From Erysipelotrichaceae bacterium (GTDB lineage Bacteria > Bacillota_I > Bacilli_A > Erysipelotrichales > Erysipelotrichaceae), in NCBI GenBank assembly GCA_017550145.1, contig JAFZQG010000004.1, forward strand, positions 434,001 through 498,000: a stretch of 64,000 bases of DNA, written 5' to 3'. This document shows, piece by piece, positions 1-64,000 of this stretch (positions are counted from its first letter, which is position 1; the number at the start of each line of letters is the position of its first letter). The translations under genes were made by a program, and so were the position numbers. The notes beneath the pieces were generated by a model, which saw only the letters and a list, made by a program, of their open reading frames with translations, was not told the origin of the DNA and searched no databases.

Positions 1-110
1 AAGCATCTGACTGTATCGAATGCGGACAGTGCGAGGGTGTCTGTCCTCAGCATCTTCCGATCATCAAACTGCTGAAAGATGTGGCAGCACATTATGAGCG
101 AAGTCATTAA
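1..110 (+). CDS. Aldo/keto reductase with ferredoxin-like C-terminus (3' end only)
   Basis: Only the last 35 codons are in the window, read from base 3 and ending at the TAA at 108-110. They contain Cys-x2-Cys-x2-Cys-x3-Cys-Pro ([12 protein letters not shown]), a 4Fe-4S ligand pattern. Followed by PQHLPI, this is the usual tail of the bacterial aldo/keto reductases that carry a C-terminal ferredoxin-like extension. The catalytic barrel lies upstream of the window, so substrate and start cannot be judged. The identification rests on this tail alone. Confidence 0.7.
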
Positions 111-171
111 ACTTTATTAGAGGTGTCGAAAGAAAGAAATAGTGTTAAAATTGTTTTTGAGGTAGAAGAAA

Positions 172-606
172 ATGAAAATTTTAAAAACAATATTTGGTTT
201 TTTATCTTCAATATTTGTCCTGGGCGGAGCAGGTGTTTTTGCCTGGCAGTATTTCCGCAATAAACAGCTCTTTGTCGTCTTACTGAACAACTCGATCGTC
301 AAAGGATCATTAGGTGTCTTACAGAAGATGGGTCTGGCACTGATCGCCATCATCATCGGTCTGATCCTGTTTGCGATCTATATGAAGATCGGCGGCGTTG
401 TCAGAAGGATCGAAAGAGAAAAGAGAGCAGCCTTGAAGGAACAGCAGAGAGAAAACGAAGCTGTTCAGAGGCAGTTAAGGGAAGAGGCGGAAAACGCCAA
501 AGCCGAAATTGAACAGGTCAAGAAAGAAAACGAACTTATGAAGATGACCTTTATGAGGAAGAAAGAAGAAGAACCTGAAACAGAAGGAACAGCAGAACAG
601 GAGTAA
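172..606 (+). CDS. Small membrane protein with C-terminal coiled coil
   Basis: A 144-residue protein with two hydrophobic segments (about residues 5-24 and 50-72), followed by a highly charged Glu/Lys/Arg/Gln-rich helix from about 75 to the end that should form a cytoplasmic coiled coil. The start is supported by GAGGT at 159-163, 8 nt upstream of the ATG. No family is recognised and no enzymatic motif is visible. The architecture suggests a membrane-anchored scaffold, which is inference only. Confidence 0.75.
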   Translation: MKILKTIFGFLSSIFVLGGAGVFAWQYFRNKQLFVVLLNNSIVKGSLGVLQKMGLALIAIIIGLILFAIYMKIGGVVRRIEREKRAALKEQQRENEAVQRQLREEAENAKAEIEQVKKENELMKMTFMRKKEEEPETEGTAEQE

Positions 607-652
607 ATCCTGTTTTGTTATACTTAAGATAAATCAGACCATGGAGCTAACT

Positions 653-1348
653 ATGATCAAGACAATATTATGGGACGTTGATGGAACACTGCTGGATTTT
701 CATGCGGCACAGAAGGCGGCAATCAGAAGCCTTTTTAAAGATTTTTCCTTATGTGAATTATCGGACGAAATGATCGAGCACTATTCGCATATCAATGATA
801 TCTTCTGGGAAAGACTGGAAAGAAACGAGATCAGTAAACAGGAAGTTCTGGTCGGACGTTTTGAACAGTTCTTTGAAGAGATCGGTGTTGATAAGACGAT
901 AGCTGCAGAGTTCAATGACCGCTATCAGCTGCGGCTTGGTGATACGATCGTTTATCGTGATGACAGTTATGAGATCGTGAAGTCGTTAAAGAATAAAGTT
1001 AAGCAGTATGTCGTATCAAACGGTACGATCGTTTCTCAGACCAAGAAACTGAAAATGTCGGGTTTTGATCAGCTGATGGATGGTATATTCCTGTCTGAAG
1101 CGATCGGGATCGAGAAACCGAATATGGGTTTCTTTGATGCGGTCTTTAATGAACTTGAGAATAAAGACCCAAAAGAGATCATGATCGTCGGCGATTCATT
1201 GACCAGCGATATCCAGGGTGGCATCAATGCGGGTCTGGTGACCTGCTGGTACAATCCAAACAGGAAAGAAAAACCGGATAAATATCAGATCGATTATATA
1301 ATCGATGACCTTCATGAAGTATATGATTTACTGGATAAAAATAACTGA
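653..1348 (+). CDS. HAD-superfamily hydrolase, YjjG-like (subfamily IA)
   Basis: A 231-residue haloacid-dehalogenase phosphatase. Motif I is DVDGT near the N-terminus (nucleophile and acid/base Asp), motif II is the SNGT segment after VVSN, the Lys is in the EKPN segment, and motif IV is VGDSLTSDI. The cap lies between motifs I and II, as in YjjG-type 5'-nucleotidases. The longer frame could begin at 641, but GGAG at 644-647 lies inside that extension and is placed correctly for the ATG at 653, which gives the family-typical N-terminus MIKTILWDVDG. Substrate is not predictable; YjjG homologues dephosphorylate nucleoside monophosphates. Confidence 0.85.
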   Translation: MIKTILWDVDGTLLDFHAAQKAAIRSLFKDFSLCELSDEMIEHYSHINDIFWERLERNEISKQEVLVGRFEQFFEEIGVDKTIAAEFNDRYQLRLGDTIVYRDDSYEIVKSLKNKVKQYVVSNGTIVSQTKKLKMSGFDQLMDGIFLSEAIGIEKPNMGFFDAVFNELENKDPKEIMIVGDSLTSDIQGGINAGLVTCWYNPNRKEKPDKYQIDYIIDDLHEVYDLLDKNN

Positions 1349-1390
1349 TTTACCGGTAACCGCAGTCTGTTTTTTGGACAATGTCTGTTG

Positions 1391-1396
1391 TATAAT
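1391..1396 (+). promoter_or_regulatory. -10 box upstream of hypothetical gene at 1421
   Basis: A consensus TATAAT lies 24 nt before the ATG at 1421, with an AGGAG ribosome binding site between them. No good -35 element at 17 nt spacing is visible, so this is a partial promoter call. Confidence 0.4.
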
Positions 1397-1420
1397 TTAG
1401 GTATCAGGAGAATAAATAAT

Positions 1421-2056
1421 ATGTTAAGAACTAAAGCTGTAAAACTATCAGTTATTCCGGCAATGGCTTTCAGAGTAAAGCTTGCCAGCGGACCTAGTAT
1501 TACGATCCAGCGTGCTGATTATAAGCAGGCAGGTATTGCCTCGATCAGCCGTACTTCCGGTCAGGCTATTCCGGCGAAAAACATCAATCAGAAGATGTAT
1601 CCGCCTGAGGCTTTTGCGGAAGCTATCGCTTTGACTAACGGCTTGCCATACAGAAGAGACAAGGGTGTTAAAGTCACCAAGGAAATGGTCAAGGAAAAGA
1701 AAGAGAAACCGGTTGAAGAAGTTATTGTCGACAGCAATGAATACCAGATGCTGGTTGATAAATATTCCGATAAGAACGGCAAACTTTCTTATGATCTGAT
1801 CAATAAGGACTTCATCAAATTCGCAAAATCAAGTTCTGTTGTCAGAGATATGGTTGCTGAAAATCAGTCAGCTGCCAAGATCCGCAATTACGTCGTCGGC
1901 AATAAGATAAGAAATGTTGTCGGCAATCAGGATCTTACCGATAAACAGGTCAAGGCTATGGTAGACCTTTTGGATGAAGCTTATCCGAAAGGCGTCTTCA
2001 AGGAACTGAACGACGAAATCAGAAAGATGCTCAGTGCCAATAAGAAAAAGAAATAA
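1421..2056 (+). CDS. Hypothetical basic protein
   Basis: 211 residues, rich in Lys and Arg and ending in a KKKK run. The open frame extends upstream to 1388, but AGGAG at 1406-1410 sits 10 nt before the ATG at 1421, so that start is preferred. The middle contains DKNGKLS, which resembles a degenerate EF-hand loop but lacks the acidic residues at positions 1 and 12. There is no signal peptide or membrane segment. I do not recognise the family. It appears monocistronic, ending in the hairpin at 2079-2113. Confidence 0.7.
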   Translation: MLRTKAVKLSVIPAMAFRVKLASGPSITIQRADYKQAGIASISRTSGQAIPAKNINQKMYPPEAFAEAIALTNGLPYRRDKGVKVTKEMVKEKKEKPVEEVIVDSNEYQMLVDKYSDKNGKLSYDLINKDFIKFAKSSSVVRDMVAENQSAAKIRNYVVGNKIRNVVGNQDLTDKQVKAMVDLLDEAYPKGVFKELNDEIRKMLSANKKKK

Positions 2057-2078
2057 GTAAATTTTAAAAGAATTATGA

Positions 2079-2113
2079 AAAGGGCGTAATCCTAAGGGAA
2101 TACGCTCTTTTTA
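2079..2113. terminator. Bidirectional hairpin terminator
   Basis: The inverted repeat AAAGGGCGTA (2079-2088) / TACGCTCTTT (2101-2110) runs into a T tract. It separates the convergent genes at 1421 (+) and 2111 (-) and can serve both strands. Confidence 0.8.
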
Positions 2114-2890
2114 TCTGAATAGTTTTCTATTCTGCTCAATGATCATGGATCTTATCTCTTCGGCTGTATATCTGATATTATGGAACTTCAGATCAGGGAA
2201 GGCATTGAAGAGTCGTCTTTCCTGAGCGTTAAGACGCTTTTCCAGTTCTTTTATTCTTTCAAGACTCTGTAATGAATCGATCCTTTCCATCAGTTCCTTG
2301 CTTACTCTTTCGTGATGTTCTTCCAGAGCCAGAGTCAGAGTTTCCATCTTCTCTTGGAAATCCTTCATGCTTCTGACTGTGATGAATGTATCGATACTGA
2401 TAGTCAGGATGACCAGAAGCGAAGAAACAAGAACCGCAGTATCAGACATATTATCGGTCGTATGGGCTTTCAGCCATGGATGAAGATAAAGGATCGTCAA
2501 TGTGGCAAACACTCCGAAGGCGATATAACCCATATAATATACCCGGCCGTTGATATTTAACGGTTTCTTCGAATAATCCCACCAACGGGCATGGAAGAGT
2601 TCTTCCATTTCATAGCTGGTCAGGTATTCGAGAATGCAGTTGATATTGGCAGCGAGGAAAAAGATCAGAAAAGGATCTCTTAAGGAACCTAAGAAATAGA
2701 TATCCAGTACGGCTCCGCAGCCGTAGATAGGTATATATGGCCCGTTGAGAAAGCCGGAGTTATACCATCTTTTGTGGGTGAAGGATCTTAATCCCGATTC
2801 ATAGATCCAGCCGATGAAGCTGTAGATCATGAACCAGATCAGATAATCACCTATTTCTCTGATTGTCATACATTCAGTATTGTAGAACAA
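2111..2890 (-). CDS. Putative membrane protein of the CmpB/'ABC transporter permease' family (PF06541-like)
   Basis: About 259 residues with four to five hydrophobic segments in the first 170, then a charged C-terminal helical region. The N-terminal pattern (FMIYSFIGWIYES followed by GFLNGPYIPIYG) is the signature of the family annotated as putative ABC transporter permease, although no ATPase partner is nearby. The start is uncertain: the frame opens at a TTG at 2890 with only a weak purine run before it, and an ATG at 2869 is equally plausible. The function of the family is unproven. Confidence 0.7.
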   Translation of the reverse strand: MFYNTECMTIREIGDYLIWFMIYSFIGWIYESGLRSFTHKRWYNSGFLNGPYIPIYGCGAVLDIYFLGSLRDPFLIFFLAANINCILEYLTSYEMEELFHARWWDYSKKPLNINGRVYYMGYIAFGVFATLTILYLHPWLKAHTTDNMSDTAVLVSSLLVILTISIDTFITVRSMKDFQEKMETLTLALEEHHERVSKELMERIDSLQSLERIKELEKRLNAQERRLFNAFPDLKFHNIRYTAEEIRSMIIEQNRKLFR

Positions 2891-2902
2891 TATCTCTTAG
2901 AA

Positions 2903-2913
2903 TGTTATAAAAT
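2903..2913 (+). promoter_or_regulatory. Extended -10 promoter placing the start site at the ATG of the gene at 2920
   Basis: TGT-TATAAAAT lies immediately upstream of the ATG at 2920, with 6-8 nt between the -10 box and the start codon. No Shine-Dalgarno is present in the 20 nt before the ATG. Transcription should begin at or within about two bases of the start codon. Confidence 0.5.
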
Positions 2914-2919
2914 AAAGAC

Positions 2920-4044
2920 ATGTACGGAAGAAAGAAGAAGAAATTTCCTATCCCTCTTCTGATCTGTGTGTTTGTGATTCTCTCGTGTGCCGTTTTTCTG
3001 TCTCAGGGAGCGGAAGCGGAAACGCAATTGTATGCACCAAGAAGGATCATACCGTTTTTTACATTAAAGCGGAATGAACTACCAATGATCGTGGAAGATC
3101 CTCAGCTGAATCTGACGATCAAAGCGGTTGATGAGGGTGAAACGTTCTTTTATTCTTCTGAAGGTTATTACCGCTATGGACCTTCCATTATCAGAAATGA
3201 AGACGGGTCCATGGATGCGTGGTTTGCCGCACCGGGCAATAACTCTACGCAATGGGACTGGATAACCTACAGGCATTCCGATGACGGAGAAAACTGGTCA
3301 GCGGAAAAAACAGTCCTGAAGCCTACGGCAGGTTCTAAGGACAGCTGTTCGGTCTGTGACCCGGGTGTGATCTTCTTTAATGATTATTATTACCTTGGTT
3401 ACACTTCGACCGATTACTATGAAGGCAAAGGTACAAACAATTCCGCCTTTGTAGCCCGCAGCAAGAATCCTGACGGTCCGTATGAAAAATGGAACGGGCA
3501 GAGCTGGGGAGGCGATCCCGAACCAATTATCGAATATGAAGGCAATCCCAAGGGCTGGGGTATAGGTGAACTAAGTTTCGTTATCCTGGATAATGAACTG
3601 TATATCTACTATACCTACTTCTCTGATACGGGAGGCTATACTAGTCTGGCTAAGGCTGACTTGAGTGAAAACTGGCCATTAAGTATCGAAGAAAAAGGCA
3701 TGGTCATGGGCAGAACGACACAGGATTCACTGGATGTCGTATATGCGGATGACTATAAGGTCTTCATGGCCTTCTCCATCGAGAACAGAATGTCTCAGGG
3801 TTCGGAGGTGGCTGTATATATATCGGATAACGGTTATCATTTTGAAAAAGCCGATTCCACCAAAAGATATATCGAAGACTATGCCCACAATATGGGCATC
3901 GCCAAGAGTAAGGAAGGCCATCTGAGCTGTGATGGTGAACTGCTGATCGGTTATGCGTATGGCCGTAAATGGGGAAGATGGGATGCGAAATTCCAGAAAG
4001 TTGAAATTACCAATACTGTAAAATACAGAGTTATCGAGAACTGA
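2920..4044 (+). CDS. Membrane-anchored GH43-like five-bladed propeller protein
   Basis: 374 residues. A basic N-terminus and a hydrophobic segment (about residues 10-30) form a signal peptide or anchor. The remainder shows repeated propeller blades typical of GH43/GH117-like glycosidases: YGPSIIRNEDGSMDAWFAAP, HSDDGENWS, CDPGVIFFNDYYYLGYTS, and ARSKNPDGPYEKW. The DPGVI Asp occupies the place of the GH43 general base. No catalytic triad can be assigned confidently, so it could be a glycosidase or a carbohydrate-sensing propeller. It lies 1 nt upstream of a membrane SpoIIE phosphatase and must be co-transcribed with it. Confidence 0.65.
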   Translation: MYGRKKKKFPIPLLICVFVILSCAVFLSQGAEAETQLYAPRRIIPFFTLKRNELPMIVEDPQLNLTIKAVDEGETFFYSSEGYYRYGPSIIRNEDGSMDAWFAAPGNNSTQWDWITYRHSDDGENWSAEKTVLKPTAGSKDSCSVCDPGVIFFNDYYYLGYTSTDYYEGKGTNNSAFVARSKNPDGPYEKWNGQSWGGDPEPIIEYEGNPKGWGIGELSFVILDNELYIYYTYFSDTGGYTSLAKADLSENWPLSIEEKGMVMGRTTQDSLDVVYADDYKVFMAFSIENRMSQGSEVAVYISDNGYHFEKADSTKRYIEDYAHNMGIAKSKEGHLSCDGELLIGYAYGRKWGRWDAKFQKVEITNTVKYRVIEN

Positions 4045-4045
4045 A

Positions 4046-6466
4046 ATGAATACTGCACAGAAACTATTAATTACCGGAATACTACCTGTTGTGATGAGTG
4101 TGATCCTGCACTATGTTTTAAAACAGGAAAAATATCATAATGTCAAACCGCTGCATAAGCAGATCTTTATCGGTATCCTTTTCGGTATCCTGGCTATCAT
4201 CGGTACGGAATTCGGTGTACCGATTACCGGAGCCATCATCAATGCGCGTGATGCGGCGCCTTTGTGTGCCGGTCTGATCTTCGGCGGTCCGGCCGGTCTG
4301 ATCGCCGGTCTGATCGGCGGTGTCGAAAGATGGTTTGCGGTCTACTGGGGTGCCGGCATGTATACCCGTCTGGGCTGTACGATTTCAACCATCCTGGCCG
4401 GTATCATCGCTGCTTTACTCAGAACAAGAATCTTTGATGACAATACCCCGGATACGGTACAGGCTTTTGTCGCCGGTGTAGTTATCGAGACTATACACAT
4501 GCTGATGATCTTTGTGACGAATATCAGCGATATCAAAAGAGCCTTTACCTTTGTTGAAGCGTGTTCGATCCCGATGATCACGATCAATGCCATAGCAGTA
4601 GCACTGGCAGTCTTTGTCATAGATAGAATCGAATGGGAAGAAAGAGGAAAAGAGAATACGGTTCCGACCATTACCAGCCGTTTTCAGAGAATTCTGATCA
4701 TGGTCGTTATTGCGTGTTTCATTGTAACTTCACTGTTTACTTTATTCCTGCAGCAGACGATCTCCAAGAGTGATACGGAAACCAGTCTTTCACTTACACT
4801 CTCTCAGGCGGTTAATGATCTGATTTTGCAGTCTGATGAAACACTATTACAGCTGACCAAACAGATCGCCAATGAACTAAGAAGAGAAGCGGATATCGAT
4901 CTGAATGTTCTGGCGGAAGCACATGATGTTTCCGAAATAAACATCATCAATGGCAACGGTATCATCATCGCTTCCAACGAAATCAAAAACATCGGTTTCA
5001 ATATGAACAGCGGTGAACAGGCCAAAGAATTTGTGGAAATGATGAAGAAAAGCGGCGAGTATGTTCAGCCGTATCAGCCGATCAGCAGGGACAATGAAAT
5101 CTGGTATAAATACGCAGGTGTCAATTATATGGACGGCTTTGTTCAGGCCGGTTACAGCAGTGAAGATTTCCACGATGACCTGGAAGACAAACTTGAAACA
5201 CTGACCCTTTACAGAAATGTCGGCACGACCGGTGATCTGATGGTAGTCGATGAAAAAGGATACGTTGTTTCCGATTACCAGCGCAGTTTCAATATGCGTT
5301 TGAGTGATCTGATTCCGGATTTCGATCGTGATAAGACTGTAGTATATACTCTGACCAATGTCACTTTCAGGAATGAAAGAGCATATCTTATGTATACGGA
5401 AACCGAAGGTTATCTGGTAATTGCAGTTTTGCCGGCAAAGGAAGCCGATTTCAATAAACGTCTATCTATCTATCTGATCCTTTTCATGGAGATCATCGTT
5501 TTCGGTGCACTGTTTGCGCAGATCATTTTTGCGATCAAGATGGGTGTCGTCAAGAATATCGACGATGTGAACGGTTCACTGTCGAAGATCACTGACGGTA
5601 ATCTTGAAACGACCGTCGATGTCAGAGAGAATCAGGAATTCGTCTCGTTATCCGATGGTATCAATATGACGGTCGATGCCTTGAAGCATTTCATCAAAGA
5701 AGCCAACGAAAGAATCGACTCCGAATTAAGATATGCCAAGGAAATCCAGTTCTCGGCTTTGCCGACAACGTTCCCGGCTTTCCCGGATCGTAATGAATTT
5801 GATATCTATGCCCTGATGAATCCGGCCAAGGAAGTTGGTGGCGATTTCTATGATTTCTATATCATCAACGGCAATGTTCTGGCTTTCCTGGTAGCGGATG
5901 TCTCAGGTAAAGGAATACCGGCTTCGTTATTCATGATGAGAGCAAAGACAACCATCAAATCATATGCGGAAAACGGCATCGCTGTGGCAGATATCTTTAC
6001 CAATGCCAACTACCATCTGGCTGAGGGCAATGATGCGGGCATGTTTGTAACGGCATGGATGGGTATGCTTAATCTTGAAACAGGTGAACTCAAGTATGCC
6101 AATGCCGGACATAACAGACCTTTAATCAAGAGAAAGAACGGCCAGTATGAATATCTGAAAGGACCGGCCGGATTTGTCTTGGCAGGTATGGAAGGAATCG
6201 TCTATAAGGAACAACAGACAGTTCTGGAACCCGGTGATGAGATCTTCTTATATACCGATGGTGTTGTTGAAGCAACCAATATCGATAAAGAACTGTATGG
6301 TGATGACCGACTCTTGGAAATGATCAACAGTGTCGGTGATACCGATTGTCAGACACTGTGTGAGAAGATCAGGGATGATGTCGATAAATTCTATGATGGC
6401 GCACCGCAGTTTGATGATATTACCGAAATGGCGGTCAAGTTCATCAGAAACACGGGAACTAAATAG
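4046..6466 (+). CDS. Membrane PP2C (SpoIIE/RsbU-type) serine phosphatase with 5TM sensor
   Basis: 806 residues. Residues about 1-200 form a LytS/YhcK-like 5TM receptor domain (NARDAAPLCAGLIFGGPAGL, GLIGGVERW). A further membrane helix at about 213-236, an extracytoplasmic sensor at about 237-470, a helix at about 472-495 and a HAMP-like linker to about 552 follow. The C-terminal PP2C domain has its metal-binding motifs: VGGDFYDF near residue 596, VADVSGKG, NAGHNRP, LYTDGVVEA and FDDITEMAV. Such proteins dephosphorylate anti-sigma-antagonist partners, but none is encoded in this window. It starts 1 nt after the propeller gene, suggesting a surface-signal to phosphatase pairing. Confidence 0.85.
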   Translation: MNTAQKLLITGILPVVMSVILHYVLKQEKYHNVKPLHKQIFIGILFGILAIIGTEFGVPITGAIINARDAAPLCAGLIFGGPAGLIAGLIGGVERWFAVYWGAGMYTRLGCTISTILAGIIAALLRTRIFDDNTPDTVQAFVAGVVIETIHMLMIFVTNISDIKRAFTFVEACSIPMITINAIAVALAVFVIDRIEWEERGKENTVPTITSRFQRILIMVVIACFIVTSLFTLFLQQTISKSDTETSLSLTLSQAVNDLILQSDETLLQLTKQIANELRREADIDLNVLAEAHDVSEINIINGNGIIIASNEIKNIGFNMNSGEQAKEFVEMMKKSGEYVQPYQPISRDNEIWYKYAGVNYMDGFVQAGYSSEDFHDDLEDKLETLTLYRNVGTTGDLMVVDEKGYVVSDYQRSFNMRLSDLIPDFDRDKTVVYTLTNVTFRNERAYLMYTETEGYLVIAVLPAKEADFNKRLSIYLILFMEIIVFGALFAQIIFAIKMGVVKNIDDVNGSLSKITDGNLETTVDVRENQEFVSLSDGINMTVDALKHFIKEANERIDSELRYAKEIQFSALPTTFPAFPDRNEFDIYALMNPAKEVGGDFYDFYIINGNVLAFLVADVSGKGIPASLFMMRAKTTIKSYAENGIAVADIFTNANYHLAEGNDAGMFVTAWMGMLNLETGELKYANAGHNRPLIKRKNGQYEYLKGPAGFVLAGMEGIVYKEQQTVLEPGDEIFLYTDGVVEATNIDKELYGDDRLLEMINSVGDTDCQTLCEKIRDDVDKFYDGAPQFDDITEMAVKFIRNTGTK

Positions 6467-6480
6467 AATCAAATTATATA

Positions 6481-6520
6481 ACCGTATGCTTCAGACCGCA
6501 GTCAGAGGCATACGGTTTTC
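6481..6520 (+). terminator. Hairpin terminator
   Basis: ACCGTATGC (6481-6489) pairs with GCATACGGT (6508-6516), followed by TTTTC. It ends the propeller/phosphatase operon. Confidence 0.85.
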
Positions 6521-6622
6521 TTATATCGAAGTCTGAGCATTTCCGGCTAATTTATTAAACATTCGTTATAAAATAGTATTAAGCAAATTATGAACAGCTA
6601 ATATCTAGAAAGGAAGAATAAA

Positions 6623-7438
6623 ATGAAGAAAAAGATTACGATTTTACTTGTACTGTTAATGGTGATCGGAATGATTACCGGCTGCAGCAAGAAAGAAGAA
6701 GGAACTGACGAACCAAAGGATCAGCTTGATGCCATCAAAGCAGCAGGCAAACTGGTCGTCGGTATCGAGGGTACATATCCTCCATTCAACTTCGTTGATG
6801 ATAACGGTAACTATGCCGGTTATGACGTTGATGTCGCAACAGCGGTAGCTGAGCACATCGGTGTTGAAGTTGAATTCGTTATGGCTGAATGGGATGCCTT
6901 ACTGGTAGGTATCGATTCACAGCGCTGGGATACGGTTATTGCCGATGTTACAGCTACTGATGAAAGAAGAGAGAAATATGATTTCTCTGAACCATATCTG
7001 TTTACCGGCAGGCAGGTCGTCGTCAAGACCGGCAATGAAGTCGGTTTACATTCACTTGATGATATCAAGGGCAAGAAAGTTGCGACCAATGCGACTAACT
7101 CCTGGGCCAGCAAGCTTGAAGCTTTAGGTGCTGAGATCGTTCCGATCGACAACACCGACCAGTGTGCACAGGCTGTCATCAACGGTACTGCTGATTTCTG
7201 TATGTTCAACAATATCGTCATGGGCGAATATCTGAAGAACCATCCGGAAGCAGAACTGGAAGTTGCATTCGTTATCGAGACCGATGTCAACGAAGTATCC
7301 ATTCCTTGCCGTAAGGGTGAAGAAAGACTCCTGGCAGAATTCAATGCTGCATTGCAGGAACTCAGATCAAGCGGTAAACTCGCAGAGCTCTCCAACAAGT
7401 GGTTCTACGATGATCTTACCAACAATCCTTTGAATTAA
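6623..7438 (+). CDS. Polar amino-acid ABC transporter substrate-binding lipoprotein
   Basis: 271 residues. A signal peptide with lipobox ITGC (Cys21) anchors it outside the membrane. The fold is that of family-3 solute-binding proteins: GKLVVGIEGTYPPFNF, YDVDVATAVAEHIGV, FVMAEWDALLVGIDSQRWD, TDERREKYDFSEPY, and a second lobe with DDIKGKKVA. The substrate is probably a polar amino acid such as glutamine, glutamate or cystine. An AAAGGAAG ribosome binding site precedes the ATG. It is followed by a hairpin and then the permease and ATPase genes. Confidence 0.92.
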   Translation: MKKKITILLVLLMVIGMITGCSKKEEGTDEPKDQLDAIKAAGKLVVGIEGTYPPFNFVDDNGNYAGYDVDVATAVAEHIGVEVEFVMAEWDALLVGIDSQRWDTVIADVTATDERREKYDFSEPYLFTGRQVVVKTGNEVGLHSLDDIKGKKVATNATNSWASKLEALGAEIVPIDNTDQCAQAVINGTADFCMFNNIVMGEYLKNHPEAELEVAFVIETDVNEVSIPCRKGEERLLAEFNAALQELRSSGKLAELSNKWFYDDLTNNPLN

Positions 7439-7463
7439 AGATAAGTAAAAGTTATGTGTTGTG

Positions 7464-7493
7464 ATCAGCGATATTGATTTATCGCTGATTTTC
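7464..7493 (+). terminator. Intra-operon hairpin (attenuating terminator)
   Basis: ATCAGCGAT (7464-7472) pairs with ATCGCTGAT (7481-7489), followed by TTTC. It lies between the binding-protein gene and the permease gene and would lower permease/ATPase expression relative to the binding protein. Confidence 0.7.
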
Positions 7494-7512
7494 TTTGGAG
7501 GTGTTTGCGTTT

Positions 7513-8271
7513 ATGAATGATCGCTTTATCAGGATCGTGAAGATTCTGGTCGAATCTTTTCCGAAGCTGCTTGTACAGTGTCTGAAGATCACGATTCCTC
7601 TGACTGTACTGTCATTCTTTTTCGGGCTGATCCTGGCTCTGATCCTGGCACTGGTTCAGATTGCCAATATTAAGGGCTTAAAACAGTTTGCACGTTTTTA
7701 TGTGTGGATCTTCAGAGGTACACCTCTGATGCTGCAGCTGTTTATCATTTTCTATGGTCTGCCTTCTTTCGGAATCTATTTCAAAGGGTTCCCTGCAGCC
7801 GTTATCGCTTTTTCGCTTAATCTGGCAGCTTATAACTCCGAGATCATTCGTTCGGCTATCCAGGCTGTACCGATCGGCCAGACAGAGGCCGGTTATATGA
7901 TCGGCTTGAACTATTTCCAGGTCATGGTCAGGATCGTTCTGCCGCAGGCGGCAAGAATTGCTTTCCCGCCGTTGTTCAGTTCTCTGATCGGTATGACCAA
8001 GGATACTTCTCTGGCTTCTTCGATCACAGTCATTGAGATGATGTCGGTAGCCAAGAGAATCGCAGCGGTTTATTATGAGCCGTTCTGGATGTATATGGAA
8101 ACAGGTTTCATTTATCTGATGATCTGTACGATTCTGACAAAACTGCAGGCGGATTTTGAAAAGAGTCTGGAATGGAAACAGCCTGATGAAGTAAAGGTAG
8201 CGATGCAGACTGTTGAAGAGGACAACAGGAATCATAAGTTCAGATGGCTGGGTCCGGGGAAGGTGAAGTAA
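7513..8271 (+). CDS. Amino-acid ABC transporter permease (HisMQ type)
   Basis: 252 residues with five or six membrane helices. The N-terminal region matches HEF/HisMQ permeases (LKITIPLTVLSFFFGLILAL; WIFRGTPLMLQLFIIFYGLP). The EAA coupling loop is the segment AGYMIGLNYFQVMVRIVLPQA, which contacts the ATPase. The frame could be extended to a TTG at 7495, but that overlaps the strong GGAGGTG at 7497-7503, so the ATG at 7513 is chosen. It is followed directly by the ATPase gene. Confidence 0.92.
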   Translation: MNDRFIRIVKILVESFPKLLVQCLKITIPLTVLSFFFGLILALILALVQIANIKGLKQFARFYVWIFRGTPLMLQLFIIFYGLPSFGIYFKGFPAAVIAFSLNLAAYNSEIIRSAIQAVPIGQTEAGYMIGLNYFQVMVRIVLPQAARIAFPPLFSSLIGMTKDTSLASSITVIEMMSVAKRIAAVYYEPFWMYMETGFIYLMICTILTKLQADFEKSLEWKQPDEVKVAMQTVEEDNRNHKFRWLGPGKVK

Positions 8272-9018
8272 ATGTTAGGTGTAAAGAATCTGCATAAATC
8301 TTTTGGCAGTAATGAAGTCCTCAAGGGAATCGATTTCAATGTGGAGAACGGTGAGGTCATCGCGATCATCGGTTCTTCCGGTTCCGGTAAGACCACTTTA
8401 TTAAGATGTATGGCCTTTTTGGAACAGGCTGATGATGGTATCTATACCTTTGATGAATTGAACAAGGATATCCGTACGATCACCCGTAAGGAAATCAAGG
8501 AACTCAGGATGAAGATGGGCTTTGTCTTCCAGAGTTTCAATCTCTTCCGCAATAAGACAGCGATCCAGAATGTCATGGAAGGATTGGTTGTTGCGCGTAA
8601 GATGAACAGCGAAGAAGCCCGTAAGATTTCGCTGGCGATGTTAGAGAAGGTCGGAATGGCTGATCGTATCGATTATTATCCTGATCAGTTATCCGGTGGT
8701 CAGCAGCAGCGTGTCGCAATTGCCAGAGCTCTGGCAACCAACCCGGAAGTTATTCTCTTTGATGAACCGACTTCAGCTCTGGATCCGGAACTGACTGGCG
8801 AAGTGCTGGACGTCATGGTCAAACTGGCAAAGGAAGGTATTACGATGGTTATCGTAACGCATGAAATGGAATTTGCCAGAAATGTCGCTGATCGGATCAT
8901 CTTCATGGAAGACGGTGTCGTCGTGGAAGAAGGTCCGGCAGACGAAATCTTAAGTAACCCTAAGAAAGAAGCGACAAAAAGATTCTTGAGAAGAATCTTA
9001 AGAAATGAAGAAGAATAA
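8272..9018 (+). CDS. Amino-acid ABC transporter ATP-binding protein (GlnQ-like)
   Basis: 248 residues with all ATPase motifs: Walker [10 protein letters not shown]-loop FQSFNLF, signature LSGGQQQR, Walker B VILFDEP, D-loop SALD and switch His in VTHEM. Length and sequence fit the polar amino-acid family (GlnQ/HisP). Its ATG directly abuts the permease stop codon, so the two are translationally coupled. It energises uptake with the lipoprotein at 6623 and the permease at 7513. Confidence 0.93.
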
Positions 9019-9036
9019 ATTGAGGAGGAAATAAAT

Positions 9037-9411
9037 ATGCGGATCAGTAATATCGGTCTGATGGTTAAAGATCTGGAAAAGGCCAAAGCCTTTTTTGAAG
9101 ATTATTTCGGTGCGACTGTCCATGCGGAATATGAAGAGGATAACGGTTATAAATCATACATCATGAAGTTCGATGAGAATCCGAAGATCGAACTTATGAC
9201 TAAACCGGAAATTGTCGATGTCAAGAAAGATCGGAATGATGCCGGATATATCCACATCTGTATCAAGGTCGATTCCAAAGAGAAATTCGATGAGATCCTG
9301 AACAAAACTAAAGCTAACGGTTATGAGATCCTCTATGAACCTGATACGGTAGGCGGCAGCGAATTCAGGGCGATAATGTTAGAAGACAACATCATCGAAG
9401 TCTGCTACTAG
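9037..9411 (+). CDS. VOC (glyoxalase/bleomycin-resistance) family protein
   Basis: 124 residues with the two beta-alpha-beta-beta-beta modules of the vicinal-oxygen-chelate fold: IGLMVKDLEKAKAFFEDYFGA at the start, and GYIHICIKVDSKEKFDEI in the second half, ending in LEDNIIEVCY. Candidate metal ligands are the His in IHICI and the terminal Glu. The substrate is unknown; lactoylglutathione-lyase annotations of such proteins are usually generic. A GAGGAGG site precedes the ATG, and the gene follows the ABC ATPase by 18 nt. Confidence 0.85.
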   Translation: MRISNIGLMVKDLEKAKAFFEDYFGATVHAEYEEDNGYKSYIMKFDENPKIELMTKPEIVDVKKDRNDAGYIHICIKVDSKEKFDEILNKTKANGYEILYEPDTVGGSEFRAIMLEDNIIEVCY

Positions 9412-9417
9412 AGATAT

Positions 9418-9441
9418 TACTCCCTTCACGGGAGTTTTATT
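9418..9441 (+). terminator. Hairpin terminator
   Basis: ACTCCC (9419-9424) pairs with GGGAGT (9430-9435), followed by TTTT, closing the amino-acid transporter/VOC unit. Confidence 0.75.
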
Positions 9442-9455
9442 ATGGATGTATTTAT

Positions 9456-10466
9456 ATGATAATTAAGAAGATGGAACTGGATCTGGTTGTTGATATGTAC
9501 GGCTGTCCCAACAGGTGCAAGCACTGCTGGCTGGGACATATGCCTAACAGGATAATGGAAGAAGGATCTGACGAATTCATCGTCACTTATTTTGATCCTT
9601 ATTTTGACAAGATCACTTATTACAGCTGGGCGAGAGAACCGGATTACTGCGATGATTACAGAGAAAGATGGTACAGGGATATAAAACTATCCAAAAACAG
9701 TGTTCCGGAACGTTTTGAACTTGGCAGTTTTTATAGGATGGTCAGGGATGAGAATTATATTCCTTTCCTCAAGGAAGTCGGTGTAAAGAAGGTTCAGCTT
9801 TCTTTCTTCGGTTTAAAAGAAACTCAGGATTATTATGTCGGCAGAAAGGGTGCCTATGAAGAAATCATGAAGGCTTCTGATCTTCTGATCGAAAACGGGG
9901 TCATTCCCCGCTGGCAGTGTTTTATTAACAAAGAAAACAAAGATGAAATCCTTGAATTATATAAGATGGCTAAGAAAATCAGAACTGAGAAGTGTAAGGA
10001 ACTGGAATTCTTTGTTCATGAAGGAACCTGTGATGGCGAGAACCGTAAGCTCTATGACATCAGAATCGACTGGAATGAGGTTCCCGAAGAACTGATGGAA
10101 GTGTTCCTTGATTATAAAGATGTCATGAGTGAAAGACAGTGCTGTGAGATTTTAATGAAAGATGAATCAATACCTGATCTTCATTACGGAGATTCTGTGG
10201 TTTTATATATTTCCAATACTTTTGATGTATTCTATAATTTCACGAATATGACAAAACCTTGGATCATTGGAAATCTAAAAACCGATGAACCGAAAGAACT
10301 GGTAAGAAAGATAATCGAAGAAGATACTTACGCTTTAAACAGAATCAGAAAGACCAGCTGGCCATATCTGGTCAAACATTATGGAAATATGGAATCGGAG
10401 AAAATGTTCAGAATGGAAGATTATACAATATATCTGTTTAACGAATATCTGAAGGAAGAAGAATGA
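9456..10466 (+). CDS. Radical SAM protein of unknown substrate
   Basis: 336 residues. Cys17-x3-Cys21-x2-Cys24 (CPNRCKHC) is the canonical radical-SAM 4Fe-4S site. A beta-barrel half follows (KKVQLSFFGLKETQDYYVGRKGAYEEIMKA). The C-terminal half has a few further cysteines (C-C in ERQCCEIL) but no clear SPASM or TIGR04085 pattern. The gene has no strong Shine-Dalgarno (GGATG about 8 nt upstream at best). It overlaps the acylphosphatase gene by 4 nt, so the two are translationally coupled. The reaction cannot be assigned. Confidence 0.8.
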   Translation: MIIKKMELDLVVDMYGCPNRCKHCWLGHMPNRIMEEGSDEFIVTYFDPYFDKITYYSWAREPDYCDDYRERWYRDIKLSKNSVPERFELGSFYRMVRDENYIPFLKEVGVKKVQLSFFGLKETQDYYVGRKGAYEEIMKASDLLIENGVIPRWQCFINKENKDEILELYKMAKKIRTEKCKELEFFVHEGTCDGENRKLYDIRIDWNEVPEELMEVFLDYKDVMSERQCCEILMKDESIPDLHYGDSVVLYISNTFDVFYNFTNMTKPWIIGNLKTDEPKELVRKIIEEDTYALNRIRKTSWPYLVKHYGNMESEKMFRMEDYTIYLFNEYLKEEE

Positions 10467-10747
10467 AAAACAGGATCAGAAAACATCTCGTATTCTATGG
10501 AGAAGTCCAGGGTGTGGGCTTCCGTTTTCAGGCGCAGATGGCCGCCAATCAGCTGGGTCTGACCGGCTGGGTCAGAAACGAATATGACGGTTCGGTGACG
10601 ATGGAAGTACAAGGAACTGAAGAAGAGATCGATAAGGCTATCGAGATGATCGGAAACAGCCGCTTCATCCATATCGAAAGAATCGAAAGTCAAAAGATTC
10701 CTCTGGAAGAAAGGGAAAGCAGTTTCAGAGCCAGTTACTGGTACTGA
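10463..10747 (+). CDS. acyP: Acylphosphatase
   Basis: 94 residues, the usual family size. The substrate loop GEVQGVGFR carries the phosphate-binding Arg21, and GWVRNEYDG carries the catalytic Asn39. It hydrolyses acyl-phosphates in the cytoplasm. Its ATG overlaps the radical SAM stop codon (ATGA). The C-terminus FRASYWY is shorter than the usual F-x-I/V-R-Y ending but comparable. Confidence 0.9.
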   Translation: MKNRIRKHLVFYGEVQGVGFRFQAQMAANQLGLTGWVRNEYDGSVTMEVQGTEEEIDKAIEMIGNSRFIHIERIESQKIPLEERESSFRASYWY

Positions 10748-10753
10748 TAAACA

Positions 10754-10781
10754 AGATCAGATGGAAAGTCTGGTCTTTTTG
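10754..10781 (+). terminator. Hairpin terminator
   Basis: AGATCAGA (10754-10761) pairs with TCTGGTCT (10769-10776, one G-T pair), followed by a T run. Confidence 0.75.
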
Positions 10782-10783
10782 TT

Positions 10784-10789
10784 TAAAAT
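10784..10789 (+). promoter_or_regulatory. -10 box 6 nt before the start codon at 10796
   Basis: TAAAAT ends 6 nt before the ATG of the DMT transporter, and no Shine-Dalgarno lies between or before. A leaderless transcript is predicted, starting just downstream of the preceding terminator. Confidence 0.45.
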
Positions 10790-10795
10790 ATAACT

Positions 10796-11635
10796 ATGAA
10801 TAAAGAAAGGAAAAACAGCGGACTGATCCTGGTATTATTTGGCGCTATCGCTTTTTCTCTGGGCGGTCTTTTTGTGAAGCTTATTCCCTGGAATCCGATT
10901 TCAATCAATGCGGGACGCTGTATCTTTTCTTCAATAGTTATCGGTACATATATGTATCTTTCGGGCCATAAGCTTAAGCTCAATAAGACGGTCATCAAAG
11001 GCGGTTTATGTGTCTGCGCGATGCTGATATGTTATGTGGCATCAACGAAGATGACGACAGCAGCCAATGCGATCGTCTTGGAATATACCGCTCCGATCTT
11101 TATCATTATTCTTGAAGCTTTACTGTTTAATAAGAAACCGGCCAGACTAGATGTGATCGTCTGTATTACCGTACTTTTTGGTATCTATATTGTCATGACT
11201 GATGGTATGGGAAAGGGTAATCTTTTAGGTGATATCATTGCCTTGTTATCAGGTTTATTCTATGCCTTTACGATCATGCTGAATGACTTTAAGGATGGCG
11301 ATTCTTTATCTTCAGTATTACTGGGACATATGCTTACGGTATTGATCGGTTTTGTATTCATAACCAGAGAAACTGATTTCTCGGCTAAGACATTATTACT
11401 GGTTGCGGCTCTGGGACTCTTCCAGGCCGGAGCTGGTTATACTCTGCTGACTGTCGGTTTGAAAAACTGTGAACCTTTAGCCGGTTCATTGGTCGCCAGT
11501 ATCGAACCGGTTCTAAATCCGATTCTGGTAGCTTTGTTCTATGGCGAATATATGAATCTCAAAACGATCATCGGATCGATCATCGTTATCGGTTCAATTG
11601 TCATATATAATATTTTGTCTATAAAAAGAGAGTAG
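10796..11635 (+). CDS. DMT-superfamily transporter (EamA type)
   Basis: 279 residues with ten hydrophobic helices arranged as two EamA repeats. The first repeat contains GAIAFSLGGLFVKLIPW and the Ala/Thr-rich segment with ANAIVLEYTAPIF; the second contains GDIIALLSGLFYAFTIML and GSLVASIEPVLNPILVALFYGE. Such proteins export or import small metabolites (amino acids, nucleotides); the substrate here is unknown. Co-transcribed with the lactonase 2 nt downstream. Confidence 0.88.
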   Translation: MNKERKNSGLILVLFGAIAFSLGGLFVKLIPWNPISINAGRCIFSSIVIGTYMYLSGHKLKLNKTVIKGGLCVCAMLICYVASTKMTTAANAIVLEYTAPIFIIILEALLFNKKPARLDVIVCITVLFGIYIVMTDGMGKGNLLGDIIALLSGLFYAFTIMLNDFKDGDSLSSVLLGHMLTVLIGFVFITRETDFSAKTLLLVAALGLFQAGAGYTLLTVGLKNCEPLAGSLVASIEPVLNPILVALFYGEYMNLKTIIGSIIVIGSIVIYNILSIKRE

Positions 11636-11637
11636 AA

Positions 11638-12558
11638 ATGAAAAAGGTATACGCAGGAACTTATACAAAAAAAGAGAGTAAGGGAATTTACTGTTTTGAT
11701 TTTGATGGTGGAGTTTTAAAGAACTGTGAACTCTTATGTGAGATCAGAAATCCCAAATATCTTTGCCGTTATGAAAATAAGATAATTTCTGTTAATGATT
11801 TTGAAAAGGGAGCCGGTGTCAGTCTGATTTCTGATAAGGGAGAAATAATAGATTCCTTGTGTTTTGAAGATGCAACATCCTGTTATGTGACAGCTGATAA
11901 TGATTATGTCTATACCGCCAATTACCATGAAGGATCTTTTTCGGTATTAAAGATCGAAGATAATAAGTTTACGCTGATAAAGAATATTCTGATTAAAGAA
12001 AAATGCGGATGCCACCAGGTGCTGTTATACAAGGATCTGCTGCTTGTTCCATGCCTCTTTTTAGATAAAGTGATGGTTTATGATAAGGATCTGAATAAGA
12101 TAAATGAAATTGTATTACCTGAAGGAAGCGGGCCGAGACATGGAGTCTTCAGTAAGGATGGCAGATATCTGTATCTGGTCAGTGAACTTTCAAACGAACT
12201 GTTTATGATCGATATGAATGATTATTCTGTTATCAGACAGATAGCTGTACTGGATAATAATGAAACACATGTTGAAGGAACAGCCGCCATCAGGATGAGT
12301 GAAGATGAAAAGTATCTCTATGTTTCAACGAGATATAAAAACAGAATATCTGTAATCGATGTATCTGAGTTCAGGCTGATCGAAACAGTTGACTGTGGAG
12401 GTGACCATCCGCGTGATTTCATTATCGTTGATGATTATCTTTTATGTGGGAATATGAACAGTAACAGCGTGATCTGTTTCGGTTTGAATAATGACGGAAC
12501 GATAAAAGATAAGATCTGTGAGATCACAGTTCCGGAAGTAATATCGTTATGTATTTAA
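11638..12558 (+). CDS. Lactonase-family seven-bladed propeller (6-phosphogluconolactonase-like)
   Basis: 306 residues of beta-propeller repeats. The family marker GPRHGVFSKDGRYLYLVSEL lies mid-protein, with NETHVEGTAAIRMSEDEKYLYVS and GGDHPRDF later, matching the PF10282 lactonase family (YbhE-like). Known members hydrolyse 6-phosphogluconolactone, but many homologues have other or no known activity. No signal peptide, hence cytoplasmic. The gene lies 2 nt after the transporter gene. Confidence 0.8.
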   Translation: MKKVYAGTYTKKESKGIYCFDFDGGVLKNCELLCEIRNPKYLCRYENKIISVNDFEKGAGVSLISDKGEIIDSLCFEDATSCYVTADNDYVYTANYHEGSFSVLKIEDNKFTLIKNILIKEKCGCHQVLLYKDLLLVPCLFLDKVMVYDKDLNKINEIVLPEGSGPRHGVFSKDGRYLYLVSELSNELFMIDMNDYSVIRQIAVLDNNETHVEGTAAIRMSEDEKYLYVSTRYKNRISVIDVSEFRLIETVDCGGDHPRDFIIVDDYLLCGNMNSNSVICFGLNNDGTIKDKICEITVPEVISLCI

Positions 12559-12582
12559 AAAACTCTTTTGAAGAGCATTTTA
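12557..12582. terminator. Weak bidirectional hairpin between convergent genes
   Basis: CTCTT/GAAGAG with A and T tracts on either side separates the lactonase (+) and the lipid kinase (-). The stem is short, so efficiency is uncertain. Confidence 0.45.
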
Positions 12583-12584
12583 AG

Positions 12585-13457
12585 TTATTTCAGTTTTACT
12601 CTGTTGATGAAGTCTTTATTGAATTCGACCTTAAATCCTTTCGGAATGATTTCCAGTTCAAAACGGTCTGCTTCCAGAGGTTCCCCATCGAAATTGGCTC
12701 TGATCGGTTTATCGGAAGATATGACTGCTTTCTTTGTCTTAAAGACTTTGAGAGCCGGATTATTCAGATGAGAGGCATCTTTCATTGAAAGAATGATTGA
12801 GGCCATTTTTATTTTGTTGAGTTTATCGACAGCATAGACTTCCATCTGTCCGTCATCGATGAGACTTTCCGGTGCGACCCGATATCCGCCGCCATAGTAC
12901 TGGCTGTTTGCGGCAACGACAGTCGTAAAATCCTGATCGATAGTTTCTCCGTCACATTCGATCTTCATCTTTCTTGCTTTATAGGTCAGGAAGTAATAAA
13001 CGACACCGGCATTATAGCGCATAGACTCCGGTATAAAGCGATTGTGAATAAAGTTGTCATCGTTGGCGATATCCGCATCGATACCGAAACAGGCGACGTT
13101 GATGAAGTAACGGTCGTTTATTCTGATGATGTCCACATCATGGATGCCGTTTTCCATATTTTCAAAACAGGCTCTGCAGAAGTCGTTTCCTGTTCCATGG
13201 GGAACGAAGGAGATGATATTTTTGGTGCCGATCAGATTGTTAAGTACGAGATTGATGGAACCGTCTCCACCGACTGCAGTAATGATATATTCCGTATCCT
13301 TAAATTTTTTAATGTTGTTTTTGGCGTCTTCAACCGAATCGTTGACGACGATCTCATAATCGCGGTTAAACTCTGCCGAGACTTTCTCAAGTCTTTTGAT
13401 GATCTGATCAGTATGCTTCAGCAGTTTGAATCTGTTGATATAATAGATATATTTCAT
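12585..13457 (-). CDS. Diacylglycerol/lipid kinase family protein (DagK/YegS/BmrU)
   Basis: 290 residues. The catalytic-domain nucleotide motif is AVGGDGSINLVLNNL, followed by VPHGTGNDFCRA, both diagnostic of the DAGKc fold. The C-terminal half ends in DGEPLEADRFELEIIPKGFKV, as in YegS/DgkB. It phosphorylates a lipid such as diacylglycerol at the inner membrane face. A GTTATAAT -10 box (13483-13488 on this strand) lies about 25 nt upstream, divergent from the xpt promoter. Confidence 0.9.
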   Translation of the reverse strand: MKYIYYINRFKLLKHTDQIIKRLEKVSAEFNRDYEIVVNDSVEDAKNNIKKFKDTEYIITAVGGDGSINLVLNNLIGTKNIISFVPHGTGNDFCRACFENMENGIHDVDIIRINDRYFINVACFGIDADIANDDNFIHNRFIPESMRYNAGVVYYFLTYKARKMKIECDGETIDQDFTTVVAANSQYYGGGYRVAPESLIDDGQMEVYAVDKLNKIKMASIILSMKDASHLNNPALKVFKTKKAVISSDKPIRANFDGEPLEADRFELEIIPKGFKVEFNKDFINRVKLK

Positions 13458-13551
13458 TGTTTTTTACACCTGTTCCAACAGTATTATAACGTGTTTGAAT
13501 CAGGCAGAGAAAACCTTGATGTATAATACAAATTAAGAAGGGAAACTGTTT

Positions 13552-14139
13552 ATGAAACTTTTGGAAGATAGAATCAGAAAAGACGGAAAGATCCTGCCGG
13601 GTGATGTTTTGAAGATCGATAATTTTCTGAACCATCAGGTCGATACGAAGCTGATGGAAGAAATCGGCGAGGAGTTCTACAGATTATTCAAGGATTCCGG
13701 TGCGACGAAGATCCTGACGATCGAATCAAGCGGGATCGCGATTGCTCAGGCAACTTCAAAGTATTTCGGTTATCTGCCGTTTGTTTTTGCGAAAAAGACA
13801 GTGGCAGCCAATATGGCAAAAAATGCCTATGAAGCTAAAGAAACATCTTATACCAGAAATATCGAATACACTGTTCAGGTTTCCCGTGAGTATCTGAATG
13901 AAAATGACAAAGTCCTGATTCTGGACGACTTTTTAGCCAATGGTGAAGCCATGAATTCCCTGATTCAGATCTGCAGACAGGCTAATGCGGAAGTGGTAGG
14001 ATGCGGATCGGTCGTCTGCAAGACCTATCAGCCCGGTGAAAAGAGAATTAAAGATCTGGGTTATGAAGTGAAGGTTCTGGCCAGAATCAAGTCAATGAGT
14101 GAAGACGGACAGATCGAGTTTGAAGAACAAGAGGAGTAA
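13552..14139 (+). CDS. xpt: Xanthine phosphoribosyltransferase
   Basis: 195 residues, the normal Xpt length. The N-terminus MKLLEDRIRKDGKILPGDVLKIDNFLNHQ is characteristic, TIESSGIAIA precedes the flexible loop, and the PRPP-binding loop is VLILDDFLANGEA. It salvages xanthine to XMP in the cytoplasm. A TATAAT at 13522-13527 gives a leader of only about 20 nt, so there is no room for the purine riboswitch often found before xpt. It lies 3 nt upstream of a membrane protein gene. Confidence 0.93.
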   Translation: MKLLEDRIRKDGKILPGDVLKIDNFLNHQVDTKLMEEIGEEFYRLFKDSGATKILTIESSGIAIAQATSKYFGYLPFVFAKKTVAANMAKNAYEAKETSYTRNIEYTVQVSREYLNENDKVLILDDFLANGEAMNSLIQICRQANAEVVGCGSVVCKTYQPGEKRIKDLGYEVKVLARIKSMSEDGQIEFEEQEE

Positions 14140-14142
14140 ACA

Positions 14143-14757
14143 ATGAGTAAGATTCAAAAAGATGAAGATGGAAAATACATCTGGGAATATGAGATCGACA
14201 TGTATAAGAATAAGAATATCCTTGATCTGGTCATGAAGATCCTGACGGGTATTTATATTTTTATCGTAGTTGTCATGGTTATCATAACCTCTTTAAACGG
14301 AAGTTTTGACTGGGAGAGTTTTATGTTTTTCTTAAAGATCTGTATCCCTATTTTCCTGTTTGTCTATGTAGTAGGATACGGTGCCTATTATGTCTATGCT
14401 CTTTCGTTAGGCGGCTATTACCATGCACGTTTTGAAATGGATGAAGAAGGCATAAGACATATCCCTATGGAAAATGAGCTGGATTACTATAAAAAGATCG
14501 GCAAGCTGGCTATGTATGTGGGATTACTTACGAAGAATCTTGGAAACATCGGAACCGGAGCGTATATGTCGACACTGGAGGATGTCTATTCCAAGTACTC
14601 CAAGGTCACAAGTGTCAGGGCTGACCGCAAACACGATCTGATCAATGTCAATTATGTGACTCTGAACAATCAGATCTATGTAAGCCAGGAAGATTATGAC
14701 TTTGTCTTCGATTATATTGCGGAACACTGTCCGCAGGCCAAGATCGTCAAAGAATAA
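14143..14757 (+). CDS. Hypothetical membrane protein
   Basis: 204 residues. Two strongly hydrophobic helices (about residues 31-52 and 65-90) are followed by a soluble C-terminal part resembling bacterial PH/YcxB-like membrane-associated domains (sequence around ADRKHDLINVNYV). A cytoplasmic N-terminus of about 25 charged residues precedes the first helix. It follows xpt by 3 nt but no functional link to purine salvage is evident. Family not recognised. Confidence 0.7.
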   Translation: MSKIQKDEDGKYIWEYEIDMYKNKNILDLVMKILTGIYIFIVVVMVIITSLNGSFDWESFMFFLKICIPIFLFVYVVGYGAYYVYALSLGGYYHARFEMDEEGIRHIPMENELDYYKKIGKLAMYVGLLTKNLGNIGTGAYMSTLEDVYSKYSKVTSVRADRKHDLINVNYVTLNNQIYVSQEDYDFVFDYIAEHCPQAKIVKE

Positions 14758-14789
14758 GAGTAACTGTACTGACTATTATTAACTGAATG

Positions 14790-14816
14790 AAAAAAGTAAC
14801 CTTAGGTTACTTTTTT
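14790..14816. terminator. Perfect bidirectional terminator
   Basis: AAAAAAGTAACC-TTA-GGTTACTTTTTT is a perfect palindrome with A and T tracts on both sides. It overlaps the last codon and stop of mscL. Confidence 0.9.
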
Positions 14817-15208
14817 GCTTTATTGATCTTCTTGAGTTCTTTTTCGATGGAAGTTAAGAGTTTTACTTCTTCACTTGGTTCAGGTGCTTCAGCCGGCTTT
14901 TCTTCTTCGTTCTTCTTGAACTTGTTGATGGCCTTAATGACACTGAACAGTACGAAGGCAACGATCAGGAAGTTAACGACGGCCTGAAGGAAGTTGCCGA
15001 TCATAATTGCTGCATCTCCACCCAGAGGAATAGCGATACTGGTGAAATCAAGTCCGCCGATGATTGCGCCGACAATCGGCATGATTACATCGTTGACCAG
15101 TGAGTTGACGATGGAAGTGAAAGCTCCGCCGATGACAACGCCGATCGCCAGATCAAGCACATTGCCTTTGGAGATGAACTCTTTGAATTCTTTAAAGAAT
15201 GCTTTCAT
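14807..15208 (-). CDS. mscL: Large-conductance mechanosensitive channel
   Basis: 133 residues. The N-terminal helix [23 protein letters not shown] enters TM1, a periplasmic loop follows, TM2 is around [23 protein letters not shown], and a charged C-terminal helix rich in Lys/Glu ends the protein. It forms a homopentameric tension-gated pore that releases osmolytes on hypo-osmotic shock. A GGGGG-type ribosome binding site precedes the ATG. Monocistronic, ended by the palindromic terminator it overlaps. Confidence 0.95.
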
Positions 15209-15257
15209 ATATACAGTCCCCCTTAATAAATATTATACTTGATTATAGGTGAATATT

Positions 15258-16808
15258 ATGAGCAATGAAAATCCGATCCGTCTTATCTGTGAATCATGCG
15301 GAGGACCTATCCGTTATGAGATAAACTCCGGTACTTACCGCTGCAATTACTGCGGTTCGACCAGAGCTCCGGGTGATCAGTACCGCAAGACTCAGGAATG
15401 GAAAAAGATCCATCAGACAAATATGTCAAAAAATCCGCTTCCTAAGGGGAAAGCCTTTTATCATTGCGGAGGCTGCGGTGCCGATATCATGATCGATGAG
15501 AACGAAGCGACATCGACCTGTTCCTTCTGCGGCGGAAGCATAGTCAGAAGAGAATACACGAAAGAAGACAGTTTCCCGGAACTGATCGTTCCGTTTGAGG
15601 TTACAGAAAAGGAAGCGAAGGAACATCTGCAGAATTTCGTTGCTAAAAAGATAAAACTGAATGAACGCAAGAAGATCTTCAACTGTATGGATGATCTGAA
15701 AGGTTATTATTTGCCTTATCAGTTTGTGCGCGGTCCTATAAACTGCACCGTCACCAGAGACATGTCCGAAAGAGTCTACCACGCTTCTTCCTATGTCGAT
15801 CAGCTGGCCGTCAACACAAACTATCAGCTGGATAATAATGTACTGGATGAATGTGAACCTTTTGACTGGGATAAGACCGAAGAATTCTCTTTCGGTTATG
15901 TTGCCGGGCACAGGGTGAAGATGCAGGATGTTAGCGGAATGGAAACGGAAAAAAGAGTCTTTGATGAAATTGAGAAAAACTTCCTGCCGAAGGTTGAAAA
16001 GACCATGCAGACAAAGGGGATCGATGTGAGCGTTTCGGGATACAGCCTTGAACAGCTGCCGGCCCTGATTCCTGTCTATTTCATCAATAACGATAAGTTC
16101 TGTGCTGTCGTCAACGGTCAGAGCGGTGCTACGGCCTTAACATTCAGAAAAATGATTGACCGCAGCCGTTACTGGTATGTGGAACCGACACTGACGGCTT
16201 TAGTGATCGGTCTGATCACACTCATCTTCTCTAAGAGTATTGAACTGACTTTATATGCCTCGGCCGCTGTCGCCATGGTTGCGTTTACGGCTTTCGGTCA
16301 GAACCGTTTGAAACATGAAGAGATGGTTATATACAAGGAAGGCAACCGGACAAAAGACAATACCCAGCTTCCGGTCTTTGAAGAAGGGATCAATGGTGTT
16401 ACAGAAAAGGTCGATATCCGTTTCTTTACTTTAGGAAGGATTCTGAAGATCTCCATATATACGCTGCTGTTTAATTTTGCGACATTAATTATCGCTGCTA
16501 TCCATAACTTCGTATATGATATTCCTCTTTCACAGCTGCATGTCGGTTATATAGTGATCTGGCTGGTCATTTCGGTACCGTTTACTTTCATCTTCTGGAT
16601 CGCCTATCTGAGAAGAGATATCTATGATGTACCGCTGTTTTATAAGCACGGCACCAACAAGCGTATAAAAGTTAAAAGCAGATATTCCGTTTTTTCCATG
16701 ATCAAGGATACGAGCGTTATTGCCGAGTCGTTCTGGGCAGGATTGCTGCTGTTTGGCTTACCGTTACTGATGTTTATAATGTCGATCTATCTGATTATTA
16801 CCGGATAG
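15258..16808 (+). CDS. Membrane protein with two TFIIB-type zinc ribbons
   Basis: 516 residues. Two zinc ribbons occupy about residues 8-95: CESCGG...CNYCGS and CGGCGA...CSFCGG. A soluble middle domain follows to about 290, then three or four hydrophobic segments in the C-terminal 200 residues. AGGTG at 15247-15251 sits 6 nt before the ATG at 15258, preferred over the GTG at 15249. Homologues are common in Bacillota, often annotated as TFIIB-type zinc ribbon proteins; function is unknown. It is followed by a DUF4230 gene 15 nt downstream. Confidence 0.8.
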   Translation: MSNENPIRLICESCGGPIRYEINSGTYRCNYCGSTRAPGDQYRKTQEWKKIHQTNMSKNPLPKGKAFYHCGGCGADIMIDENEATSTCSFCGGSIVRREYTKEDSFPELIVPFEVTEKEAKEHLQNFVAKKIKLNERKKIFNCMDDLKGYYLPYQFVRGPINCTVTRDMSERVYHASSYVDQLAVNTNYQLDNNVLDECEPFDWDKTEEFSFGYVAGHRVKMQDVSGMETEKRVFDEIEKNFLPKVEKTMQTKGIDVSVSGYSLEQLPALIPVYFINNDKFCAVVNGQSGATALTFRKMIDRSRYWYVEPTLTALVIGLITLIFSKSIELTLYASAAVAMVAFTAFGQNRLKHEEMVIYKEGNRTKDNTQLPVFEEGINGVTEKVDIRFFTLGRILKISIYTLLFNFATLIIAAIHNFVYDIPLSQLHVGYIVIWLVISVPFTFIFWIAYLRRDIYDVPLFYKHGTNKRIKVKSRYSVFSMIKDTSVIAESFWAGLLLFGLPLLMFIMSIYLIITG

Positions 16809-16823
16809 AGTTAAGGAGTAAAA

Positions 16824-17492
16824 ATGAAAAAAGGAAATGTCATCAAACTGGTCTTACTGGTTGCGTTATTATGTATCGGGGGAACCTGGTGGTATTTTGA
16901 AGTTTACCGTCAGGATGAACCGATCGTTGTTGAACCTGATAAAGAGGGAATCTTTCAGGAAGAACTGGCTTTAATGGGCGAAACTTTACAGTCGGGTATC
17001 AGAGAGATCGGCGAACTGAATACTGCCGAATATTTCTTTACCCGCAGCGAAACTGTCGAAGACTACAAGACCTTTGACTTCAGTTCACTGGGACTTGACT
17101 GGCAGGGTAAGATCCCTCTGACGACCAATACCTTCACCTACAGTTATGACGGTGAAATAAAAGCCGGTATTGATTTCAGTGATATCGAGGTAAAAATCGA
17201 TAAGGAAAATCTGACGCTTACGATCGTATTGCCAAAAGCGAAGATCTTAAGTTCAGCTGTCGATCCTGACAGCTACAAATTCTATGAGATCAAAAACAAT
17301 ATCCTCAATCCGATCTCTCCGGAAGCCTATGCGATTTCTTTTGCGGATCTGATTCATGCGGAAGAAGAAAGAGCGGTTGAGAAAGGTTTACTGGACAGAG
17401 CTCAGAAGAATGCAGAGACAGTAGTGAAGAATTTTGTCAGAAGTACGATGACCTCTTCCGATTACAAAGTTCTGATCGAGACCGCTGCCTGA
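16824..17492 (+). CDS. DUF4230-like membrane-anchored protein
   Basis: 222 residues. One N-terminal membrane helix (about residues 7-25) is followed by an extracytoplasmic domain with LNTAEYFFTRSETVEDYK, LTTNTFTYSYDGEIKAGIDFSDIEVKID and LTIVLPKAKILSS, the pattern of DUF4230 proteins. The function of this family is unknown. The gene is in an operon with the zinc-ribbon membrane protein and ends at the hairpin at 17505. Confidence 0.7.
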   Translation: MKKGNVIKLVLLVALLCIGGTWWYFEVYRQDEPIVVEPDKEGIFQEELALMGETLQSGIREIGELNTAEYFFTRSETVEDYKTFDFSSLGLDWQGKIPLTTNTFTYSYDGEIKAGIDFSDIEVKIDKENLTLTIVLPKAKILSSAVDPDSYKFYEIKNNILNPISPEAYAISFADLIHAEEERAVEKGLLDRAQKNAETVVKNFVRSTMTSSDYKVLIETAA

Positions 17493-17504
17493 TATGATGA
17501 TACG

Positions 17505-17527
17505 GACGCCTGCAAAGGCGTCTTTAA
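17505..17527 (+). terminator. Hairpin terminator
   Basis: GACGCC (17505-17510) and GGCGTC (17517-17522) form the stem, followed by TTTAAAAAA. It lies inside the spurious N-terminal extension of the pepD frame, which supports the later start. Confidence 0.7.
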
Positions 17528-17547
17528 AAAAGAAGGAGGCAAAGACT

Positions 17548-18978
17548 ATGAGCGTATTGAATTCATCGTTTGGACCTGAAAGGTATTTCGAAGAGATCTG
17601 TAAGATCCCGCACGGATCATTTGCGGAAAAAGCGATCAGCGATTATATCGTTGAATTTGCCCGTGATCATAAACTAGAATGCATCAGAGATCAGGAAAAC
17701 AATGTGGTCGTTTATAAAAAGGGTAGTGAAGGATATGAGGATCACGAGCCTCTGATTCTGCAGGGCCATACGGATATGGTCTGTGAAAAAGATTCGGACT
17801 GTGATTTTGATTTCACTAAAGATCCTTTGAATATCTATGTGGAAGATGGAAAACTTAAAGCCAGAGGAACGACCTTAGGCGGTGATGATGGAGTTGCGGT
17901 TGCGTACATGCTGGCAATACTGGAAGATGATACGATCGCTCATCCGCCATTAGAATGTGTGTTTACCGTTCAGGAAGAAGTAGGTTGTATCGGTGCCGCA
18001 AAACTTGATTTTTCTTTATTCAAGAGTAAAAGAATGTTGAATCTGGATAATCTGTCTTTTGAGCATACAAATGTATCTTCTTCAGGAAGCCAGAAAATGC
18101 GCCTGTATAGAGAAATACAGAAAGAGGATATGGAAGCTGATTTCTACAGGATTACCGTTGATGGTCTTAAAGGTGGACATTCCGGTATGTTCATTGATTC
18201 CGAAAGAGGTAATGCCGTAAAGATCACAGCCAGAATACTTTATGCTCTGGCCAAGGAATCTGATATCAGAATTGCGGAAGTTAACGGCGGAAATAAAGAA
18301 AATGCCATTCCGATCTATGGCGAAGCAATTTTTGCGACATCCGCAGAAAAAGAGAAAATCACAGAAACATTCAACACGATCAGAGAAGATATTCTCAACG
18401 AATATAAATTCTCGGAAGAAGATCTGAAGATCGAAATTAATGAAACTGAAAAAGAGAAGGTTTTGATTGAAAAGGATAGTCAGGATCTGTTTAAGTATAT
18501 GATCGCTTTACCTCACGGCTACCGTCATCGCAGTATGAATATCGAAGGGCTGATTACTGCATCAGAAAATCTTGCGAGTGTTCGTACCACTGATAATGAT
18601 GTGACGTTTAGAGTTCTGCAGAGAGCAGAACTTGAGTCCCGTCTTGATGAAATGAAAGATGAGATCGATATGATTTCGGAAAGATTCGGTTTCGAAGTGA
18701 TTGTTGACGGAAGAGCTCCATCATGGGCTTATCAGCCTGTTTCCGAAATGCGTAAACTACTCTTTGAGATCTATGAAGAAAAAACCGGAAACAAACTGAT
18801 TGAAGCGGCAACTCACGGTGGACTCGAGACCGGATATTTTGCCGGAGAGATTCCGGGTATCGATATCGTGACATTCGGTCCGACCGTGAGCGATTATCAT
18901 ACTTCCAGAGAATGTCTGGATCTCGAAACATTCAGACAGGCTTATGAAATAATCATCGAAATGCTCAAAAGACTTTAA
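17548..18978 (+). CDS. pepD: Aminoacyl-histidine dipeptidase (PepD, M20 family)
   Basis: 476 residues. Metal-site motifs of M20 peptidases are clear: QGHTDMVCEKD, LGGDDGVAVAYML with the bridging Asp, and VQEEVGCIGA with the catalytic Glu pair. The dimerisation/lid domain contains GLKGGHSG, and a further ligand His is in THGGLE. It cleaves Xaa-His dipeptides such as carnosine in the cytoplasm. The open frame extends to 17494 through a terminator, but AAGGAGG at 17533-17539 fixes the ATG at 17548. Confidence 0.93.
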   Translation: MSVLNSSFGPERYFEEICKIPHGSFAEKAISDYIVEFARDHKLECIRDQENNVVVYKKGSEGYEDHEPLILQGHTDMVCEKDSDCDFDFTKDPLNIYVEDGKLKARGTTLGGDDGVAVAYMLAILEDDTIAHPPLECVFTVQEEVGCIGAAKLDFSLFKSKRMLNLDNLSFEHTNVSSSGSQKMRLYREIQKEDMEADFYRITVDGLKGGHSGMFIDSERGNAVKITARILYALAKESDIRIAEVNGGNKENAIPIYGEAIFATSAEKEKITETFNTIREDILNEYKFSEEDLKIEINETEKEKVLIEKDSQDLFKYMIALPHGYRHRSMNIEGLITASENLASVRTTDNDVTFRVLQRAELESRLDEMKDEIDMISERFGFEVIVDGRAPSWAYQPVSEMRKLLFEIYEEKTGNKLIEAATHGGLETGYFAGEIPGIDIVTFGPTVSDYHTSRECLDLETFRQAYEIIIEMLKRL

Positions 18979-18990
18979 GGGGAAAGTATT

Positions 18991-19902
18991 ATGCAGGTAA
19001 TAAAAGATTCTTATGAATATGTTTTTTCTAAAGACAGTAAACCGATAGCTTATGCAAAGGATGGCGAGACTTTGCAGTTCAATACTTTGGACTGTTTCGG
19101 TAATCAGGTTACAAGTGAAGATTTTGTGATAACGGAACTTGATATGGAAAAGTGCAATCCGGCTACCGGACCTGTATATATTGAAGGTGCCGAACCGGGT
19201 GATGTGCTGGCAGTCGACATCCTCGATGTAAAGACAGGTCCAAAGGGCGTCATGATGACCATCAAAGGATACGGACCATTATGGGAAACCTGTGAATCAA
19301 GAACCAAGATTCTGAAAGTCGAAGATGGCTATATTTATTTCAATGATGTAAAGTTTGAAGCTGATCCGATGATCGGTGTTATCGGTGTTGCACCAAAAGG
19401 CAAGGCAATCGCTTCTGCCAGAGCTTTTCCGACCGGAGGCAATATGGACAGCCGCATCATAACCAAAGGTTCAACCGTCTATCTGCCGGTAAAGACCAAA
19501 GGCGCTCTTTTACAGATGGGTGATGTCCATGCGGCCATGGGTGATGGTGAAGTTTGTGAGACCGGTGTTGAGATCGATGCGGAAATAACAGTCAGAGTCA
19601 GAATCATCAAGGATTTTGAACTTAACTGGCCGGTAACTGAAAAAGAAGATTTCTGGTTTGTGAATACTGTCGGAAAAACAAGCAACGATGCCATCAAACG
19701 CGGCTATCAGGAATTACAGAGGCTCATCATGAATGCTTATGGCTGGGATGCAACTGATGCCTGCATGTTTATTTCGGCACAGGGAAGAGTAGAAGCCAAT
19801 CAGGCCGTGCTGGCTCATAATGATACGGAAGAAGCCGGTGATACTTTCAGAGTCGGTATTCCAAAGAGAAGTGATAAACCGGGTCTGATTCCGCAGAAAT
19901 AA
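18991..19902 (+). CDS. Acetamidase/formamidase family amidohydrolase
   Basis: 303 residues. Diagnostic segments are NPATGPVYIEGAEPGDVLAVDI, RAFPTGGNMDSR, and LLQMGDVHAAMGDGEVCETGVE, the last two holding the metal-binding His/Asp cluster of the FmdA/AmdA family. It would hydrolyse short-chain amides to ammonia plus the acid. It is likely co-transcribed with pepD (12 nt apart, AGGGGAAAG ribosome binding site), giving a small nitrogen-salvage unit. Confidence 0.88.
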   Translation: MQVIKDSYEYVFSKDSKPIAYAKDGETLQFNTLDCFGNQVTSEDFVITELDMEKCNPATGPVYIEGAEPGDVLAVDILDVKTGPKGVMMTIKGYGPLWETCESRTKILKVEDGYIYFNDVKFEADPMIGVIGVAPKGKAIASARAFPTGGNMDSRIITKGSTVYLPVKTKGALLQMGDVHAAMGDGEVCETGVEIDAEITVRVRIIKDFELNWPVTEKEDFWFVNTVGKTSNDAIKRGYQELQRLIMNAYGWDATDACMFISAQGRVEANQAVLAHNDTEEAGDTFRVGIPKRSDKPGLIPQK

Positions 19903-19951
19903 AAGATAAAAAAGTTTTATAATTAATTAATAAAAGAAGGGGAGTATCCAT

Positions 19952-20725
19952 ATGTTTTCTTGGCAACATATTGTATGGCTGCTTATCTGTGCTGTAGCAA
20001 TTATCATCTGTGTTTATCTATACAATAAGAACAGACCGTCTTTACAGACAGTTCTGAACTACTGCTGCGCTGTCTGCGTGGCATCGGAACTGATCAAGGT
20101 CTTCAGTGTTATCGACATGGTCCCTTCGGCTGACGGAAGTCTGATCTATCCGTATATTCCGATGAACCATCTGCCTTTGCATCTGTGTTCGATGCAGATC
20201 CTGATGATCTTCTATGTAAGATTTACCGAGAATAAGAAAAGCAGAGAAAATTTCCTGTCATTCATGTATCCTTCATGTCTGTTGGGAGCTCTGTCTGCTT
20301 TAGCTATGCCTTCGATCTTTACTACCAGTATCAGAGTCGATCAGGCTTTCACCCATCCGATGGCCTATCAGTTTTTCATGTTCCACAGCATGCTGATAGT
20401 ACTGGCAATCGCTATTGCCAAATCAGGCGAAATCAGTTTTACCTGGAAGAGTTACCGTAATGCACTGATCATTATCGCTGTGGCGGGTTTTGTGTCACTG
20501 TATGTCAACTCGATATTTGCTTCACCGTATTATGAAAACGGCAAGCTTATGCATATAGATTTCTGGCCAAACTTCCTGTTTACCTACCAGAATCCTATCG
20601 GTATCAAACTTACCGAACTCTGGCAGTGGCATGTCTATCTGATCATCTTAGTGGCTGTAACAGTTGTACTGACCTTCATCTGTTTCTATCCGCTGATCAG
20701 AAAGAACAGTAAAAACAAAGCATAG
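19952..20725 (+). CDS. YwaF/TIGR02206-like integral membrane protein
   Basis: 257 residues with about seven hydrophobic helices. The pattern MNHLPLHLCSMQILMI followed by HSMLIVLAIAIA and a long C-terminal pair of helices fits the YwaF (TIGR02206) family of unknown function. AGGGGAG precedes the ATG. It is separated from the amidase by 49 nt of AT-rich sequence, and the hairpin at 20730 ends it. Confidence 0.78.
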   Translation: MFSWQHIVWLLICAVAIIICVYLYNKNRPSLQTVLNYCCAVCVASELIKVFSVIDMVPSADGSLIYPYIPMNHLPLHLCSMQILMIFYVRFTENKKSRENFLSFMYPSCLLGALSALAMPSIFTTSIRVDQAFTHPMAYQFFMFHSMLIVLAIAIAKSGEISFTWKSYRNALIIIAVAGFVSLYVNSIFASPYYENGKLMHIDFWPNFLFTYQNPIGIKLTELWQWHVYLIILVAVTVVLTFICFYPLIRKNSKNKA

Positions 20726-20729
20726 AAAA

Positions 20730-20776
20730 AAGAAGCTGCTGAATTGTGTACAACCACAGTTCATAAGCTTCTTTTC
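20730..20776. terminator. Bidirectional hairpin terminator
   Basis: AAGAAGCT (20730-20737) pairs with AGCTTCTT (20766-20773); further imperfect pairing (TTGTG/CACAG) extends inwards. A and T tracts flank it between convergent genes. Confidence 0.75.
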
Positions 20777-20783
20777 TTATTGT

Positions 20784-21497
20784 CTATTTCTTGAATTTGT
20801 TGAACAGACCGGCTGCCTTATCAAGTGCAGCATTTACTGCCTGTCCTCCAAGTTCGCTGGCCTTATCTCTGATTTCCTTACCGGTATCTTTTAAGACATC
20901 GACCTTTTCATCGATCTTGGAAGTGATCTCGGCTTTCTTTGCCTCGTATTCAGCCTGACGTTTTGCTTCAGCCTCTTCTCTGGCTTTTCTTTCCGTCTCT
21001 TCAGCCTGTTCCTGAGCTACTTCTTCAGCTGCTGCCGGTAAGACTGTTCCACAGTCAGCGCAGAATCTTGTGCCGATCGTATTCTGTTTGCCGCATTTCG
21101 GGCAGATAACCCCTGCAGCTAATGTCTGATCAGGAAGCTGTGTTCCGCAGTTAGGACAGAACTTTCTGTCTGCTTCACATACTTCACCGCACTTAGGACA
21201 TTCTTTCATGCCTTTAGCCAGTTCAGTCGCAAAACTCTTGACGCTGCTGGCGTAATTGGAAAGACCTTCACTGAATGAGAATCCGCTTTCGGAAGCAGCT
21301 TCTGCTGTTTCGCCGACTGCTTCTTTCAGTTCGGCAGTATTCTGTTTAAGAACTTCTGTTGTTGCATTGAGCTGTTCCGCAGCTGCATTAGCGTATTTAT
21401 CTGCCGCAGGTTTTACTGCGCCTTCAACCGCATCCTGTATGCCCTTGGCGATACCGTCACTGAGACCGCTCTTAATAGCATCTTTCAAAAAACCCAT
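20784..21497 (-). CDS. Zinc-ribbon protein with amphipathic helical flanks
   Basis: 237 residues. An N-terminal Ala/Glu-rich helical region (about 1-95) precedes two zinc ribbons: CPKCGEVCEADRKFCPNCG and CPKCGKQNTIGTRFCADCG. A second helical segment rich in Glu/Ala/Lys (about 160-235) resembles LEA/apolipoprotein-like amphipathic helices. No membrane helix. GAAGGAGC precedes the ATG. Function unknown; possibly a scaffold or stress-protective protein (inference). Confidence 0.75.
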   Translation of the reverse strand: MGFLKDAIKSGLSDGIAKGIQDAVEGAVKPAADKYANAAAEQLNATTEVLKQNTAELKEAVGETAEAASESGFSFSEGLSNYASSVKSFATELAKGMKECPKCGEVCEADRKFCPNCGTQLPDQTLAAGVICPKCGKQNTIGTRFCADCGTVLPAAAEEVAQEQAEETERKAREEAEAKRQAEYEAKKAEITSKIDEKVDVLKDTGKEIRDKASELGGQAVNAALDKAAGLFNKFKK

Positions 21498-21634
21498 AAT
21501 TTTGCTCCTTCAATTATTTGAAAAAATAGTTTCTAAATTAATTATATTGCACAAAGTATATACTTTTTAATTCATTTGTTAGGTATTATCGCTTTTTCTG
21601 CAAATAATGATACGAAGGAGGAAAAAAACAAATA

Positions 21635-21664
21635 ATGTTTATTAAAAAAACCATATTAGAATGA
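21635..21664 (+). other. Nine-codon ORF behind a strong Shine-Dalgarno
   Basis: AAGGAGG at 21615-21621 precedes an ATG at 21635 that opens only nine codons before a TGA. The spacing (13 nt) is long. This may be the relic of a lost gene start or a leader peptide for the toxin-antitoxin locus. Otherwise nothing coding was seen between 21498 and 21730. Confidence 0.25.
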
Positions 21665-21687
21665 TCTTGTTTTCAAATTTGAATATT

Positions 21688-21705
21688 GATAGCAAAATTG
21701 CTATC
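21688..21705. promoter_or_regulatory. Palindromic operator of the toxin-antitoxin locus
   Basis: GATAGCAA-AA-TTGCTATC is a perfect 8-2-8 inverted repeat, 26 nt upstream of the toxin ATG. HigA-type antitoxins bind such palindromes to autoregulate, so this is the likely operator. Confidence 0.6.
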
Positions 21706-21730
21706 ATAATTACAGGTAGAAAGGACGAAT

Positions 21731-22102
21731 ATGTTCACAGTTGAATTCTATTAGACTGAGAATGGATATAGTGAATTATGGGATTTTCTAGAAAATTTGA
21801 GAATCAAATCTACAAGAAGTAAAGATGCCAGAATTCAATTTAATCAGATATCCCTATATATTGAGCTATTGCAACAGAAAGGAACAAATCTTCCTGATAA
21901 AATTACAAAATATATAGAAGACAATCTATGGGAATTAAGGCCAGGTGTTAATAGAATTCTTTATTTCTATCACAAAGAAAATAGGTTTGTTCTCTTACAC
22001 TATTTCAGGAAAAAAACACAGAAAACACCAAAAAGAGAAATCAATAAAGCCAAAGCCGAAATAATAGATTATCTAAAAAGAAACAAGGAGGAACTCAGAT
22101 GA
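21731..22102 (+). pseudogene. HigB/Gp49-like toxin (RelE superfamily) interrupted by an in-frame amber codon
   Basis: Reading from the ATG at 21731 (preceded by AAAGGA) gives MFTVEFY, then TAG at 21752-21754, then TENGYSELWDFLENLRIKS and the full remaining domain to the TGA at 22100-22102. Gp49-like toxins normally read FYETENG here, so the stop replaces a Glu codon by a single G-to-T change. The rest has the expected LWELRPGVNRILYFY and LLHYFRKKTQKTP motifs. Downstream translation could begin only at the TTG at 21797, losing 22 residues. Otherwise the frame is undamaged, suggesting recent inactivation, or readthrough. Confidence 0.8.
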
Positions 22103-22380
22103 AAACCTGGAATGATTATAAAAAATATGTCAAAAATATCGATGCAGCTAATAAAGAAGAAATGGAAAACATCGAATGTATGGCATCAATAATCGGATCA
22201 ATTATTGAACAGAGAAATTCTCTGGGTATTTCACAAAGAGAATTAGCTGAGTTATGTGGTATGCCTCAATCATCTGTTGCCAGAATAGAATCGTATAAAA
22301 CAACTCCAAGTATTGATACGTTGTTAAGAATAATGAAGCCACTAGGTTTAACACTGTATGTTTCTCAGATTGACAGATAA
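22099..22380 (+). CDS. HigA-like XRE-family antitoxin
   Basis: 93 residues. A helix-turn-helix occupies about residues 40-80: SLGISQRELAELCGMPQSSVARIES. The C-terminal part ends with IMKPLGLTLYVSQI, usual for the antitoxins paired with Gp49-like toxins. Its ATG overlaps the toxin stop codon, and an AAGGAGG-like site lies inside the toxin's 3' end. The gene is intact although the toxin carries a stop codon. It would bind the operator at 21688-21705. Confidence 0.85.
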   Translation: MKTWNDYKKYVKNIDAANKEEMENIECMASIIGSIIEQRNSLGISQRELAELCGMPQSSVARIESYKTTPSIDTLLRIMKPLGLTLYVSQIDR

Positions 22381-22462
22381 TCTGATTTGCACATGGGCCT
22401 TTCTTCAGATTGCACCCCTGACAAAAACAAGGAGCAAGTTAAAGTCTTCCAGGCCAATTCAG

Positions 22463-22501
22463 GTTGCTCAGTAGGAGAGCAGTCAGGGTCGATCCCCTTA
22501 T
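22463..22501 (+). pseudogene. tRNA relic lacking the anticodon arm
   Basis: GTTGCTCAGTAGGAGAGCA resembles a tRNA D-arm and is followed directly by GTCAGGGTCGATCCCCTTA, resembling a T-arm with small deletions. The anticodon arm is absent. It is on the opposite strand to the adjacent tRNA-Ala, to which it is similar in both segments. It cannot be a functional tRNA. Confidence 0.45.
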
Positions 22502-22505
22502 GCAA

Positions 22506-22533
22506 GAAAAAAAGTCCATTGCTGGACTTTTTG
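22506..22533 (-). terminator. Terminator of the tRNA operon
   Basis: AAAAAGTCCA (22509-22518) pairs with TGGACTTTTT (22523-22532). On the minus strand it follows tRNA-Ala and ends in a run of Ts. Confidence 0.85.
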
Positions 22534-22542
22534 CACTAAGTA

Positions 22543-22618
22543 TGGTGGAGAATAGGGGATTCGAACCCCTGACCCCCTGCTTGCAAAGCAGGTGCTCTCC
22601 CAACTGAGCTAATTCCCC
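22543..22618 (-). tRNA. tRNA-Ala (anticodon TGC)
   Basis: 76 nt on the minus strand including an encoded CCA. The acceptor GGGGAAT pairs with ATTCTCC, D-arm is AGCTCAGTTGGGAGAGC, the anticodon stem-loop is CCTGCTTTGCAAGCAGG with TGC, and the T-arm is AGGGGTTCGAATCCCCT. It is transcribed together with tRNA-Ile upstream of it. Confidence 0.97.
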
Positions 22619-22622
22619 GAAA

Positions 22623-22699
<77 letters not shown>

Positions 22700-22726
22700 A
22701 TGTTCCCGACACTTTCGTGCTTTATA

Positions 22727-22756
22727 ATTCTACTTCAGATCGCGCCCCGTTGTCAA
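22727..22756 (-). promoter_or_regulatory. Promoter of the tRNA-Ile/tRNA-Ala operon
   Basis: On the minus strand TTGACA (22756-22751) is followed by an 18-nt spacer and TAGAAT (22732-22727). The transcript would begin about 20 nt before tRNA-Ile. Confidence 0.75.
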
Positions 22757-22831
22757 TTAAAACTTATGAACAAAAGGACTTGAAAACTTGTCAATTAAGT
22801 AAAATGTGAACTATAATAATAATTACCCACT

Positions 22832-23494
22832 ATGAAAAAGAATTTTTGGTATGTAATTCTTATCGTTTCAGCGCTGGTATTGTGTGGCTTTACCTTCTTT
22901 AATGATGCGGAAAAGAGCGAATTCAGCCTGGACGCTTTATATGACTACCAGAAAGAATTCAAAACGGAAGAACTGAGTGTCTGCTCAACCAATACGGCTA
23001 AGACTTATATGGATTACCGTATGACAACAGTTGTCAGTTCAGCTCAGTATCAGTTCATGAAAAATCACTGCACCGTCGATAAGAAGACCGGATTCTTATA
23101 TGATGAGGAAGGTTTTATCGCAGTGGCATTAGGTTCATATTATGGCGTGATCGGTGACCGCTATTACTTCACTCTGGATTCCGGTATCGTCTTACCGGTC
23201 GTCAAAGCTGAAGAGAAAGCTGATGAAGATACGGATTACAGCGGCTGCTACCACACTATGGATGGCAGTGTCATGGAGTTCGTTATCGATTCCGATTATG
23301 CGGCTGATTATTTCGGAGCCAACGGAAACGGTTATGTCCTCGATGGAAACTACAACAACTATTCACTGTTCAACGGTTACTTTGTGAAAGTTGAAAAAGT
23401 GCTGGATGAAAAAGCAGATAAGATCGTTACCTATCAGGTCGATCCGAGTCTGCCGACAAATATCGATATCTTCAATTACGCATCTGGTTATTAA
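22832..23494 (+). CDS. Hypothetical secreted or membrane-anchored protein
   Basis: 220 residues. An N-terminal hydrophobic segment (about residues 5-23) acts as signal anchor, and the mature part is an acidic, Tyr-rich extracytoplasmic domain with no recognised motif. A TATAAT at 22812-22817 lies 14 nt before the ATG, and no Shine-Dalgarno is visible, so the leader would be very short. Ended by the hairpin at 23503. Family not recognised. Confidence 0.7.
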   Translation: MKKNFWYVILIVSALVLCGFTFFNDAEKSEFSLDALYDYQKEFKTEELSVCSTNTAKTYMDYRMTTVVSSAQYQFMKNHCTVDKKTGFLYDEEGFIAVALGSYYGVIGDRYYFTLDSGIVLPVVKAEEKADEDTDYSGCYHTMDGSVMEFVIDSDYAADYFGANGNGYVLDGNYNNYSLFNGYFVKVEKVLDEKADKIVTYQVDPSLPTNIDIFNYASGY

Positions 23495-23502
23495 AAAGAA
23501 TA

Positions 23503-23531
23503 ACTCCATCGGAATTTCCGATGGAGTTTTA
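23503..23531. terminator. Bidirectional hairpin terminator
   Basis: ACTCCATCGGA pairs with TCCGATGGAGT, followed by TTTT on the plus strand. It lies between the secreted protein gene (+) and adhE (-). Confidence 0.85.
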
Positions 23532-23538
23532 AATAATA

Positions 23539-26154
23539 CTAATTTCCCTGATATGCCTTGCGGATGATCTCTTTCATATCGTCGACCATCGGTACACGAG
23601 GGTTGGCCGGTGAGCACTGATCTTCGTAGGCCAGGACAGCGATCTCGTCGATCTTTTCTTCGAGTTCCTTTTTATCAATACCCATGGCTTTGAGATTAGG
23701 ATCAAGACCGCATTCCTTGACTAAAGCTGTTACGGCTTTGGCCAGAGATTCAACACCCTGAGCCGGAGTATCAGCTTTTAAACCAAGCAGCTGAGCGATC
23801 TCCTGATATTTCTTATCGGCACAGTAGGTATTGTATTTCGGCCAGACTGAGAGTTTGGTCGGAGTCTTGCCGTTATATCTTATAACATGCGGTAAGAATA
23901 CTGCACAGGTATAGCCGTGAACGGTATGGAACTGAGCACCGACTTTATGAGCCAGTGAGTGTGTCATACCTAAGAAAGCATTGGCGAATGCCATACCGGC
24001 AATCGTTGCCGCATTGTGCATCTTTTCTCTGGCTTCCAGATCGTTCTTGCCGTCTTTGACTGCTCTAGGCAGATAATCGAAGACCAGTTTAATGGCCTTC
24101 AGGCACAGACCGTCGGTATAGTCGTTGGCCATAACGGAGACATATGCTTCGATGGCGTGGGTCAAGACATCCAGCCCGGTCATAGCGGTAGCTTTAGGCG
24201 GAAGGTTGGTCGTGAACTCCGGATCGATGATGGCGATCGTCGGAGTCAGGGAGTAATCGGTAAGCGGATATTTCTTATTGTTTGCTTTATCGGAAATGAC
24301 CGCAAACGGTGTGACTTCACTTCCGGTTCCGGAAGTCGTCGGGATACAGATCAGACGGGACTTACGGCCCAGTTCCGGATATTTGAAGGCACGCTTACGG
24401 ATATCCATAAACTTCTGTTTCAGATCATCGAAGTTTACTTTCGGATGTTCATAGAAGATCCACATGCCTTTGGCTGCGTCCATGACGGAACCGCCGCCTA
24501 AGGCGATGATCGCATCCGGTTTGAAGACATCCATCATTCTCGCGCCTTTTCTGACGGTTTCGATATCAGGATCCGGTTCGACATCACAGAAGAGCTGGAT
24601 CTGAACTTTATTCCTTCTGAGATTGAGCTGTTCGGTGATCTTGCTGAGATAACCGAGCTCGACCATGGAGGTATCGGTTACCAAAAAGACTTTATTCAGG
24701 TCCTTGCAGGACTGCAGATACTGAATGGAATTTCTTTCAAAATATATTTTCTGAGGTACTTTGAACCACTGCACGGTATTTCTCCTTTTTCCTACTTTCT
24801 TGATATTAAGCAGATTTACTGCCGAAACATTTCCACCGATCGAGTTATGACCGTAGGAACCGCAACCTAAGGTTAATGACGGCAGGAAGGAGTTATAGAC
24901 ATTTCCGATACCGCCGAAGGTTGCCGGAGAATTCCAGATGATACGCATAGCCAGGATCTTATCACCGAAGCGGTCTGCCAGTTCCTGGTTCTTGCAATGG
25001 ATGGCAGCACTGTGGCCGAGACCGTTGAATCTGACCATCTGATCTGCCAGTTCAAATCCTTCTTCTTCATCTTTTGCTTTATAGAAAGCCAGAACCGGAG
25101 AAAGCTTTTCTCTGGACAGCGGTTCACCTGGCCCGACTTCTTTGCACTGTACACCGATGATCGATGTATCGGCCGGAATAGTGATACCGGCCTGTTCGGC
25201 TATCCACTGCGGAGATCTTCCGGCGATATCACCGTTGAGTCTCGCGTTTTCGCAGCCTTTATCTTCACTGCTGTATCCGAACATGAATCGGGAGAGTTTA
25301 TTCTTTTCTTCTTTAGTTACGAAATAAACCTTGAAACGTTTAAAGGTATCGATCGCTTCTTTGTATATTTCCTGATCGATGATGACAGCCTGTTCGCTGG
25401 CACAGATCATACCGTTATCGAAAGACTTGGATATGACGATGTCGTTGACAGCCTGTTCGACGTTGCATGATTTATGCATATATGCCGGAACATTTCCCGC
25501 ACCGACGCCCATTGCCGGTTTGCCGCAGCTGTAGGCAGCCTTGACCATCGCGTTGCCGCCGGTTGCCAGAATCGTCGCAACACCCGGATGATTCATCAGG
25601 GTCGAAGTCGCATCCATTGAAGGATGTTCGATCCACTGAATGCAGTTTTTTGGTGCTCCGGCTTTTTCGGCTGTTTCTTTCATGATCATCGCAGCAGCCT
25701 TGGATGATTTCTGAGCATTCGGATGGAAGGCAAAAATAATCGGGTTTCTGGTCTTGAGACAGATCAGAGATTTAAACAGAACCGTTGAAGTCGGATTGGT
25801 TACCGGTGTGATACCGCAGATGACACCGACCGGTTCGGCAATCTCTGTAATACCGGTAACGGGATCTTCGGATATAACTCCGACAGTCTTCAGATGACGC
25901 ATATTGTTTACGACATATTCGCACGCAAACAGGTTCTTGGTTGCCTTGTCCTCAAAGACACCGCGCTTTGTTTCATCGACAGCTTTTCTTGCCAGAATGC
26001 CGTGGTTATCAAGTCCGGCTACTGAACACTTGGCGACAATATAGTCGATCTTTTCCTGATCAAATGTAGAAAACTCGTCCAGAGCTTTCTGGGCATTGCT
26101 GACCAGGCTGTCGATTTCTTTCAGAATCTTCTTATCAACTTTCTTTTCTTCCAT
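23539..26154 (-). CDS. adhE: Bifunctional acetaldehyde-CoA / alcohol dehydrogenase
   Basis: 871 residues. The N-terminal aldehyde-dehydrogenase half (about 1-440) carries the catalytic Cys in FDNGMICASEQ and the CoA-aldehyde motif VCGITPVTNPTS. The C-terminal iron-dependent alcohol dehydrogenase half has ALGGGSVMDAAKGMW (NAD-binding) and metal ligands in LTHAIEAYVS and GMTHSLAHKVG. It reduces acetyl-CoA to ethanol, regenerating NAD+ in fermentation; such proteins form spirosomes. The frame extends to 26199, but AGAGGTG upstream of the ATG at 26154 fixes the start. Monocistronic. Confidence 0.96.
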   Translation of the reverse strand: MEEKKVDKKILKEIDSLVSNAQKALDEFSTFDQEKIDYIVAKCSVAGLDNHGILARKAVDETKRGVFEDKATKNLFACEYVVNNMRHLKTVGVISEDPVTGITEIAEPVGVICGITPVTNPTSTVLFKSLICLKTRNPIIFAFHPNAQKSSKAAAMIMKETAEKAGAPKNCIQWIEHPSMDATSTLMNHPGVATILATGGNAMVKAAYSCGKPAMGVGAGNVPAYMHKSCNVEQAVNDIVISKSFDNGMICASEQAVIIDQEIYKEAIDTFKRFKVYFVTKEEKNKLSRFMFGYSSEDKGCENARLNGDIAGRSPQWIAEQAGITIPADTSIIGVQCKEVGPGEPLSREKLSPVLAFYKAKDEEEGFELADQMVRFNGLGHSAAIHCKNQELADRFGDKILAMRIIWNSPATFGGIGNVYNSFLPSLTLGCGSYGHNSIGGNVSAVNLLNIKKVGKRRNTVQWFKVPQKIYFERNSIQYLQSCKDLNKVFLVTDTSMVELGYLSKITEQLNLRRNKVQIQLFCDVEPDPDIETVRKGARMMDVFKPDAIIALGGGSVMDAAKGMWIFYEHPKVNFDDLKQKFMDIRKRAFKYPELGRKSRLICIPTTSGTGSEVTPFAVISDKANNKKYPLTDYSLTPTIAIIDPEFTTNLPPKATAMTGLDVLTHAIEAYVSVMANDYTDGLCLKAIKLVFDYLPRAVKDGKNDLEAREKMHNAATIAGMAFANAFLGMTHSLAHKVGAQFHTVHGYTCAVFLPHVIRYNGKTPTKLSVWPKYNTYCADKKYQEIAQLLGLKADTPAQGVESLAKAVTALVKECGLDPNLKAMGIDKKELEEKIDEIAVLAYEDQCSPANPRVPMVDDMKEIIRKAYQGN

Positions 26155-26222
26155 AAGAAAACACCTCTTTACTAATCTATTGTAATCCAAGCGCAACATA
26201 CATAACAGTAAAACGGATATTA

Positions 26223-26228
26223 TATAAT
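26223..26228 (+). promoter_or_regulatory. -10 box 6 nt before the start codon at 26235
   Basis: A consensus TATAAT ends exactly 6 nt before the ATG of the GNAT-MiaA gene. There is no Shine-Dalgarno at normal spacing. The predicted transcript is leaderless. Confidence 0.55.
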
Positions 26229-26234
26229 GGACTT

Positions 26235-27608
26235 ATGGCGGAAATAAGACACACCGTTTACGAGGATTTAGACAGAATCGCTGAGATTTTTGATAGTGCC
26301 CGTAAAAGGATGAAAGAAGCCGGTAACCCCGATCAGTGGCGGGATGATCGCCCTTCGATGGATAAGATCGAGAAGGATATCGAAGACGACAATTCATATG
26401 TAGTGGTTGAAAACGATAAAGTCGTTGCGACTTTTGCCTTTGTGCCGGGTGTAGAAGAAACCTATCTTGAGATCGACGGAGCCTGGCTGGATGATGAACC
26501 TTACGGAACGATTCATCGCATTGCCTCAGACGGATCTATAAAAGGTATTTTTGATCTGGTCATGGATTTTGCGGAAGGTTTCGGTATTGATATCAGGATC
26601 GATACGCATAAGGATAATACGGCAATGCGGCATCTGATCGAGAAACACGGTTTTGTGTATTGCGGCATCATCATCGTCGATGATCTGACACCGCGTCTGG
26701 CTTTCCAGAAAAAGAAGAAGATCAGACAGAAAATCTTGGCAATTGTCGGACCGACCGCTGTCGGAAAGACTGCATTCGGAATAAGGTGTGCTTCGCAGTT
26801 TAACGGTGAAATAATATCCGGTGATTCGATTCAGATATACAGAGGTCTTGATATCGGTTCGGCCAAACCGGACAGCGAAGAACTATCACAGGCTGTTCAT
26901 CATCTGATCGACATTAAAGATCCTGATGATCATTACAGTGTCAAGGAGTTCCAGGAACTGTGCAGAGAAAAGATAAACGAAATCAGTGAAAAAGGGAAAC
27001 TGCCGATCATTGTTGGAGGAACCGGATTATATATCAAAGCTGCTCTGTACGACTATAAGTTTTTTGAAGAAGAAACGAAAGATGAACAGTATGAAGATCT
27101 CAGTAACGAAGAACTTTATCAGCTTCTGGAAACAAAGGATCCCAAGGCTTTGGAAAAGATCCATGTGAATAACCGTAAAAGACTGATCAGAGCTCTGAAT
27201 ATCTATGAGAAACACAATAAAGGTATTTCTGAAATCAAAGATGAGCAGGAACATAAACCGATCTATGACTGTCTGATTATCGGCCTGACGGCTGAAAGGC
27301 AGATCCTTTTTGAAAGAATCAATGAGAGAGTAGACAGGATGATCGAAAACGGTCTGATCGAAGAGATCGAAGGTTTATTGAATAAAGGAATCAGTTTTTC
27401 CGATCAGTCTATGCAGGGTATCGGCTATAAGGAGTTCAAAGCATATTTCGATAAAGATAAGAGTCTTGAGGAATGTATTGAGGATGTGAAGATCAATTCC
27501 CGGCATTTTGCGAAAAGACAGTATACCTTCTTCAATAATCAGCTCGATGTGAAGTGGTACGATGATAAGGATAAGGCTATCCAAGAGGTAAGAGAATGGT
27601 TGATCTGA
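26235..27608 (+). CDS. miaA: GNAT acetyltransferase-MiaA (tRNA dimethylallyltransferase) fusion
   Basis: 457 residues in one frame. Residues about 1-160 form a GNAT acetyltransferase: acetyl-CoA region YGTIHRIASDGSIKGIF, then IRIDTHKDNTAMRHLIEKHGF. Residues about 166-457 are a full-length MiaA with P-loop GPTAVGKT (172-179), GDSIQIYRGLDIGSAKP, GGTGLYIKA, NNRKRLIRAL and QGIGYKE. MiaA transfers dimethylallyl to N6 of A37 in tRNAs that read UNN codons. MiaA is normally free-standing at about 300 residues, so the N-terminal domain is extra. The TcdA gene overlaps its 3' end by 13 nt. Confidence 0.92.
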   Translation: MAEIRHTVYEDLDRIAEIFDSARKRMKEAGNPDQWRDDRPSMDKIEKDIEDDNSYVVVENDKVVATFAFVPGVEETYLEIDGAWLDDEPYGTIHRIASDGSIKGIFDLVMDFAEGFGIDIRIDTHKDNTAMRHLIEKHGFVYCGIIIVDDLTPRLAFQKKKKIRQKILAIVGPTAVGKTAFGIRCASQFNGEIISGDSIQIYRGLDIGSAKPDSEELSQAVHHLIDIKDPDDHYSVKEFQELCREKINEISEKGKLPIIVGGTGLYIKAALYDYKFFEEETKDEQYEDLSNEELYQLLETKDPKALEKIHVNNRKRLIRALNIYEKHNKGISEIKDEQEHKPIYDCLIIGLTAERQILFERINERVDRMIENGLIEEIEGLLNKGISFSDQSMQGIGYKEFKAYFDKDKSLEECIEDVKINSRHFAKRQYTFFNNQLDVKWYDDKDKAIQEVREWLI

Positions 27609-28297
27609 GCAGGATGGAATATCTGGTAGGAAAAGAAGCACTGGACAGATTTAGAGAGAAAAGCGTACTGGTCTGCGGTGTCGGCGGCGTCGGCTCTTTT
27701 GTGGCTGAAGCTTTATGCCGCAGCGGATTGGGTCAGATTACTTTACTTGATTATGATAAGGTAGAACCTTCCAATCTCAACCGTCAGCTGATGACAACCA
27801 AAGATAATATCGGAATGGTTAAAACTGAAGCCTTAAAGAAAAGACTGGAAGAAGTGAGCGATACGAAGGTCGAAACGAAAAACACTTTCATTGATGAAAA
27901 TTTCTCGTTGGATAAGAAATACGACTATGTCATAGACTGTATCGACACTCTGACATCCAAATTCATTCTGGTCAAATATTGTCATGAACACAATCTCCCG
28001 GTTATTTCTTCATTAGGTTCAGCCAGAAGACTCAAACCGGAAAAGATAACCTTGACGACACTGGATAAGACCAGAAACGATCCGTTGGCCAAAGCCTTCA
28101 GAAATCTTGTTAAAAAAGAAAATTACCGCAAGAAGATCGAAGTTGTCTATGTTGATACACCGGCGATCAGAAGCACTGTCGTCAAGGAAGGTAAGACCAA
28201 TAAAGAAAAATACCCGCTGGGATCCGGCATCTTTGTGGTGGGCAGCGTGGGTTTATATATAGCATCGATTGTCTTTGAAAGACTGATAAAGGAGTGA
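27596..28297 (+). CDS. tcdA: tRNA threonylcarbamoyladenosine dehydratase (TcdA/YgdL, ThiF/E1-like)
   Basis: 233 residues. An adenylate-binding Rossmann motif GVGGVGSFVAEALCRSG is followed by LLDYDKVEPSNLNRQL and DCIDTLTSKF, the E1-like pattern of TcdA. The SLGSARRLKPEKI segment and the C-terminal hydrophobic stretch GIFVVGSVGLYIASIVF also fit. TcdA cyclises t6A37 to ct6A37 in an ATP-dependent reaction. AGAGG before 27596 lies inside the miaA 3' end, so translation is coupled. Confidence 0.9.
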   Translation: MVDLSRMEYLVGKEALDRFREKSVLVCGVGGVGSFVAEALCRSGLGQITLLDYDKVEPSNLNRQLMTTKDNIGMVKTEALKKRLEEVSDTKVETKNTFIDENFSLDKKYDYVIDCIDTLTSKFILVKYCHEHNLPVISSLGSARRLKPEKITLTTLDKTRNDPLAKAFRNLVKKENYRKKIEVVYVDTPAIRSTVVKEGKTNKEKYPLGSGIFVVGSVGLYIASIVFERLIKE

Positions 28298-28299
28298 CT

Positions 28300-29991
28300 A
28301 TGAAATTTAGTGAATTTAAATATGAAAGACTTTCCTATGAAGATCTGAAGAAAGAGTATGAGGAAAAACTCTCAGCTCTTAAACAAAGTACGGATGAGGA
28401 ATCATTCATGAAGGCTTTTGATGAGATCAATGCCTTCAGAGGACATGTCTCATCCATGCAGACGCTGTGTTCGATCAGACACACGATCAATACGGCTGAT
28501 GAATTCTATGATAAAGAAAATGCGTATTGGGATCAGACGATGCCATTAATGCAGGTCTATGAAGTTGAACTGGCCAAGTTCATGTTAAGCAATCCTTATC
28601 GTGAGAAGCTGGATATTCCGGAATCATATTATCTGACCCTGGAGAATACCTTGAAGTCATTCTCACCGGAAATCATTACGGATCTGCAGGAAGAGAACCG
28701 TCTTTCTACCGAATACGGAAAACTCAAATCTTCAGCAAAAATCGAATTTGACGGTCAGATCTATAATCTGGCATCCATTACCCCGTTAATGAATGATGAT
28801 GACCGTGATATAAGAAAAAGAGCGACCATCGCTTATACCCGTTTCTTTGAAGAAAACGAAGAGAAGTTCGATGAGATCTATGATTCGTTAGTGAAAGTAA
28901 GAGACCGCATGGCTAAGAAACTGGGCTATGAGAACTATACTCCGTTAGGATATATCAGGATGAACCGTCTTGACTACAATGAAGAGATGGTCAGAAACTA
29001 CCGCAATCAGGTCATTGAAGATATCGTTCCGTTAACAGTTGAACTCAGAGAAAAACAGGCAAAGAGGATCGGTGTCGATAAACTTGAATCCTATGATCTG
29101 TCCTATAACTTCAAAACCGGTAATCCTAAACCGCATGGCAGTCTGGATGAACTAGTTCAAGCAGCTTTACAGATGTATACCGAAATGTCACCGGAGACCG
29201 CTGAGTTTTTTAAGATGATGGTCGATGGTGAACTCTTTGATCTGCCGACCCGTCCGAACAAGGAAATGGGTGGATACTGTACCGGTATCTATGACTACAA
29301 GGTTCCGTTTATCTTTGCGAATACAAACGGTACTTCGGGCGATGTGGATGTACTGACCCATGAAGCAGGACATGCCTTCCAGGCTTTCTGCTCTATAAGT
29401 AAAATCAGAATTCCGGATCTTTGCGTTCCGACTATGGAATCAGCGGAAATCGATTCAATGTCCATGGAATTCTTTGCGCATCCTTGGAGTCATCTCTTCT
29501 TCAAGGAAGAAGCGGAGAAGTACCATTACTTCCATATTTCCGAAGCTCTTAAGTTCTTGCCTTACGGCTGTCTGGTCGATCATTTCCAGCACGAAGTCTA
29601 CAACAATCCGGATATGACACCGGCTGAAAGAAAAGCCTGCTGGAGAAGACTGGAAAAAGTCTATAAACCGGATGTGGAATATGATGGTTTCCCATTACTG
29701 GAAAGAGGAGGATTCTTCTACCGTCAGGGTCATATCTTCCAGTCACCTTTCTATTACATTGATTACACATTGGCTCAGATCTGTGCACTGCAGTTCTTTG
29801 TCAGGACTCTGAACAAAGACGAGAACGCCTGGAAAGACTATGTCCATATCTGCGGATTAGGCGGAACCAAGACTTTCACTAAGATCGTCGAAGATGCGCA
29901 TCTGAAGGTTCCTTTTGAGGACGGCTGTCTCAAGGAAGTTTCAGTCCGAATGAAGGAAGAGTTAGATAAGATCGATGATTCGAAGTTCTGA
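28300..29991 (+). CDS. M3-family oligoendopeptidase (PepF-like)
   Basis: 563 residues. The zinc motif HEAGH (354-358) follows DVDVLT, and the third ligand Glu is in MESAEIDSMSMEFF. The N-terminal helical part matches the M3 oligoendopeptidases of Bacillota. It cleaves short peptides in the cytoplasm. AAAGGAG at 28288-28294 places the start at the ATG at 28300, not at the GTG at 28294. The frame of the upstream tcdA ends within the ribosome binding site, so the operon continues. Confidence 0.92.
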   Translation: MKFSEFKYERLSYEDLKKEYEEKLSALKQSTDEESFMKAFDEINAFRGHVSSMQTLCSIRHTINTADEFYDKENAYWDQTMPLMQVYEVELAKFMLSNPYREKLDIPESYYLTLENTLKSFSPEIITDLQEENRLSTEYGKLKSSAKIEFDGQIYNLASITPLMNDDDRDIRKRATIAYTRFFEENEEKFDEIYDSLVKVRDRMAKKLGYENYTPLGYIRMNRLDYNEEMVRNYRNQVIEDIVPLTVELREKQAKRIGVDKLESYDLSYNFKTGNPKPHGSLDELVQAALQMYTEMSPETAEFFKMMVDGELFDLPTRPNKEMGGYCTGIYDYKVPFIFANTNGTSGDVDVLTHEAGHAFQAFCSISKIRIPDLCVPTMESAEIDSMSMEFFAHPWSHLFFKEEAEKYHYFHISEALKFLPYGCLVDHFQHEVYNNPDMTPAERKACWRRLEKVYKPDVEYDGFPLLERGGFFYRQGHIFQSPFYYIDYTLAQICALQFFVRTLNKDENAWKDYVHICGLGGTKTFTKIVEDAHLKVPFEDGCLKEVSVRMKEELDKIDDSKF

Positions 29992-30016
29992 TTATAATTA
30001 ATTTGAGGAAACAGCG

Positions 30017-31675
30017 ATGAAAAATATTGCGAAAATAACAAATCTGAATAACAGAGAAATCGAATTTGAAGATGGCGTAAAGATCGAAGATCTGCTTAAA
30101 CAGGTTAAGGACGAACTTCCTTATCCGATCTATCTGGCCAAACTGGATAACGCCTATCGTGCCTTGACCCATATCACCGAACACAGCTGCAACATCGAAT
30201 TCCTCGATCTTCGCAATCAGGAAGCCTGGCTGGTCTATCAGAACTCTCTGATCCTGATCTTTATCAAGGCTGTTCATGATGTGCTGGGCAAGAAGGTGCT
30301 GGTAACTGTAAATAACGCTCTCAATAAAGGTCTTTTTATCACATCCAACCATAAGTTCTCCAATGATGATGTAGCAGTGGTATTAAAGAGAATGAGAGAG
30401 ATCGTCGATGCGGATCTGCCTATCATCAAGGAACACCTGACCAAGGAAGGTGCCAGAAAACTGGCCCGTAAACAGAAACTTACCGAAGCCGGTAAGCTTC
30501 TTGAAAGCATCACCAATATCGATGATATCGAAATCTATTCCCTGGATGATGAATTACAGATCTTCTATAACCTGCTTGTACCATCGACCGGTTATGTGCA
30601 GCTTTTTGATCTGTATATCTACCGTAACGGATTGATCCTAAAATATCCGCATCCGAACAATCCTAACGAGATCCCTCCATATGAGGAACAGGAGATGATG
30701 TATAATGCCTTTTCCGAAGCGACCAAATGGGGTCAGCTGATGAATGTTAACTTCGTGTGTGACCTCAACGAAAGGATCATCAACGACAATGTTACGGATA
30801 TGATCCTGATGCAGGAAGCACTGCATGAAAAAACGATCAGTAATATCGCCGACATGATCAAAGAGAAACATGCCCGAGTTGTGCTGATTTGCGGACCGAG
30901 TTCTTCGGGCAAGACGACTTTTGCGAAACGTCTGTGTATTCAGTTGCATGTCAACGGCTTTAAGACTTTGTACATGGGCACTGATGACTACTACAAGGAA
31001 TATGATGAGAGAGTCTATGATGAAAACGGTGAAGTCGATCTCGAAAGCATCAGGGCCATCGATACCGATCTGTTTATGAAACACATCAGTGAATTGCTTG
31101 AAGGCAAGGAAGTAGACCTGCCGCGTTATGATTTTTCAATTCCGGGCAAGGTCTTCGGTGAAAGACTCACCAAGATCGAAAAGAATCAGCTGATCGTCAT
31201 CGAAGGTATCCATGCGATGAACGATGAAATGACCGCCAATATTCCGGATGAAGATAAGTTCAAGATCTATATCTCACCATTTACTCCGATCTCCATCGAC
31301 CATCACAACCGTATCTCAACGACTGATGCGCGTATGCTCAGAAGACTGGTCAGAGACTACAAGTTCAGAAGCTCTCCAGCTCAGCGTACGATCAACATGT
31401 GGCCGAAGGTCAGAACCTCGGAAGACGCGAATATCTTCCCGTATAGTTCCAAGGCTGATGTCTTCTTCAATTCCAACTGTATCTATGAGTATGCCGTACT
31501 GAAGAAGTATGCGGAACCATTATTAAAACGTATTCGACGTGATGAACCGGAATATGGCGAAGCCCAGAGAATGCTGAACTTCCTTAAATATTTCGATCCA
31601 ATCTATGATGAAGAAGCAATCCCGAATAATTCGATCATCAGAGAATTCATCGGCGGATCGGTAGTCCTTAAATAA
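30017..31675 (+). CDS. Nucleoside (uridine) kinase with N-terminal TGS/ThrRS-like region
   Basis: 552 residues. Residues 1-60 look like a TGS domain and about 60-190 like the threonyl-tRNA synthetase second domain (NKGLFITSNHKFSNDDV). The C-terminal kinase starts at P-loop GPSSSGKTT near residue 293, with DDYYKEYDE and PRYDFSIPGKV typical of uridine kinases. It would phosphorylate uridine/cytidine. This architecture is known in Bacillota and Bacteroidota. It is the last gene of the miaA operon and ends at the hairpin at 31681. Confidence 0.85.
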   Translation: MKNIAKITNLNNREIEFEDGVKIEDLLKQVKDELPYPIYLAKLDNAYRALTHITEHSCNIEFLDLRNQEAWLVYQNSLILIFIKAVHDVLGKKVLVTVNNALNKGLFITSNHKFSNDDVAVVLKRMREIVDADLPIIKEHLTKEGARKLARKQKLTEAGKLLESITNIDDIEIYSLDDELQIFYNLLVPSTGYVQLFDLYIYRNGLILKYPHPNNPNEIPPYEEQEMMYNAFSEATKWGQLMNVNFVCDLNERIINDNVTDMILMQEALHEKTISNIADMIKEKHARVVLICGPSSSGKTTFAKRLCIQLHVNGFKTLYMGTDDYYKEYDERVYDENGEVDLESIRAIDTDLFMKHISELLEGKEVDLPRYDFSIPGKVFGERLTKIEKNQLIVIEGIHAMNDEMTANIPDEDKFKIYISPFTPISIDHHNRISTTDARMLRRLVRDYKFRSSPAQRTINMWPKVRTSEDANIFPYSSKADVFFNSNCIYEYAVLKKYAEPLLKRIRRDEPEYGEAQRMLNFLKYFDPIYDEEAIPNNSIIREFIGGSVVLK

Positions 31676-31680
31676 TATGA

Positions 31681-31701
31681 AAAGCCCTCACGGGCTTTTT
31701 A
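31681..31701. terminator. Bidirectional hairpin terminator
   Basis: AAAAGCCC pairs with GGGCTTTT around a TCAC loop, between the nucleoside kinase (+) and the iron regulator (-). Confidence 0.85.
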
Positions 31702-32058
31702 CTTTATATGACTTTTGATTACTTCGAAGGTCTCATCGGAAATGACATGTTCGATCCGGCAGGCATCTTCTTCGGCCGTTTCGGGAGAAACACCGATCTT
31801 GATGAAACCGGCCGTCAGGATCTTATGACGTTCATAGATCTTTTCCGCGATCTTTTTCCCTTTTTCTTTTAAGGTAATATAACCGTTCTCATCAATGTCG
31901 ATATAACCGTCATTCTTCAGGTTCTTCATAGCTCTGGATACGGACGGTTTGGAAAAATTCATCTTCTTGCAGATATCGATAGAACGCACATTTTCCATCT
32001 CCTGAGACAGGACATGGATGGTTTCCAGATACATTTCCGCTGATTCGAATATGTTCAT
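31699..32058 (-). CDS. DtxR/IdeR-type iron-dependent repressor
   Basis: 119 residues: winged helix (RSIDICKKMNFSKPSVSRAMKNLK) plus metal-binding dimerisation domain, without an SH3 domain. Met in EMYLETIH occupies the position of DtxR Met10 (Asp8 in MntR), and CRIEH matches DtxR Cys102-Glu105-His106. This ligand set points to Fe(II) rather than Mn(II). It is divergent from the feo operon, whose promoter carries two 18-bp palindromes that are its probable operators. It should repress iron uptake when iron is plentiful. Confidence 0.9.
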   Translation of the reverse strand: MNIFESAEMYLETIHVLSQEMENVRSIDICKKMNFSKPSVSRAMKNLKNDGYIDIDENGYITLKEKGKKIAEKIYERHKILTAGFIKIGVSPETAEEDACRIEHVISDETFEVIKSHIK

Positions 32059-32086
32059 ACATTAATAATATAATCTCAATAAATCA

Positions 32087-32115
32087 TTGACAAGTTAGCA
32101 ATAACTAACTAGAAT
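32087..32115 (+). promoter_or_regulatory. feo operon promoter
   Basis: TTGACA (32087-32092), a 17-nt spacer and TAGAAT (32110-32115). The spacer is entirely filled by the first operator palindrome, so bound repressor would exclude RNA polymerase. Confidence 0.8.
32093..32110. promoter_or_regulatory. Iron-repressor operator 1
   Basis: AGTTAG-CAATAA-CTAACT, an 18-bp inverted repeat between the -35 and -10 boxes of the feo promoter. Confidence 0.65.
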
Positions 32116-32123
32116 GATTATAG

Positions 32124-32141
32124 AGTTAGCACTAGCTAACT
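32124..32141. promoter_or_regulatory. Iron-repressor operator 2
   Basis: AGTTAGC-ACTA-GCTAACT, an 18-bp inverted repeat just downstream of the predicted transcription start, centred 31 bp from operator 1 (about three helical turns), so two repressor dimers could bind on one face. Confidence 0.65.
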
Positions 32142-32152
32142 ATGGAGGGCTT

Positions 32153-32368
32153 ATGATACCACTTACTTATGCAGACATTAATGAACAGAATGTGATCGGC
32201 AAGATCAGCGGAAAACAGGAAATCAGAAAACATCTCGAGGATATGGGCTTTGTAACAGGTTCGATCGTTACGGTTGTTTCTTCGATCAACGGCAATCTGA
32301 TCGTCAATGTCAAAGATACGAAAGTGGCGATCGATAAAGAGCTGGCCGCCAGAATCCTTATTCAGTAA
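32153..32368 (+). CDS. feoA: FeoA domain protein (first copy)
   Basis: 71 residues, an SH3-like FeoA domain (KISGKQEIRKHLEDMGFVTGS, then TVVSSINGNLIVNVKDTKVAID). GGAGGG at 32144-32149 fixes the start at 32153, although the frame opens at 32114 inside operator 2. FeoA proteins associate with FeoB on the cytoplasmic side and are needed for Fe(II) uptake. It is followed by a second feoA, a common duplication. Confidence 0.9.
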   Translation: MIPLTYADINEQNVIGKISGKQEIRKHLEDMGFVTGSIVTVVSSINGNLIVNVKDTKVAIDKELAARILIQ

Positions 32369-32381
32369 AAGGGGGAAGAAG

Positions 32382-32603
32382 ATGAAAACATTAAAAGAAG
32401 TAGAAATCGGAAAGACGTGTACCGTGAAGAAACTTCATGGTGAAGGTGCAGTTAAACGCCGCATTATGGACATGGGCGTAACTAAAGGGGTAGAGATCTA
32501 TGTCCGTAAAGTCGCACCATTAGGGGATCCGCTTGAAGTAACGGTCCGCGGTTATGAACTTTCAATCAGAAAAGCTGATGCGGCAATGATCGAAGTCGAA
32601 TAG
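32382..32603 (+). CDS. feoA: FeoA domain protein (second copy)
   Basis: 73 residues: MKTLKEVEIGKTCTVKKL, RRIMDMGVTKGVEIYVRKVAPLGDPLEVTVRGYELSIR, the canonical FeoA pattern and closer to the consensus than the first copy. A GGGGGAAG site precedes the ATG. It lies between the first feoA and feoB, with 11 nt to the feoB start. Confidence 0.93.
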   Translation: MKTLKEVEIGKTCTVKKLHGEGAVKRRIMDMGVTKGVEIYVRKVAPLGDPLEVTVRGYELSIRKADAAMIEVE

Positions 32604-32614
32604 GGGGTATAAAG

Positions 32615-34774
32615 ATGAGTTACAGAATAGCATTAGCCGGTAATCCAAACAGCGGAAAGACAACGCTGTTCAATGCACTTACCGGATCAAATCAGTATGT
32701 CGGAAACTGGCCGGGTGTAACGGTTGAAAAAAAAGAAGGAAAACTCAAAGGTTATGAAGACGTGACGATCACTGACCTTCCGGGTATCTATTCGCTTTCG
32801 CCTTATACACTGGAAGAAGTCGTTGCCAGAGAATATCTGATTCAGGAAAGACCAGATGCGATCCTGAATATCGTCGATGGAACAAACCTGGAAAGAAACC
32901 TTTATCTGACCACGCAGCTGACTGAACTGGGCATTCCGGTTGTTGTGGCAATAAATATGATGGACATCGTTGAGAAAAACGGTGATACGATCGATCTTGA
33001 TGTCCTGTCAAAAGAAATGGGTGTGAAGTTTGTTTCCATCAGTGCTTTGAAAGGTACGAATATTGATGAAGCTGCCAAAGCAGCAGTCGAGGCAGCTAAA
33101 AACGGCAGAACCATTCCTTTACATACTTTCAGCGGATCTGTCGAACATGCTCTGGCACATATCGAAGAAGCAACCGTTCATTCACTCAGTGAAGATCAGC
33201 AGCGCTGGTATGCGATCAAACTGTTTGAAAGAGATGCCAAGGTCATGGAGACTCTGAAACTTGATCAGAAGACACTTGAGCATATCAATAAAGATATCGA
33301 AATGGTAGAAAAGGAAATGGATGATGATGCGGAAAGTATCATTACCAATGAAAGATATATCTATATCGGAAACCTGTTGAAAGGCATCTACCGCAAGAAA
33401 GCATCCGGTCAGATGAATATCTCTGATAAGATCGACAGAATCGTAACCAACAGAATTCTCGGTTTACCGATCTTCTTTGCGATCATGTTCGGAGTTTACT
33501 GGCTGGCAATGGGACCTTTCGGTTCCTTCCTGACCGACTGGACAAACGATGTATTCGGCGGCTGGCTGACAGATGGTGCAGCTTCCATCATGGAAAGCAT
33601 GAATGTTGCACCTTGGCTGGTATCGCTTGTATCTGACGGTATTGTCGGCGGCGTCGGTGCGGTTCTGGGCTTTGTACCGCAGATGCTTGTATTGTTCTTC
33701 CTATTATGTATTCTGGAAGATGTAGGATATATGGCTCGTGTGGCCTTTGTCATGGACAGAATCTTCCGTAAGTTTGGATTATCCGGTAAATCATTCATTC
33801 CGATGCTGATCGGCTCGGGCTGCGGAGTTCCGGCTGTCATGGCAACCAGAACGATCGAAAATGAACGTGACCGCCGAATGACGATTATGACGACCTGCTT
33901 TATTCCTTGCGGTGCCAAACTGCCGATCATTGCACTGATTGCCGGTGCGATCTTCAATAAAGCCTGGTGGGTATCAGCTTCGGCTTACTTCATAGGTGTC
34001 GCGGCGATTATCATTTCCGGTATCATCTTAAAGAAAACAAAACTCTTTGCAGGTGAACCTGCTCCGTTCGTCATGGAACTTCCGGCTTACCATGTACCTT
34101 CCTTAAGCAACGTCTTAAGAGGAACCTGGGAAAGAGGCTGGAGCTTCATCAAACGTGCCGGTACGGTCATCGTCTTATCTTCAGTCGTTATCTGGTGTCT
34201 GAATTCTCTGTCCTTTGAAGGTGGCTTACATTATCTGGGAGAAGATGGCGAAGGAGCAAGTATTCTGGAGAATATCGGCAGTCTCTTTGCCTGGATCTTT
34301 GCACCTTTAGGTTTCGGTACCTGGCAGGCAACTGTTGCTACCTTCTTAGGCCTGGTAGCCAAGGAAGATGTCGTCGGTACGATCGGTACACTTATTTCCA
34401 TGGAAGATTTACCGGATCTCGTTGAAGAAGGTGAAGATATCATGGGTGTCCTTAATGTCTTCTTTAACGGTTCCTCTGTAGCAGCTTATGCCTTCATGGT
34501 ATTCAATCTGCTTTGTGCACCGTGTTTTGCAGCCATGGGTGCCATCAAACGTGAAATGAACAACGCCAAATGGACAGTAATCGCCATCGGTTACATGTGT
34601 GTATTCGCCTATGCCGTAGCTCTATGTATCTATCAGTTTGGTTCAGCCTTCAACGGCGAAATTCATTATGTCGGTCTGATAGCTGCAAGTGCAGTTATTG
34701 TCTATGCGGTATACATGCTGTTTAAACCGTACAAGGAAGCAGAAGTTCTGACAAAAGAAGTAAAAATCAATTAG
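32615..34774 (+). CDS. feoB: Ferrous iron transporter FeoB
   Basis: 719 residues. The N-terminal G domain has G1 GNPNSGKTT (residues 9-17), G2 region YVGNWPGVTVEKKEG, G3 DLPG and G4 NMMD. A helical insertion domain follows to about 270, then about eight membrane helices with two Gate motifs (IPMLIGSGCGVPAVMATRT; FIPCGAKLPIIAL). It imports Fe(II) across the inner membrane. Co-transcribed with the two feoA genes and the Cys-rich peptide, under the palindromic operators. Confidence 0.97.
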   Translation: MSYRIALAGNPNSGKTTLFNALTGSNQYVGNWPGVTVEKKEGKLKGYEDVTITDLPGIYSLSPYTLEEVVAREYLIQERPDAILNIVDGTNLERNLYLTTQLTELGIPVVVAINMMDIVEKNGDTIDLDVLSKEMGVKFVSISALKGTNIDEAAKAAVEAAKNGRTIPLHTFSGSVEHALAHIEEATVHSLSEDQQRWYAIKLFERDAKVMETLKLDQKTLEHINKDIEMVEKEMDDDAESIITNERYIYIGNLLKGIYRKKASGQMNISDKIDRIVTNRILGLPIFFAIMFGVYWLAMGPFGSFLTDWTNDVFGGWLTDGAASIMESMNVAPWLVSLVSDGIVGGVGAVLGFVPQMLVLFFLLCILEDVGYMARVAFVMDRIFRKFGLSGKSFIPMLIGSGCGVPAVMATRTIENERDRRMTIMTTCFIPCGAKLPIIALIAGAIFNKAWWVSASAYFIGVAAIIISGIILKKTKLFAGEPAPFVMELPAYHVPSLSNVLRGTWERGWSFIKRAGTVIVLSSVVIWCLNSLSFEGGLHYLGEDGEGASILENIGSLFAWIFAPLGFGTWQATVATFLGLVAKEDVVGTIGTLISMEDLPDLVEEGEDIMGVLNVFFNGSSVAAYAFMVFNLLCAPCFAAMGAIKREMNNAKWTVIAIGYMCVFAYAVALCIYQFGSAFNGEIHYVGLIAASAVIVYAVYMLFKPYKEAEVLTKEVKIN

Positions 34775-34784
34775 GAGGTTCTTT

Positions 34785-34982
34785 ATGGACTGGTTACAAG
34801 CGAATCTCAGCAATATCATCGTTATATCAGCTGTTGGCGCAATATTGTATTTATGTATCAGAACACTGCTGAATGATAAGAAAAAAGGCAAACCATCATG
34901 CGCATGCGGCGGAAACTGTTCTTCCTGTGCAATGTGCTGTCATGCGCTTGATCTGAGGAAAATTGCCGGACAAAGGGAGTAG
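34785..34982 (+). CDS. FeoB-associated Cys-rich membrane protein
   Basis: 65 residues: a single membrane helix (about residues 8-28), then a short cytoplasmic tail with six cysteines (SCACGGNCSSCAMCC). This is the small partner commonly found after feoB in Bacillota. AGGAGG precedes the ATG by about 8 nt. The Cys cluster may bind Fe(II) or an Fe-S cluster; its role is not settled. Confidence 0.88.
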   Translation: MDWLQANLSNIIVISAVGAILYLCIRTLLNDKKKGKPSCACGGNCSSCAMCCHALDLRKIAGQRE

Positions 34983-34997
34983 AAATACTCCCTTTAT
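34972..34997 (+). terminator. Hairpin after the feo operon
   Basis: AAAGGGAGTA pairs with TACTCCCTTT around a GAAA tetraloop. It overlaps the end of the last feo gene and has only a short T run, so termination may be partial. Confidence 0.6.
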
Positions 34998-35018
34998 GCT
35001 GGATAAAGATGAAAAATA

Positions 35019-35032
35019 GTACTAAACAGTAC
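35019..35032. promoter_or_regulatory. Small inverted repeat upstream of the regulator at 35170
   Basis: GTACT-AAAC-AGTAC, with a further AGTAC-like half site near 35092. It may be an operator for the truncated DtxR-like protein that follows. Otherwise the 187 nt before that gene hold nothing recognisable. Confidence 0.3.
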
Positions 35033-35169
35033 AATTTCTCAGATTATTACATGAAAATAATGTTAAAATGAAGTTTGGCGTACCTGTATAAGCAGTACAA
35101 CAGATACATCAATTGCAGCAAAAACGAAAAAACGCTTTTATAGTGTTTTTCTTGGAGGCGGAAAAGAAG

Positions 35170-35490
35170 ATGAAACTGACAGGAAATCAGATTAAGTATT
35201 TGATCGCAATTAAGAAAATCAGTGACAACAAGCACGTGGTCAGAAGTGTTGATGTTGCCCGGGATCTGCATTATTCAAGAGCCAGTGTCCATAAGATGCT
35301 GGAATCACTGAAAGATCTCAAGCTTATTACGCAGGAATACTACGGATCACTTAAGCTTACTTCAAGTGGAAGCAAGATGGCTAGAGAGTGTCTGGAGAAG
35401 TATGCCATGCTTGAAGAAGCACTGAAACCGGTTCTGGAGATTCCGGAAGACTACAATATCGGTATCTGCAATCTCATTGAACTGATGTAG
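35170..35490 (+). CDS. DtxR-like winged-helix protein lacking metal ligands
   Basis: 106 residues. The helix-turn-helix (RSVDVARDLHYSRASVHKMLESLKDLKLI) and wing match the DNA-binding domain of DtxR/MntR proteins, but the C-terminal metal-binding domain is absent or degenerate, with no C-x2-E-H motif. GGAGG at 35154-35158 precedes the chosen ATG (12 nt), and a second purine run lies closer; the frame itself opens at 35113. Position after the feo operon suggests a role in iron or redox control, which is inference. Confidence 0.75.
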   Translation: MKLTGNQIKYLIAIKKISDNKHVVRSVDVARDLHYSRASVHKMLESLKDLKLITQEYYGSLKLTSSGSKMARECLEKYAMLEEALKPVLEIPEDYNIGICNLIELM

Positions 35491-35536
35491 AAAGTTGCGT
35501 ACAGGCGATTAGGGAAATAATACGCTTTTTAAATGC

Positions 35537-35561
35537 GTCGATCTTTGATCGATGTTTTTTT
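35537..35561 (+). terminator. Hairpin terminator
   Basis: TCGATC pairs with GATCGA around TTT, followed by a run of seven Ts. Confidence 0.8.
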
Positions 35562-35585
35562 GTATGATAGAAATGAAGAACAGAT

Positions 35586-36152
35586 ATGAATAAGTCTGAG
35601 AAACTTTGGACACTGTTTAAAACAACTTTTCTGATCAGCATGACTGCCAATTCCGGTTATGCGATTTTAAGTGTCATGAAAAACAGTTTCGTCAGTAAAG
35701 AAAAATGGTTTAGTGAAGAGGAAATGAACGACTATATTGCCCTGGCTCAAAGTACTCCCGGTCCGATTGCGGTCAATATCTCCATGGTGATCGGCTATCA
35801 GATCGCAGGATTATGGGGGTCATTTGCTGCCGTATCAGGATGCATACTTCCACCTATGCTGGTGATGATCCTGGTAACTTTCTTCTATAACCGGATCATT
35901 CAGAACATTTATGTCGCTTACTTCATGAAAGGCATGGCATATGGCGTGGTGGCGATGCTGCTGGATGTACTGATCGGACTGTTTATCAATGTCACAAAGA
36001 AAGAAAAGATCTATCCGCTGATCCTGATCGTTCTTTCCTTTATTTATATCAGAGTAATACAGGGATCTGTTTTCTATCTGGCTCTGGGCTGTGTTATGAC
36101 TGCCTTAGCTAAAACCTTTCTGCTGGGAAAGAAGGTAAAAGAAAAATGTTGA
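35586..36152 (+). CDS. Chromate transporter, N-terminal half type (CHR short chain)
   Basis: 188 residues with about five or six helices. FKTTFLISMTANSGYAIL and LAQSTPGPIAVNISMVIGYQIAG match one CHR domain, including the family motif TPGPIA. The partner gene overlaps it by 7 nt. Short-chain CHR proteins act in pairs as chromate/sulfate-like anion exporters; the substrate is not testable here. No strong ribosome binding site precedes the ATG. Confidence 0.88.
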   Translation: MNKSEKLWTLFKTTFLISMTANSGYAILSVMKNSFVSKEKWFSEEEMNDYIALAQSTPGPIAVNISMVIGYQIAGLWGSFAAVSGCILPPMLVMILVTFFYNRIIQNIYVAYFMKGMAYGVVAMLLDVLIGLFINVTKKEKIYPLILIVLSFIYIRVIQGSVFYLALGCVMTALAKTFLLGKKVKEKC

Positions 36153-36700
36153 TAGAGATAATCCTTTCTTTCATAAAGATCGGTTCACTGGCTTTCGGTG
36201 GAGCTTATGCCGCCATACCGCTCGTGGAGAAGGAAATTGTAGAAGTCAGAGGATGGATGACTTATGCAGAATTTTCTGATCTGCTGGCACTGGATGAACT
36301 GACACCCGGTCCGATACTGATAAACAGTGCAACTTTTGTCGGAATGAAACTGCATGGTATCAGCGGAGCGATTGCGGCTACGATCGGATGTATCATACCT
36401 TCCTGCATCATTTCCCTGATCTTAATAAGCATCTACAGAAAATATAAGAAAATCTCTTTTATGGAAAGCATTATGAATGCCTTAAAGTGTATGGCCATCG
36501 CTTTGATCTTTTCGACATTTCTGAGGATCTTATTAGGCACATTATCCGAAGGCATTTTGCTTTATCGGAATGTTAATGTTCTGGCTCTGTTTACGATTCC
36601 GCTTGCTTTCTTTGCGTTAAGAAAATACAAGATAAATCCGCTTTATGTAATTCTGGGATGCGGTTTACTGAATATGCTTGTGGCAATGTTTTATCGCTGA
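36146..36700 (+). CDS. Chromate transporter, second half (CHR short chain)
   Basis: 184 residues. FIKIGSLAFGGAYAAIPLVEKEIV and LALDELTPGPILINSATFVG are the standard motifs of the partner CHR domain. The gene overlaps the upstream half by 7 nt, so the two halves are made together and presumably form a heterodimer. Confidence 0.88.
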   Translation: MLIEIILSFIKIGSLAFGGAYAAIPLVEKEIVEVRGWMTYAEFSDLLALDELTPGPILINSATFVGMKLHGISGAIAATIGCIIPSCIISLILISIYRKYKKISFMESIMNALKCMAIALIFSTFLRILLGTLSEGILLYRNVNVLALFTIPLAFFALRKYKINPLYVILGCGLLNMLVAMFYR

Positions 36701-36730
36701 AAGGTATAATTTATTTAGAGGTGCATATAA

Positions 36731-37942
36731 ATGAAAGAATATGAATTCAAAGATCTTAATGGCAATGTTTTAATCAAGGGAGAACTTCCCGATGGTTTCA
36801 AGACTCAGGCCTTCATGGAAGTAAAACAGTATCCGAAGAACCAGACTGTGTATGTCAAAGCTACAGCTGAAAAAGAAGGATGTACGATCGTCTACGAAAC
36901 AGGCAAAGGTTACATTTATACCAAACAGGCGATACGCAATGCGTTTGGAGTCGCTCAGCCGCAGCCGCAACTAGGCACACAGAATGAATCGGGATATTAT
37001 TATGCTCAGCCCGTTTCCATCAAGGACGAGCTGGATGGGTTTGCTTCAGCGTTGTTAAACAAGAAAGTTGAAGGAAAGGATTACTACAATCTTTCCGAAA
37101 AGGCGGAAAAGAAGGCACGTGAAATCTTTGATAAAGAAATAAACGATGCTATTAAAGAATTTCAGATCGGGCTTTCGATCTCGCCGATGCAGATAGCTGA
37201 TATCTTCCGTAATTATCTTTTAGATGGCGGTCTGGGTGTTTATGAAGACGGCAAGAAGATCCTGGCAGTCTTCATGTACCGGTTCGGTACCGAAGTGGAT
37301 ATCGTACCGGGCAACGGTATCAGTGAAAACATCACCGGAGAACCGTTCGGCTATGCACAGATCACACCTGGTGCATTAACATCAAGCGCTTCCTGGGGAT
37401 ATCCTTATGTAGTCTACATGATCAGTGATAAAAAAGAAGATCTTGAAGCTATATTCAGTTTTGCTGAAAGCGTTGAAGTTTCGGAGCAGATGAAGAAATA
37501 CGCAGAGCAGATCAGAGAAAATGTCAGAAATTTCCAGATCCAGCAAGCTCAGATGTATACCATGCAGACACAGCAGATGATCAATGCTTCCTGGGCTCAG
37601 CATCAGCAGGCCTGGGCTGCTTCGGATCGTCTGAGCAGACAGCTCTCTCAGGATATGGATGAATGGCGGGCTGGTCAGGCTCAGCTGAGAGCGCAATCCG
37701 ATGCAAGATTTACACCTTCATATACACAGGGCGAAACCATGGATGACCGCATTCAGCGGATGAGACATGAATCGATAATGGGTGTTGAAACTTACGAAAG
37801 AAACGACGGTTCGACAGTGGAATATTCCAACTATGCCGACCGTGTCTTTGAAAACAATCTCGATAATACCACGCATTTTGGAACGCATCATTATTTTGAT
37901 GACTATGTACCGGAAGGCTGGCATGAGATGAAGAAAAAGTAA
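36731..37942 (+). CDS. Hypothetical protein with Gln-rich linker
   Basis: 403 residues. An N-terminal domain of about 70 residues precedes a linker rich in Pro/Gln, a middle alpha/beta region (about 100-250), then a Gln/Ala-rich helix (about 270-320: QQAQMYTMQTQQMINASWAQ) and a polar tail containing tyrosine-rich segments. No signal peptide or membrane helix. AGAGGTG precedes the ATG, and a TATAAT lies at 36705-36710. Family not recognised; the terminator at 37956 makes it monocistronic. Confidence 0.65.
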   Translation: MKEYEFKDLNGNVLIKGELPDGFKTQAFMEVKQYPKNQTVYVKATAEKEGCTIVYETGKGYIYTKQAIRNAFGVAQPQPQLGTQNESGYYYAQPVSIKDELDGFASALLNKKVEGKDYYNLSEKAEKKAREIFDKEINDAIKEFQIGLSISPMQIADIFRNYLLDGGLGVYEDGKKILAVFMYRFGTEVDIVPGNGISENITGEPFGYAQITPGALTSSASWGYPYVVYMISDKKEDLEAIFSFAESVEVSEQMKKYAEQIRENVRNFQIQQAQMYTMQTQQMINASWAQHQQAWAASDRLSRQLSQDMDEWRAGQAQLRAQSDARFTPSYTQGETMDDRIQRMRHESIMGVETYERNDGSTVEYSNYADRVFENNLDNTTHFGTHHYFDDYVPEGWHEMKKK

Positions 37943-37955
37943 GAATCAAACAAAA

Positions 37956-37987
37956 GATTGCCTGGGATAAAACCCGGGCAATCTTGT
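37956..37987 (+). terminator. Hairpin terminator
   Basis: GATTGCCTGGG (37956-37966) pairs with CCCGGGCAATC (37973-37983, one T-G pair), followed by TTG and TT. Confidence 0.75.
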
Positions 37988-38014
37988 TATATAATATAGT
38001 CTAAGGATAAAAAA

Positions 38015-38503
38015 ATGATTAAGAACGGCTTTGAAAAATTGAATGGTGATAACTGGCTGGCTAAGGAAATCGAGAGAGAAAACCGTGTTTCAGCCTGGGA
38101 TTTTGATGAGGGCAAGAATCTGCGTAATGAACACGCTCAGGATTGCGATGCAAAGGGCTTGAGACTGGCGCATGAAGAAAACTGCGAGGCCAGAGAAGTT
38201 GCTGATGAGCATAGCGCAATTCACAGCGGCAGAAAAACCCCGAATGACAACAAGATCTCAATATGGTTTGTGATCGATACGATCTTCCTGGTCCTGATCA
38301 TGATGCTCAATCTGGGAACACGGACACGTTTCTATTATCCGACGCTCGTGCTGTTTCTGGGACTGAATCCGGGTATCTTTATCTGGATCCTCTTATTTAA
38401 ACGTATGCCGCCGTCCTGGTATCTGATCCTCTTGCTGATTATCACACTGTTATTAGAGTATTACGGTCTATTTTTGTACCGTTACAGATTAATGTATTTT
38501 TAA
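38015..38503 (+). CDS. Hypothetical membrane protein upstream of SPFH protein
   Basis: 162 residues. A polar, charged N-terminal region (about 1-82) precedes two or three hydrophobic helices (about 83-160). No family is recognised. An AAGGAT-type site precedes the ATG. It ends 7 nt before the SPFH gene, so the two are co-transcribed; in other bacteria the neighbour of SPFH proteins is often an NfeD-like membrane protein, but this one lacks the OB-fold domain. Confidence 0.65.
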   Translation: MIKNGFEKLNGDNWLAKEIERENRVSAWDFDEGKNLRNEHAQDCDAKGLRLAHEENCEAREVADEHSAIHSGRKTPNDNKISIWFVIDTIFLVLIMMLNLGTRTRFYYPTLVLFLGLNPGIFIWILLFKRMPPSWYLILLLIITLLLEYYGLFLYRYRLMYF

Positions 38504-38510
38504 GGAGGTT

Positions 38511-39407
38511 TTGAAAATGAATTTTGTATTATTTGCTATTTTGATTCTTCTGCTGTTTGTGGTTCTGACAGTTGCACTGTCATGTCTGTGCGTCGTACCG
38601 CAGGGAAATGCCTGGGTCGTTGAAAGACTGGGCAAGTATTCTGCAACCTGGCAGGCCGGTCTGCATCTTAAACAGCCGATTCTGGAAAGAATTGCCAGAA
38701 AGATCTCTTTAAAGGAACAGGTTGCCGACTTCGAACCGCAGTCCGTTATCACTAAGGATAACGTTACGATGAATGTCGACTCTGTCGTTTACTTCCAGGT
38801 CATCGATCCTAAGGCTCTGACCTATGGTGTCGAAAGACCGATCGCGGCAATCGAAAATCTCTGTGCCACGACTTTAAGAAACATTATCGGTTCCATGACT
38901 CTTGATGAAACACTGACTTCCCGTGAGAAGATCAACAATGAGACTATCAAGGTTCTTGATGAAGCTACCAATAAATGGGGTATCGATATTACCCGTGTCG
39001 AGGTTCAGAATATCACTCCGCCTAAATCCATTCAGGAAGCAATGGAGAAGCAGATGAAGGCTGAACGTGAAAAGAGAGCTGTCATCCTGACTGCCGAAGG
39101 TGAAAAGCAGTCTGCTATCACCAGAGCTGAAGGTGAAAAGGAATCCGCTATCTTAAGAGCTGATGCGGTCAGAGAAGAAAGAATCAGAACCGCTCAGGGT
39201 GAAGCGGAAGCCATCAGAGCCGTTGCGGAAGCTCAGGCCAAGGCCATTGAAATGGTCAATGAAGCCAAGCCTTCCAAGGAATATCTCTCCATCAGAAGCA
39301 TGGAAGCAGCCGAGAAGATGGCAAACGGTCAGTCAACCAAGATCATCGTTCCTTCCAATCTGCAGGATGTGACGACACTGGCGACTGTCTTCAAAGAAAG
39401 CAAGTAA
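38511..39407 (+). CDS. SPFH/Band 7 (stomatin/QmcA-like) membrane protein
   Basis: 298 residues. One N-terminal membrane helix (about 2-24) is followed by the SPFH domain (VPQGNAWVVERLGKYSATWQAGLH, IARKISLKEQVADFEPQSVIT), then coiled-coil repeats rich in Glu/Ala/Lys/Arg (AEGEKQSAITRAEGEKESAI) and the C-terminal LSIRSMEAAEKMANGQS. Such proteins oligomerise into membrane microdomain cages and often regulate membrane proteases. AAGGAGG precedes the ATG. Confidence 0.93.
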   Translation: MKMNFVLFAILILLLFVVLTVALSCLCVVPQGNAWVVERLGKYSATWQAGLHLKQPILERIARKISLKEQVADFEPQSVITKDNVTMNVDSVVYFQVIDPKALTYGVERPIAAIENLCATTLRNIIGSMTLDETLTSREKINNETIKVLDEATNKWGIDITRVEVQNITPPKSIQEAMEKQMKAEREKRAVILTAEGEKQSAITRAEGEKESAILRADAVREERIRTAQGEAEAIRAVAEAQAKAIEMVNEAKPSKEYLSIRSMEAAEKMANGQSTKIIVPSNLQDVTTLATVFKESK

Positions 39408-39414
39408 AAATCAG

Positions 39415-39456
39415 AAAACATATCAGAAGGGAATATTCTCCGATGATATGTTTTTC
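39415..39456 (+). terminator. Hairpin terminator
   Basis: AAAACATATCA pairs with TGATATGTTTT, followed by Ts. Confidence 0.75.
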
Positions 39457-39479
39457 TTATGCTTTAAAGAGAATAAATA

Positions 39480-39508
39480 TTGAACTTTATAAAGGAAAAA
39501 TATAGAAT
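39480..39508 (+). promoter_or_regulatory. Promoter of the marR-atp operon
   Basis: TTGAAC (39480-39485), a 17-nt spacer and TAGAAT (39503-39508). The transcription start would be near 39515, at the edge of the inverted repeat. Confidence 0.7.
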
Positions 39509-39514
39509 AATATT

Positions 39515-39528
39515 GTTCATATCTGAAC
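39515..39528. promoter_or_regulatory. Inverted repeat at the atp transcription start (MarR operator candidate)
   Basis: GTTCA-TATC-TGAAC lies at about +1 to +14 of the predicted promoter; TTGAAC in the -35 box repeats one half. It suits autoregulation by the MarR protein encoded first in the operon. Confidence 0.45.
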
Positions 39529-39546
39529 TATTTATCCGGAGGTAAA

Positions 39547-39972
39547 GTGATACCGTTAATCGAAAATGTTTATGCCAGTAAAGGCCTGTATCAGAAACTG
39601 CTGGGTCCCATATGCAAGAAGTATGATCTGACAGATTCCCAGATCATTATTCTGCAATATCTGGCCGATCCCAATCCGGTCGATACGGCTACAAAGATCG
39701 TAAAAGCCCAGAGATTAAAGAAATCGGTCGTTTCGATGTCGATCGATGATCTGGAGAAGAAAGGTTTCATCAGTTCCTACTATCAGGAAGGTGACCGCAA
39801 GACCAAACATCTCAAGGTCAATGATACGGCCAAGCCTGTCATCAAAGATGCCCGTAAGATCCAGGATGACTGTTATGAGCTTCTTACAGACGGCTTTGAT
39901 GAGGAAGATCGAAGCAGGCTTAACCGTTATATGAAGAAGATCAACAGAAATATCAGCAGGTACGGAAAATGA
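39547..39972 (+). CDS. MarR-family regulator leading the ATP synthase operon
   Basis: 141 residues. A winged helix (LTDSQIIILQYLADPNPVDTATKIVKAQRLKKSVVSMSIDDLEKKGFI, then YYQEGDRKTKHLKV) fits the MarR fold, including the D-x-R wing motif. It starts with GTG, with GGAGG at 39538-39542 upstream. Its TGA overlaps the ATG of atpI, so it is translated with the operon. Most atp operons have no dedicated regulator, so this gene probably senses a ligand linked to energy or membrane state (inference). Confidence 0.85.
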   Translation: MIPLIENVYASKGLYQKLLGPICKKYDLTDSQIIILQYLADPNPVDTATKIVKAQRLKKSVVSMSIDDLEKKGFISSYYQEGDRKTKHLKVNDTAKPVIKDARKIQDDCYELLTDGFDEEDRSRLNRYMKKINRNISRYGK

Positions 39973-40319
39973 ATCTCAGGATATATCTGATTACGGCGCT
40001 GATCGCATTAGTATTAAGCGGTTTTACATTTTTTATCGATTATCGGATCGCCTTGGGAATTATCTTATCGGCAGGTTATTCGTTAGTGAATATGCTGATG
40101 CTGTCGGGAAGTATGAAGGTGATGATGGCAGATAAGGAATCCGGAGCTAACTATTCTGCTCTGATTGCCGGAAATATAGTTAGATTTGGATTACTTCTGG
40201 TGGTAATATATATAGCGGTGAAAAATCCCGGACTGTTCAATATGTACGGGGTGGCAGCCGGATTTATACTGTTTATGATCGCGCTGATCATAGACGCTTT
40301 AAGTAGAAGAAAGGGGTGA
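39969..40319 (+). CDS. atpI: AtpI-like ATP synthase assembly protein
   Basis: 116 residues, four hydrophobic helices (for example LITALIALVLSGFTFFIDYRIALGI). Position immediately before atpB, small size and hydrophobicity fit the AtpI family, which is thought to help c-ring assembly and Na+/Mg2+ handling. Sequence conservation in this family is low, so the identification relies on context. Its TGA overlaps the GTG of atpB. Confidence 0.75.
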   Translation: MNLRIYLITALIALVLSGFTFFIDYRIALGIILSAGYSLVNMLMLSGSMKVMMADKESGANYSALIAGNIVRFGLLLVVIYIAVKNPGLFNMYGVAAGFILFMIALIIDALSRRKG

Positions 40320-41005
40320 GTGATATAAAGATCCAGTCAACGGTTTATTCGATCATTATCATTACGGTTTTTATGGCACTGTTACTGGTCTATATCAACC
40401 GTAAACTTGTGAAATTCGATCCCTTGAGTCAGCCGAAAGGTGTGGTCTTACTGATGATCATGCTGACGGAGACGATCGATGGGATGGTCAGGGACAAGAC
40501 AAATGATGAGGTGGCAAAGTATCTGACACCATACATCATGACGGTAGCGACCTATATCTTTCTGAGTAATATCGCCGGACTGTTCTCGCTTGAGACTCCG
40601 ACATCGAACTATTCGGTAACGCTGACCTTAGGTGCCCTCACAGTCATTCTGATCGAAGTTTACTCATTCAAGGCCAGAGGCGCCAAAGGTTATATCAAGA
40701 GCTGGTTTGAACCGATGCCGCCGTTTGTGATCCTGAATGTCTTGAGCAAGTTCTCGACCTTGCTGTCATTATCTCTACGTCTGTTCGGTAATATCCTGTC
40801 AGGTGGTATCCTGATGTCGGTTATCTACCAGATGCTGGGGTCGGTATCAAAACTGATCCCGTTCATGGGACAGTTCAACATCATGGGCGTATTAGTCGCC
40901 CCGGTTCTGCATTTCTACTTCGACCTGTTCTCGGGAGTCATGCAGGCATTTATCTTTATAACCTTATCCATTTCATTTATAGCGAAGGAATTACCTGAAA
41001 AATAG
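40316..41005 (+). CDS. atpB: F0 subunit a
   Basis: 229 residues with about five helices. The conserved region LSLSLRLFGNILSGGILMSV contains the essential Arg of helix 4 that faces the c-ring carboxylate. It starts with GTG, overlapping the atpI stop. It forms the ion half-channels in the membrane. Confidence 0.92.
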   Translation: MSDIKIQSTVYSIIIITVFMALLLVYINRKLVKFDPLSQPKGVVLLMIMLTETIDGMVRDKTNDEVAKYLTPYIMTVATYIFLSNIAGLFSLETPTSNYSVTLTLGALTVILIEVYSFKARGAKGYIKSWFEPMPPFVILNVLSKFSTLLSLSLRLFGNILSGGILMSVIYQMLGSVSKLIPFMGQFNIMGVLVAPVLHFYFDLFSGVMQAFIFITLSISFIAKELPEK

Positions 41006-41017
41006 GAGGAAAAATAT

Positions 41018-41248
41018 ATGGAAAAAGCATTAATGGCGTTTGCGGCAGCATTATGTGTATTGGGTGGCTGTGTAACGGGTATCATGGAAGGCAAGGTAGC
41101 CGTCAAGGCTGTCGAGTCAATCGGAAAGAACCCTGATGCCGCTGACAAGATCCAGTCAATGGCCATCATCGGTGCCGCCATTTCGGAGACCTGTGCCATT
41201 TACTGTCTCTTGGTTGCTTTCCTTATCATCTTCATCTTAGGAGCATAG
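41018..41248 (+). CDS. atpE: F0 subunit c with two-carboxylate ion-binding motif
   Basis: 76 residues, two helices. Helix 1 has Glu24 in IMEGKVAVKAVES where H+/Na+ enzymes usually have Gln, and helix 2 has Glu57-Thr58 with Tyr62 (SETCAIY), the Na+-coordinating set. This corresponds to the Glu32/Glu65 pair described in the Fusobacterium nucleatum rotor, implying Na+ as coupling ion. The glycine zipper of helix 1 reads G17-V19-G21-M23-G25, so two of five glycines are replaced. An AGGAGG precedes the ATG. Confidence 0.93.
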   Translation: MEKALMAFAAALCVLGGCVTGIMEGKVAVKAVESIGKNPDAADKIQSMAIIGAAISETCAIYCLLVAFLIIFILGA

Positions 41249-41252
41249 TTAT

Positions 41253-41762
41253 ATGCAGATAGTTGATATTCTTGAACTTCTTGTTCCTAATGTCTGGACG
41301 GCGATCACGCAATTGTGTGCCACAGCGGTACTGTTTTTCCTTATGTACAAGCTGGCCTACAAACCTGTCCGGAACATTCTGGATGAAAGAAGCAGGTATG
41401 AACAGTCTAAACTTACAGAAGTAGAAGCACTCAAGGAAGAAAACGAAAAGCTCAATCTCGAGGCCAAGGAAACGATTGCCCAGGCTAATAAATCAGCTGA
41501 AGCAATTGTCAGAAAAGCCAGAGAAGAAGGTAACAGCGTCAAGAACGAACTGATCGAGCAGGGCCGTCAGCAGTCGGCTCAGATGATGGAAAATGCACAG
41601 AGAGATCTCGAACTCCAGCGCAGCAAGATGCTGAAGGAAGTTCACAGCGAGATCGTCGATGCGGCGATCACCGCTGCCGAGAAGGTTCTTGAAAGCAAGA
41701 TCGATTCTCAGAGTGAGAAACAGAGTATCGATTCTTTTGTTAAGGAAGTAATAAATAAATGA
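41253..41762 (+). CDS. atpF: F0 subunit b
   Basis: 169 residues: an N-terminal membrane helix (about 13-33) and a long charged coiled coil ([47 protein letters not shown] in sections), ending in the delta-binding region. It forms the peripheral stalk, connecting F0 to the delta part of the fusion protein that follows. Its last bases overlap the ATG of the fusion gene. Confidence 0.9.
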
Positions 41763-43822
41763 GTTTCAATATCTCCATTTATGCCGGAAACCTGATGGAG
41801 CTGGTCAGCCAGGAAGATCTCATCGATACCTGTTACAGGGATCTTAAAGATATCAATAATGCCCTGAACCGTGATGAGGAACTTCTGAAGTATATTACTT
41901 CGGCTGAATACACTTCTTCACAGAAAAAGAAGAAACTTCAGGAAGTTTTCGCCAATGAGCTTGATGAGACCGTTTTATACGGTCTGTTTCTGGTTATCGA
42001 ATCCATGCCGCGCAAGCACATGGAATATGAACTCATCCATGCATTTCTGGCGTACTATTACCGTTCCAGAGGTATCGAATTCGGCTGTGCCTATTCTGCC
42101 CGTGAGATCGATAAAAGAGATCTGATGACGCTGGAAGCGGCCTTCTCTCAGAAACTCAGCCGGACGATCAGACTTGAAAACAAGATCGATAAGAAACTGA
42201 TCGGCGGTGTGAAAGTCGTCATCAACGGATCGGTGTGGGACGGCACCTACAAGTCCCGCATGGATGAACTGAAGGATACCTTATTAAATAAAGAAATAGA
42301 AACAGATAATGCGGATCTGGGTCTCGATCTTAATAAGGAAATAGCGAATTTCAATCTCACGCAGATCAAGACCGAATCCGAACTTACGACCGGTCAGGTT
42401 ACCAGTGTTGCCGATGGCGTCGCAAACATCAGTGGCATCTATAACGCGATGGCCGGTGAAATCCTCAATGTCGGCGGGACCAAGGCCATGGTCATGGACC
42501 TGGAAGAAAACAATATCGCCGCCGTCCTTTTAGGCAACGACAAAGACATCGTCAAGGGTACGGAAGTATCCTCTACCGGCAAGGTTATCGAAGTACCGGT
42601 AGGTGATGAACTGTTGGGCCGTGTCGTAGATGCCTTAGGCAGACCGATCGATGGCAAGGGTGTCATCAAGACAGCCCACACCAGACAGATCGAAGTAAGT
42701 GCTCCTGGCATCATCGATCGAAGCCCGGTCAATGAACCATTACAGACCGGTATCAAGATCATCGACTCGATGATTCCGATCGGCAAGGGTCAGCGTGAGC
42801 TGATCATCGGTGACCGTCAGACGGGTAAGACCGCTCTGGCGATCGATACGATCATCAATCAGAAGGGCCGTAACGTCAAATGTATCTATGTGGCTATCGG
42901 TCAGAAGAACTCGACGGTTGCCCAGATCATTGAGAAACTGAATAACTACGGTTCCATGGCTTATACGACAGTCGTTGTCGCGGGAGCCAGTGAACTCGCA
43001 TCCTTACAGTATATTGCGCCGTATTCCGGCTGCAGTATCGGTGAATACTGGATGAATAAAGGTGAAGATGTGCTGATCGTCTATGATGACCTCAGTAAAC
43101 ATGCGGTAGCCTACCGTACACTTTCATTGCTGCTTAGAAGGCCTCCAGGAAGAGAAGCTTATCCTGGTGATGTCTTCTATCTGCATTCCCGTCTGCTGGA
43201 GAGATCAGGAAAACTTTCCGAAAGACTGGGCAAGGGAAGCTTAACGGCTTTACCGATCATTGAAACCCAGGCCGGTGATATTTCGGCATATATTCCGACC
43301 AATGTCATTTCGATTACCGATGGACAGATCTTCTTACAGACCGAAATGTTCAACAGCGGTATCAGACCGGCTATCGATTACGGTCTCTCCGTATCGCGTG
43401 TCGGTTCGGCTGCCCAGATCAAAGCGATGAAGCAGGTTTCATCTTCTTTGAAACTTGATCTTTCCCAGTATCAGGAAGTACTGGATTTTGCGCAGTTCGG
43501 TTCCGATCTTGATCCATCAACAAGAGCCAGGATCAACCATGGCCGTCATCTGGTGGAAATGCTGAAACAGCCGCAGTACCAGCCGATGGCTACGACTGAT
43601 CAGATCATCCTCTTACTGGCATCCCGTCTGGGAGTGCTCGATGATATTCCATTAGAAGAGATCAAGGAATATGAAAAAGATCTGCTGATCGAGATGAATT
43701 CCGTTCATCGCGATCTGATTAAAGAAATAGAAGAAAAGAAAGTGATTGATGATGAGCTCAATGAGAAGCTTTCTTCGATCATTACGGTTTTTACGACCCA
43801 GTTCAGATTAATGGACAATTAA
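41759..43822 (+). CDS. atpHA: F1 subunit delta-alpha fusion
   Basis: 687 residues in one open frame. Residues 1-178 are a complete delta (OSCP) subunit, ending [30 protein letters not shown]. Residues about 180-205 are a linker including what looks like the alpha N-terminal helix. Residues about 206-687 are a complete alpha subunit: [18 protein letters not shown]-loop GDRQTGKT (351-358), and the arginine-finger region [13 protein letters not shown]. No ATG, GTG or TTG start with a ribosome binding site lies between residues 169 and 214. No other atpA is in the window. Confidence 0.93.
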
Positions 43823-43823
43823 T

Positions 43824-46066
<2,243 letters not shown>

Positions 46067-46067
46067 A

Positions 46068-46472
46068 ATGGCGTTTAAAGTTGATCTGATTACCTATGAA
46101 GGTGTCTATAAATCTTTCGAATCAGCCAAACTTAATGTGCCGACCAGCGAAGGAAGAAGAACGATCTTAAGCAATCACATGCCGATCATGATGCCTTTAG
46201 AGATCGGGGTCATCGAGACCGATGAAGATGGCATCTTGCGTCATTATGCGATCAACGGCGGTGTATTATACTTTAAAGATAATGTTGCCGAACTGGTTGC
46301 GGATAATGTCGTAGATGTGGCGGAGATCGATATCGAAAGAGCCTATCGGGATAAGGAGAAGGAATCCGAAAGACTGAAGAAAGCCAGAAGAGAAAACGAA
46401 AGGATCAGGGCTGAACATAAGATCGAGGTAGCGGAAAATCTGATCAGAGCTGCCGAAAAATATCAGGAATAG
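46068..46472 (+). CDS. atpC: F1 subunit epsilon
   Basis: 134 residues: beta-sandwich (LNVPTSEGRRTILSNHMPIMMPLEIG, YAINGGVLYFKDNVAELVAD) followed by two C-terminal helices rich in Glu/Arg. It is the last gene of the operon and can regulate ATP hydrolysis through its helices. Starts 1 nt after atpD and is followed by a terminator. Confidence 0.94.
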   Translation: MAFKVDLITYEGVYKSFESAKLNVPTSEGRRTILSNHMPIMMPLEIGVIETDEDGILRHYAINGGVLYFKDNVAELVADNVVDVAEIDIERAYRDKEKESERLKKARRENERIRAEHKIEVAENLIRAAEKYQE

Positions 46473-46496
46473 AAAGAGGTTGAAAAACCTCTTTTT
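46473..46496 (+). terminator. Terminator of the atp operon
   Basis: AAAGAGGTT pairs with AACCTCTTT around GAAA, followed by TTG. Confidence 0.85.
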
Positions 46497-46520
46497 GTGT
46501 GAGAATTGTGTGATTTTGTC

Positions 46521-46549
46521 TTAACATCAGCTTTATATGGTGGTATAAT
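46521..46549 (+). promoter_or_regulatory. Promoter of the Fe3+/polyamine-type ABC importer
   Basis: TTAACA (46521-46526), 17-nt spacer, TATAAT (46544-46549) with an upstream TGG extended -10. The gene begins 47 nt downstream and has a GAGGAT ribosome binding site. Confidence 0.75.
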
Positions 46550-46595
46550 GTAAACGCTTGCAAAGAATCAAGCTAAAAGAAAAGAGGATAATTAA

Positions 46596-47930
46596 ATGAA
46601 GAAACTTCTTATGGTTATGCTGGCGTTAGCGCTGGTATTAACAACTCTTGTTGGCTGTGGTTCCAAAGAAGAACCAGTAGTTGACAATCAGTCAGAAGTT
46701 CAGAAGATCATTGCTGAAGCACAGACAATGACTCTGGAAGAACTGGCTAAGAAGGCTATCGAAGAATCTAACGGTAAGACTTTCTACGGTGTTGGTAACT
46801 CATCACGTGGTAAGAGTGCATTACCATTATTCATCGAATACCTTCAGACAATCGATGCTAACTACAAGCTCGACTTCGAATGGCAACAGCCAAAGAACAA
46901 CAAGATCTTTGATCAGTTGACTGCTGATGGTCTTAAGGATGTCGGTACATTCGCCATGACTCTGATTCAGGATGGTAACCAGATTGAATCTAAGATGGTT
47001 CAGACCGGTGTTCTTGATACATTCATCCCTAAAGAGTGGGCTGAAGCTAACGGTACTACTGCAGAAGAATACAAAGGTTATCTGCCATTACAGACCCTCA
47101 ATAAGATTTTCGAATACAACTGCGTAAACCCTGACAAGAAATATGACAACTGCTGGGATTTCGTAGCTGAAGGCGAACATGGTCTGTTCATGGATATCGA
47201 CTCAGAAATCGTCGGCAAGAACTTCTTATACATGCTGACAAAAGATGAGTATGCTGCTTATCTGAAGGACGCTTTCGACAAGCTGTCTGCTGATGAAAAG
47301 AACTACTTCCAGCCAACTGTTGATGCTATGGCTAAGGATGCTGAAGAATTAGGTTTAGGCGAAAACGGTAAATATGCTCTGGCTTGGATCAAGTTATGGG
47401 TTAACAGTTACAATGCTGTAACTGATGATGGCCCAATCTGCAATACGCTGGTTGATGCTTCTGCTGTTGATAAGTTCGGTCTGCTTGTTTACTCAAAGGT
47501 TCGTTCCGTTGAAGAAACTGATACTGTTTCTGTAAACAACATTAAAGTTGCCGCTTACCAGCCAGGTTACGAAGGTATCGGTGGTTATGCATACTGCCAC
47601 TATCTGTTTGTAACTGACAACTCACCATTACCTTGGACTGCATGCGCATTCATCGCTTACATGACCGAGACTGTTGATGGTTTCTCTGCTTGGGGCAAGG
47701 ACCTCGGTGGTTATTCTTCTAACCCGGTTGTCGCTCAGGGCACTGAAGAGAAATATCATCACTCACAGGGTTTATCCGCAAAAGTTGCTTGCGAAACAAC
47801 CATGGATAAGGGCTATGATTGGTGGACAACCGATGGTAAGCTCGTTGTCGAAGATCCAGTATACTGCGCTTCTGTAGCATTCACAGTCGGTTCTTGGATC
47901 GAAATGCTCGACAAGTATACTCCGGAATAA
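46596..47930 (+). CDS. Extracellular solute-binding lipoprotein (family 1)
   Basis: 444 residues. Signal peptide with lipobox LVGC (Cys21). The mature protein is a large aromatic-rich binding domain with the DIDSEIVGKNFLYMLT and VAAYQPGYEGIGGYAY segments, consistent with the Fe3+/polyamine/2-aminoethylphosphonate class of binding proteins. Codon use is more biased (GGT, GCT, AAG, AAC) than its neighbours, suggesting high expression. The substrate cannot be determined. A hairpin separates it from the permease gene. Confidence 0.85.
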   Translation: MKKLLMVMLALALVLTTLVGCGSKEEPVVDNQSEVQKIIAEAQTMTLEELAKKAIEESNGKTFYGVGNSSRGKSALPLFIEYLQTIDANYKLDFEWQQPKNNKIFDQLTADGLKDVGTFAMTLIQDGNQIESKMVQTGVLDTFIPKEWAEANGTTAEEYKGYLPLQTLNKIFEYNCVNPDKKYDNCWDFVAEGEHGLFMDIDSEIVGKNFLYMLTKDEYAAYLKDAFDKLSADEKNYFQPTVDAMAKDAEELGLGENGKYALAWIKLWVNSYNAVTDDGPICNTLVDASAVDKFGLLVYSKVRSVEETDTVSVNNIKVAAYQPGYEGIGGYAYCHYLFVTDNSPLPWTACAFIAYMTETVDGFSAWGKDLGGYSSNPVVAQGTEEKYHHSQGLSAKVACETTMDKGYDWWTTDGKLVVEDPVYCASVAFTVGSWIEMLDKYTPE

Positions 47931-47970
47931 GAGTAAATCAGTTCTTTTAGTTATCAGAAACTAAAACGAT

Positions 47971-48006
47971 AGTGCCTTTGTAGTATTATCTACGAAGGCA
48001 CTTTCT
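47971..48006 (+). terminator. Intra-operon hairpin (attenuating terminator)
   Basis: AGTGCCTTTGTAG pairs with CTACGAAGGCACT around TATTAT, followed by TTC. It lies between binding-protein and permease genes and should reduce downstream expression. Confidence 0.75.
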
Positions 48007-48022
48007 GTAAGAGAGGTAATTT

Positions 48023-49831
48023 ATGTCAAAATCAATGAAAATCAGACTGAACAGCATAAAGACTTATCTCAGTAAACCGCAGAACGTCATCCTGATCCTG
48101 ACAGGTATTCTGGTCACATTCACAACGGTCGCACCGATCGTTGCCATCGTCAGAGATACCGTTCAGATCCATCCGGGTACGATCGACCAGTATCTTTCCG
48201 GCAAGGCATCGGGTTATACCCTTGTCAACTACACCGATCTGTTTACCAGCAGGCTGGCTAAGACAAATCTGTGGACGCCTTTGATCAATACGACGATACT
48301 GGCAATCGGTTCGTGCACCTTCGCCATTCTCTTCGGTGGTGTGTTCGCTTACCTGATCACCAGAACCAATATGGTGTTCAAGAAGTATCTGAGTTCAATC
48401 TTTATTTTCCCTTACATCATGCCGCAGTGGACGCTGGCGGTTGTCTGGCAGAACCTGTTTAACTCCAACCAGGTTACCGGTACATCCAACGGTTTGCTGG
48501 CCTCACTGTTCCACATTCAGATGCCGGCCTGGTGGTGTGTGGGTCTCTTCCCTTGTATCGTCGTACTGGGCATGCACTATGCACCGTTTGCCTACATCCT
48601 GATCGGTGGTATCTTCAAAAACATGGATGCCAACCTGGAAGAGGCAGCGACGATCCTGGATACACCGCGCTGGAAGATCTTTGCGAGAGTTACGATTCCG
48701 ATGGTCAAACCGGCCATCCTGTCGACGATCCTGCTGGTTGCCGGCAGTACGATCGGTTCCTATCCGGTTCCGCACTATCTGGGTCTGACAACCCTGGCAA
48801 CCAAGTATGTCTCAATGAATGACAAGTACACCGGTGAAGCTTCGATTATCGGTATCATCATGATGCTGTTCGGTGTAGCGATCATGTATCTCAACCAGAG
48901 ATCATTACATTCACGTAAGTCTTATACGACAGTTACGGGTAAGTCAGGTCAGATCACCAAGGTCAACCTAGGTAACACCGGAAGATATGTCATCGCCATA
49001 GTCTTTGTGCTGATCACATTCTTCACTTCGATCTACCCGATCATCTCGTTTGCGTTTGAGACGTTCTTACCTAACCCGGGCGACTATTCGTTCCTGTATA
49101 CGGGCAACACCTCTAACCTGACAACCAAGTGGTGGGTAACAAATGAAAACGTTACGGAAAACGGCATGTACGGTCAGATGGGTATCTTACATAACAAGAC
49201 CATCTGGCACGCTTTCGGCGGTACGATCCTGGTAGCGGTCATCTGCTGTCTGACAGCCGGTGTCATCGGTACACTGATCGGTTATGCCGTAAGTAAGGAC
49301 CGTCATGGCAAGCTGGCAAGCTATGTCAACTCCATGGCTTTCTTACCTTACCTGATGCCTTCCGTTGCGGTCGGTGCAGCTTACTTCATCCTGTTCTCAT
49401 CAGGAAAGATCAATCTGTTCAACACCTACCTGGCATTAGTTATTGTCGGTACGGTCAAATACATTCCGTTTGCATCCCGTTCTTCACTTAACTCGATGCT
49501 GCAGCTGTCGAATGAAATCGAAGAATCAGCCATCATCCAGGATGTTCCGTGGATCAAGCGTATGACCAGGATCATCATTCCGATCCAGAAATCTTCAATC
49601 GTTTCCGGATTCCTGCTTCCGTTCATGACCTGTCTGAGAGAACTCTCACTGTTCATGTTACTGTGTGTGCAGGGCTTCATCCTGTCAACGACACTGGATT
49701 ACTTTGATGAGATGGGCTTATATGCATTCTCGAGCGGCATCAACCTGATCCTGATCGTCACGATCCTGATCAGTAACTTTGCCGTAAACAAGATTACGGG
49801 CGCAAGCCTTGATGAAGGAATAGGAGGATAA
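48023..49831 (+). CDS. ABC transporter permease, fused two-domain (FbpB/ThiP-like)
   Basis: 602 residues with about twelve membrane helices in two repeats of the binding-protein-dependent permease domain. Each repeat has an EAA-type loop: NLEEAATILDTPRWKIFARVTIPM, and EIEESAIIQDVPWIKRMTRIIIPI. A long extracytoplasmic segment (about 350-390) contains several Asn and Thr. A single fused permease pairing with one ATPase is typical of Fe3+ and thiamine importers. AGAGG precedes the ATG. Confidence 0.9.
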   Translation: MSKSMKIRLNSIKTYLSKPQNVILILTGILVTFTTVAPIVAIVRDTVQIHPGTIDQYLSGKASGYTLVNYTDLFTSRLAKTNLWTPLINTTILAIGSCTFAILFGGVFAYLITRTNMVFKKYLSSIFIFPYIMPQWTLAVVWQNLFNSNQVTGTSNGLLASLFHIQMPAWWCVGLFPCIVVLGMHYAPFAYILIGGIFKNMDANLEEAATILDTPRWKIFARVTIPMVKPAILSTILLVAGSTIGSYPVPHYLGLTTLATKYVSMNDKYTGEASIIGIIMMLFGVAIMYLNQRSLHSRKSYTTVTGKSGQITKVNLGNTGRYVIAIVFVLITFFTSIYPIISFAFETFLPNPGDYSFLYTGNTSNLTTKWWVTNENVTENGMYGQMGILHNKTIWHAFGGTILVAVICCLTAGVIGTLIGYAVSKDRHGKLASYVNSMAFLPYLMPSVAVGAAYFILFSSGKINLFNTYLALVIVGTVKYIPFASRSSLNSMLQLSNEIEESAIIQDVPWIKRMTRIIIPIQKSSIVSGFLLPFMTCLRELSLFMLLCVQGFILSTTLDYFDEMGLYAFSSGINLILIVTILISNFAVNKITGASLDEGIGG

Positions 49832-49834
49832 AAA

Positions 49835-51475
49835 ATGCCAAAAATCGTCTTGGAACACATAACAAAACGTTATGATAGATTCTATGCCGTCGATGATCTC
49901 AATCTGGTCATCGAAGACAATGCTTTCGTTACCTTACTGGGTCCTTCGGGCTGCGGTAAGACAACGACTTTAAGAATGATCGCCGGTCTGGAGACTCCGA
50001 CCAGTGGTAAGATCACGATCGGTGATCGTGTCGTCTATGACTCTGAAGAGGGTATCAATATTCCTGCCAACAAGCGTAAGGTCGGATTCCTGTTCCAGAA
50101 CTACGCTCTGTGGCCTAACATGACCGTCTATGAGAACATCTCTTTCGGTCTGACTAACGTCAAGGAAGCTTTACCGGTCATCAACTTTGAAGGCAAGACT
50201 GCTTCCCAGCTGCTTAAGGCTTTAAACAGACCTAACGATATCGTTAAGACCATTAACGAGTGCTACGACAAGAAAGGCAAGCTGGATGAAAACAAGGCTA
50301 TGATCAAACTGATCGATGCCTATGAGATCTCCCAGTATTCTGCCAAGAAACTGCTCGGCTACAAACTCCATACAGCTTCTGATGTGGCAGCCGAAGCAAA
50401 GAAACGCGTTGATGAATTAACGGCTGTCGTTGAAAAGGCTAAAGCCGATGCAGCAGCCAAAGGTTACACTCTTGATGATAATTTCGTTAACCTGAAAGAT
50501 GGTGAACCGGTCAAGGAAGTCAGAAGACTTACAAAAGAAGAGATCGATCTGGCTGTCAGAAGAGTATCACGTATCGTTAAGATCGGTATGTTTATGGACA
50601 GATATCCGGCTGAACTTTCCGGTGGTCAGCAGCAGCGTGTGGCTATCGCCAGAACGCTCGCTCCGGAACCAACTGTTCTGTTCATGGATGAGCCGTTATC
50701 CAACCTGGATGCGAAGTTAAGACTCGAAATGAGATCTGAGTTACAGAGATTGCATCTGGAAACAGGTTCAACATTTGTCTATGTTACCCACGACCAGATG
50801 GAAGCCATGACTCTGGCTACCAAGATCTGTCTGATCGACAACGGTCTCTTACAGCAGTACGATGCTCCGCTTGATGTCTACAACAAGCCAAACAATCTCT
50901 TCGTTGCGGACTTCGTCGGTAACCCTGCCATCAACTTCATCGAAGCTCACGGCAAACAGGTCAAAGGCAACTTTGAACTGGATGTCTTCGATGGTAAGAA
51001 GCTGACCTTCGTTCCTAATGAAGCGATCGACATCAACAAGTGGCACGAAGATTACGCAGCTATGAAGAAAGAAGAAGCCGATCTGCTCAATGAAAAGGCA
51101 GCTCAGAAGGGCTACGTTGAAAAGAGCAACAAGGAAACCACTTTCAAGTATCATGTTGCGAAGGTTGATGAACTGGAAGACTATGATGATGAAGTACAGC
51201 TGAGCGATGAGGATTTCGTTATCGGTATCAGACCGGAATTCGTCGAAATCTCCAAAGGCAGCAAGTTTGAAGGCGAAGTATATTCTTCAATGCCTACCGG
51301 TATGGAAACAACCGTCAGAGTTGCCATCGGCAATTACCTCCTGACAGGTGTCATGTTCGGTGGTGTCGTCTATAAACTGGGTGATAAGGTCAATGTCGGA
51401 TTCAAAGGCAACAATGCCATCCTGTTTGACCGCAAGTCAGGCAACATCATTGCTTTAGGTTCATTAAAAGCCTAA
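49835..51475 (+). CDS. ABC importer ATPase with large helical insertion
   Basis: 546 residues. Walker A GPSGCGKT (37-44), Q-loop FQNYALWP (87-94), signature LSGGQQQR (261-268), Walker B VLFMDEP, D-loop SNLDAKLR, switch VTHDQ. Between the Q-loop and the signature are about 160 residues instead of the usual 45; residues about 107-228 form a charged helical insertion. The C-terminal TOBE-like region also carries an acidic/Lys-rich insertion. It follows the permease by 3 nt and completes the importer. Confidence 0.9.
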   Translation: MPKIVLEHITKRYDRFYAVDDLNLVIEDNAFVTLLGPSGCGKTTTLRMIAGLETPTSGKITIGDRVVYDSEEGINIPANKRKVGFLFQNYALWPNMTVYENISFGLTNVKEALPVINFEGKTASQLLKALNRPNDIVKTINECYDKKGKLDENKAMIKLIDAYEISQYSAKKLLGYKLHTASDVAAEAKKRVDELTAVVEKAKADAAAKGYTLDDNFVNLKDGEPVKEVRRLTKEEIDLAVRRVSRIVKIGMFMDRYPAELSGGQQQRVAIARTLAPEPTVLFMDEPLSNLDAKLRLEMRSELQRLHLETGSTFVYVTHDQMEAMTLATKICLIDNGLLQQYDAPLDVYNKPNNLFVADFVGNPAINFIEAHGKQVKGNFELDVFDGKKLTFVPNEAIDINKWHEDYAAMKKEEADLLNEKAAQKGYVEKSNKETTFKYHVAKVDELEDYDDEVQLSDEDFVIGIRPEFVEISKGSKFEGEVYSSMPTGMETTVRVAIGNYLLTGVMFGGVVYKLGDKVNVGFKGNNAILFDRKSGNIIALGSLKA

Positions 51476-51497
51476 GAATATTAAAATTCATTTGAAG

Positions 51498-51528
51498 AAG
51501 CTCTGTTCACTGAACAGGGCTTTTTTCG
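51498..51528 (+). terminator. Hairpin terminator
   Basis: AAGCTCTGTTCA pairs with TGAACAGGGCTT (one T-G pair), followed by a run of six Ts. Confidence 0.85.
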
Positions 51529-51534
51529 TATTGA

Positions 51535-51543
51535 TGTTATAAT
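51535..51543 (+). promoter_or_regulatory. Extended -10 promoter 7 nt before the ABC exporter ATG
   Basis: TGT-TATAAT ends 7 nt before the ATG at 51551. There is no Shine-Dalgarno, so the transcript is predicted to be leaderless or nearly so. Confidence 0.55.
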
Positions 51544-51550
51544 CAAAATA

Positions 51551-53302
51551 ATGGAAAAGATAACGGTATATCTGAAAGACTACATCCGCGAAAGTATTCT
51601 GGCGCCTTCTTTTAAGCTGCTGGAAGCGCTGATGGATCTTTTTGTACCGTTACTGGTTGCTTATATAATCAATGAAGGCATAGCTAAGAATAATCAGTCT
51701 GTCATCATCAGATGTTTTATCTATCTGATCGCCTTGGCGGTTTTAGGCATGTTATTTTCTTTTACGGCTCAATGGTTTGCGGCTAAAGCTAGTGTCGGTT
51801 TTGCGGGTAAACTGCGTCAGGCGCTTTTTGATCAAATTCAGTCACTTTCCTACAGACAGCTTGATACCTTAGGTACCGATACGCTGATCACAAGGATGAC
51901 CAGCGATATCAATCAGATGCAGACAGGTTTAAATCTGGCTCTGAGATTATTACTGAGAAGTCCGTTCATTGTCTTCGGAGCGATGATCATGGCCTTCACG
52001 ATCGATATTAAGAGTGCCATGGTCTTTGCGGTCACGATCCCAATTTTATGTCTGGTGGTTTTCGGAATCATGTTAGTCAGTATTCCGTTATTCGAAAAAG
52101 TTCAGATCGCTCTGGATAAACTCTTAGGCAAGACCAGAGAGAATCTGACCGGTGTCAGAGTGATCAGAGCCTTCTGCCGTGAGGAAGAGGAAATAAAGGA
52201 TTTTGATGATAAGAGTTCGCTCCTGACAAAACTCAATGAATATGTCGGACGTCTTTCCGCTGCGATGAACCCTCTGACCTATATCATAATCAATGCTGCC
52301 ACGATCATATTGATCTATATCGGTGCTTTAAGAGTAGAAATGGGAATTCTGAGGCAGGGTGATGTCGTAGCCTTGTATAACTATATGGCTCAGATCATTG
52401 TGGAATTGATTAAACTTGCTTCACTAATTATTACGATCAATAAATCTCTGGCCTGCGGACGTCGTGTTGAAAAGATCATGGAAATCGATGCGGATATGAA
52501 ATATGAAGATGAACTCAAGAGTAAGGAAGATGATCAGTATTCGGTAGTATTCAATAACGTTTCATTCCGTTATGAAGGAGCGGCAGCCGAAACCGTTGAA
52601 AACTTAGATTTCAAAGTAAAGAAAGGTCAGACTGTCGGTATCATCGGCGGTACAGGTTGCGGTAAGTCGACTTTAGTAAATCTGATTCCGCGTTTCTATG
52701 ATGCAGATAAAGGTAATGTCGAAGTAAATGGTATAAATGTCAAAGAATATCCGAAAGATATACTTTTGAATAAGATCGGTATCGTACCGCAGAAAGCCGT
52801 ACTGTTTGCAGGTACGATCAGAGATAATCTGCGCTGGGGCAACGAGAATGCTTCCGATGAAGAAATATATGAAGCATTGAAAATTGCCCAGGCTTTGGAA
52901 GTTGTTGAAGGCAAAGAAAAGAAACTTGATGAATGGGTCGAACAGAACGGACGTAATCTCTCCGGAGGTCAGCGTCAGCGTCTGACGATAGCCAGGGCTT
53001 TATTAAAGAAACCGCAGATCCTGATCATGGATGATTCAGCAAGTGCATTGGATTTCGCAACCGATCTGCGCCTGCGTCAGGCTATAAATAATCTAAAGAA
53101 TGATCTGACTGTTTTCATCGTTTCGCAGCGTACGACAAGTGTAAGGAATGCCGATCTTATTCTCGTGATGGATGATGGAAAGATCGTCGGTAAGGGTAGA
53201 CATGATGAACTGCTGAAAAACTGTGAAGTCTATCAGGAGATCTATTACTCACAATTTCCTGAAGAACGTCCGAGTGGAAAGGAGGTGTTTACTGTTGCCT
53301 AA
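51551..53302 (+). CDS. ABC exporter half-transporter A (heterodimer)
   Basis: 583 residues: six membrane helices (about 15-300) and an ATPase domain with Walker A GGTGCGKST, signature LSGGQRQR and Walker B LIMDDSASALD. The catalytic Glu after Walker B is replaced by Asp, the mark of the non-hydrolysing half in heterodimeric exporters such as TM287/288 and BmrCD. Paired with the next gene, which overlaps it by 8 nt. Probable multidrug or lipid exporter. Confidence 0.9.
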   Translation: MEKITVYLKDYIRESILAPSFKLLEALMDLFVPLLVAYIINEGIAKNNQSVIIRCFIYLIALAVLGMLFSFTAQWFAAKASVGFAGKLRQALFDQIQSLSYRQLDTLGTDTLITRMTSDINQMQTGLNLALRLLLRSPFIVFGAMIMAFTIDIKSAMVFAVTIPILCLVVFGIMLVSIPLFEKVQIALDKLLGKTRENLTGVRVIRAFCREEEEIKDFDDKSSLLTKLNEYVGRLSAAMNPLTYIIINAATIILIYIGALRVEMGILRQGDVVALYNYMAQIIVELIKLASLIITINKSLACGRRVEKIMEIDADMKYEDELKSKEDDQYSVVFNNVSFRYEGAAAETVENLDFKVKKGQTVGIIGGTGCGKSTLVNLIPRFYDADKGNVEVNGINVKEYPKDILLNKIGIVPQKAVLFAGTIRDNLRWGNENASDEEIYEALKIAQALEVVEGKEKKLDEWVEQNGRNLSGGQRQRLTIARALLKKPQILIMDDSASALDFATDLRLRQAINNLKNDLTVFIVSQRTTSVRNADLILVMDDGKIVGKGRHDELLKNCEVYQEIYYSQFPEERPSGKEVFTVA

Positions 53303-55040
53303 GAATAATTCAAACAGTGAAACACTTAAGAAAGTCCTTTCTCTGATCAGGAAGTATCGTTTTCTGGTTGTTTTAAGTATTGTTATGGCGGCGGTATCCG
53401 TAGTATTGCAGTTATACGTACCGATTCTTTTCGGTGATGCGATCGATACGATAAAAGATATTGAAAGCATTAATTATGTAATGTTGAAAGATTATCTTCT
53501 GAAGATCGCTTTACTCTCACTTCTTTCTGCTCTGGCAACCTGGATCATGAATCTGATCAACAACCGGATATCATACCGTACAGTCGAAGATCTGCGTAAG
53601 AAAGCCATCAGAAGGATTCAGATTCTGCCGTTATCATATCTGGACTCACACGCGACAGGCGATATCGTTCAAAGGATAATAGCTGACTCCGATCAGTTAT
53701 CGGAAGGACTGCTGCTGGGATTCTCACAGCTGTTCAGCGGTGTGATCACGATCTTTGTGACCTTGTATTTCATGTTGTCGAAGAATGTGGAGATAACCTT
53801 GATGGTCATCGTCATGACACCGGTTAGTTTCCTGGTTGCCCGTTTCATTGCAGGACGTTCATATAAGATGTTTGCGAAACAGAATGAAGCCAGAGGTAAG
53901 CAGACAGCTCTGATCAATGAAATGATCTCTAATGAGAAGATCGTTAAAGCTTTTGCGTATGAAGGAAAAGCCTCTAAACGTTTTAAAGATATAAATGAAG
54001 AGTTATGCAGGTATGCGCAAAGCGCGACTTTCTTCTCTTCTCTGACAAATCCATCCACCAGAGCGGTAAATAATGTTATCTATGCTTTAGTCGCATTGAT
54101 CGGTTCGATGAAGATCCTGAACGGTTCTTTGAGTGTCGGTGGCATTACGGTCTTACTGGCTTATGCCAATCAGTATATGAAGCCGTTCAACGATATCAGT
54201 TCGGTCGTTACAGAACTGCAGAACTCCTTGAGCTGTGCTGAAAGAGTATTCGAATTGATCGAAGCCGAAGCTCAATCACCGGAAAAAGAAAAAGAACTGC
54301 CTGAAGCAGAAGGTGATATCGATATCGAGAATGTGTATTTCTCTTATGACAAGAGCCGTAAACTTATCGAAGATTTCTCCTTCCATGGCAAGAAGGGTAT
54401 GACGATTGCGATCGTCGGACCTACGGGCTGCGGCAAGACCACTTTAATAAATCTTCTGATGCGTTTCTATGATGTGGATAAGGGAAAGATCAGAGTTGAT
54501 GGTAATGACATATATGAGGTAAGCAGAAAATCACTCAGAAAGAATTATGGTATGGTCTTACAGGATACCTGGTTAAAGAATGCGAGTGTCAGAGACAATA
54601 TCGCCATCGGTAAGTCTGATGCGAGTGATGAAGAAATAATCACTGCTGCCAAGCGTACTCATTCCTGGGAATTCATCAGACGTATGCCTCAGGGTTTAGA
54701 TACCGTGATTAATGATGACTCTTTATCTCAGGGTCAGAAACAGCTCTTATGTATCACCAGAGTCATGCTGTGTATGCCGCCGATGCTGATCCTGGATGAA
54801 GCGACATCATCGATCGATACCCGTACGGAAGTATACATCCAGAAAGCTTTTGCCAGACTGATGGAAGGTCGGACAAGTTTCATTGTCGCACACCGCTTAT
54901 CAACGATCAGAAATGCCGATCAGATCCTGGTCATGAATGACGGCAAGATCATTGAACAGGGTTCACATGAGCAGCTGATGAAAAATAACGGTTTCTATAC
55001 GAGACTGTATAATTCACAGTTTGCTGCAAACGAGTCATAA
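53295..55040 (+). CDS. ABC exporter half-transporter B (heterodimer)
   Basis: 581 residues: six helices plus ATPase domain with Walker A GPTGCGKTT, signature LSQGQKQL (canonical LSGGQ altered) and Walker B LILDEATSSID with the catalytic Glu intact. The altered signature and the Asp in partner A fall in the same composite ATP site, so that site is degenerate. The start is a TTG preceded by AAAGGAGGTG; the frame extends to 53223 but that start is inside the upstream gene without a ribosome binding site. Confidence 0.9.
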   Translation: MPKNNSNSETLKKVLSLIRKYRFLVVLSIVMAAVSVVLQLYVPILFGDAIDTIKDIESINYVMLKDYLLKIALLSLLSALATWIMNLINNRISYRTVEDLRKKAIRRIQILPLSYLDSHATGDIVQRIIADSDQLSEGLLLGFSQLFSGVITIFVTLYFMLSKNVEITLMVIVMTPVSFLVARFIAGRSYKMFAKQNEARGKQTALINEMISNEKIVKAFAYEGKASKRFKDINEELCRYAQSATFFSSLTNPSTRAVNNVIYALVALIGSMKILNGSLSVGGITVLLAYANQYMKPFNDISSVVTELQNSLSCAERVFELIEAEAQSPEKEKELPEAEGDIDIENVYFSYDKSRKLIEDFSFHGKKGMTIAIVGPTGCGKTTLINLLMRFYDVDKGKIRVDGNDIYEVSRKSLRKNYGMVLQDTWLKNASVRDNIAIGKSDASDEEIITAAKRTHSWEFIRRMPQGLDTVINDDSLSQGQKQLLCITRVMLCMPPMLILDEATSSIDTRTEVYIQKAFARLMEGRTSFIVAHRLSTIRNADQILVMNDGKIIEQGSHEQLMKNNGFYTRLYNSQFAANES

Positions 55041-55042
55041 AA

Positions 55043-55068
55043 AAAGGTTGCTTCGAAGCAACCTTTCG
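55043..55068. terminator. Bidirectional hairpin terminator
   Basis: AAAGGTTGCTT pairs with AAGCAACCTTT with a minimal loop, between the exporter operon (+) and hsp20 (-). Confidence 0.8.
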
Positions 55069-55073
55069 TTTAT

Positions 55074-55490
55074 TTATTCGATTGTTACGGTCTGTTTTGT
55101 TTCGATGGATTTCTGTTCCTTTGACGGTAAGACGATATTCAGAATACCGTTTTCGAATTTAGCCTTAACATCTTCAGCCTTGATATTCTCACCGACATAG
55201 AAGCTTCTTGAGCAGGTTCCGAATCTTCTTTCAGATCTGATCAGATTGCCTTTGGCATCCTTTTCTTCATTGCTTAAATTATGAGTAGCCTTGATATTGA
55301 GATAGCCATCAACCAGATCCATCTGCACATCTTCTTTCTTATATCCCGGTAATTCAATATCGAGATTGTAGTAACCGTCTTTTTCGAAGACATCGGTCTT
55401 CATTACGCTTCCTGTATAAACTGTTTCTTTAGGTAAGAAACCATCGAACATGTCATCGAATACATCTAAATTTCTTGGAAAATACTTCAT
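55074..55490 (-). CDS. hsp20: Hsp20/alpha-crystallin small heat-shock protein
   Basis: 138 residues. An N-terminal segment with FDDMFDGFLP, the alpha-crystallin domain (DVFEKDGYYNLDIELPGYKKEDVQMDLVDGYLNI in parts, RSERRFGTCSRSFYVGENI), and a short C-terminal IVLPSK tail. It is an ATP-independent chaperone holding unfolded proteins. GGAGGTAAATA precedes the ATG. A CIRCE-like element covers its promoter, implying HrcA control. Confidence 0.95.
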   Translation of the reverse strand: MKYFPRNLDVFDDMFDGFLPKETVYTGSVMKTDVFEKDGYYNLDIELPGYKKEDVQMDLVDGYLNIKATHNLSNEEKDAKGNLIRSERRFGTCSRSFYVGENIKAEDVKAKFENGILNIVLPSKEQKSIETKQTVTIE

Positions 55491-55533
55491 TTTATTTACC
55501 TCCGTATCCGGGTCTTATTTACCCTACACCTAT

Positions 55534-55561
55534 ATGATAGCACGATAATTAGCACTGTCAA
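55534..55561 (-). promoter_or_regulatory. hsp20 promoter
   Basis: On the minus strand TTGACA (55561-55556), 16-nt spacer and TATCAT (55539-55534). The -35 box lies inside the CIRCE-like element. Confidence 0.7.
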
Positions 55562-55575
55562 GTATAAAGTGCTAG
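55549..55575. promoter_or_regulatory. CIRCE-like HrcA operator
   Basis: TTAGCACTG-N9-AAGTGCTAG follows the 9-9-9 layout of CIRCE (TTAGCACTC-N9-GAGTGCTAA) with one mismatch in each arm relative to consensus ends. Further TAGCAC-like half sites occur at 55539-55544 and 55590-55598. Confidence 0.65.
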
Positions 55576-55624
55576 CATAGATGCTAATAAAGTGCTAAAG
55601 ATTAGGTAAACAAAAAGACAGCGC

Positions 55625-58537
55625 TTAGGCTGTCTGATTGCGACTCTTAAGATCGAAGATAATATCAAGTTTATCCTTGCATTTCTCTAAAGCTTCTTTA
55701 TTACCGATGACACAGAAGTTGTTTTCGGTATTGATTTTATCAAAGTGTTTTAAAGAATTGCGGACATCGTCCTTGGAAGTATTCAGGATCGATGTCAGGA
55801 TCTCGGCTTTATCTTCATAGGTATATTCCATCAGATATTCGATATCGGAAACACCGATCGAAGTTTTGAACTGCAGGAGTGGATCGAATTCACCGGTCGT
55901 GCCGACGATATAGTTTTCCAGTTCCTGATCGCTGTTAAGGAATTCTTCAAGATAATGCGGTGTATCGGCATAGACCTTTAATGAATTATCCGGTGAAGGA
56001 TCGCGGTATGAATGGAAGGAAGCCAGCGTGTTAACTCCGCTGCGGAAACCGCAGCCGTAAGCTCCGCCTTTGACTCTGATCATATTCCAGAGATAGTCAT
56101 AGGTCAGGATATTATTTAAAACACACATGGTTCCGATCTCGTGCTTATCAAGATCAAGTAAAGCACAGTCAGCTGCATAAGAGATATTGGCCGAAACGAT
56201 GATACCTTCGTTCTTTCTGCCTAACGGTTTTACTTCAATCTTATTTCCGATCTTTCCATGAGGCGCATCATCAAAGACTGAACTTTCGATCAGATCTTTA
56301 TTGTTCGAAGATACCGACAGCATATACCTTTCTGATATGAACAGTCTCTCAGCGAGTTCTTTCAGTTTGCCGATGAATTCATCAGCCTTTTCATCGTAGT
56401 TCTCATCAAGATCCTTCAGATACTTGTAGGCTTCATAACCTCTGGAATATTCCGCGATGGTTGCGGAAGGAGAAGTATAGGAAGCTGCACGCTGTAAAGC
56501 CAGTGAGTGACCGGCATTGATATATGCCTGTTCCAGAGCGAAGAGGTTCTGCTTAAGCAGATCTCTGATGGCTTTCTTATCGGTGAAATCGGTTCTGTAT
56601 AGGATTTCCTTAATCAGTTTCAGAGCTTCTTCATCGTTTCTTTCAAGAGCTGACCAGCTGACCATAACATAATCATTGATCGTAGTATCTTTACATGATC
56701 TGATCGGTCTGAAGGCGGCAGAGAAGTCACCGAGGATCGAACGCATCTCTCTGCTTAAGGTAAGCAGATCATAGTTTTCTGTTCTCAGATTTCCTAGATA
56801 TGACAGCATCTGTGAAAGGGCGGCCATTTCGGATAATTCAAAATCTGAAGCTTTCAGAATAAGAGATATATAGCTGATGCCTTCTTTGCCCGGTTCATGA
56901 ACAAGAACAGTTTTATCTTTATATGATTCCTTGTTTAAAGGATATTGAGTAGGTGTCTTCTTCAGATCATCAAGATGCAGTCTTGGGAGTGTTGCTTTCT
57001 GTTCAGGTGTATCACCTTCACTCTGCCATTTCTGAAGTTTCTTATTCATTTCCACAAGTTTTTCTTTTTCTTCAGCTGACCAGGTGGAAGCGATAGCAGA
57101 TAGCTTTTCTCTTTCTTTCTGGGCTTTTTCTTCACCTAAAGTCTTCGAAGGTTTTAAGAAGATCGAGGCACAGTGTTTTGATTCCAGCAGATATTCTCTG
57201 ATCAGATCTTCATAGTAGGAACCTGAGAGTTTTTCTCTTAATGAAACAAACAGATCGTTGTAGCAGATACTTTCGGCAGGATTACCGCCGTAGAGCCATG
57301 AATCAAGAGTTCCGATCGCAAAGACCAGGCCTTTAGGCATACCCCAGAGGTCTCTTTCTTTGGCTTTGAATTCACGCTGGTTCAAGGCAGCTTCCAGTTC
57401 CTTGCGGTCAATACCGTTGTTTACGGCATTCTCCAGAACTTCTCTGATTGCTTTTGAAATCTCTTCTTCCTTTTCCAGATCGGTATTGGTTACATCGATC
57501 TCGACATAAGGCTGTAATAAACCATCCTGGACATCAAAGGAAACATCTTCACCTAAGCCCTTGGAAAGGATAGCTTTCTTTAATGGAGCTTCATTGGAAG
57601 AAGACAGTACGGATGAGATTAAAGAGAAAGCAATGGTTTTCTCATAATCATCGAAATTCCCGATAACATAGCCGTAAGCCAGCTGAGCTTTTCCCTCAGG
57701 ATCTTCTTCAGGAGAGATCTCATATTCCTTGATGACGTTTTCGGCAACACGGGCTTCCTGTTTCTCGATGACGATCTTATCGCCGTCGCTGTTATAGGAA
57801 GAAAGATATTCATCATCGATGATGGAAAGGATATTCTCGATATCGATATCACCATCTAGGAAGATATAGGAATTGCTCGGATTGTAGTATTTGCGATGAG
57901 CGGCACAGAACTGTTCATAAGACAGATCGGTGATGAAATCAGGATCACCGCCTGATTCATTACCGTAACAGGTATCAGGGAATAAGGCGTGCATCATCAG
58001 ACGGGATTTGATGCCGTCAGGTGAAGAGAAAGCACCTTTCATTTCGTTGAAGACGACACCTTTATAGATCGGTTCTTCATCGACATCATTGAGTTCATAG
58101 TGCCATCCTTCCTGATAGAAGATGTTCGGATTCTTCAATACATTAGGCTTGAAGACCGCATCCAGATAGACTCTCATCAGGTTGATGAAATCCTTGTTAT
58201 TCCGGGAACTGACCGGATAGACGGTCTTGTCGGGGAAGGTCATTGCATTTAAGAATGTCTGTAAGGAACCTTTAAGCAGATCGACGAAAGGTTCTCTGAC
58301 CGGATACTTCTCGGAGCCGTTCAAGACGGAGTGTTCGAGAATATGAAAGACACCCGTATCATCGACCGGAGTGGTCTTGAAGGCAATTGAGAAGGTCTTG
58401 TTTTCATCAGCTCTCTTAAGCCAGATGGCGCGGGCGCTGGTTTTGACATGGCTCATTTCATAGAGATCCGCATCGATCTCTTCAAGATGAGAAATGTTAT
58501 TGATTTTAAAACCATGAATTATACTGTTTATTTCCAT
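55625..58537 (-). CDS. M16C metallopeptidase (presequence protease / Cym1-like)
   Basis: 970 residues. The inverted zinc motif HILEH is at 65-69, with further ligand Glu downstream in the NEMKGAFSSPD region. The length and two-half organisation fit PreP/Cym1-type M16C peptidases, which degrade short unfolded peptides inside a closed chamber. The frame extends to 58594, but GGAGAGA before the ATG at 58537 marks the start, with a TGTTATAAT promoter (58562-58570) upstream. It lies directly after the divergent terminator. Confidence 0.93.
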   Translation of the reverse strand: MEINSIIHGFKINNISHLEEIDADLYEMSHVKTSARAIWLKRADENKTFSIAFKTTPVDDTGVFHILEHSVLNGSEKYPVREPFVDLLKGSLQTFLNAMTFPDKTVYPVSSRNNKDFINLMRVYLDAVFKPNVLKNPNIFYQEGWHYELNDVDEEPIYKGVVFNEMKGAFSSPDGIKSRLMMHALFPDTCYGNESGGDPDFITDLSYEQFCAAHRKYYNPSNSYIFLDGDIDIENILSIIDDEYLSSYNSDGDKIVIEKQEARVAENVIKEYEISPEEDPEGKAQLAYGYVIGNFDDYEKTIAFSLISSVLSSSNEAPLKKAILSKGLGEDVSFDVQDGLLQPYVEIDVTNTDLEKEEEISKAIREVLENAVNNGIDRKELEAALNQREFKAKERDLWGMPKGLVFAIGTLDSWLYGGNPAESICYNDLFVSLREKLSGSYYEDLIREYLLESKHCASIFLKPSKTLGEEKAQKEREKLSAIASTWSAEEKEKLVEMNKKLQKWQSEGDTPEQKATLPRLHLDDLKKTPTQYPLNKESYKDKTVLVHEPGKEGISYISLILKASDFELSEMAALSQMLSYLGNLRTENYDLLTLSREMRSILGDFSAAFRPIRSCKDTTINDYVMVSWSALERNDEEALKLIKEILYRTDFTDKKAIRDLLKQNLFALEQAYINAGHSLALQRAASYTSPSATIAEYSRGYEAYKYLKDLDENYDEKADEFIGKLKELAERLFISERYMLSVSSNNKDLIESSVFDDAPHGKIGNKIEVKPLGRKNEGIIVSANISYAADCALLDLDKHEIGTMCVLNNILTYDYLWNMIRVKGGAYGCGFRSGVNTLASFHSYRDPSPDNSLKVYADTPHYLEEFLNSDQELENYIVGTTGEFDPLLQFKTSIGVSDIEYLMEYTYEDKAEILTSILNTSKDDVRNSLKHFDKINTENNFCVIGNKEALEKCKDKLDIIFDLKSRNQTA

Positions 58538-58561
58538 ACTTTTATCTCTCCAAACAAACAA

Positions 58562-58570
58562 ATTATAACA
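58562..58570 (-). promoter_or_regulatory. Extended -10 promoter of the M16C peptidase
   Basis: On the minus strand TGT-TATAAT is followed by a leader of about 20 nt containing GGAGAGA. Confidence 0.55.
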
Positions 58571-58579
58571 TGTATAATA

Positions 58580-58604
58580 AAAGACCTGTCTCATGACAGG
58601 TCGT
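58580..58604 (-). terminator. Hairpin terminator of the histidine phosphatase gene
   Basis: GACCTGTC pairs with GACAGGTC around TCAT. On the minus strand it is followed by TTTTATT. Confidence 0.8.
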
Positions 58605-58606
58605 AT

Positions 58607-59284
58607 CTACTGTTTGAAGTGTTCTTCGCCTTCTTTGCGGTAAGAAATATTATTGTATTCCAGCAAAGAGAATTCGCCGTTCTCGATACCGATTACTGTT
58701 ATCGATGCGTTTTCCACGAGGCCTTTTCCGATCCTGCCCGGGAAGAGATGATGAACGGTATCTGAGATCGCAAAGGAGGAAGTGGAAATCAGAATATCTC
58801 CTTCAGGATATTTATCTTTCAGGAAATCGATACCTTCCTTTACTCTGGACCACGTTTTTTCCGGTCCTTCGAAAGCACCTGTTTCATCGCTTTCACAAAG
58901 TAACTGGCCGATCTCCATGTCTGTGTAGTGTCTGTATAAACCTTCATAGCCTCCATACACATCGTTTACTCTTTCAAAGAGCTGGTTAAGCATGTCGTAA
59001 TACGTACCTTCCTGATACTTGCCGTAGCACATCTCTCTGAAATGATAATCAGGTATTATATTTATCGGATTGAGGTTCTGAGACATGAAAGTTTCAGCGG
59101 TTGCGATCTGTCTGCCGGTATCTCCACAATAGGCAGCGTTAAAGACATGGTTGCGTAATCCGTAACCGGTGCATTTGGCCTGATAAACACCAAGCTCGGT
59201 TAATGGCGAATCATTCCAGCCCTGAACCCTTTCTTTCACATTGAGTTCTGTCTGACCGTGTCTGAGAAAATACAATTTCAACAT
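58607..59284 (-). CDS. Histidine-phosphatase (phosphoglycerate mutase) family protein
   Basis: 225 residues. FLRHGQTELN contains the catalytic RHG motif; a second His lies in STSSFAISDTVHHLF. The family includes phosphoglycerate mutases and phosphatases acting on diverse substrates. No signal peptide. The -10 box on this strand ends 6 nt before the ATG and there is no Shine-Dalgarno. It is divergent from the deacetylase gene. Confidence 0.88.
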   Translation of the reverse strand: MLKLYFLRHGQTELNVKERVQGWNDSPLTELGVYQAKCTGYGLRNHVFNAAYCGDTGRQIATAETFMSQNLNPINIIPDYHFREMCYGKYQEGTYYDMLNQLFERVNDVYGGYEGLYRHYTDMEIGQLLCESDETGAFEGPEKTWSRVKEGIDFLKDKYPEGDILISTSSFAISDTVHHLFPGRIGKGLVENASITVIGIENGEFSLLEYNNISYRKEGEEHFKQ

Positions 59285-59290
59285 ATTCTC

Positions 59291-59296
59291 ATTATA
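59291..59296 (-). promoter_or_regulatory. -10 box 6 nt before the ATG at 59284
   Basis: A TATAAT on the minus strand is separated from the start codon of the histidine phosphatase by exactly 6 nt. A leaderless transcript is predicted. Confidence 0.55.
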
Positions 59297-59324
59297 ACGG
59301 ATGTTAAAATAGTGTTAGTGAAAA

Positions 59325-60527
59325 ATGCTTCAAATGAACATGAAAACAAATAAAAGAATCATAAACAGAATATTCGTAGTTTTAAGTGCTGTCTTAATGG
59401 CTTTTTGTCTGTGCGCCTGTGTCAGATCAAACAATAAAGGGGCGAAAGAATACCGTAACGGCAAGTGTTACGCCTTTTATCCGGCACAGAGCGAGAAGGT
59501 ATATGAATATGCCAAGAGTCTATGTGAAACAGATGAAGAAAGGATCTATGACTATAAGCTTGAAGAAAAAGGCGATTTCTATGAGCTCTCATATCCTGAT
59601 GAAAAAGCCTTCTATCTGAATAAGGATTTTACGGATGTGACATTGAGCATCACAGGCGGAGCGGAAATGGTTTCGGATATGCTCAGATACAACATGAAGA
59701 AGGATTCTCTTGATGAAGCTTATACGACTGCTTTCTGGCTGGAGAGCGAACCTGAAGAACTGGATCTGTCCAAGATTGAAGCGAAACTGGAAGATAATCA
59801 GCTGAAACTGTATTTTAAAAAATATGATTATTCTTTCTCTGTACCTTTAAACTATCTGAAAGCTTTGACCGGTAAAGATGCGGGTGAAGAAGCATTAGAG
59901 AGCTATGAATATAAAAACTACATTGATCCGAACCGTCCGATGGTTGCGATCACCTATGATGATGGTCCGTACCGTCCGGTAGATACCGTGCTGTTTGAAC
60001 TGTTTGCGAAATACGGAGGCAGAGCTACCTTCTATGTGGTAGGAAGCAGGATGGATGAAGATGAACTGGATAGTATGGCTTATGGTTTAAAACTGGGAAT
60101 GGAACTTGGTTCCCATACGGAGTATCATGACGCGCTGTCTTCCCAAAGCAAGGAAGATGCGCTGTGGGCAGTCATGGAGCCGGTAAGGTTTGTTAAAGAA
60201 AAACTGAACTACGAAATGAAGACCTACCGTCCGCCGTATGAACTGCGTAACTCACAGATGGAAGCGGAGATTTCTTTACCGACGATTACCTGGAATGTGG
60301 ACTCCAAGGACTGGAGTAACCGTGATGAGGATATAACCTATCAGCGGATCATGGACCGCATTGATAACTATGATGTAGTGCTGATGCATTCCCTGTATAT
60401 GTCCTCGGCCAGGGCCAGTGAAAGACTTGTGCCGGAGCTTATTGATATGGGCTATCAGCTGGTGACAGTAACGGAACTGATGGAGCAGCTTGGCGTAGAA
60501 GATGCGAAATTCTTCTGTGGTAAATAA
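59325..60527 (+). CDS. Polysaccharide deacetylase (NodB) lipoprotein
   Basis: 400 residues. Signal peptide with lipobox LCAC (Cys32). Residues about 35-195 form an extra extracytoplasmic domain. The NodB domain follows, with metal-site TYDDGP and SHTEYH, and TWNVDSKDW later. It probably deacetylates peptidoglycan or another surface glycan. Three ATGs (59325, 59334, 59340) are possible starts; none has a clear Shine-Dalgarno. Confidence 0.88.
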   Translation: MLQMNMKTNKRIINRIFVVLSAVLMAFCLCACVRSNNKGAKEYRNGKCYAFYPAQSEKVYEYAKSLCETDEERIYDYKLEEKGDFYELSYPDEKAFYLNKDFTDVTLSITGGAEMVSDMLRYNMKKDSLDEAYTTAFWLESEPEELDLSKIEAKLEDNQLKLYFKKYDYSFSVPLNYLKALTGKDAGEEALESYEYKNYIDPNRPMVAITYDDGPYRPVDTVLFELFAKYGGRATFYVVGSRMDEDELDSMAYGLKLGMELGSHTEYHDALSSQSKEDALWAVMEPVRFVKEKLNYEMKTYRPPYELRNSQMEAEISLPTITWNVDSKDWSNRDEDITYQRIMDRIDNYDVVLMHSLYMSSARASERLVPELIDMGYQLVTVTELMEQLGVEDAKFFCGK

Positions 60528-60547
60528 ATAAACGAAAGGTGGTTTAT

Positions 60548-62197
60548 ATGAAAAAAATTCTTACGGTTTTACTGATGATTCTGCTTTGTTTTACACTTGC
60601 TTCCTGCAAGAAAAAAATAGAACAGAAAGATGACATCTATGTTTTCTTTACCAGTGATGTCCATTGCGGTGTAGATGAGAATCTGACCCTGGCTTCTGTT
60701 AAAGCGTTGGTTGATGAAGCCAAGGCTGAACATCCATATGTGGCGCTGGTAGACTGCGGTGACTTTATCCAGGGCGGAACGCTTGGCTCCTTATCCAAAG
60801 GCGAACTGGTCATCTCCATCATGAATGAAGTGGGTTATGATGTCGTAACGTATGGCAATCACGAGTTTGACTATGGTATGGATCAGTTGAAGAAACTGCA
60901 GAAAGAAATGAAATTCAAGACTGTAGCTTCCAATGTGAAATACAAGGGAAGCGAAGGGAATACTTTTGAAGATGTTCCGGAATATGTGATTATGGATTTT
61001 GACGGAATCAAAGTAGCTTTTCTGGGTCTATTGACTCCGAAGAGCACTACCAGTTCGGTTCCGGCTAATTTCATGGAAAACGGTGAGATCGTCTACGATT
61101 TCTATAAAGGAAATAACGGTGAAGACCTCTATGCAAGAATTCAGAGTCTGGTCGATGAGGCCAGAAAAAACGGAGCCCGATATGTGGTAGCTTTATCGCA
61201 TCTTGGTTCGACAGCTGACTGTGAGCCGTTTGATTCGATCTCTCTGATCTCGCATACCGAAGGTATCGATGCCGTTCTGGATGGCCATTCTCATTCTACG
61301 ATCATCGAAGATCGCTATCCGAACAAGAACGGTGAGGATGTTGTTCTGTCTTCTGTCGGTATGTCTGTGGAAGCACTGGGCGAACTGATCATCGGTAAAG
61401 ACAGCAGTATTTCAGCCGTACATATTACGAAATCCGATAAAAAGGATGAAGGTATTATAAATAAAGTAGATGAAGCCTACAAACAGCTGGATTCGATCCT
61501 TTCGATTGAGATCATCGATAGCGATCATGATCTGTCGATGACAGATGAAGAAGGAATCAGAATGTCCCGCAGCAGAGAAACAACGGTTGGTAACTTTGTA
61601 GCCGATGCTTATCGTTATGAAATGAATACGGATATCGGCGTAGGCAACGGCGGCGGCGTCAGAGCGACGATCCCGGCCGGCAAGATCACCTATAAAACTC
61701 TGCTTAATGTAACACCTTTCCAGAACGAACTCGCTTCTGTCAAGGCTACAGGCCAGCAGATCCTGGATTTCCTGGAATTCGGTGCACAGAATACTGAACG
61801 CATCTATAAGCTCGATGGCAATGCGGTCGGTGAATTCGGCGGTTTCGTAAGTGTATCGGGTCTGAAGTACACGATCGATACCTCAATTGAAACACCGGTA
61901 ATAAAAGATGAGAATAATACATTTGCGGGATTCTCCGGAGATCAGCGCAGAGTAAAGGATGTCTATGTATTAGAAAACGGCGAATATGTTCCGATCGATA
62001 TGAATAAGACATATACGATCAGCGGTACCGGATTTATGATCTTCGGCGGTGGCGACGGCAATACCGTTCTGACGGATTGTGAAAAGATCGTGGAAATCGG
62101 TCCGGTGGATATAACGGCGATGATCGATTATGCAAAGAGTATCGAAGATTTCTCCAATATGTACAGAGAAACCGAAGGAAGAATCACAATTGAATAA
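60548..62197 (+). CDS. 5'-nucleotidase/2',3'-cyclic phosphodiesterase family lipoprotein (UshA-like)
   Basis: 549 residues. Signal peptide with lipobox LASC (Cys20). The metallophosphatase domain has FTSDVHCG, DCGDFIQGG, GNHEFDYGMD and DGHSHS; the C-terminal 5'-nucleotidase domain has GNFVADAYR, GNGGGVRATI and SGTGFMIFGGGDG. It hydrolyses nucleotides outside the cell for salvage. AAAGGTGG precedes the chosen ATG at 60548. It is co-directional with the deacetylase. Confidence 0.93.
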   Translation: MKKILTVLLMILLCFTLASCKKKIEQKDDIYVFFTSDVHCGVDENLTLASVKALVDEAKAEHPYVALVDCGDFIQGGTLGSLSKGELVISIMNEVGYDVVTYGNHEFDYGMDQLKKLQKEMKFKTVASNVKYKGSEGNTFEDVPEYVIMDFDGIKVAFLGLLTPKSTTSSVPANFMENGEIVYDFYKGNNGEDLYARIQSLVDEARKNGARYVVALSHLGSTADCEPFDSISLISHTEGIDAVLDGHSHSTIIEDRYPNKNGEDVVLSSVGMSVEALGELIIGKDSSISAVHITKSDKKDEGIINKVDEAYKQLDSILSIEIIDSDHDLSMTDEEGIRMSRSRETTVGNFVADAYRYEMNTDIGVGNGGGVRATIPAGKITYKTLLNVTPFQNELASVKATGQQILDFLEFGAQNTERIYKLDGNAVGEFGGFVSVSGLKYTIDTSIETPVIKDENNTFAGFSGDQRRVKDVYVLENGEYVPIDMNKTYTISGTGFMIFGGGDGNTVLTDCEKIVEIGPVDITAMIDYAKSIEDFSNMYRETEGRITIE

Positions 62198-62202
62198 AAA
62201 AA

Positions 62203-62233
62203 GAGATCGAGGAATTATTCCTCGATCTTCTTT
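62203..62233. terminator. Bidirectional hairpin terminator
   Basis: GATCGAGGAAT pairs with ATTCCTCGATC with a one-base loop plus inner pairing, flanked by A and T runs. Confidence 0.85.
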
Positions 62234-62234
62234 T

Positions 62235-64000
62235 CTATTCGGTTCTTAAGGCGATAACCGGATCTTTTCTGGAAGCGGCTTTGGCCGGGATCAGACCGCC
62301 GATCAGTGTCAGCACCACACTTAGGAAGATCAGTTCGATGATACTGATGATCTTTAATGAAGCAGTTACCGGCATATTCAGGAAATTATGCAGAATATGA
62401 TTGGCCGGAATGATGACCAGATAGGAAATGATGATACCGATGATTCCTGCCAGTAAACCGACAATAAACGTTTCCGCATTGAAGACCTGGGAGATATTGC
62501 GCTTTGAGGCGCCGAGTGATCTCAAGATACCGATCTCTCTGGTTCTTTCCAGAACGGAGATATAGGTAATGATACCGATCATGATCGAAGAAACGATCAG
62601 TGAAATAGCTACAAAGGCGATCAGTACATAGGAAATGATATTGACGATCTTGGTTACCGAGCCCATCAATGTCGCGACGGTATCGGAATAGGATATTACT
62701 TTCTCATCCTGACCCTGGGCTTTGGCATCATCGTTATAACCGTCAATCAGTGCAATTATTCTGGTCTTGCTGTCGAAGTCTTTCGGATAGATAGCGATCC
62801 TTGACGGATTATCCAGAGTTGCATAGTTTAACAGTTTCAGGTTGGAAGCGTAACTGGTAGCACCGCTGGATGCCATTGACAGCATCAGATCTTCCAGTGA
62901 TTTGGAATCCATATTGACATTTATCGCATTGGAGAATGCGCCTGAATTGAAATAGAACACATTCTGCATGGATTTCATAATATCTTCCAAAGCCGAAGAT
63001 AATTTATCGGCAATCACGTTCGTGAAGCCGCTCATCATCTCGCTCATGAATTTGCTGATTTCGGAAGAATAGATACTCATGACCGATGAAATATTCTTTT
63101 CGAGCTGTCCCTGTATCTCATCGACGTTGACAGCTTTTCTTATACCTTCATTGAAGACTCTCTTGCCCTGTTCGGTCTGCAGGTAGGCATTGAAACTGTC
63201 GATCAGTTTGGATGGTTCAGGCAGATAATTTTCTTTGGCATAGGCTTCATAGTCTTCATAAAGATCCGTGGCAATAGCTGAGAGATCATCGTCATCCATT
63301 TCCAGATCGTCATATCGCTTTGACAGCATATTCACAAAGGCGTTGACTTTTTCTTTGACATAGTCACTCTGCATGTAGTCACGGAAAATGTTATCGATGT
63401 CAGTGATATCCGTAATGTTGTTTTCTCTGATATAGTCTCCTAAGCCGTCGAGGATATCCTGAAGCAGGCTTCTGATTTCGGCTGTGCTTGGTAAGAAGGA
63501 TGCCGACTTAGCCAGGAAATTACGGACATGGTTATTGATGATGTCTCTGGCACGTGCTTCGGACAGATACATCTGAATCGAATCGGCCAGTCTCGAATAG
63601 TTGGTAGCCGGATCGTTTTTAGCGTACTCAATATATCCGGATGTCACTTCTTCAAAAGTTTCCTGCAGATCAGGATATGATACTTTAACGTTGATGTCTT
63701 TTAACAGCAAGGTAAAATCGATGCCCTGCAATCCGGAAAGATCGATATTGCCGGTATTGATGTCCAGATCAACGTCGGAGAAATCCACACCTGCGAAGGA
63801 TTCGGAAGACAGATCCAGGGTCGAGAAATCAAAACCGAAGGCCGAAGTCAGTTCGTCTTCATTGATCGAGAAGATCTCTTCAAGATTGAACGGATCGTTT
63901 TCTTCACCGAATTCTTTGCCTGTAAAGATATTCAGTTCCGGATTGGCAAGCTGATATTTGACGATCTCGCTGTTCTGGGCTTTATTCATGTCATATTCGG
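62235..64000 (-). CDS. FtsX/MacB-type ABC transporter permease (5' end outside window)
   Basis: At least 584 residues; the frame continues upstream through in-frame codons to the end of the window, so the N-terminus is missing. A long extracytoplasmic helical region precedes three C-terminal membrane helices with the FtsX pattern SIMIGIITYISVLERTREIGILRSLGASKRNISQVFNAETFIVGLLAGIIG and the final AAKAASRKDPVIALRTE. This is the usual permease of peptide or lipoprotein-type ABC exporters; the ATPase must lie upstream. Confidence 0.85.
   Translation of the reverse strand, partial: EYDMNKAQNSEIVKYQLANPELNIFTGKEFGEENDPFNLEEIFSINEDELTSAFGFDFSTLDLSSESFAGVDFSDVDLDINTGNIDLSGLQGIDFTLLLKDINVKVSYPDLQETFEEVTSGYIEYAKNDPATNYSRLADSIQMYLSEARARDIINNHVRNFLAKSASFLPSTAEIRSLLQDILDGLGDYIRENNITDITDIDNIFRDYMQSDYVKEKVNAFVNMLSKRYDDLEMDDDDLSAIATDLYEDYEAYAKENYLPEPSKLIDSFNAYLQTEQGKRVFNEGIRKAVNVDEIQGQLEKNISSVMSIYSSEISKFMSEMMSGFTNVIADKLSSALEDIMKSMQNVFYFNSGAFSNAINVNMDSKSLEDLMLSMASSGATSYASNLKLLNYATLDNPSRIAIYPKDFDSKTRIIALIDGYNDDAKAQGQDEKVISYSDTVATLMGSVTKIVNIISYVLIAFVAISLIVSSIMIGIITYISVLERTREIGILRSLGASKRNISQVFNAETFIVGLLAGIIGIIISYLVIIPANHILHNFLNMPVTASLKIISIIELIFLSVVLTLIGGLIPAKAASRKDPVIALRTE

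What the first reader, a model, noticed from the sequence alone, without database searches (positions are those of the whole stretch)
41018..41248. c subunit carries a two-carboxylate Na+-type ion site
Glu24 in helix 1 and Glu57-Thr58-Tyr62 in helix 2 align with Glu32 and Glu65-Ser66-Tyr70 of the Na+ rotor described in Fusobacterium nucleatum. This predicts Na+ coupling in a fermentative bacterium in which ATP hydrolysis would extrude Na+.
Basis: partly seen in the sequence, partly recalled or inferred. Interest (0 to 1): 0.55.

Follow-up and report, generated by a model that had tools for sequence, protein, structure and literature searches.

The report
Probable sodium-type rotor, unusual ATP synthase
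A gut bacterium's ATP synthase has a rotor ring with a probable sodium-binding site of a known type, but the sequence alone cannot settle sodium versus proton, and the enzyme around it is more unusual than the site: the ring's packing motif is broken and two other subunits are fused.

Summary
Window 41018-41248 (+) encodes a 76-aa F-type c subunit that aligns without gaps to the Fusobacterium nucleatum Na+ rotor; E24, E57, T58, Y62 fall on E32, E65, S66, Y70. The inference is only partly supported. (1) The four residues are not sufficient: Burkholderia-type N-ATPase rings have the same four, and the B. pseudomallei one is measured as H+-selective. (2) Thr67, which holds the structural water in Na+ rings, is Cys59 here. 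(3) 'ATP hydrolysis extrudes Na+' is not forced: the genome also encodes PEP carboxykinase plus an oxaloacetate decarboxylase Na+ pump that could drive ATP synthesis. Na+ remains the best reading (about 0.55). Two-carboxylate sites are published and common among these relatives. The unusual part is the rest of the enzyme: one clade combines invariant E24, a helix-1 glycine motif broken by Met/Tyr/Phe beside the site (30 of 37 against 0 of 98 other loci), a full-length delta-alpha fusion, and near-absence of Rnf. An engineered delta-alpha fusion builds multi-stalk enzymes with a raised ion/ATP ratio, so a natural multi-stalk Na+ ATPase is the boldest reading not excluded.

The parts
41018..41248 (+). 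atpE, F-type c subunit, 76 aa
41087..41089 (+). Glu24 codon (GAA) = Glu32 of F. nucleatum, second carboxylate
   Evidence: 37 of 37 in the fused clade
41186..41194 (+). Glu57-Thr58-Cys59 codons = Glu65-Ser66-Thr67 of F. nucleatum; Cys59 departs from the Na+ rings
41201..41203 (+). Tyr62 codon = Tyr70 of F. nucleatum
41066..41092 (+). Helix-1 stretch G17-C-V19-T-G21-I-M23-E24-G25, the place of GxGxGxGxG: Gly27 position is Val19, Gly31 position is Met23
40316..41005 (+). atpB, a subunit, 229 aa; stator Arg155 in SLRLFGN (codon 40778-40780)
41253..41762 (+). atpF, b subunit, 169 aa
41759..43822 (+). atpH-atpA, full-length delta fused to alpha, 687 aa (OSCP residues 8-175; alpha domains 211-676)
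43824..44663 (+). atpG, gamma
44675..46066 (+). atpD, beta, P-loop and GERTREG motifs present
46068..46472 (+). atpC, epsilon
39969..40319 (+). atpI-like (MG406 family, weak, below cut-off)
39547..39972 (+). MarR-family regulator overlapping the first atp gene by 4 bases

Best explanation
The gene encodes the rotor c subunit of the one F-type ATP synthase found in the genome. Adjacent hairpins form a site with two carboxylates. By analogy with F. nucleatum, Glu24 stays protonated while Glu57, Thr58, Glu24 and a backbone carbonyl hold one Na+ that is carried around the ring past stator Arg155 of the a subunit. Under physiological Na+ excess the enzyme most likely couples to Na+. It works in a Na+ cycle with an oxaloacetate decarboxylase encoded elsewhere (PEP + CO2 + ADP -> oxaloacetate + ATP by PckA; oxaloacetate -> pyruvate + CO2 with Na+ export; reactions recalled), so it can make ATP from that gradient or hydrolyse ATP to restore it. 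Shown: gene, alignment, conservation, operon, decarboxylase genes, no Rnf match. Inferred: Na+ rather than H+, constitutive protonation of Glu24, direction, ring size.
For: Ungapped alignment of the four residues with 3ZK1; the best PDB sequence hits 4bem, 3zk1, 1yce are Na+ rings and stand ahead of the H+ ring 2wie. Side-chain pattern fixed in 37 of 37 fused loci, and Glu-Thr-Tyr with Gln or Glu at 32 in most of 98 others. PckA, OadA, OadG-like, biotin carrier, BirA and OadB in a row, OadB 416.8 bits against a TIGR01109 cut-off of 190.6. OadB matches in 23 of 36 genus genomes and 17 of the 23 fused ones. No PF00361, cytochrome bd or COX1 match in the genome. F. nucleatum precedent with a decarboxylase-generated Na+ gradient (PMC3692424).
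Against: Burkholderia-type N-ATPase c subunits have the same four residues and the B. pseudomallei ring is H+-selective. Their helix 2 (E-T-M-A-I-Y-C-L) is closer to the window's (E-T-C-A-I-Y-C-L) than that of the Na+ rings (E-S/T-T-G-I-Y), although a cyanobacterial N-type c subunit also reads A-I-Y-C-L, with E-S-T. Thr67, present in 4bem c2, 3zk1 and 1yce, is Cys59 here. The genome also has a membrane pyrophosphatase whose best solved relative is a K+-insensitive H+ pump and which reads GNTVK at the K+ switch (switch recalled), so H+ is probably pumped too. Rnf, found in 115 of 145 family genomes, has no match in this genome. The predicted hairpin (pLDDT 94) does not separate the ions: its top structural hit is a H+ ring. 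OadA scores 717.9 against an equivalog cut-off of 718.
Confidence: 0.55

Rival explanations
1. The ring is H+-coupled. The two-carboxylate site is like the B. pseudomallei N-type ring, where Glu in helix 1 is a permanent hydrogen-bond donor, and the loss of Thr67 removes the water that Na+ needs.
For: B. pseudomallei ring is H+-selective by NCD-4 labelling; its plasmid-borne relatives match the window at all four positions with Met at 67; Cys59 is 35 of 37 in the clade; H+-type membrane pyrophosphatase in the genome.
Against: Cys is smaller and more polar than Met and may still hold a water; 37 of 98 other loci keep Thr67; a Na+ decarboxylase cluster is present.
Confidence: 0.32
2. One reading: the enzyme runs mainly as an ATP-driven Na+ extruder.
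For: Fermentative gene set; no Rnf match in any of the 23 fused genus genomes; 6 of those 23 also lack an OadB match, leaving ATP hydrolysis or untested pumps.
Against: This genome has a PckA-oxaloacetate decarboxylase cluster. Direction is not visible in the sequence.
Confidence: 0.25
3. Promiscuous site: Na+ at neutral pH and high Na+, H+ otherwise.
For: The F. nucleatum ring is itself computed as weakly H+-selective and works with Na+ because Na+ is in large excess; Cys59 could weaken Na+ further.
Against: No direct evidence here.
Confidence: 0.2

Closest known systems
F. nucleatum c11 Na+ rotor (3ZK1/3ZK2, PMC3692424)
   Same: Glu32/Glu65/Tyr70 pattern, Ser66 replaced by Thr; ungapped alignment; a Na+ decarboxylase in the same cell (abstract).
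   Different: Thr67 is Cys59; glycine motif broken at the Gly27 and Gly31 positions; delta fused to alpha; Na+ binding not measured.
A. woodii F-type ring (4bem)
   Same: Best PDB sequence hits; c2 has Glu-Thr at positions 65-66 in a Na+ ring.
   Different: Gln at position 32 and Thr at 67 in c2; Rnf-driven in that organism (recalled).
B. pseudomallei N-type c17 ring (PMC5376962)
   Same: Helix-1 Glu, Glu61, Thr62, Tyr66; altered helix-1 glycine pattern. Close relatives align at the same columns.
   Different: Met63 instead of Cys59; measured H+-selective; its own operon type beside a normal one.
Engineered delta(deltaN)-alpha Bacillus PS3 FoF1 and Acidaminococcus fermentans FoF1 (PMC12229609)
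   Same: Delta C-terminus fused to alpha N-terminus.
   Different: Here delta keeps its N-terminal domain; the c subunit is of two-carboxylate type.

Membership tests
F-type ATP synthase c subunit | Pfam ATP-synt_C match, two-helix hairpin, carboxylate in helix 2, place in an atp operon | tested here: met
F. nucleatum-type Na+ rotor (two-carboxylate) | Glu at 32, Glu at 65, Ser/Thr at 66, Tyr at 70 | tested here: met
   alignment; one search counts
F. nucleatum-type Na+ rotor (two-carboxylate) | Thr at 67 holding the structural water | tested here: not met
   Cys59; role of Thr67 from PMC3692424
F. nucleatum-type Na+ rotor (two-carboxylate) | GxGxGxGxG in helix 1 | tested here: not met
   Val19 and Met23 at the second and fourth Gly
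F. nucleatum-type Na+ rotor (two-carboxylate) | Na+ density, Na+ protection from DCCD/NCD-4, Na+-stimulated ATPase | not testable with these tools
   needs protein
N-type ATPase (B. pseudomallei-type ring) | N-type gene order (epsilon, AtpZ/AtpI, I, a, c, b, alpha in a Paraburkholderia operon) beside another synthase | tested here: not met
   order, where b is annotated as delta; window order; single c gene in the genome
Multi-stalk delta-alpha fusion ATP synthase | Delta C-terminus fused to alpha N-terminus | tested here: met
Multi-stalk delta-alpha fusion ATP synthase | Delta N-terminal domain missing | tested here: not met
   OSCP profile 5-172 of 172 matched; six helices at residues 5-102 modelled with block pLDDT 69-89
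Multi-stalk delta-alpha fusion ATP synthase | More than one peripheral stalk and a subunit per enzyme | not testable with these tools
   needs protein

The most novel reading that the evidence does not exclude
[quoted passage not shown] The Na+/ATP ratio would then be above the known range, which would let a cell without Rnf make ATP from the weak Na+ gradient of a single decarboxylation. Full-length delta would show that the N-terminal domain need not limit the enzyme to one stalk.
Probability: 0.16. Interest if true: 0.85.

Novelty: new variant of a known kind. Interest (0 to 1): 0.48.

Why it matters
The site alone is a further case of a published motif. What is useful is (1) a family in which position 67 varies (Thr, Cys, Val, Ala) on an otherwise nearly constant Glu/Gln-Glu-Thr-Tyr site, a natural series for asking what decides Na+ versus H+; (2) a c subunit whose glycine packing motif is broken by bulky residues beside the ion site, a test of how ring size is set; (3) both lie in an enzyme with a natural delta-alpha fusion, the arrangement used in the laboratory to make multi-stalk ATP synthases, so the open question whether multi-stalk ATP synthases exist in nature becomes directly testable.

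Tried and rejected
Reading the motif as proof of Na+: rejected because of the B. pseudomallei ring and the alignment of its relatives. A second ATPase as explanation for the odd rotor: rejected, one ATP-synt_C match in the genome and no second alpha among its matches. Rnf as the Na+ pump: no match in this genome. Membrane pyrophosphatase as Na+ pump: its sequence points to the K+-independent H+ type. Internal start for a free alpha: no Met is conserved between delta and alpha among the fused rows, and I saw no clear ribosome site there in the window (by eye). Structure of the c hairpin: canonical, does not discriminate ions. The delta-alpha model is poor over alpha (mean pLDDT 60, 14 sequences); only the delta part is used. 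In one search my alpha query was out of frame; its alpha column is ignored. One search counted 102 other loci; the check found four repeats among them and its counts (98) replace those. Paper searches on Erysipelotrichaceae or Lachnospiraceae (my first guess) with the ATP synthase, Na+, Rnf or the fusion gave nothing on this clade; led to PMC12229609. Only the held open-access library was searched.

Full report
What is there. The ORF at 41018-41248 (+) is the c subunit of an F-type ATP synthase in the order MarR regulator, atpI-like, a, c, b, delta-alpha (fused), gamma, beta, epsilon. Neighbouring genes overlap by 4 bases or lie at most 12 bases apart, and the nucleotide-binding motifs looked for in beta and alpha and the stator Arg155 of a are present. 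It is the only ATP-synt_C match in the 2.02 Mb genome.

The best hits are from three Na+ rings: A. woodii 4bem (c1 and c2), 3zk1 and I. tartaricus 1yce. The A. woodii c2 subunit carries Glu-Thr-Thr, so Thr58 in place of Ser66 is an accepted Na+ variant. The F. nucleatum paper (PMC3692424; passages and sections 8 and 15 read) gives Glu32, Val63 O, Glu65, Ser66 and a water as Na+ ligands, with Thr67 holding the water. The window has Cys59 at 67. That paper states that the motif is shared by other pathogens such as M. tuberculosis and S. pneumoniae, and its Figure S1 legend lists further species, among them Butyrivibrio and Oribacterium; the figure itself was not seen. The motif as such is therefore not new.

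Why the four residues do not settle the ion. The B. pseudomallei N-type c17 ring is described with a second Glu in helix 1 and Glu61, Thr62, Met63 and Tyr66 in helix 2 (PMC5376962, passages and section 6 read). It had been predicted Na+-selective from sequence, yet 15 mM Na+ reduced labelling to 40%, much like Li+ and Cs+ (55% and 44%), whereas pH 9 stopped it. The authors conclude H+. The paper numbers the helix-1 residue Glu30, which gives a spacing of 31 to Glu61 instead of 33, so I checked the columns. N-type c subunits of Paraburkholderia phytofirmans, Caballeronia and Burkholderia pyrrocinia from plasmids have Glu-Gly at the window's Glu24-Gly25 and Glu-Thr-Met-Ala-Ile-Tyr-Cys-Leu at Glu57 onwards, so all four positions do match. 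They differ from the window at 67 (Met against Cys). A fourth, from Picosynechococcus PCC 7002, has Glu at 32 and Glu-Ser-Thr; PMC5376962 says that the N-type enzyme of another cyanobacterium, Aphanothece halophytica, is Na+-coupled. This fits position 67 as the discriminator, but two cases do not prove it. Even the F. nucleatum ring is computed as weakly H+-selective and works with Na+ because Na+ is in excess. I put Na+ coupling at about 0.55.

Relatives. I compared c sequences in 37 loci with a delta-alpha fusion and 98 distinct others not shown to be fused (which corrects the 102 for four repeats). Fused: E24 37 of 37, E57 37, T58 37, Y62 37, C59 35 (S 2). Others: E57 98 of 98, T58 92, Y62 97, position 24 Q 54 / E 41 / I 2 / V 1, position 59 T 37 / C 31 / V 18 / A 9 / S 2 / L 1. 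Some of the 98 lack alpha in the stretch held, 12 are not Erysipelotrichales by title, and a few are near-copies of each other.

The broken glycine motif. Inner-ring helices of c subunits usually carry GxGxGxGxG. In the fused clade the positions of Gly25 and Gly29 are Gly in 37 of 37, but the Gly27 position is never Gly (V 24, I 11, A 1, T 1) and the Gly31 position, next to Glu24, is Met, Tyr or Phe in 30 of 37 (G 6, A 1); the Gly33 position is G 30, A 7. In the 98 others position 31 is Gly in 95 and bulky in none (A 2, S 1), and position 27 is Gly in 56, Met in 30. Fisher for the bulky residue gave 4e-24 with the uncorrected 102, kinship not corrected for. So the Gly27 change is widespread outside the clade; the bulky residue at 31 is the mark of the clade. 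PMC5376962 states that changes of these glycines to alanine can raise ring stoichiometry. A ring other than c11 is therefore a fair prediction, with no size claimed.

The fusion. Delta and alpha are one 687-aa frame with a complete OSCP profile. In the genus sample of 36 genomes, 32 have the protein: 23 fused (3 of them partial at contig ends) and 9 unfused, by reading the rows. In the order sample of 315 genomes the listed fused rows lie in three genera (weaker rows were not listed). On a beta-subunit tree of 62 rows the 26 fused ones form one clade with 100/100 support and a long stem of 0.52. In several unfused relatives delta and alpha are in one frame with a single stop between them, so loss of a stop codon is a simple route to the fusion. 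Because no second alpha gene is seen, every alpha should carry a delta unless it is cleaved, against the usual ratio of three alpha to one delta.

A link to engineered enzymes. Ueno et al. 2025 (PMC12229609; abstract, passages, sections 6 and 13 read) fused delta without its N-terminal domain to alpha in Bacillus PS3 and obtained up to three stalks and a subunits and an H+/ATP ratio of 5.8; in their cryo-EM 26% of particles had two stalks and 8% three. They name Acidaminococcus fermentans, and two UniProt entries, as natural fusions with such features. Here the N-terminal domain is kept, so membership in their design fails on that feature. One observation fits a changed crown all the same: at matched alpha-core identity (0.75-0.88), the alpha N-terminal segment that normally docks delta is 0.19 identical among fused pairs (195 pairs) and 0.51 among unfused (437 pairs), while the delta C-domain is 0.47 against 0.34, the N-domain 0.35 against 0.29 and the alpha barrel 0.57 against 0.67. 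A check without that alignment gave 0.19 against 0.50 (195 and 420 pairs). These sets hold 26 fused and 40 unfused rows; duplicates, partial rows and loci on a list of 14 non-Erysipelotrichaceae or uncertain ones were left out. That the N-domain is not less conserved than in unfused enzymes speaks against its having lost its role.

Ion pumps around it. Rnf-Nqr matches occur in 7 of 36 genus genomes, all 7 unfused, 0 of 23 fused (Fisher 1e-5). In the family sample 115 of 145 genomes match; of the 13 fused among them only G100 does, weakly (5e-24). The list of non-matching genomes was cut, so for G121, G123, G138 and G140 absence is read from their not being among the 115 listed. Because the fused enzymes are one clade this is one evolutionary contrast, not many. 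OadB matches occur in 23 of 36 genomes: 17 of 23 fused, 5 of 9 unfused and 1 of 4 without the synthase, so OadB does not track the fusion. In the window's genome the cluster reads PckA, OadA (717.9 bits, cut-off 718), a 78-aa protein in the place of OadG (not searched against families), biotin carrier, biotin ligase, OadB (416.8 bits, cut-off 190.6). A membrane pyrophosphatase is also present, nearest to a K+-insensitive H+ pump. No match was found for PF00361, cytochrome bd or COX1; the genome is 94% complete, so absences are not certain.

Verdict. The Na+ inference is likely but not established. The direction claim is not established and has a good alternative. The site is a member of a known kind, in an enzyme that is a new variant. 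Papers on this clade's ATP synthase were not found in searches.

Noticed in passing
41759-43822: Full-length delta fused to alpha in one 687-aa frame, in one clade across three genera; by gene dosage three delta domains per F1.
   Followed up: partly
L173, L174, L180, L185, L191 and others; rows with '1 TAG': In several unfused relatives delta and alpha lie in one frame separated by a single stop, in these five a TAG followed at once by GTG, a likely forerunner of the fusion.
   Followed up: partly
G000:C21:9000-28900 (L129 4841-10277): PckA, OadA, 78-aa OadG-like, biotin carrier, BirA, OadB in a row: a PEP carboxykinase-oxaloacetate decarboxylase Na+ pump module.
   Followed up: yes
G000:C25:356345-358351 (L213): Membrane pyrophosphatase with GNTVK at the K+-dependence switch, nearest to a K+-insensitive H+ pump.
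   Followed up: partly
L230 268-513, L228 1468-1713: In plasmid N-type c subunits the helix-1 Glu lies 33 residues before the helix-2 Glu, while PMC5376962 numbers it Glu30 (31 before Glu61): perhaps a numbering slip in the paper.
   Followed up: partly
49835-51475: ABC transporter ATPase whose ABC_tran domain spans residues 20-288 for about 135 profile positions, so it carries an insertion of about 130 residues.
   Followed up: no
36731-37942 and 38015-38503: Two ORFs (403 and 162 aa) without a Pfam match upstream of a Band-7 protein (38511-39407) and the atp operon.
   Followed up: no
G002, G059, G092 and others against G000 (same GTDB genus): Genomes placed in one genus carry two clearly different ATP synthases (fused without Rnf, unfused mostly with Rnf); operon replacement or a mixed genus would explain it.
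   Followed up: no
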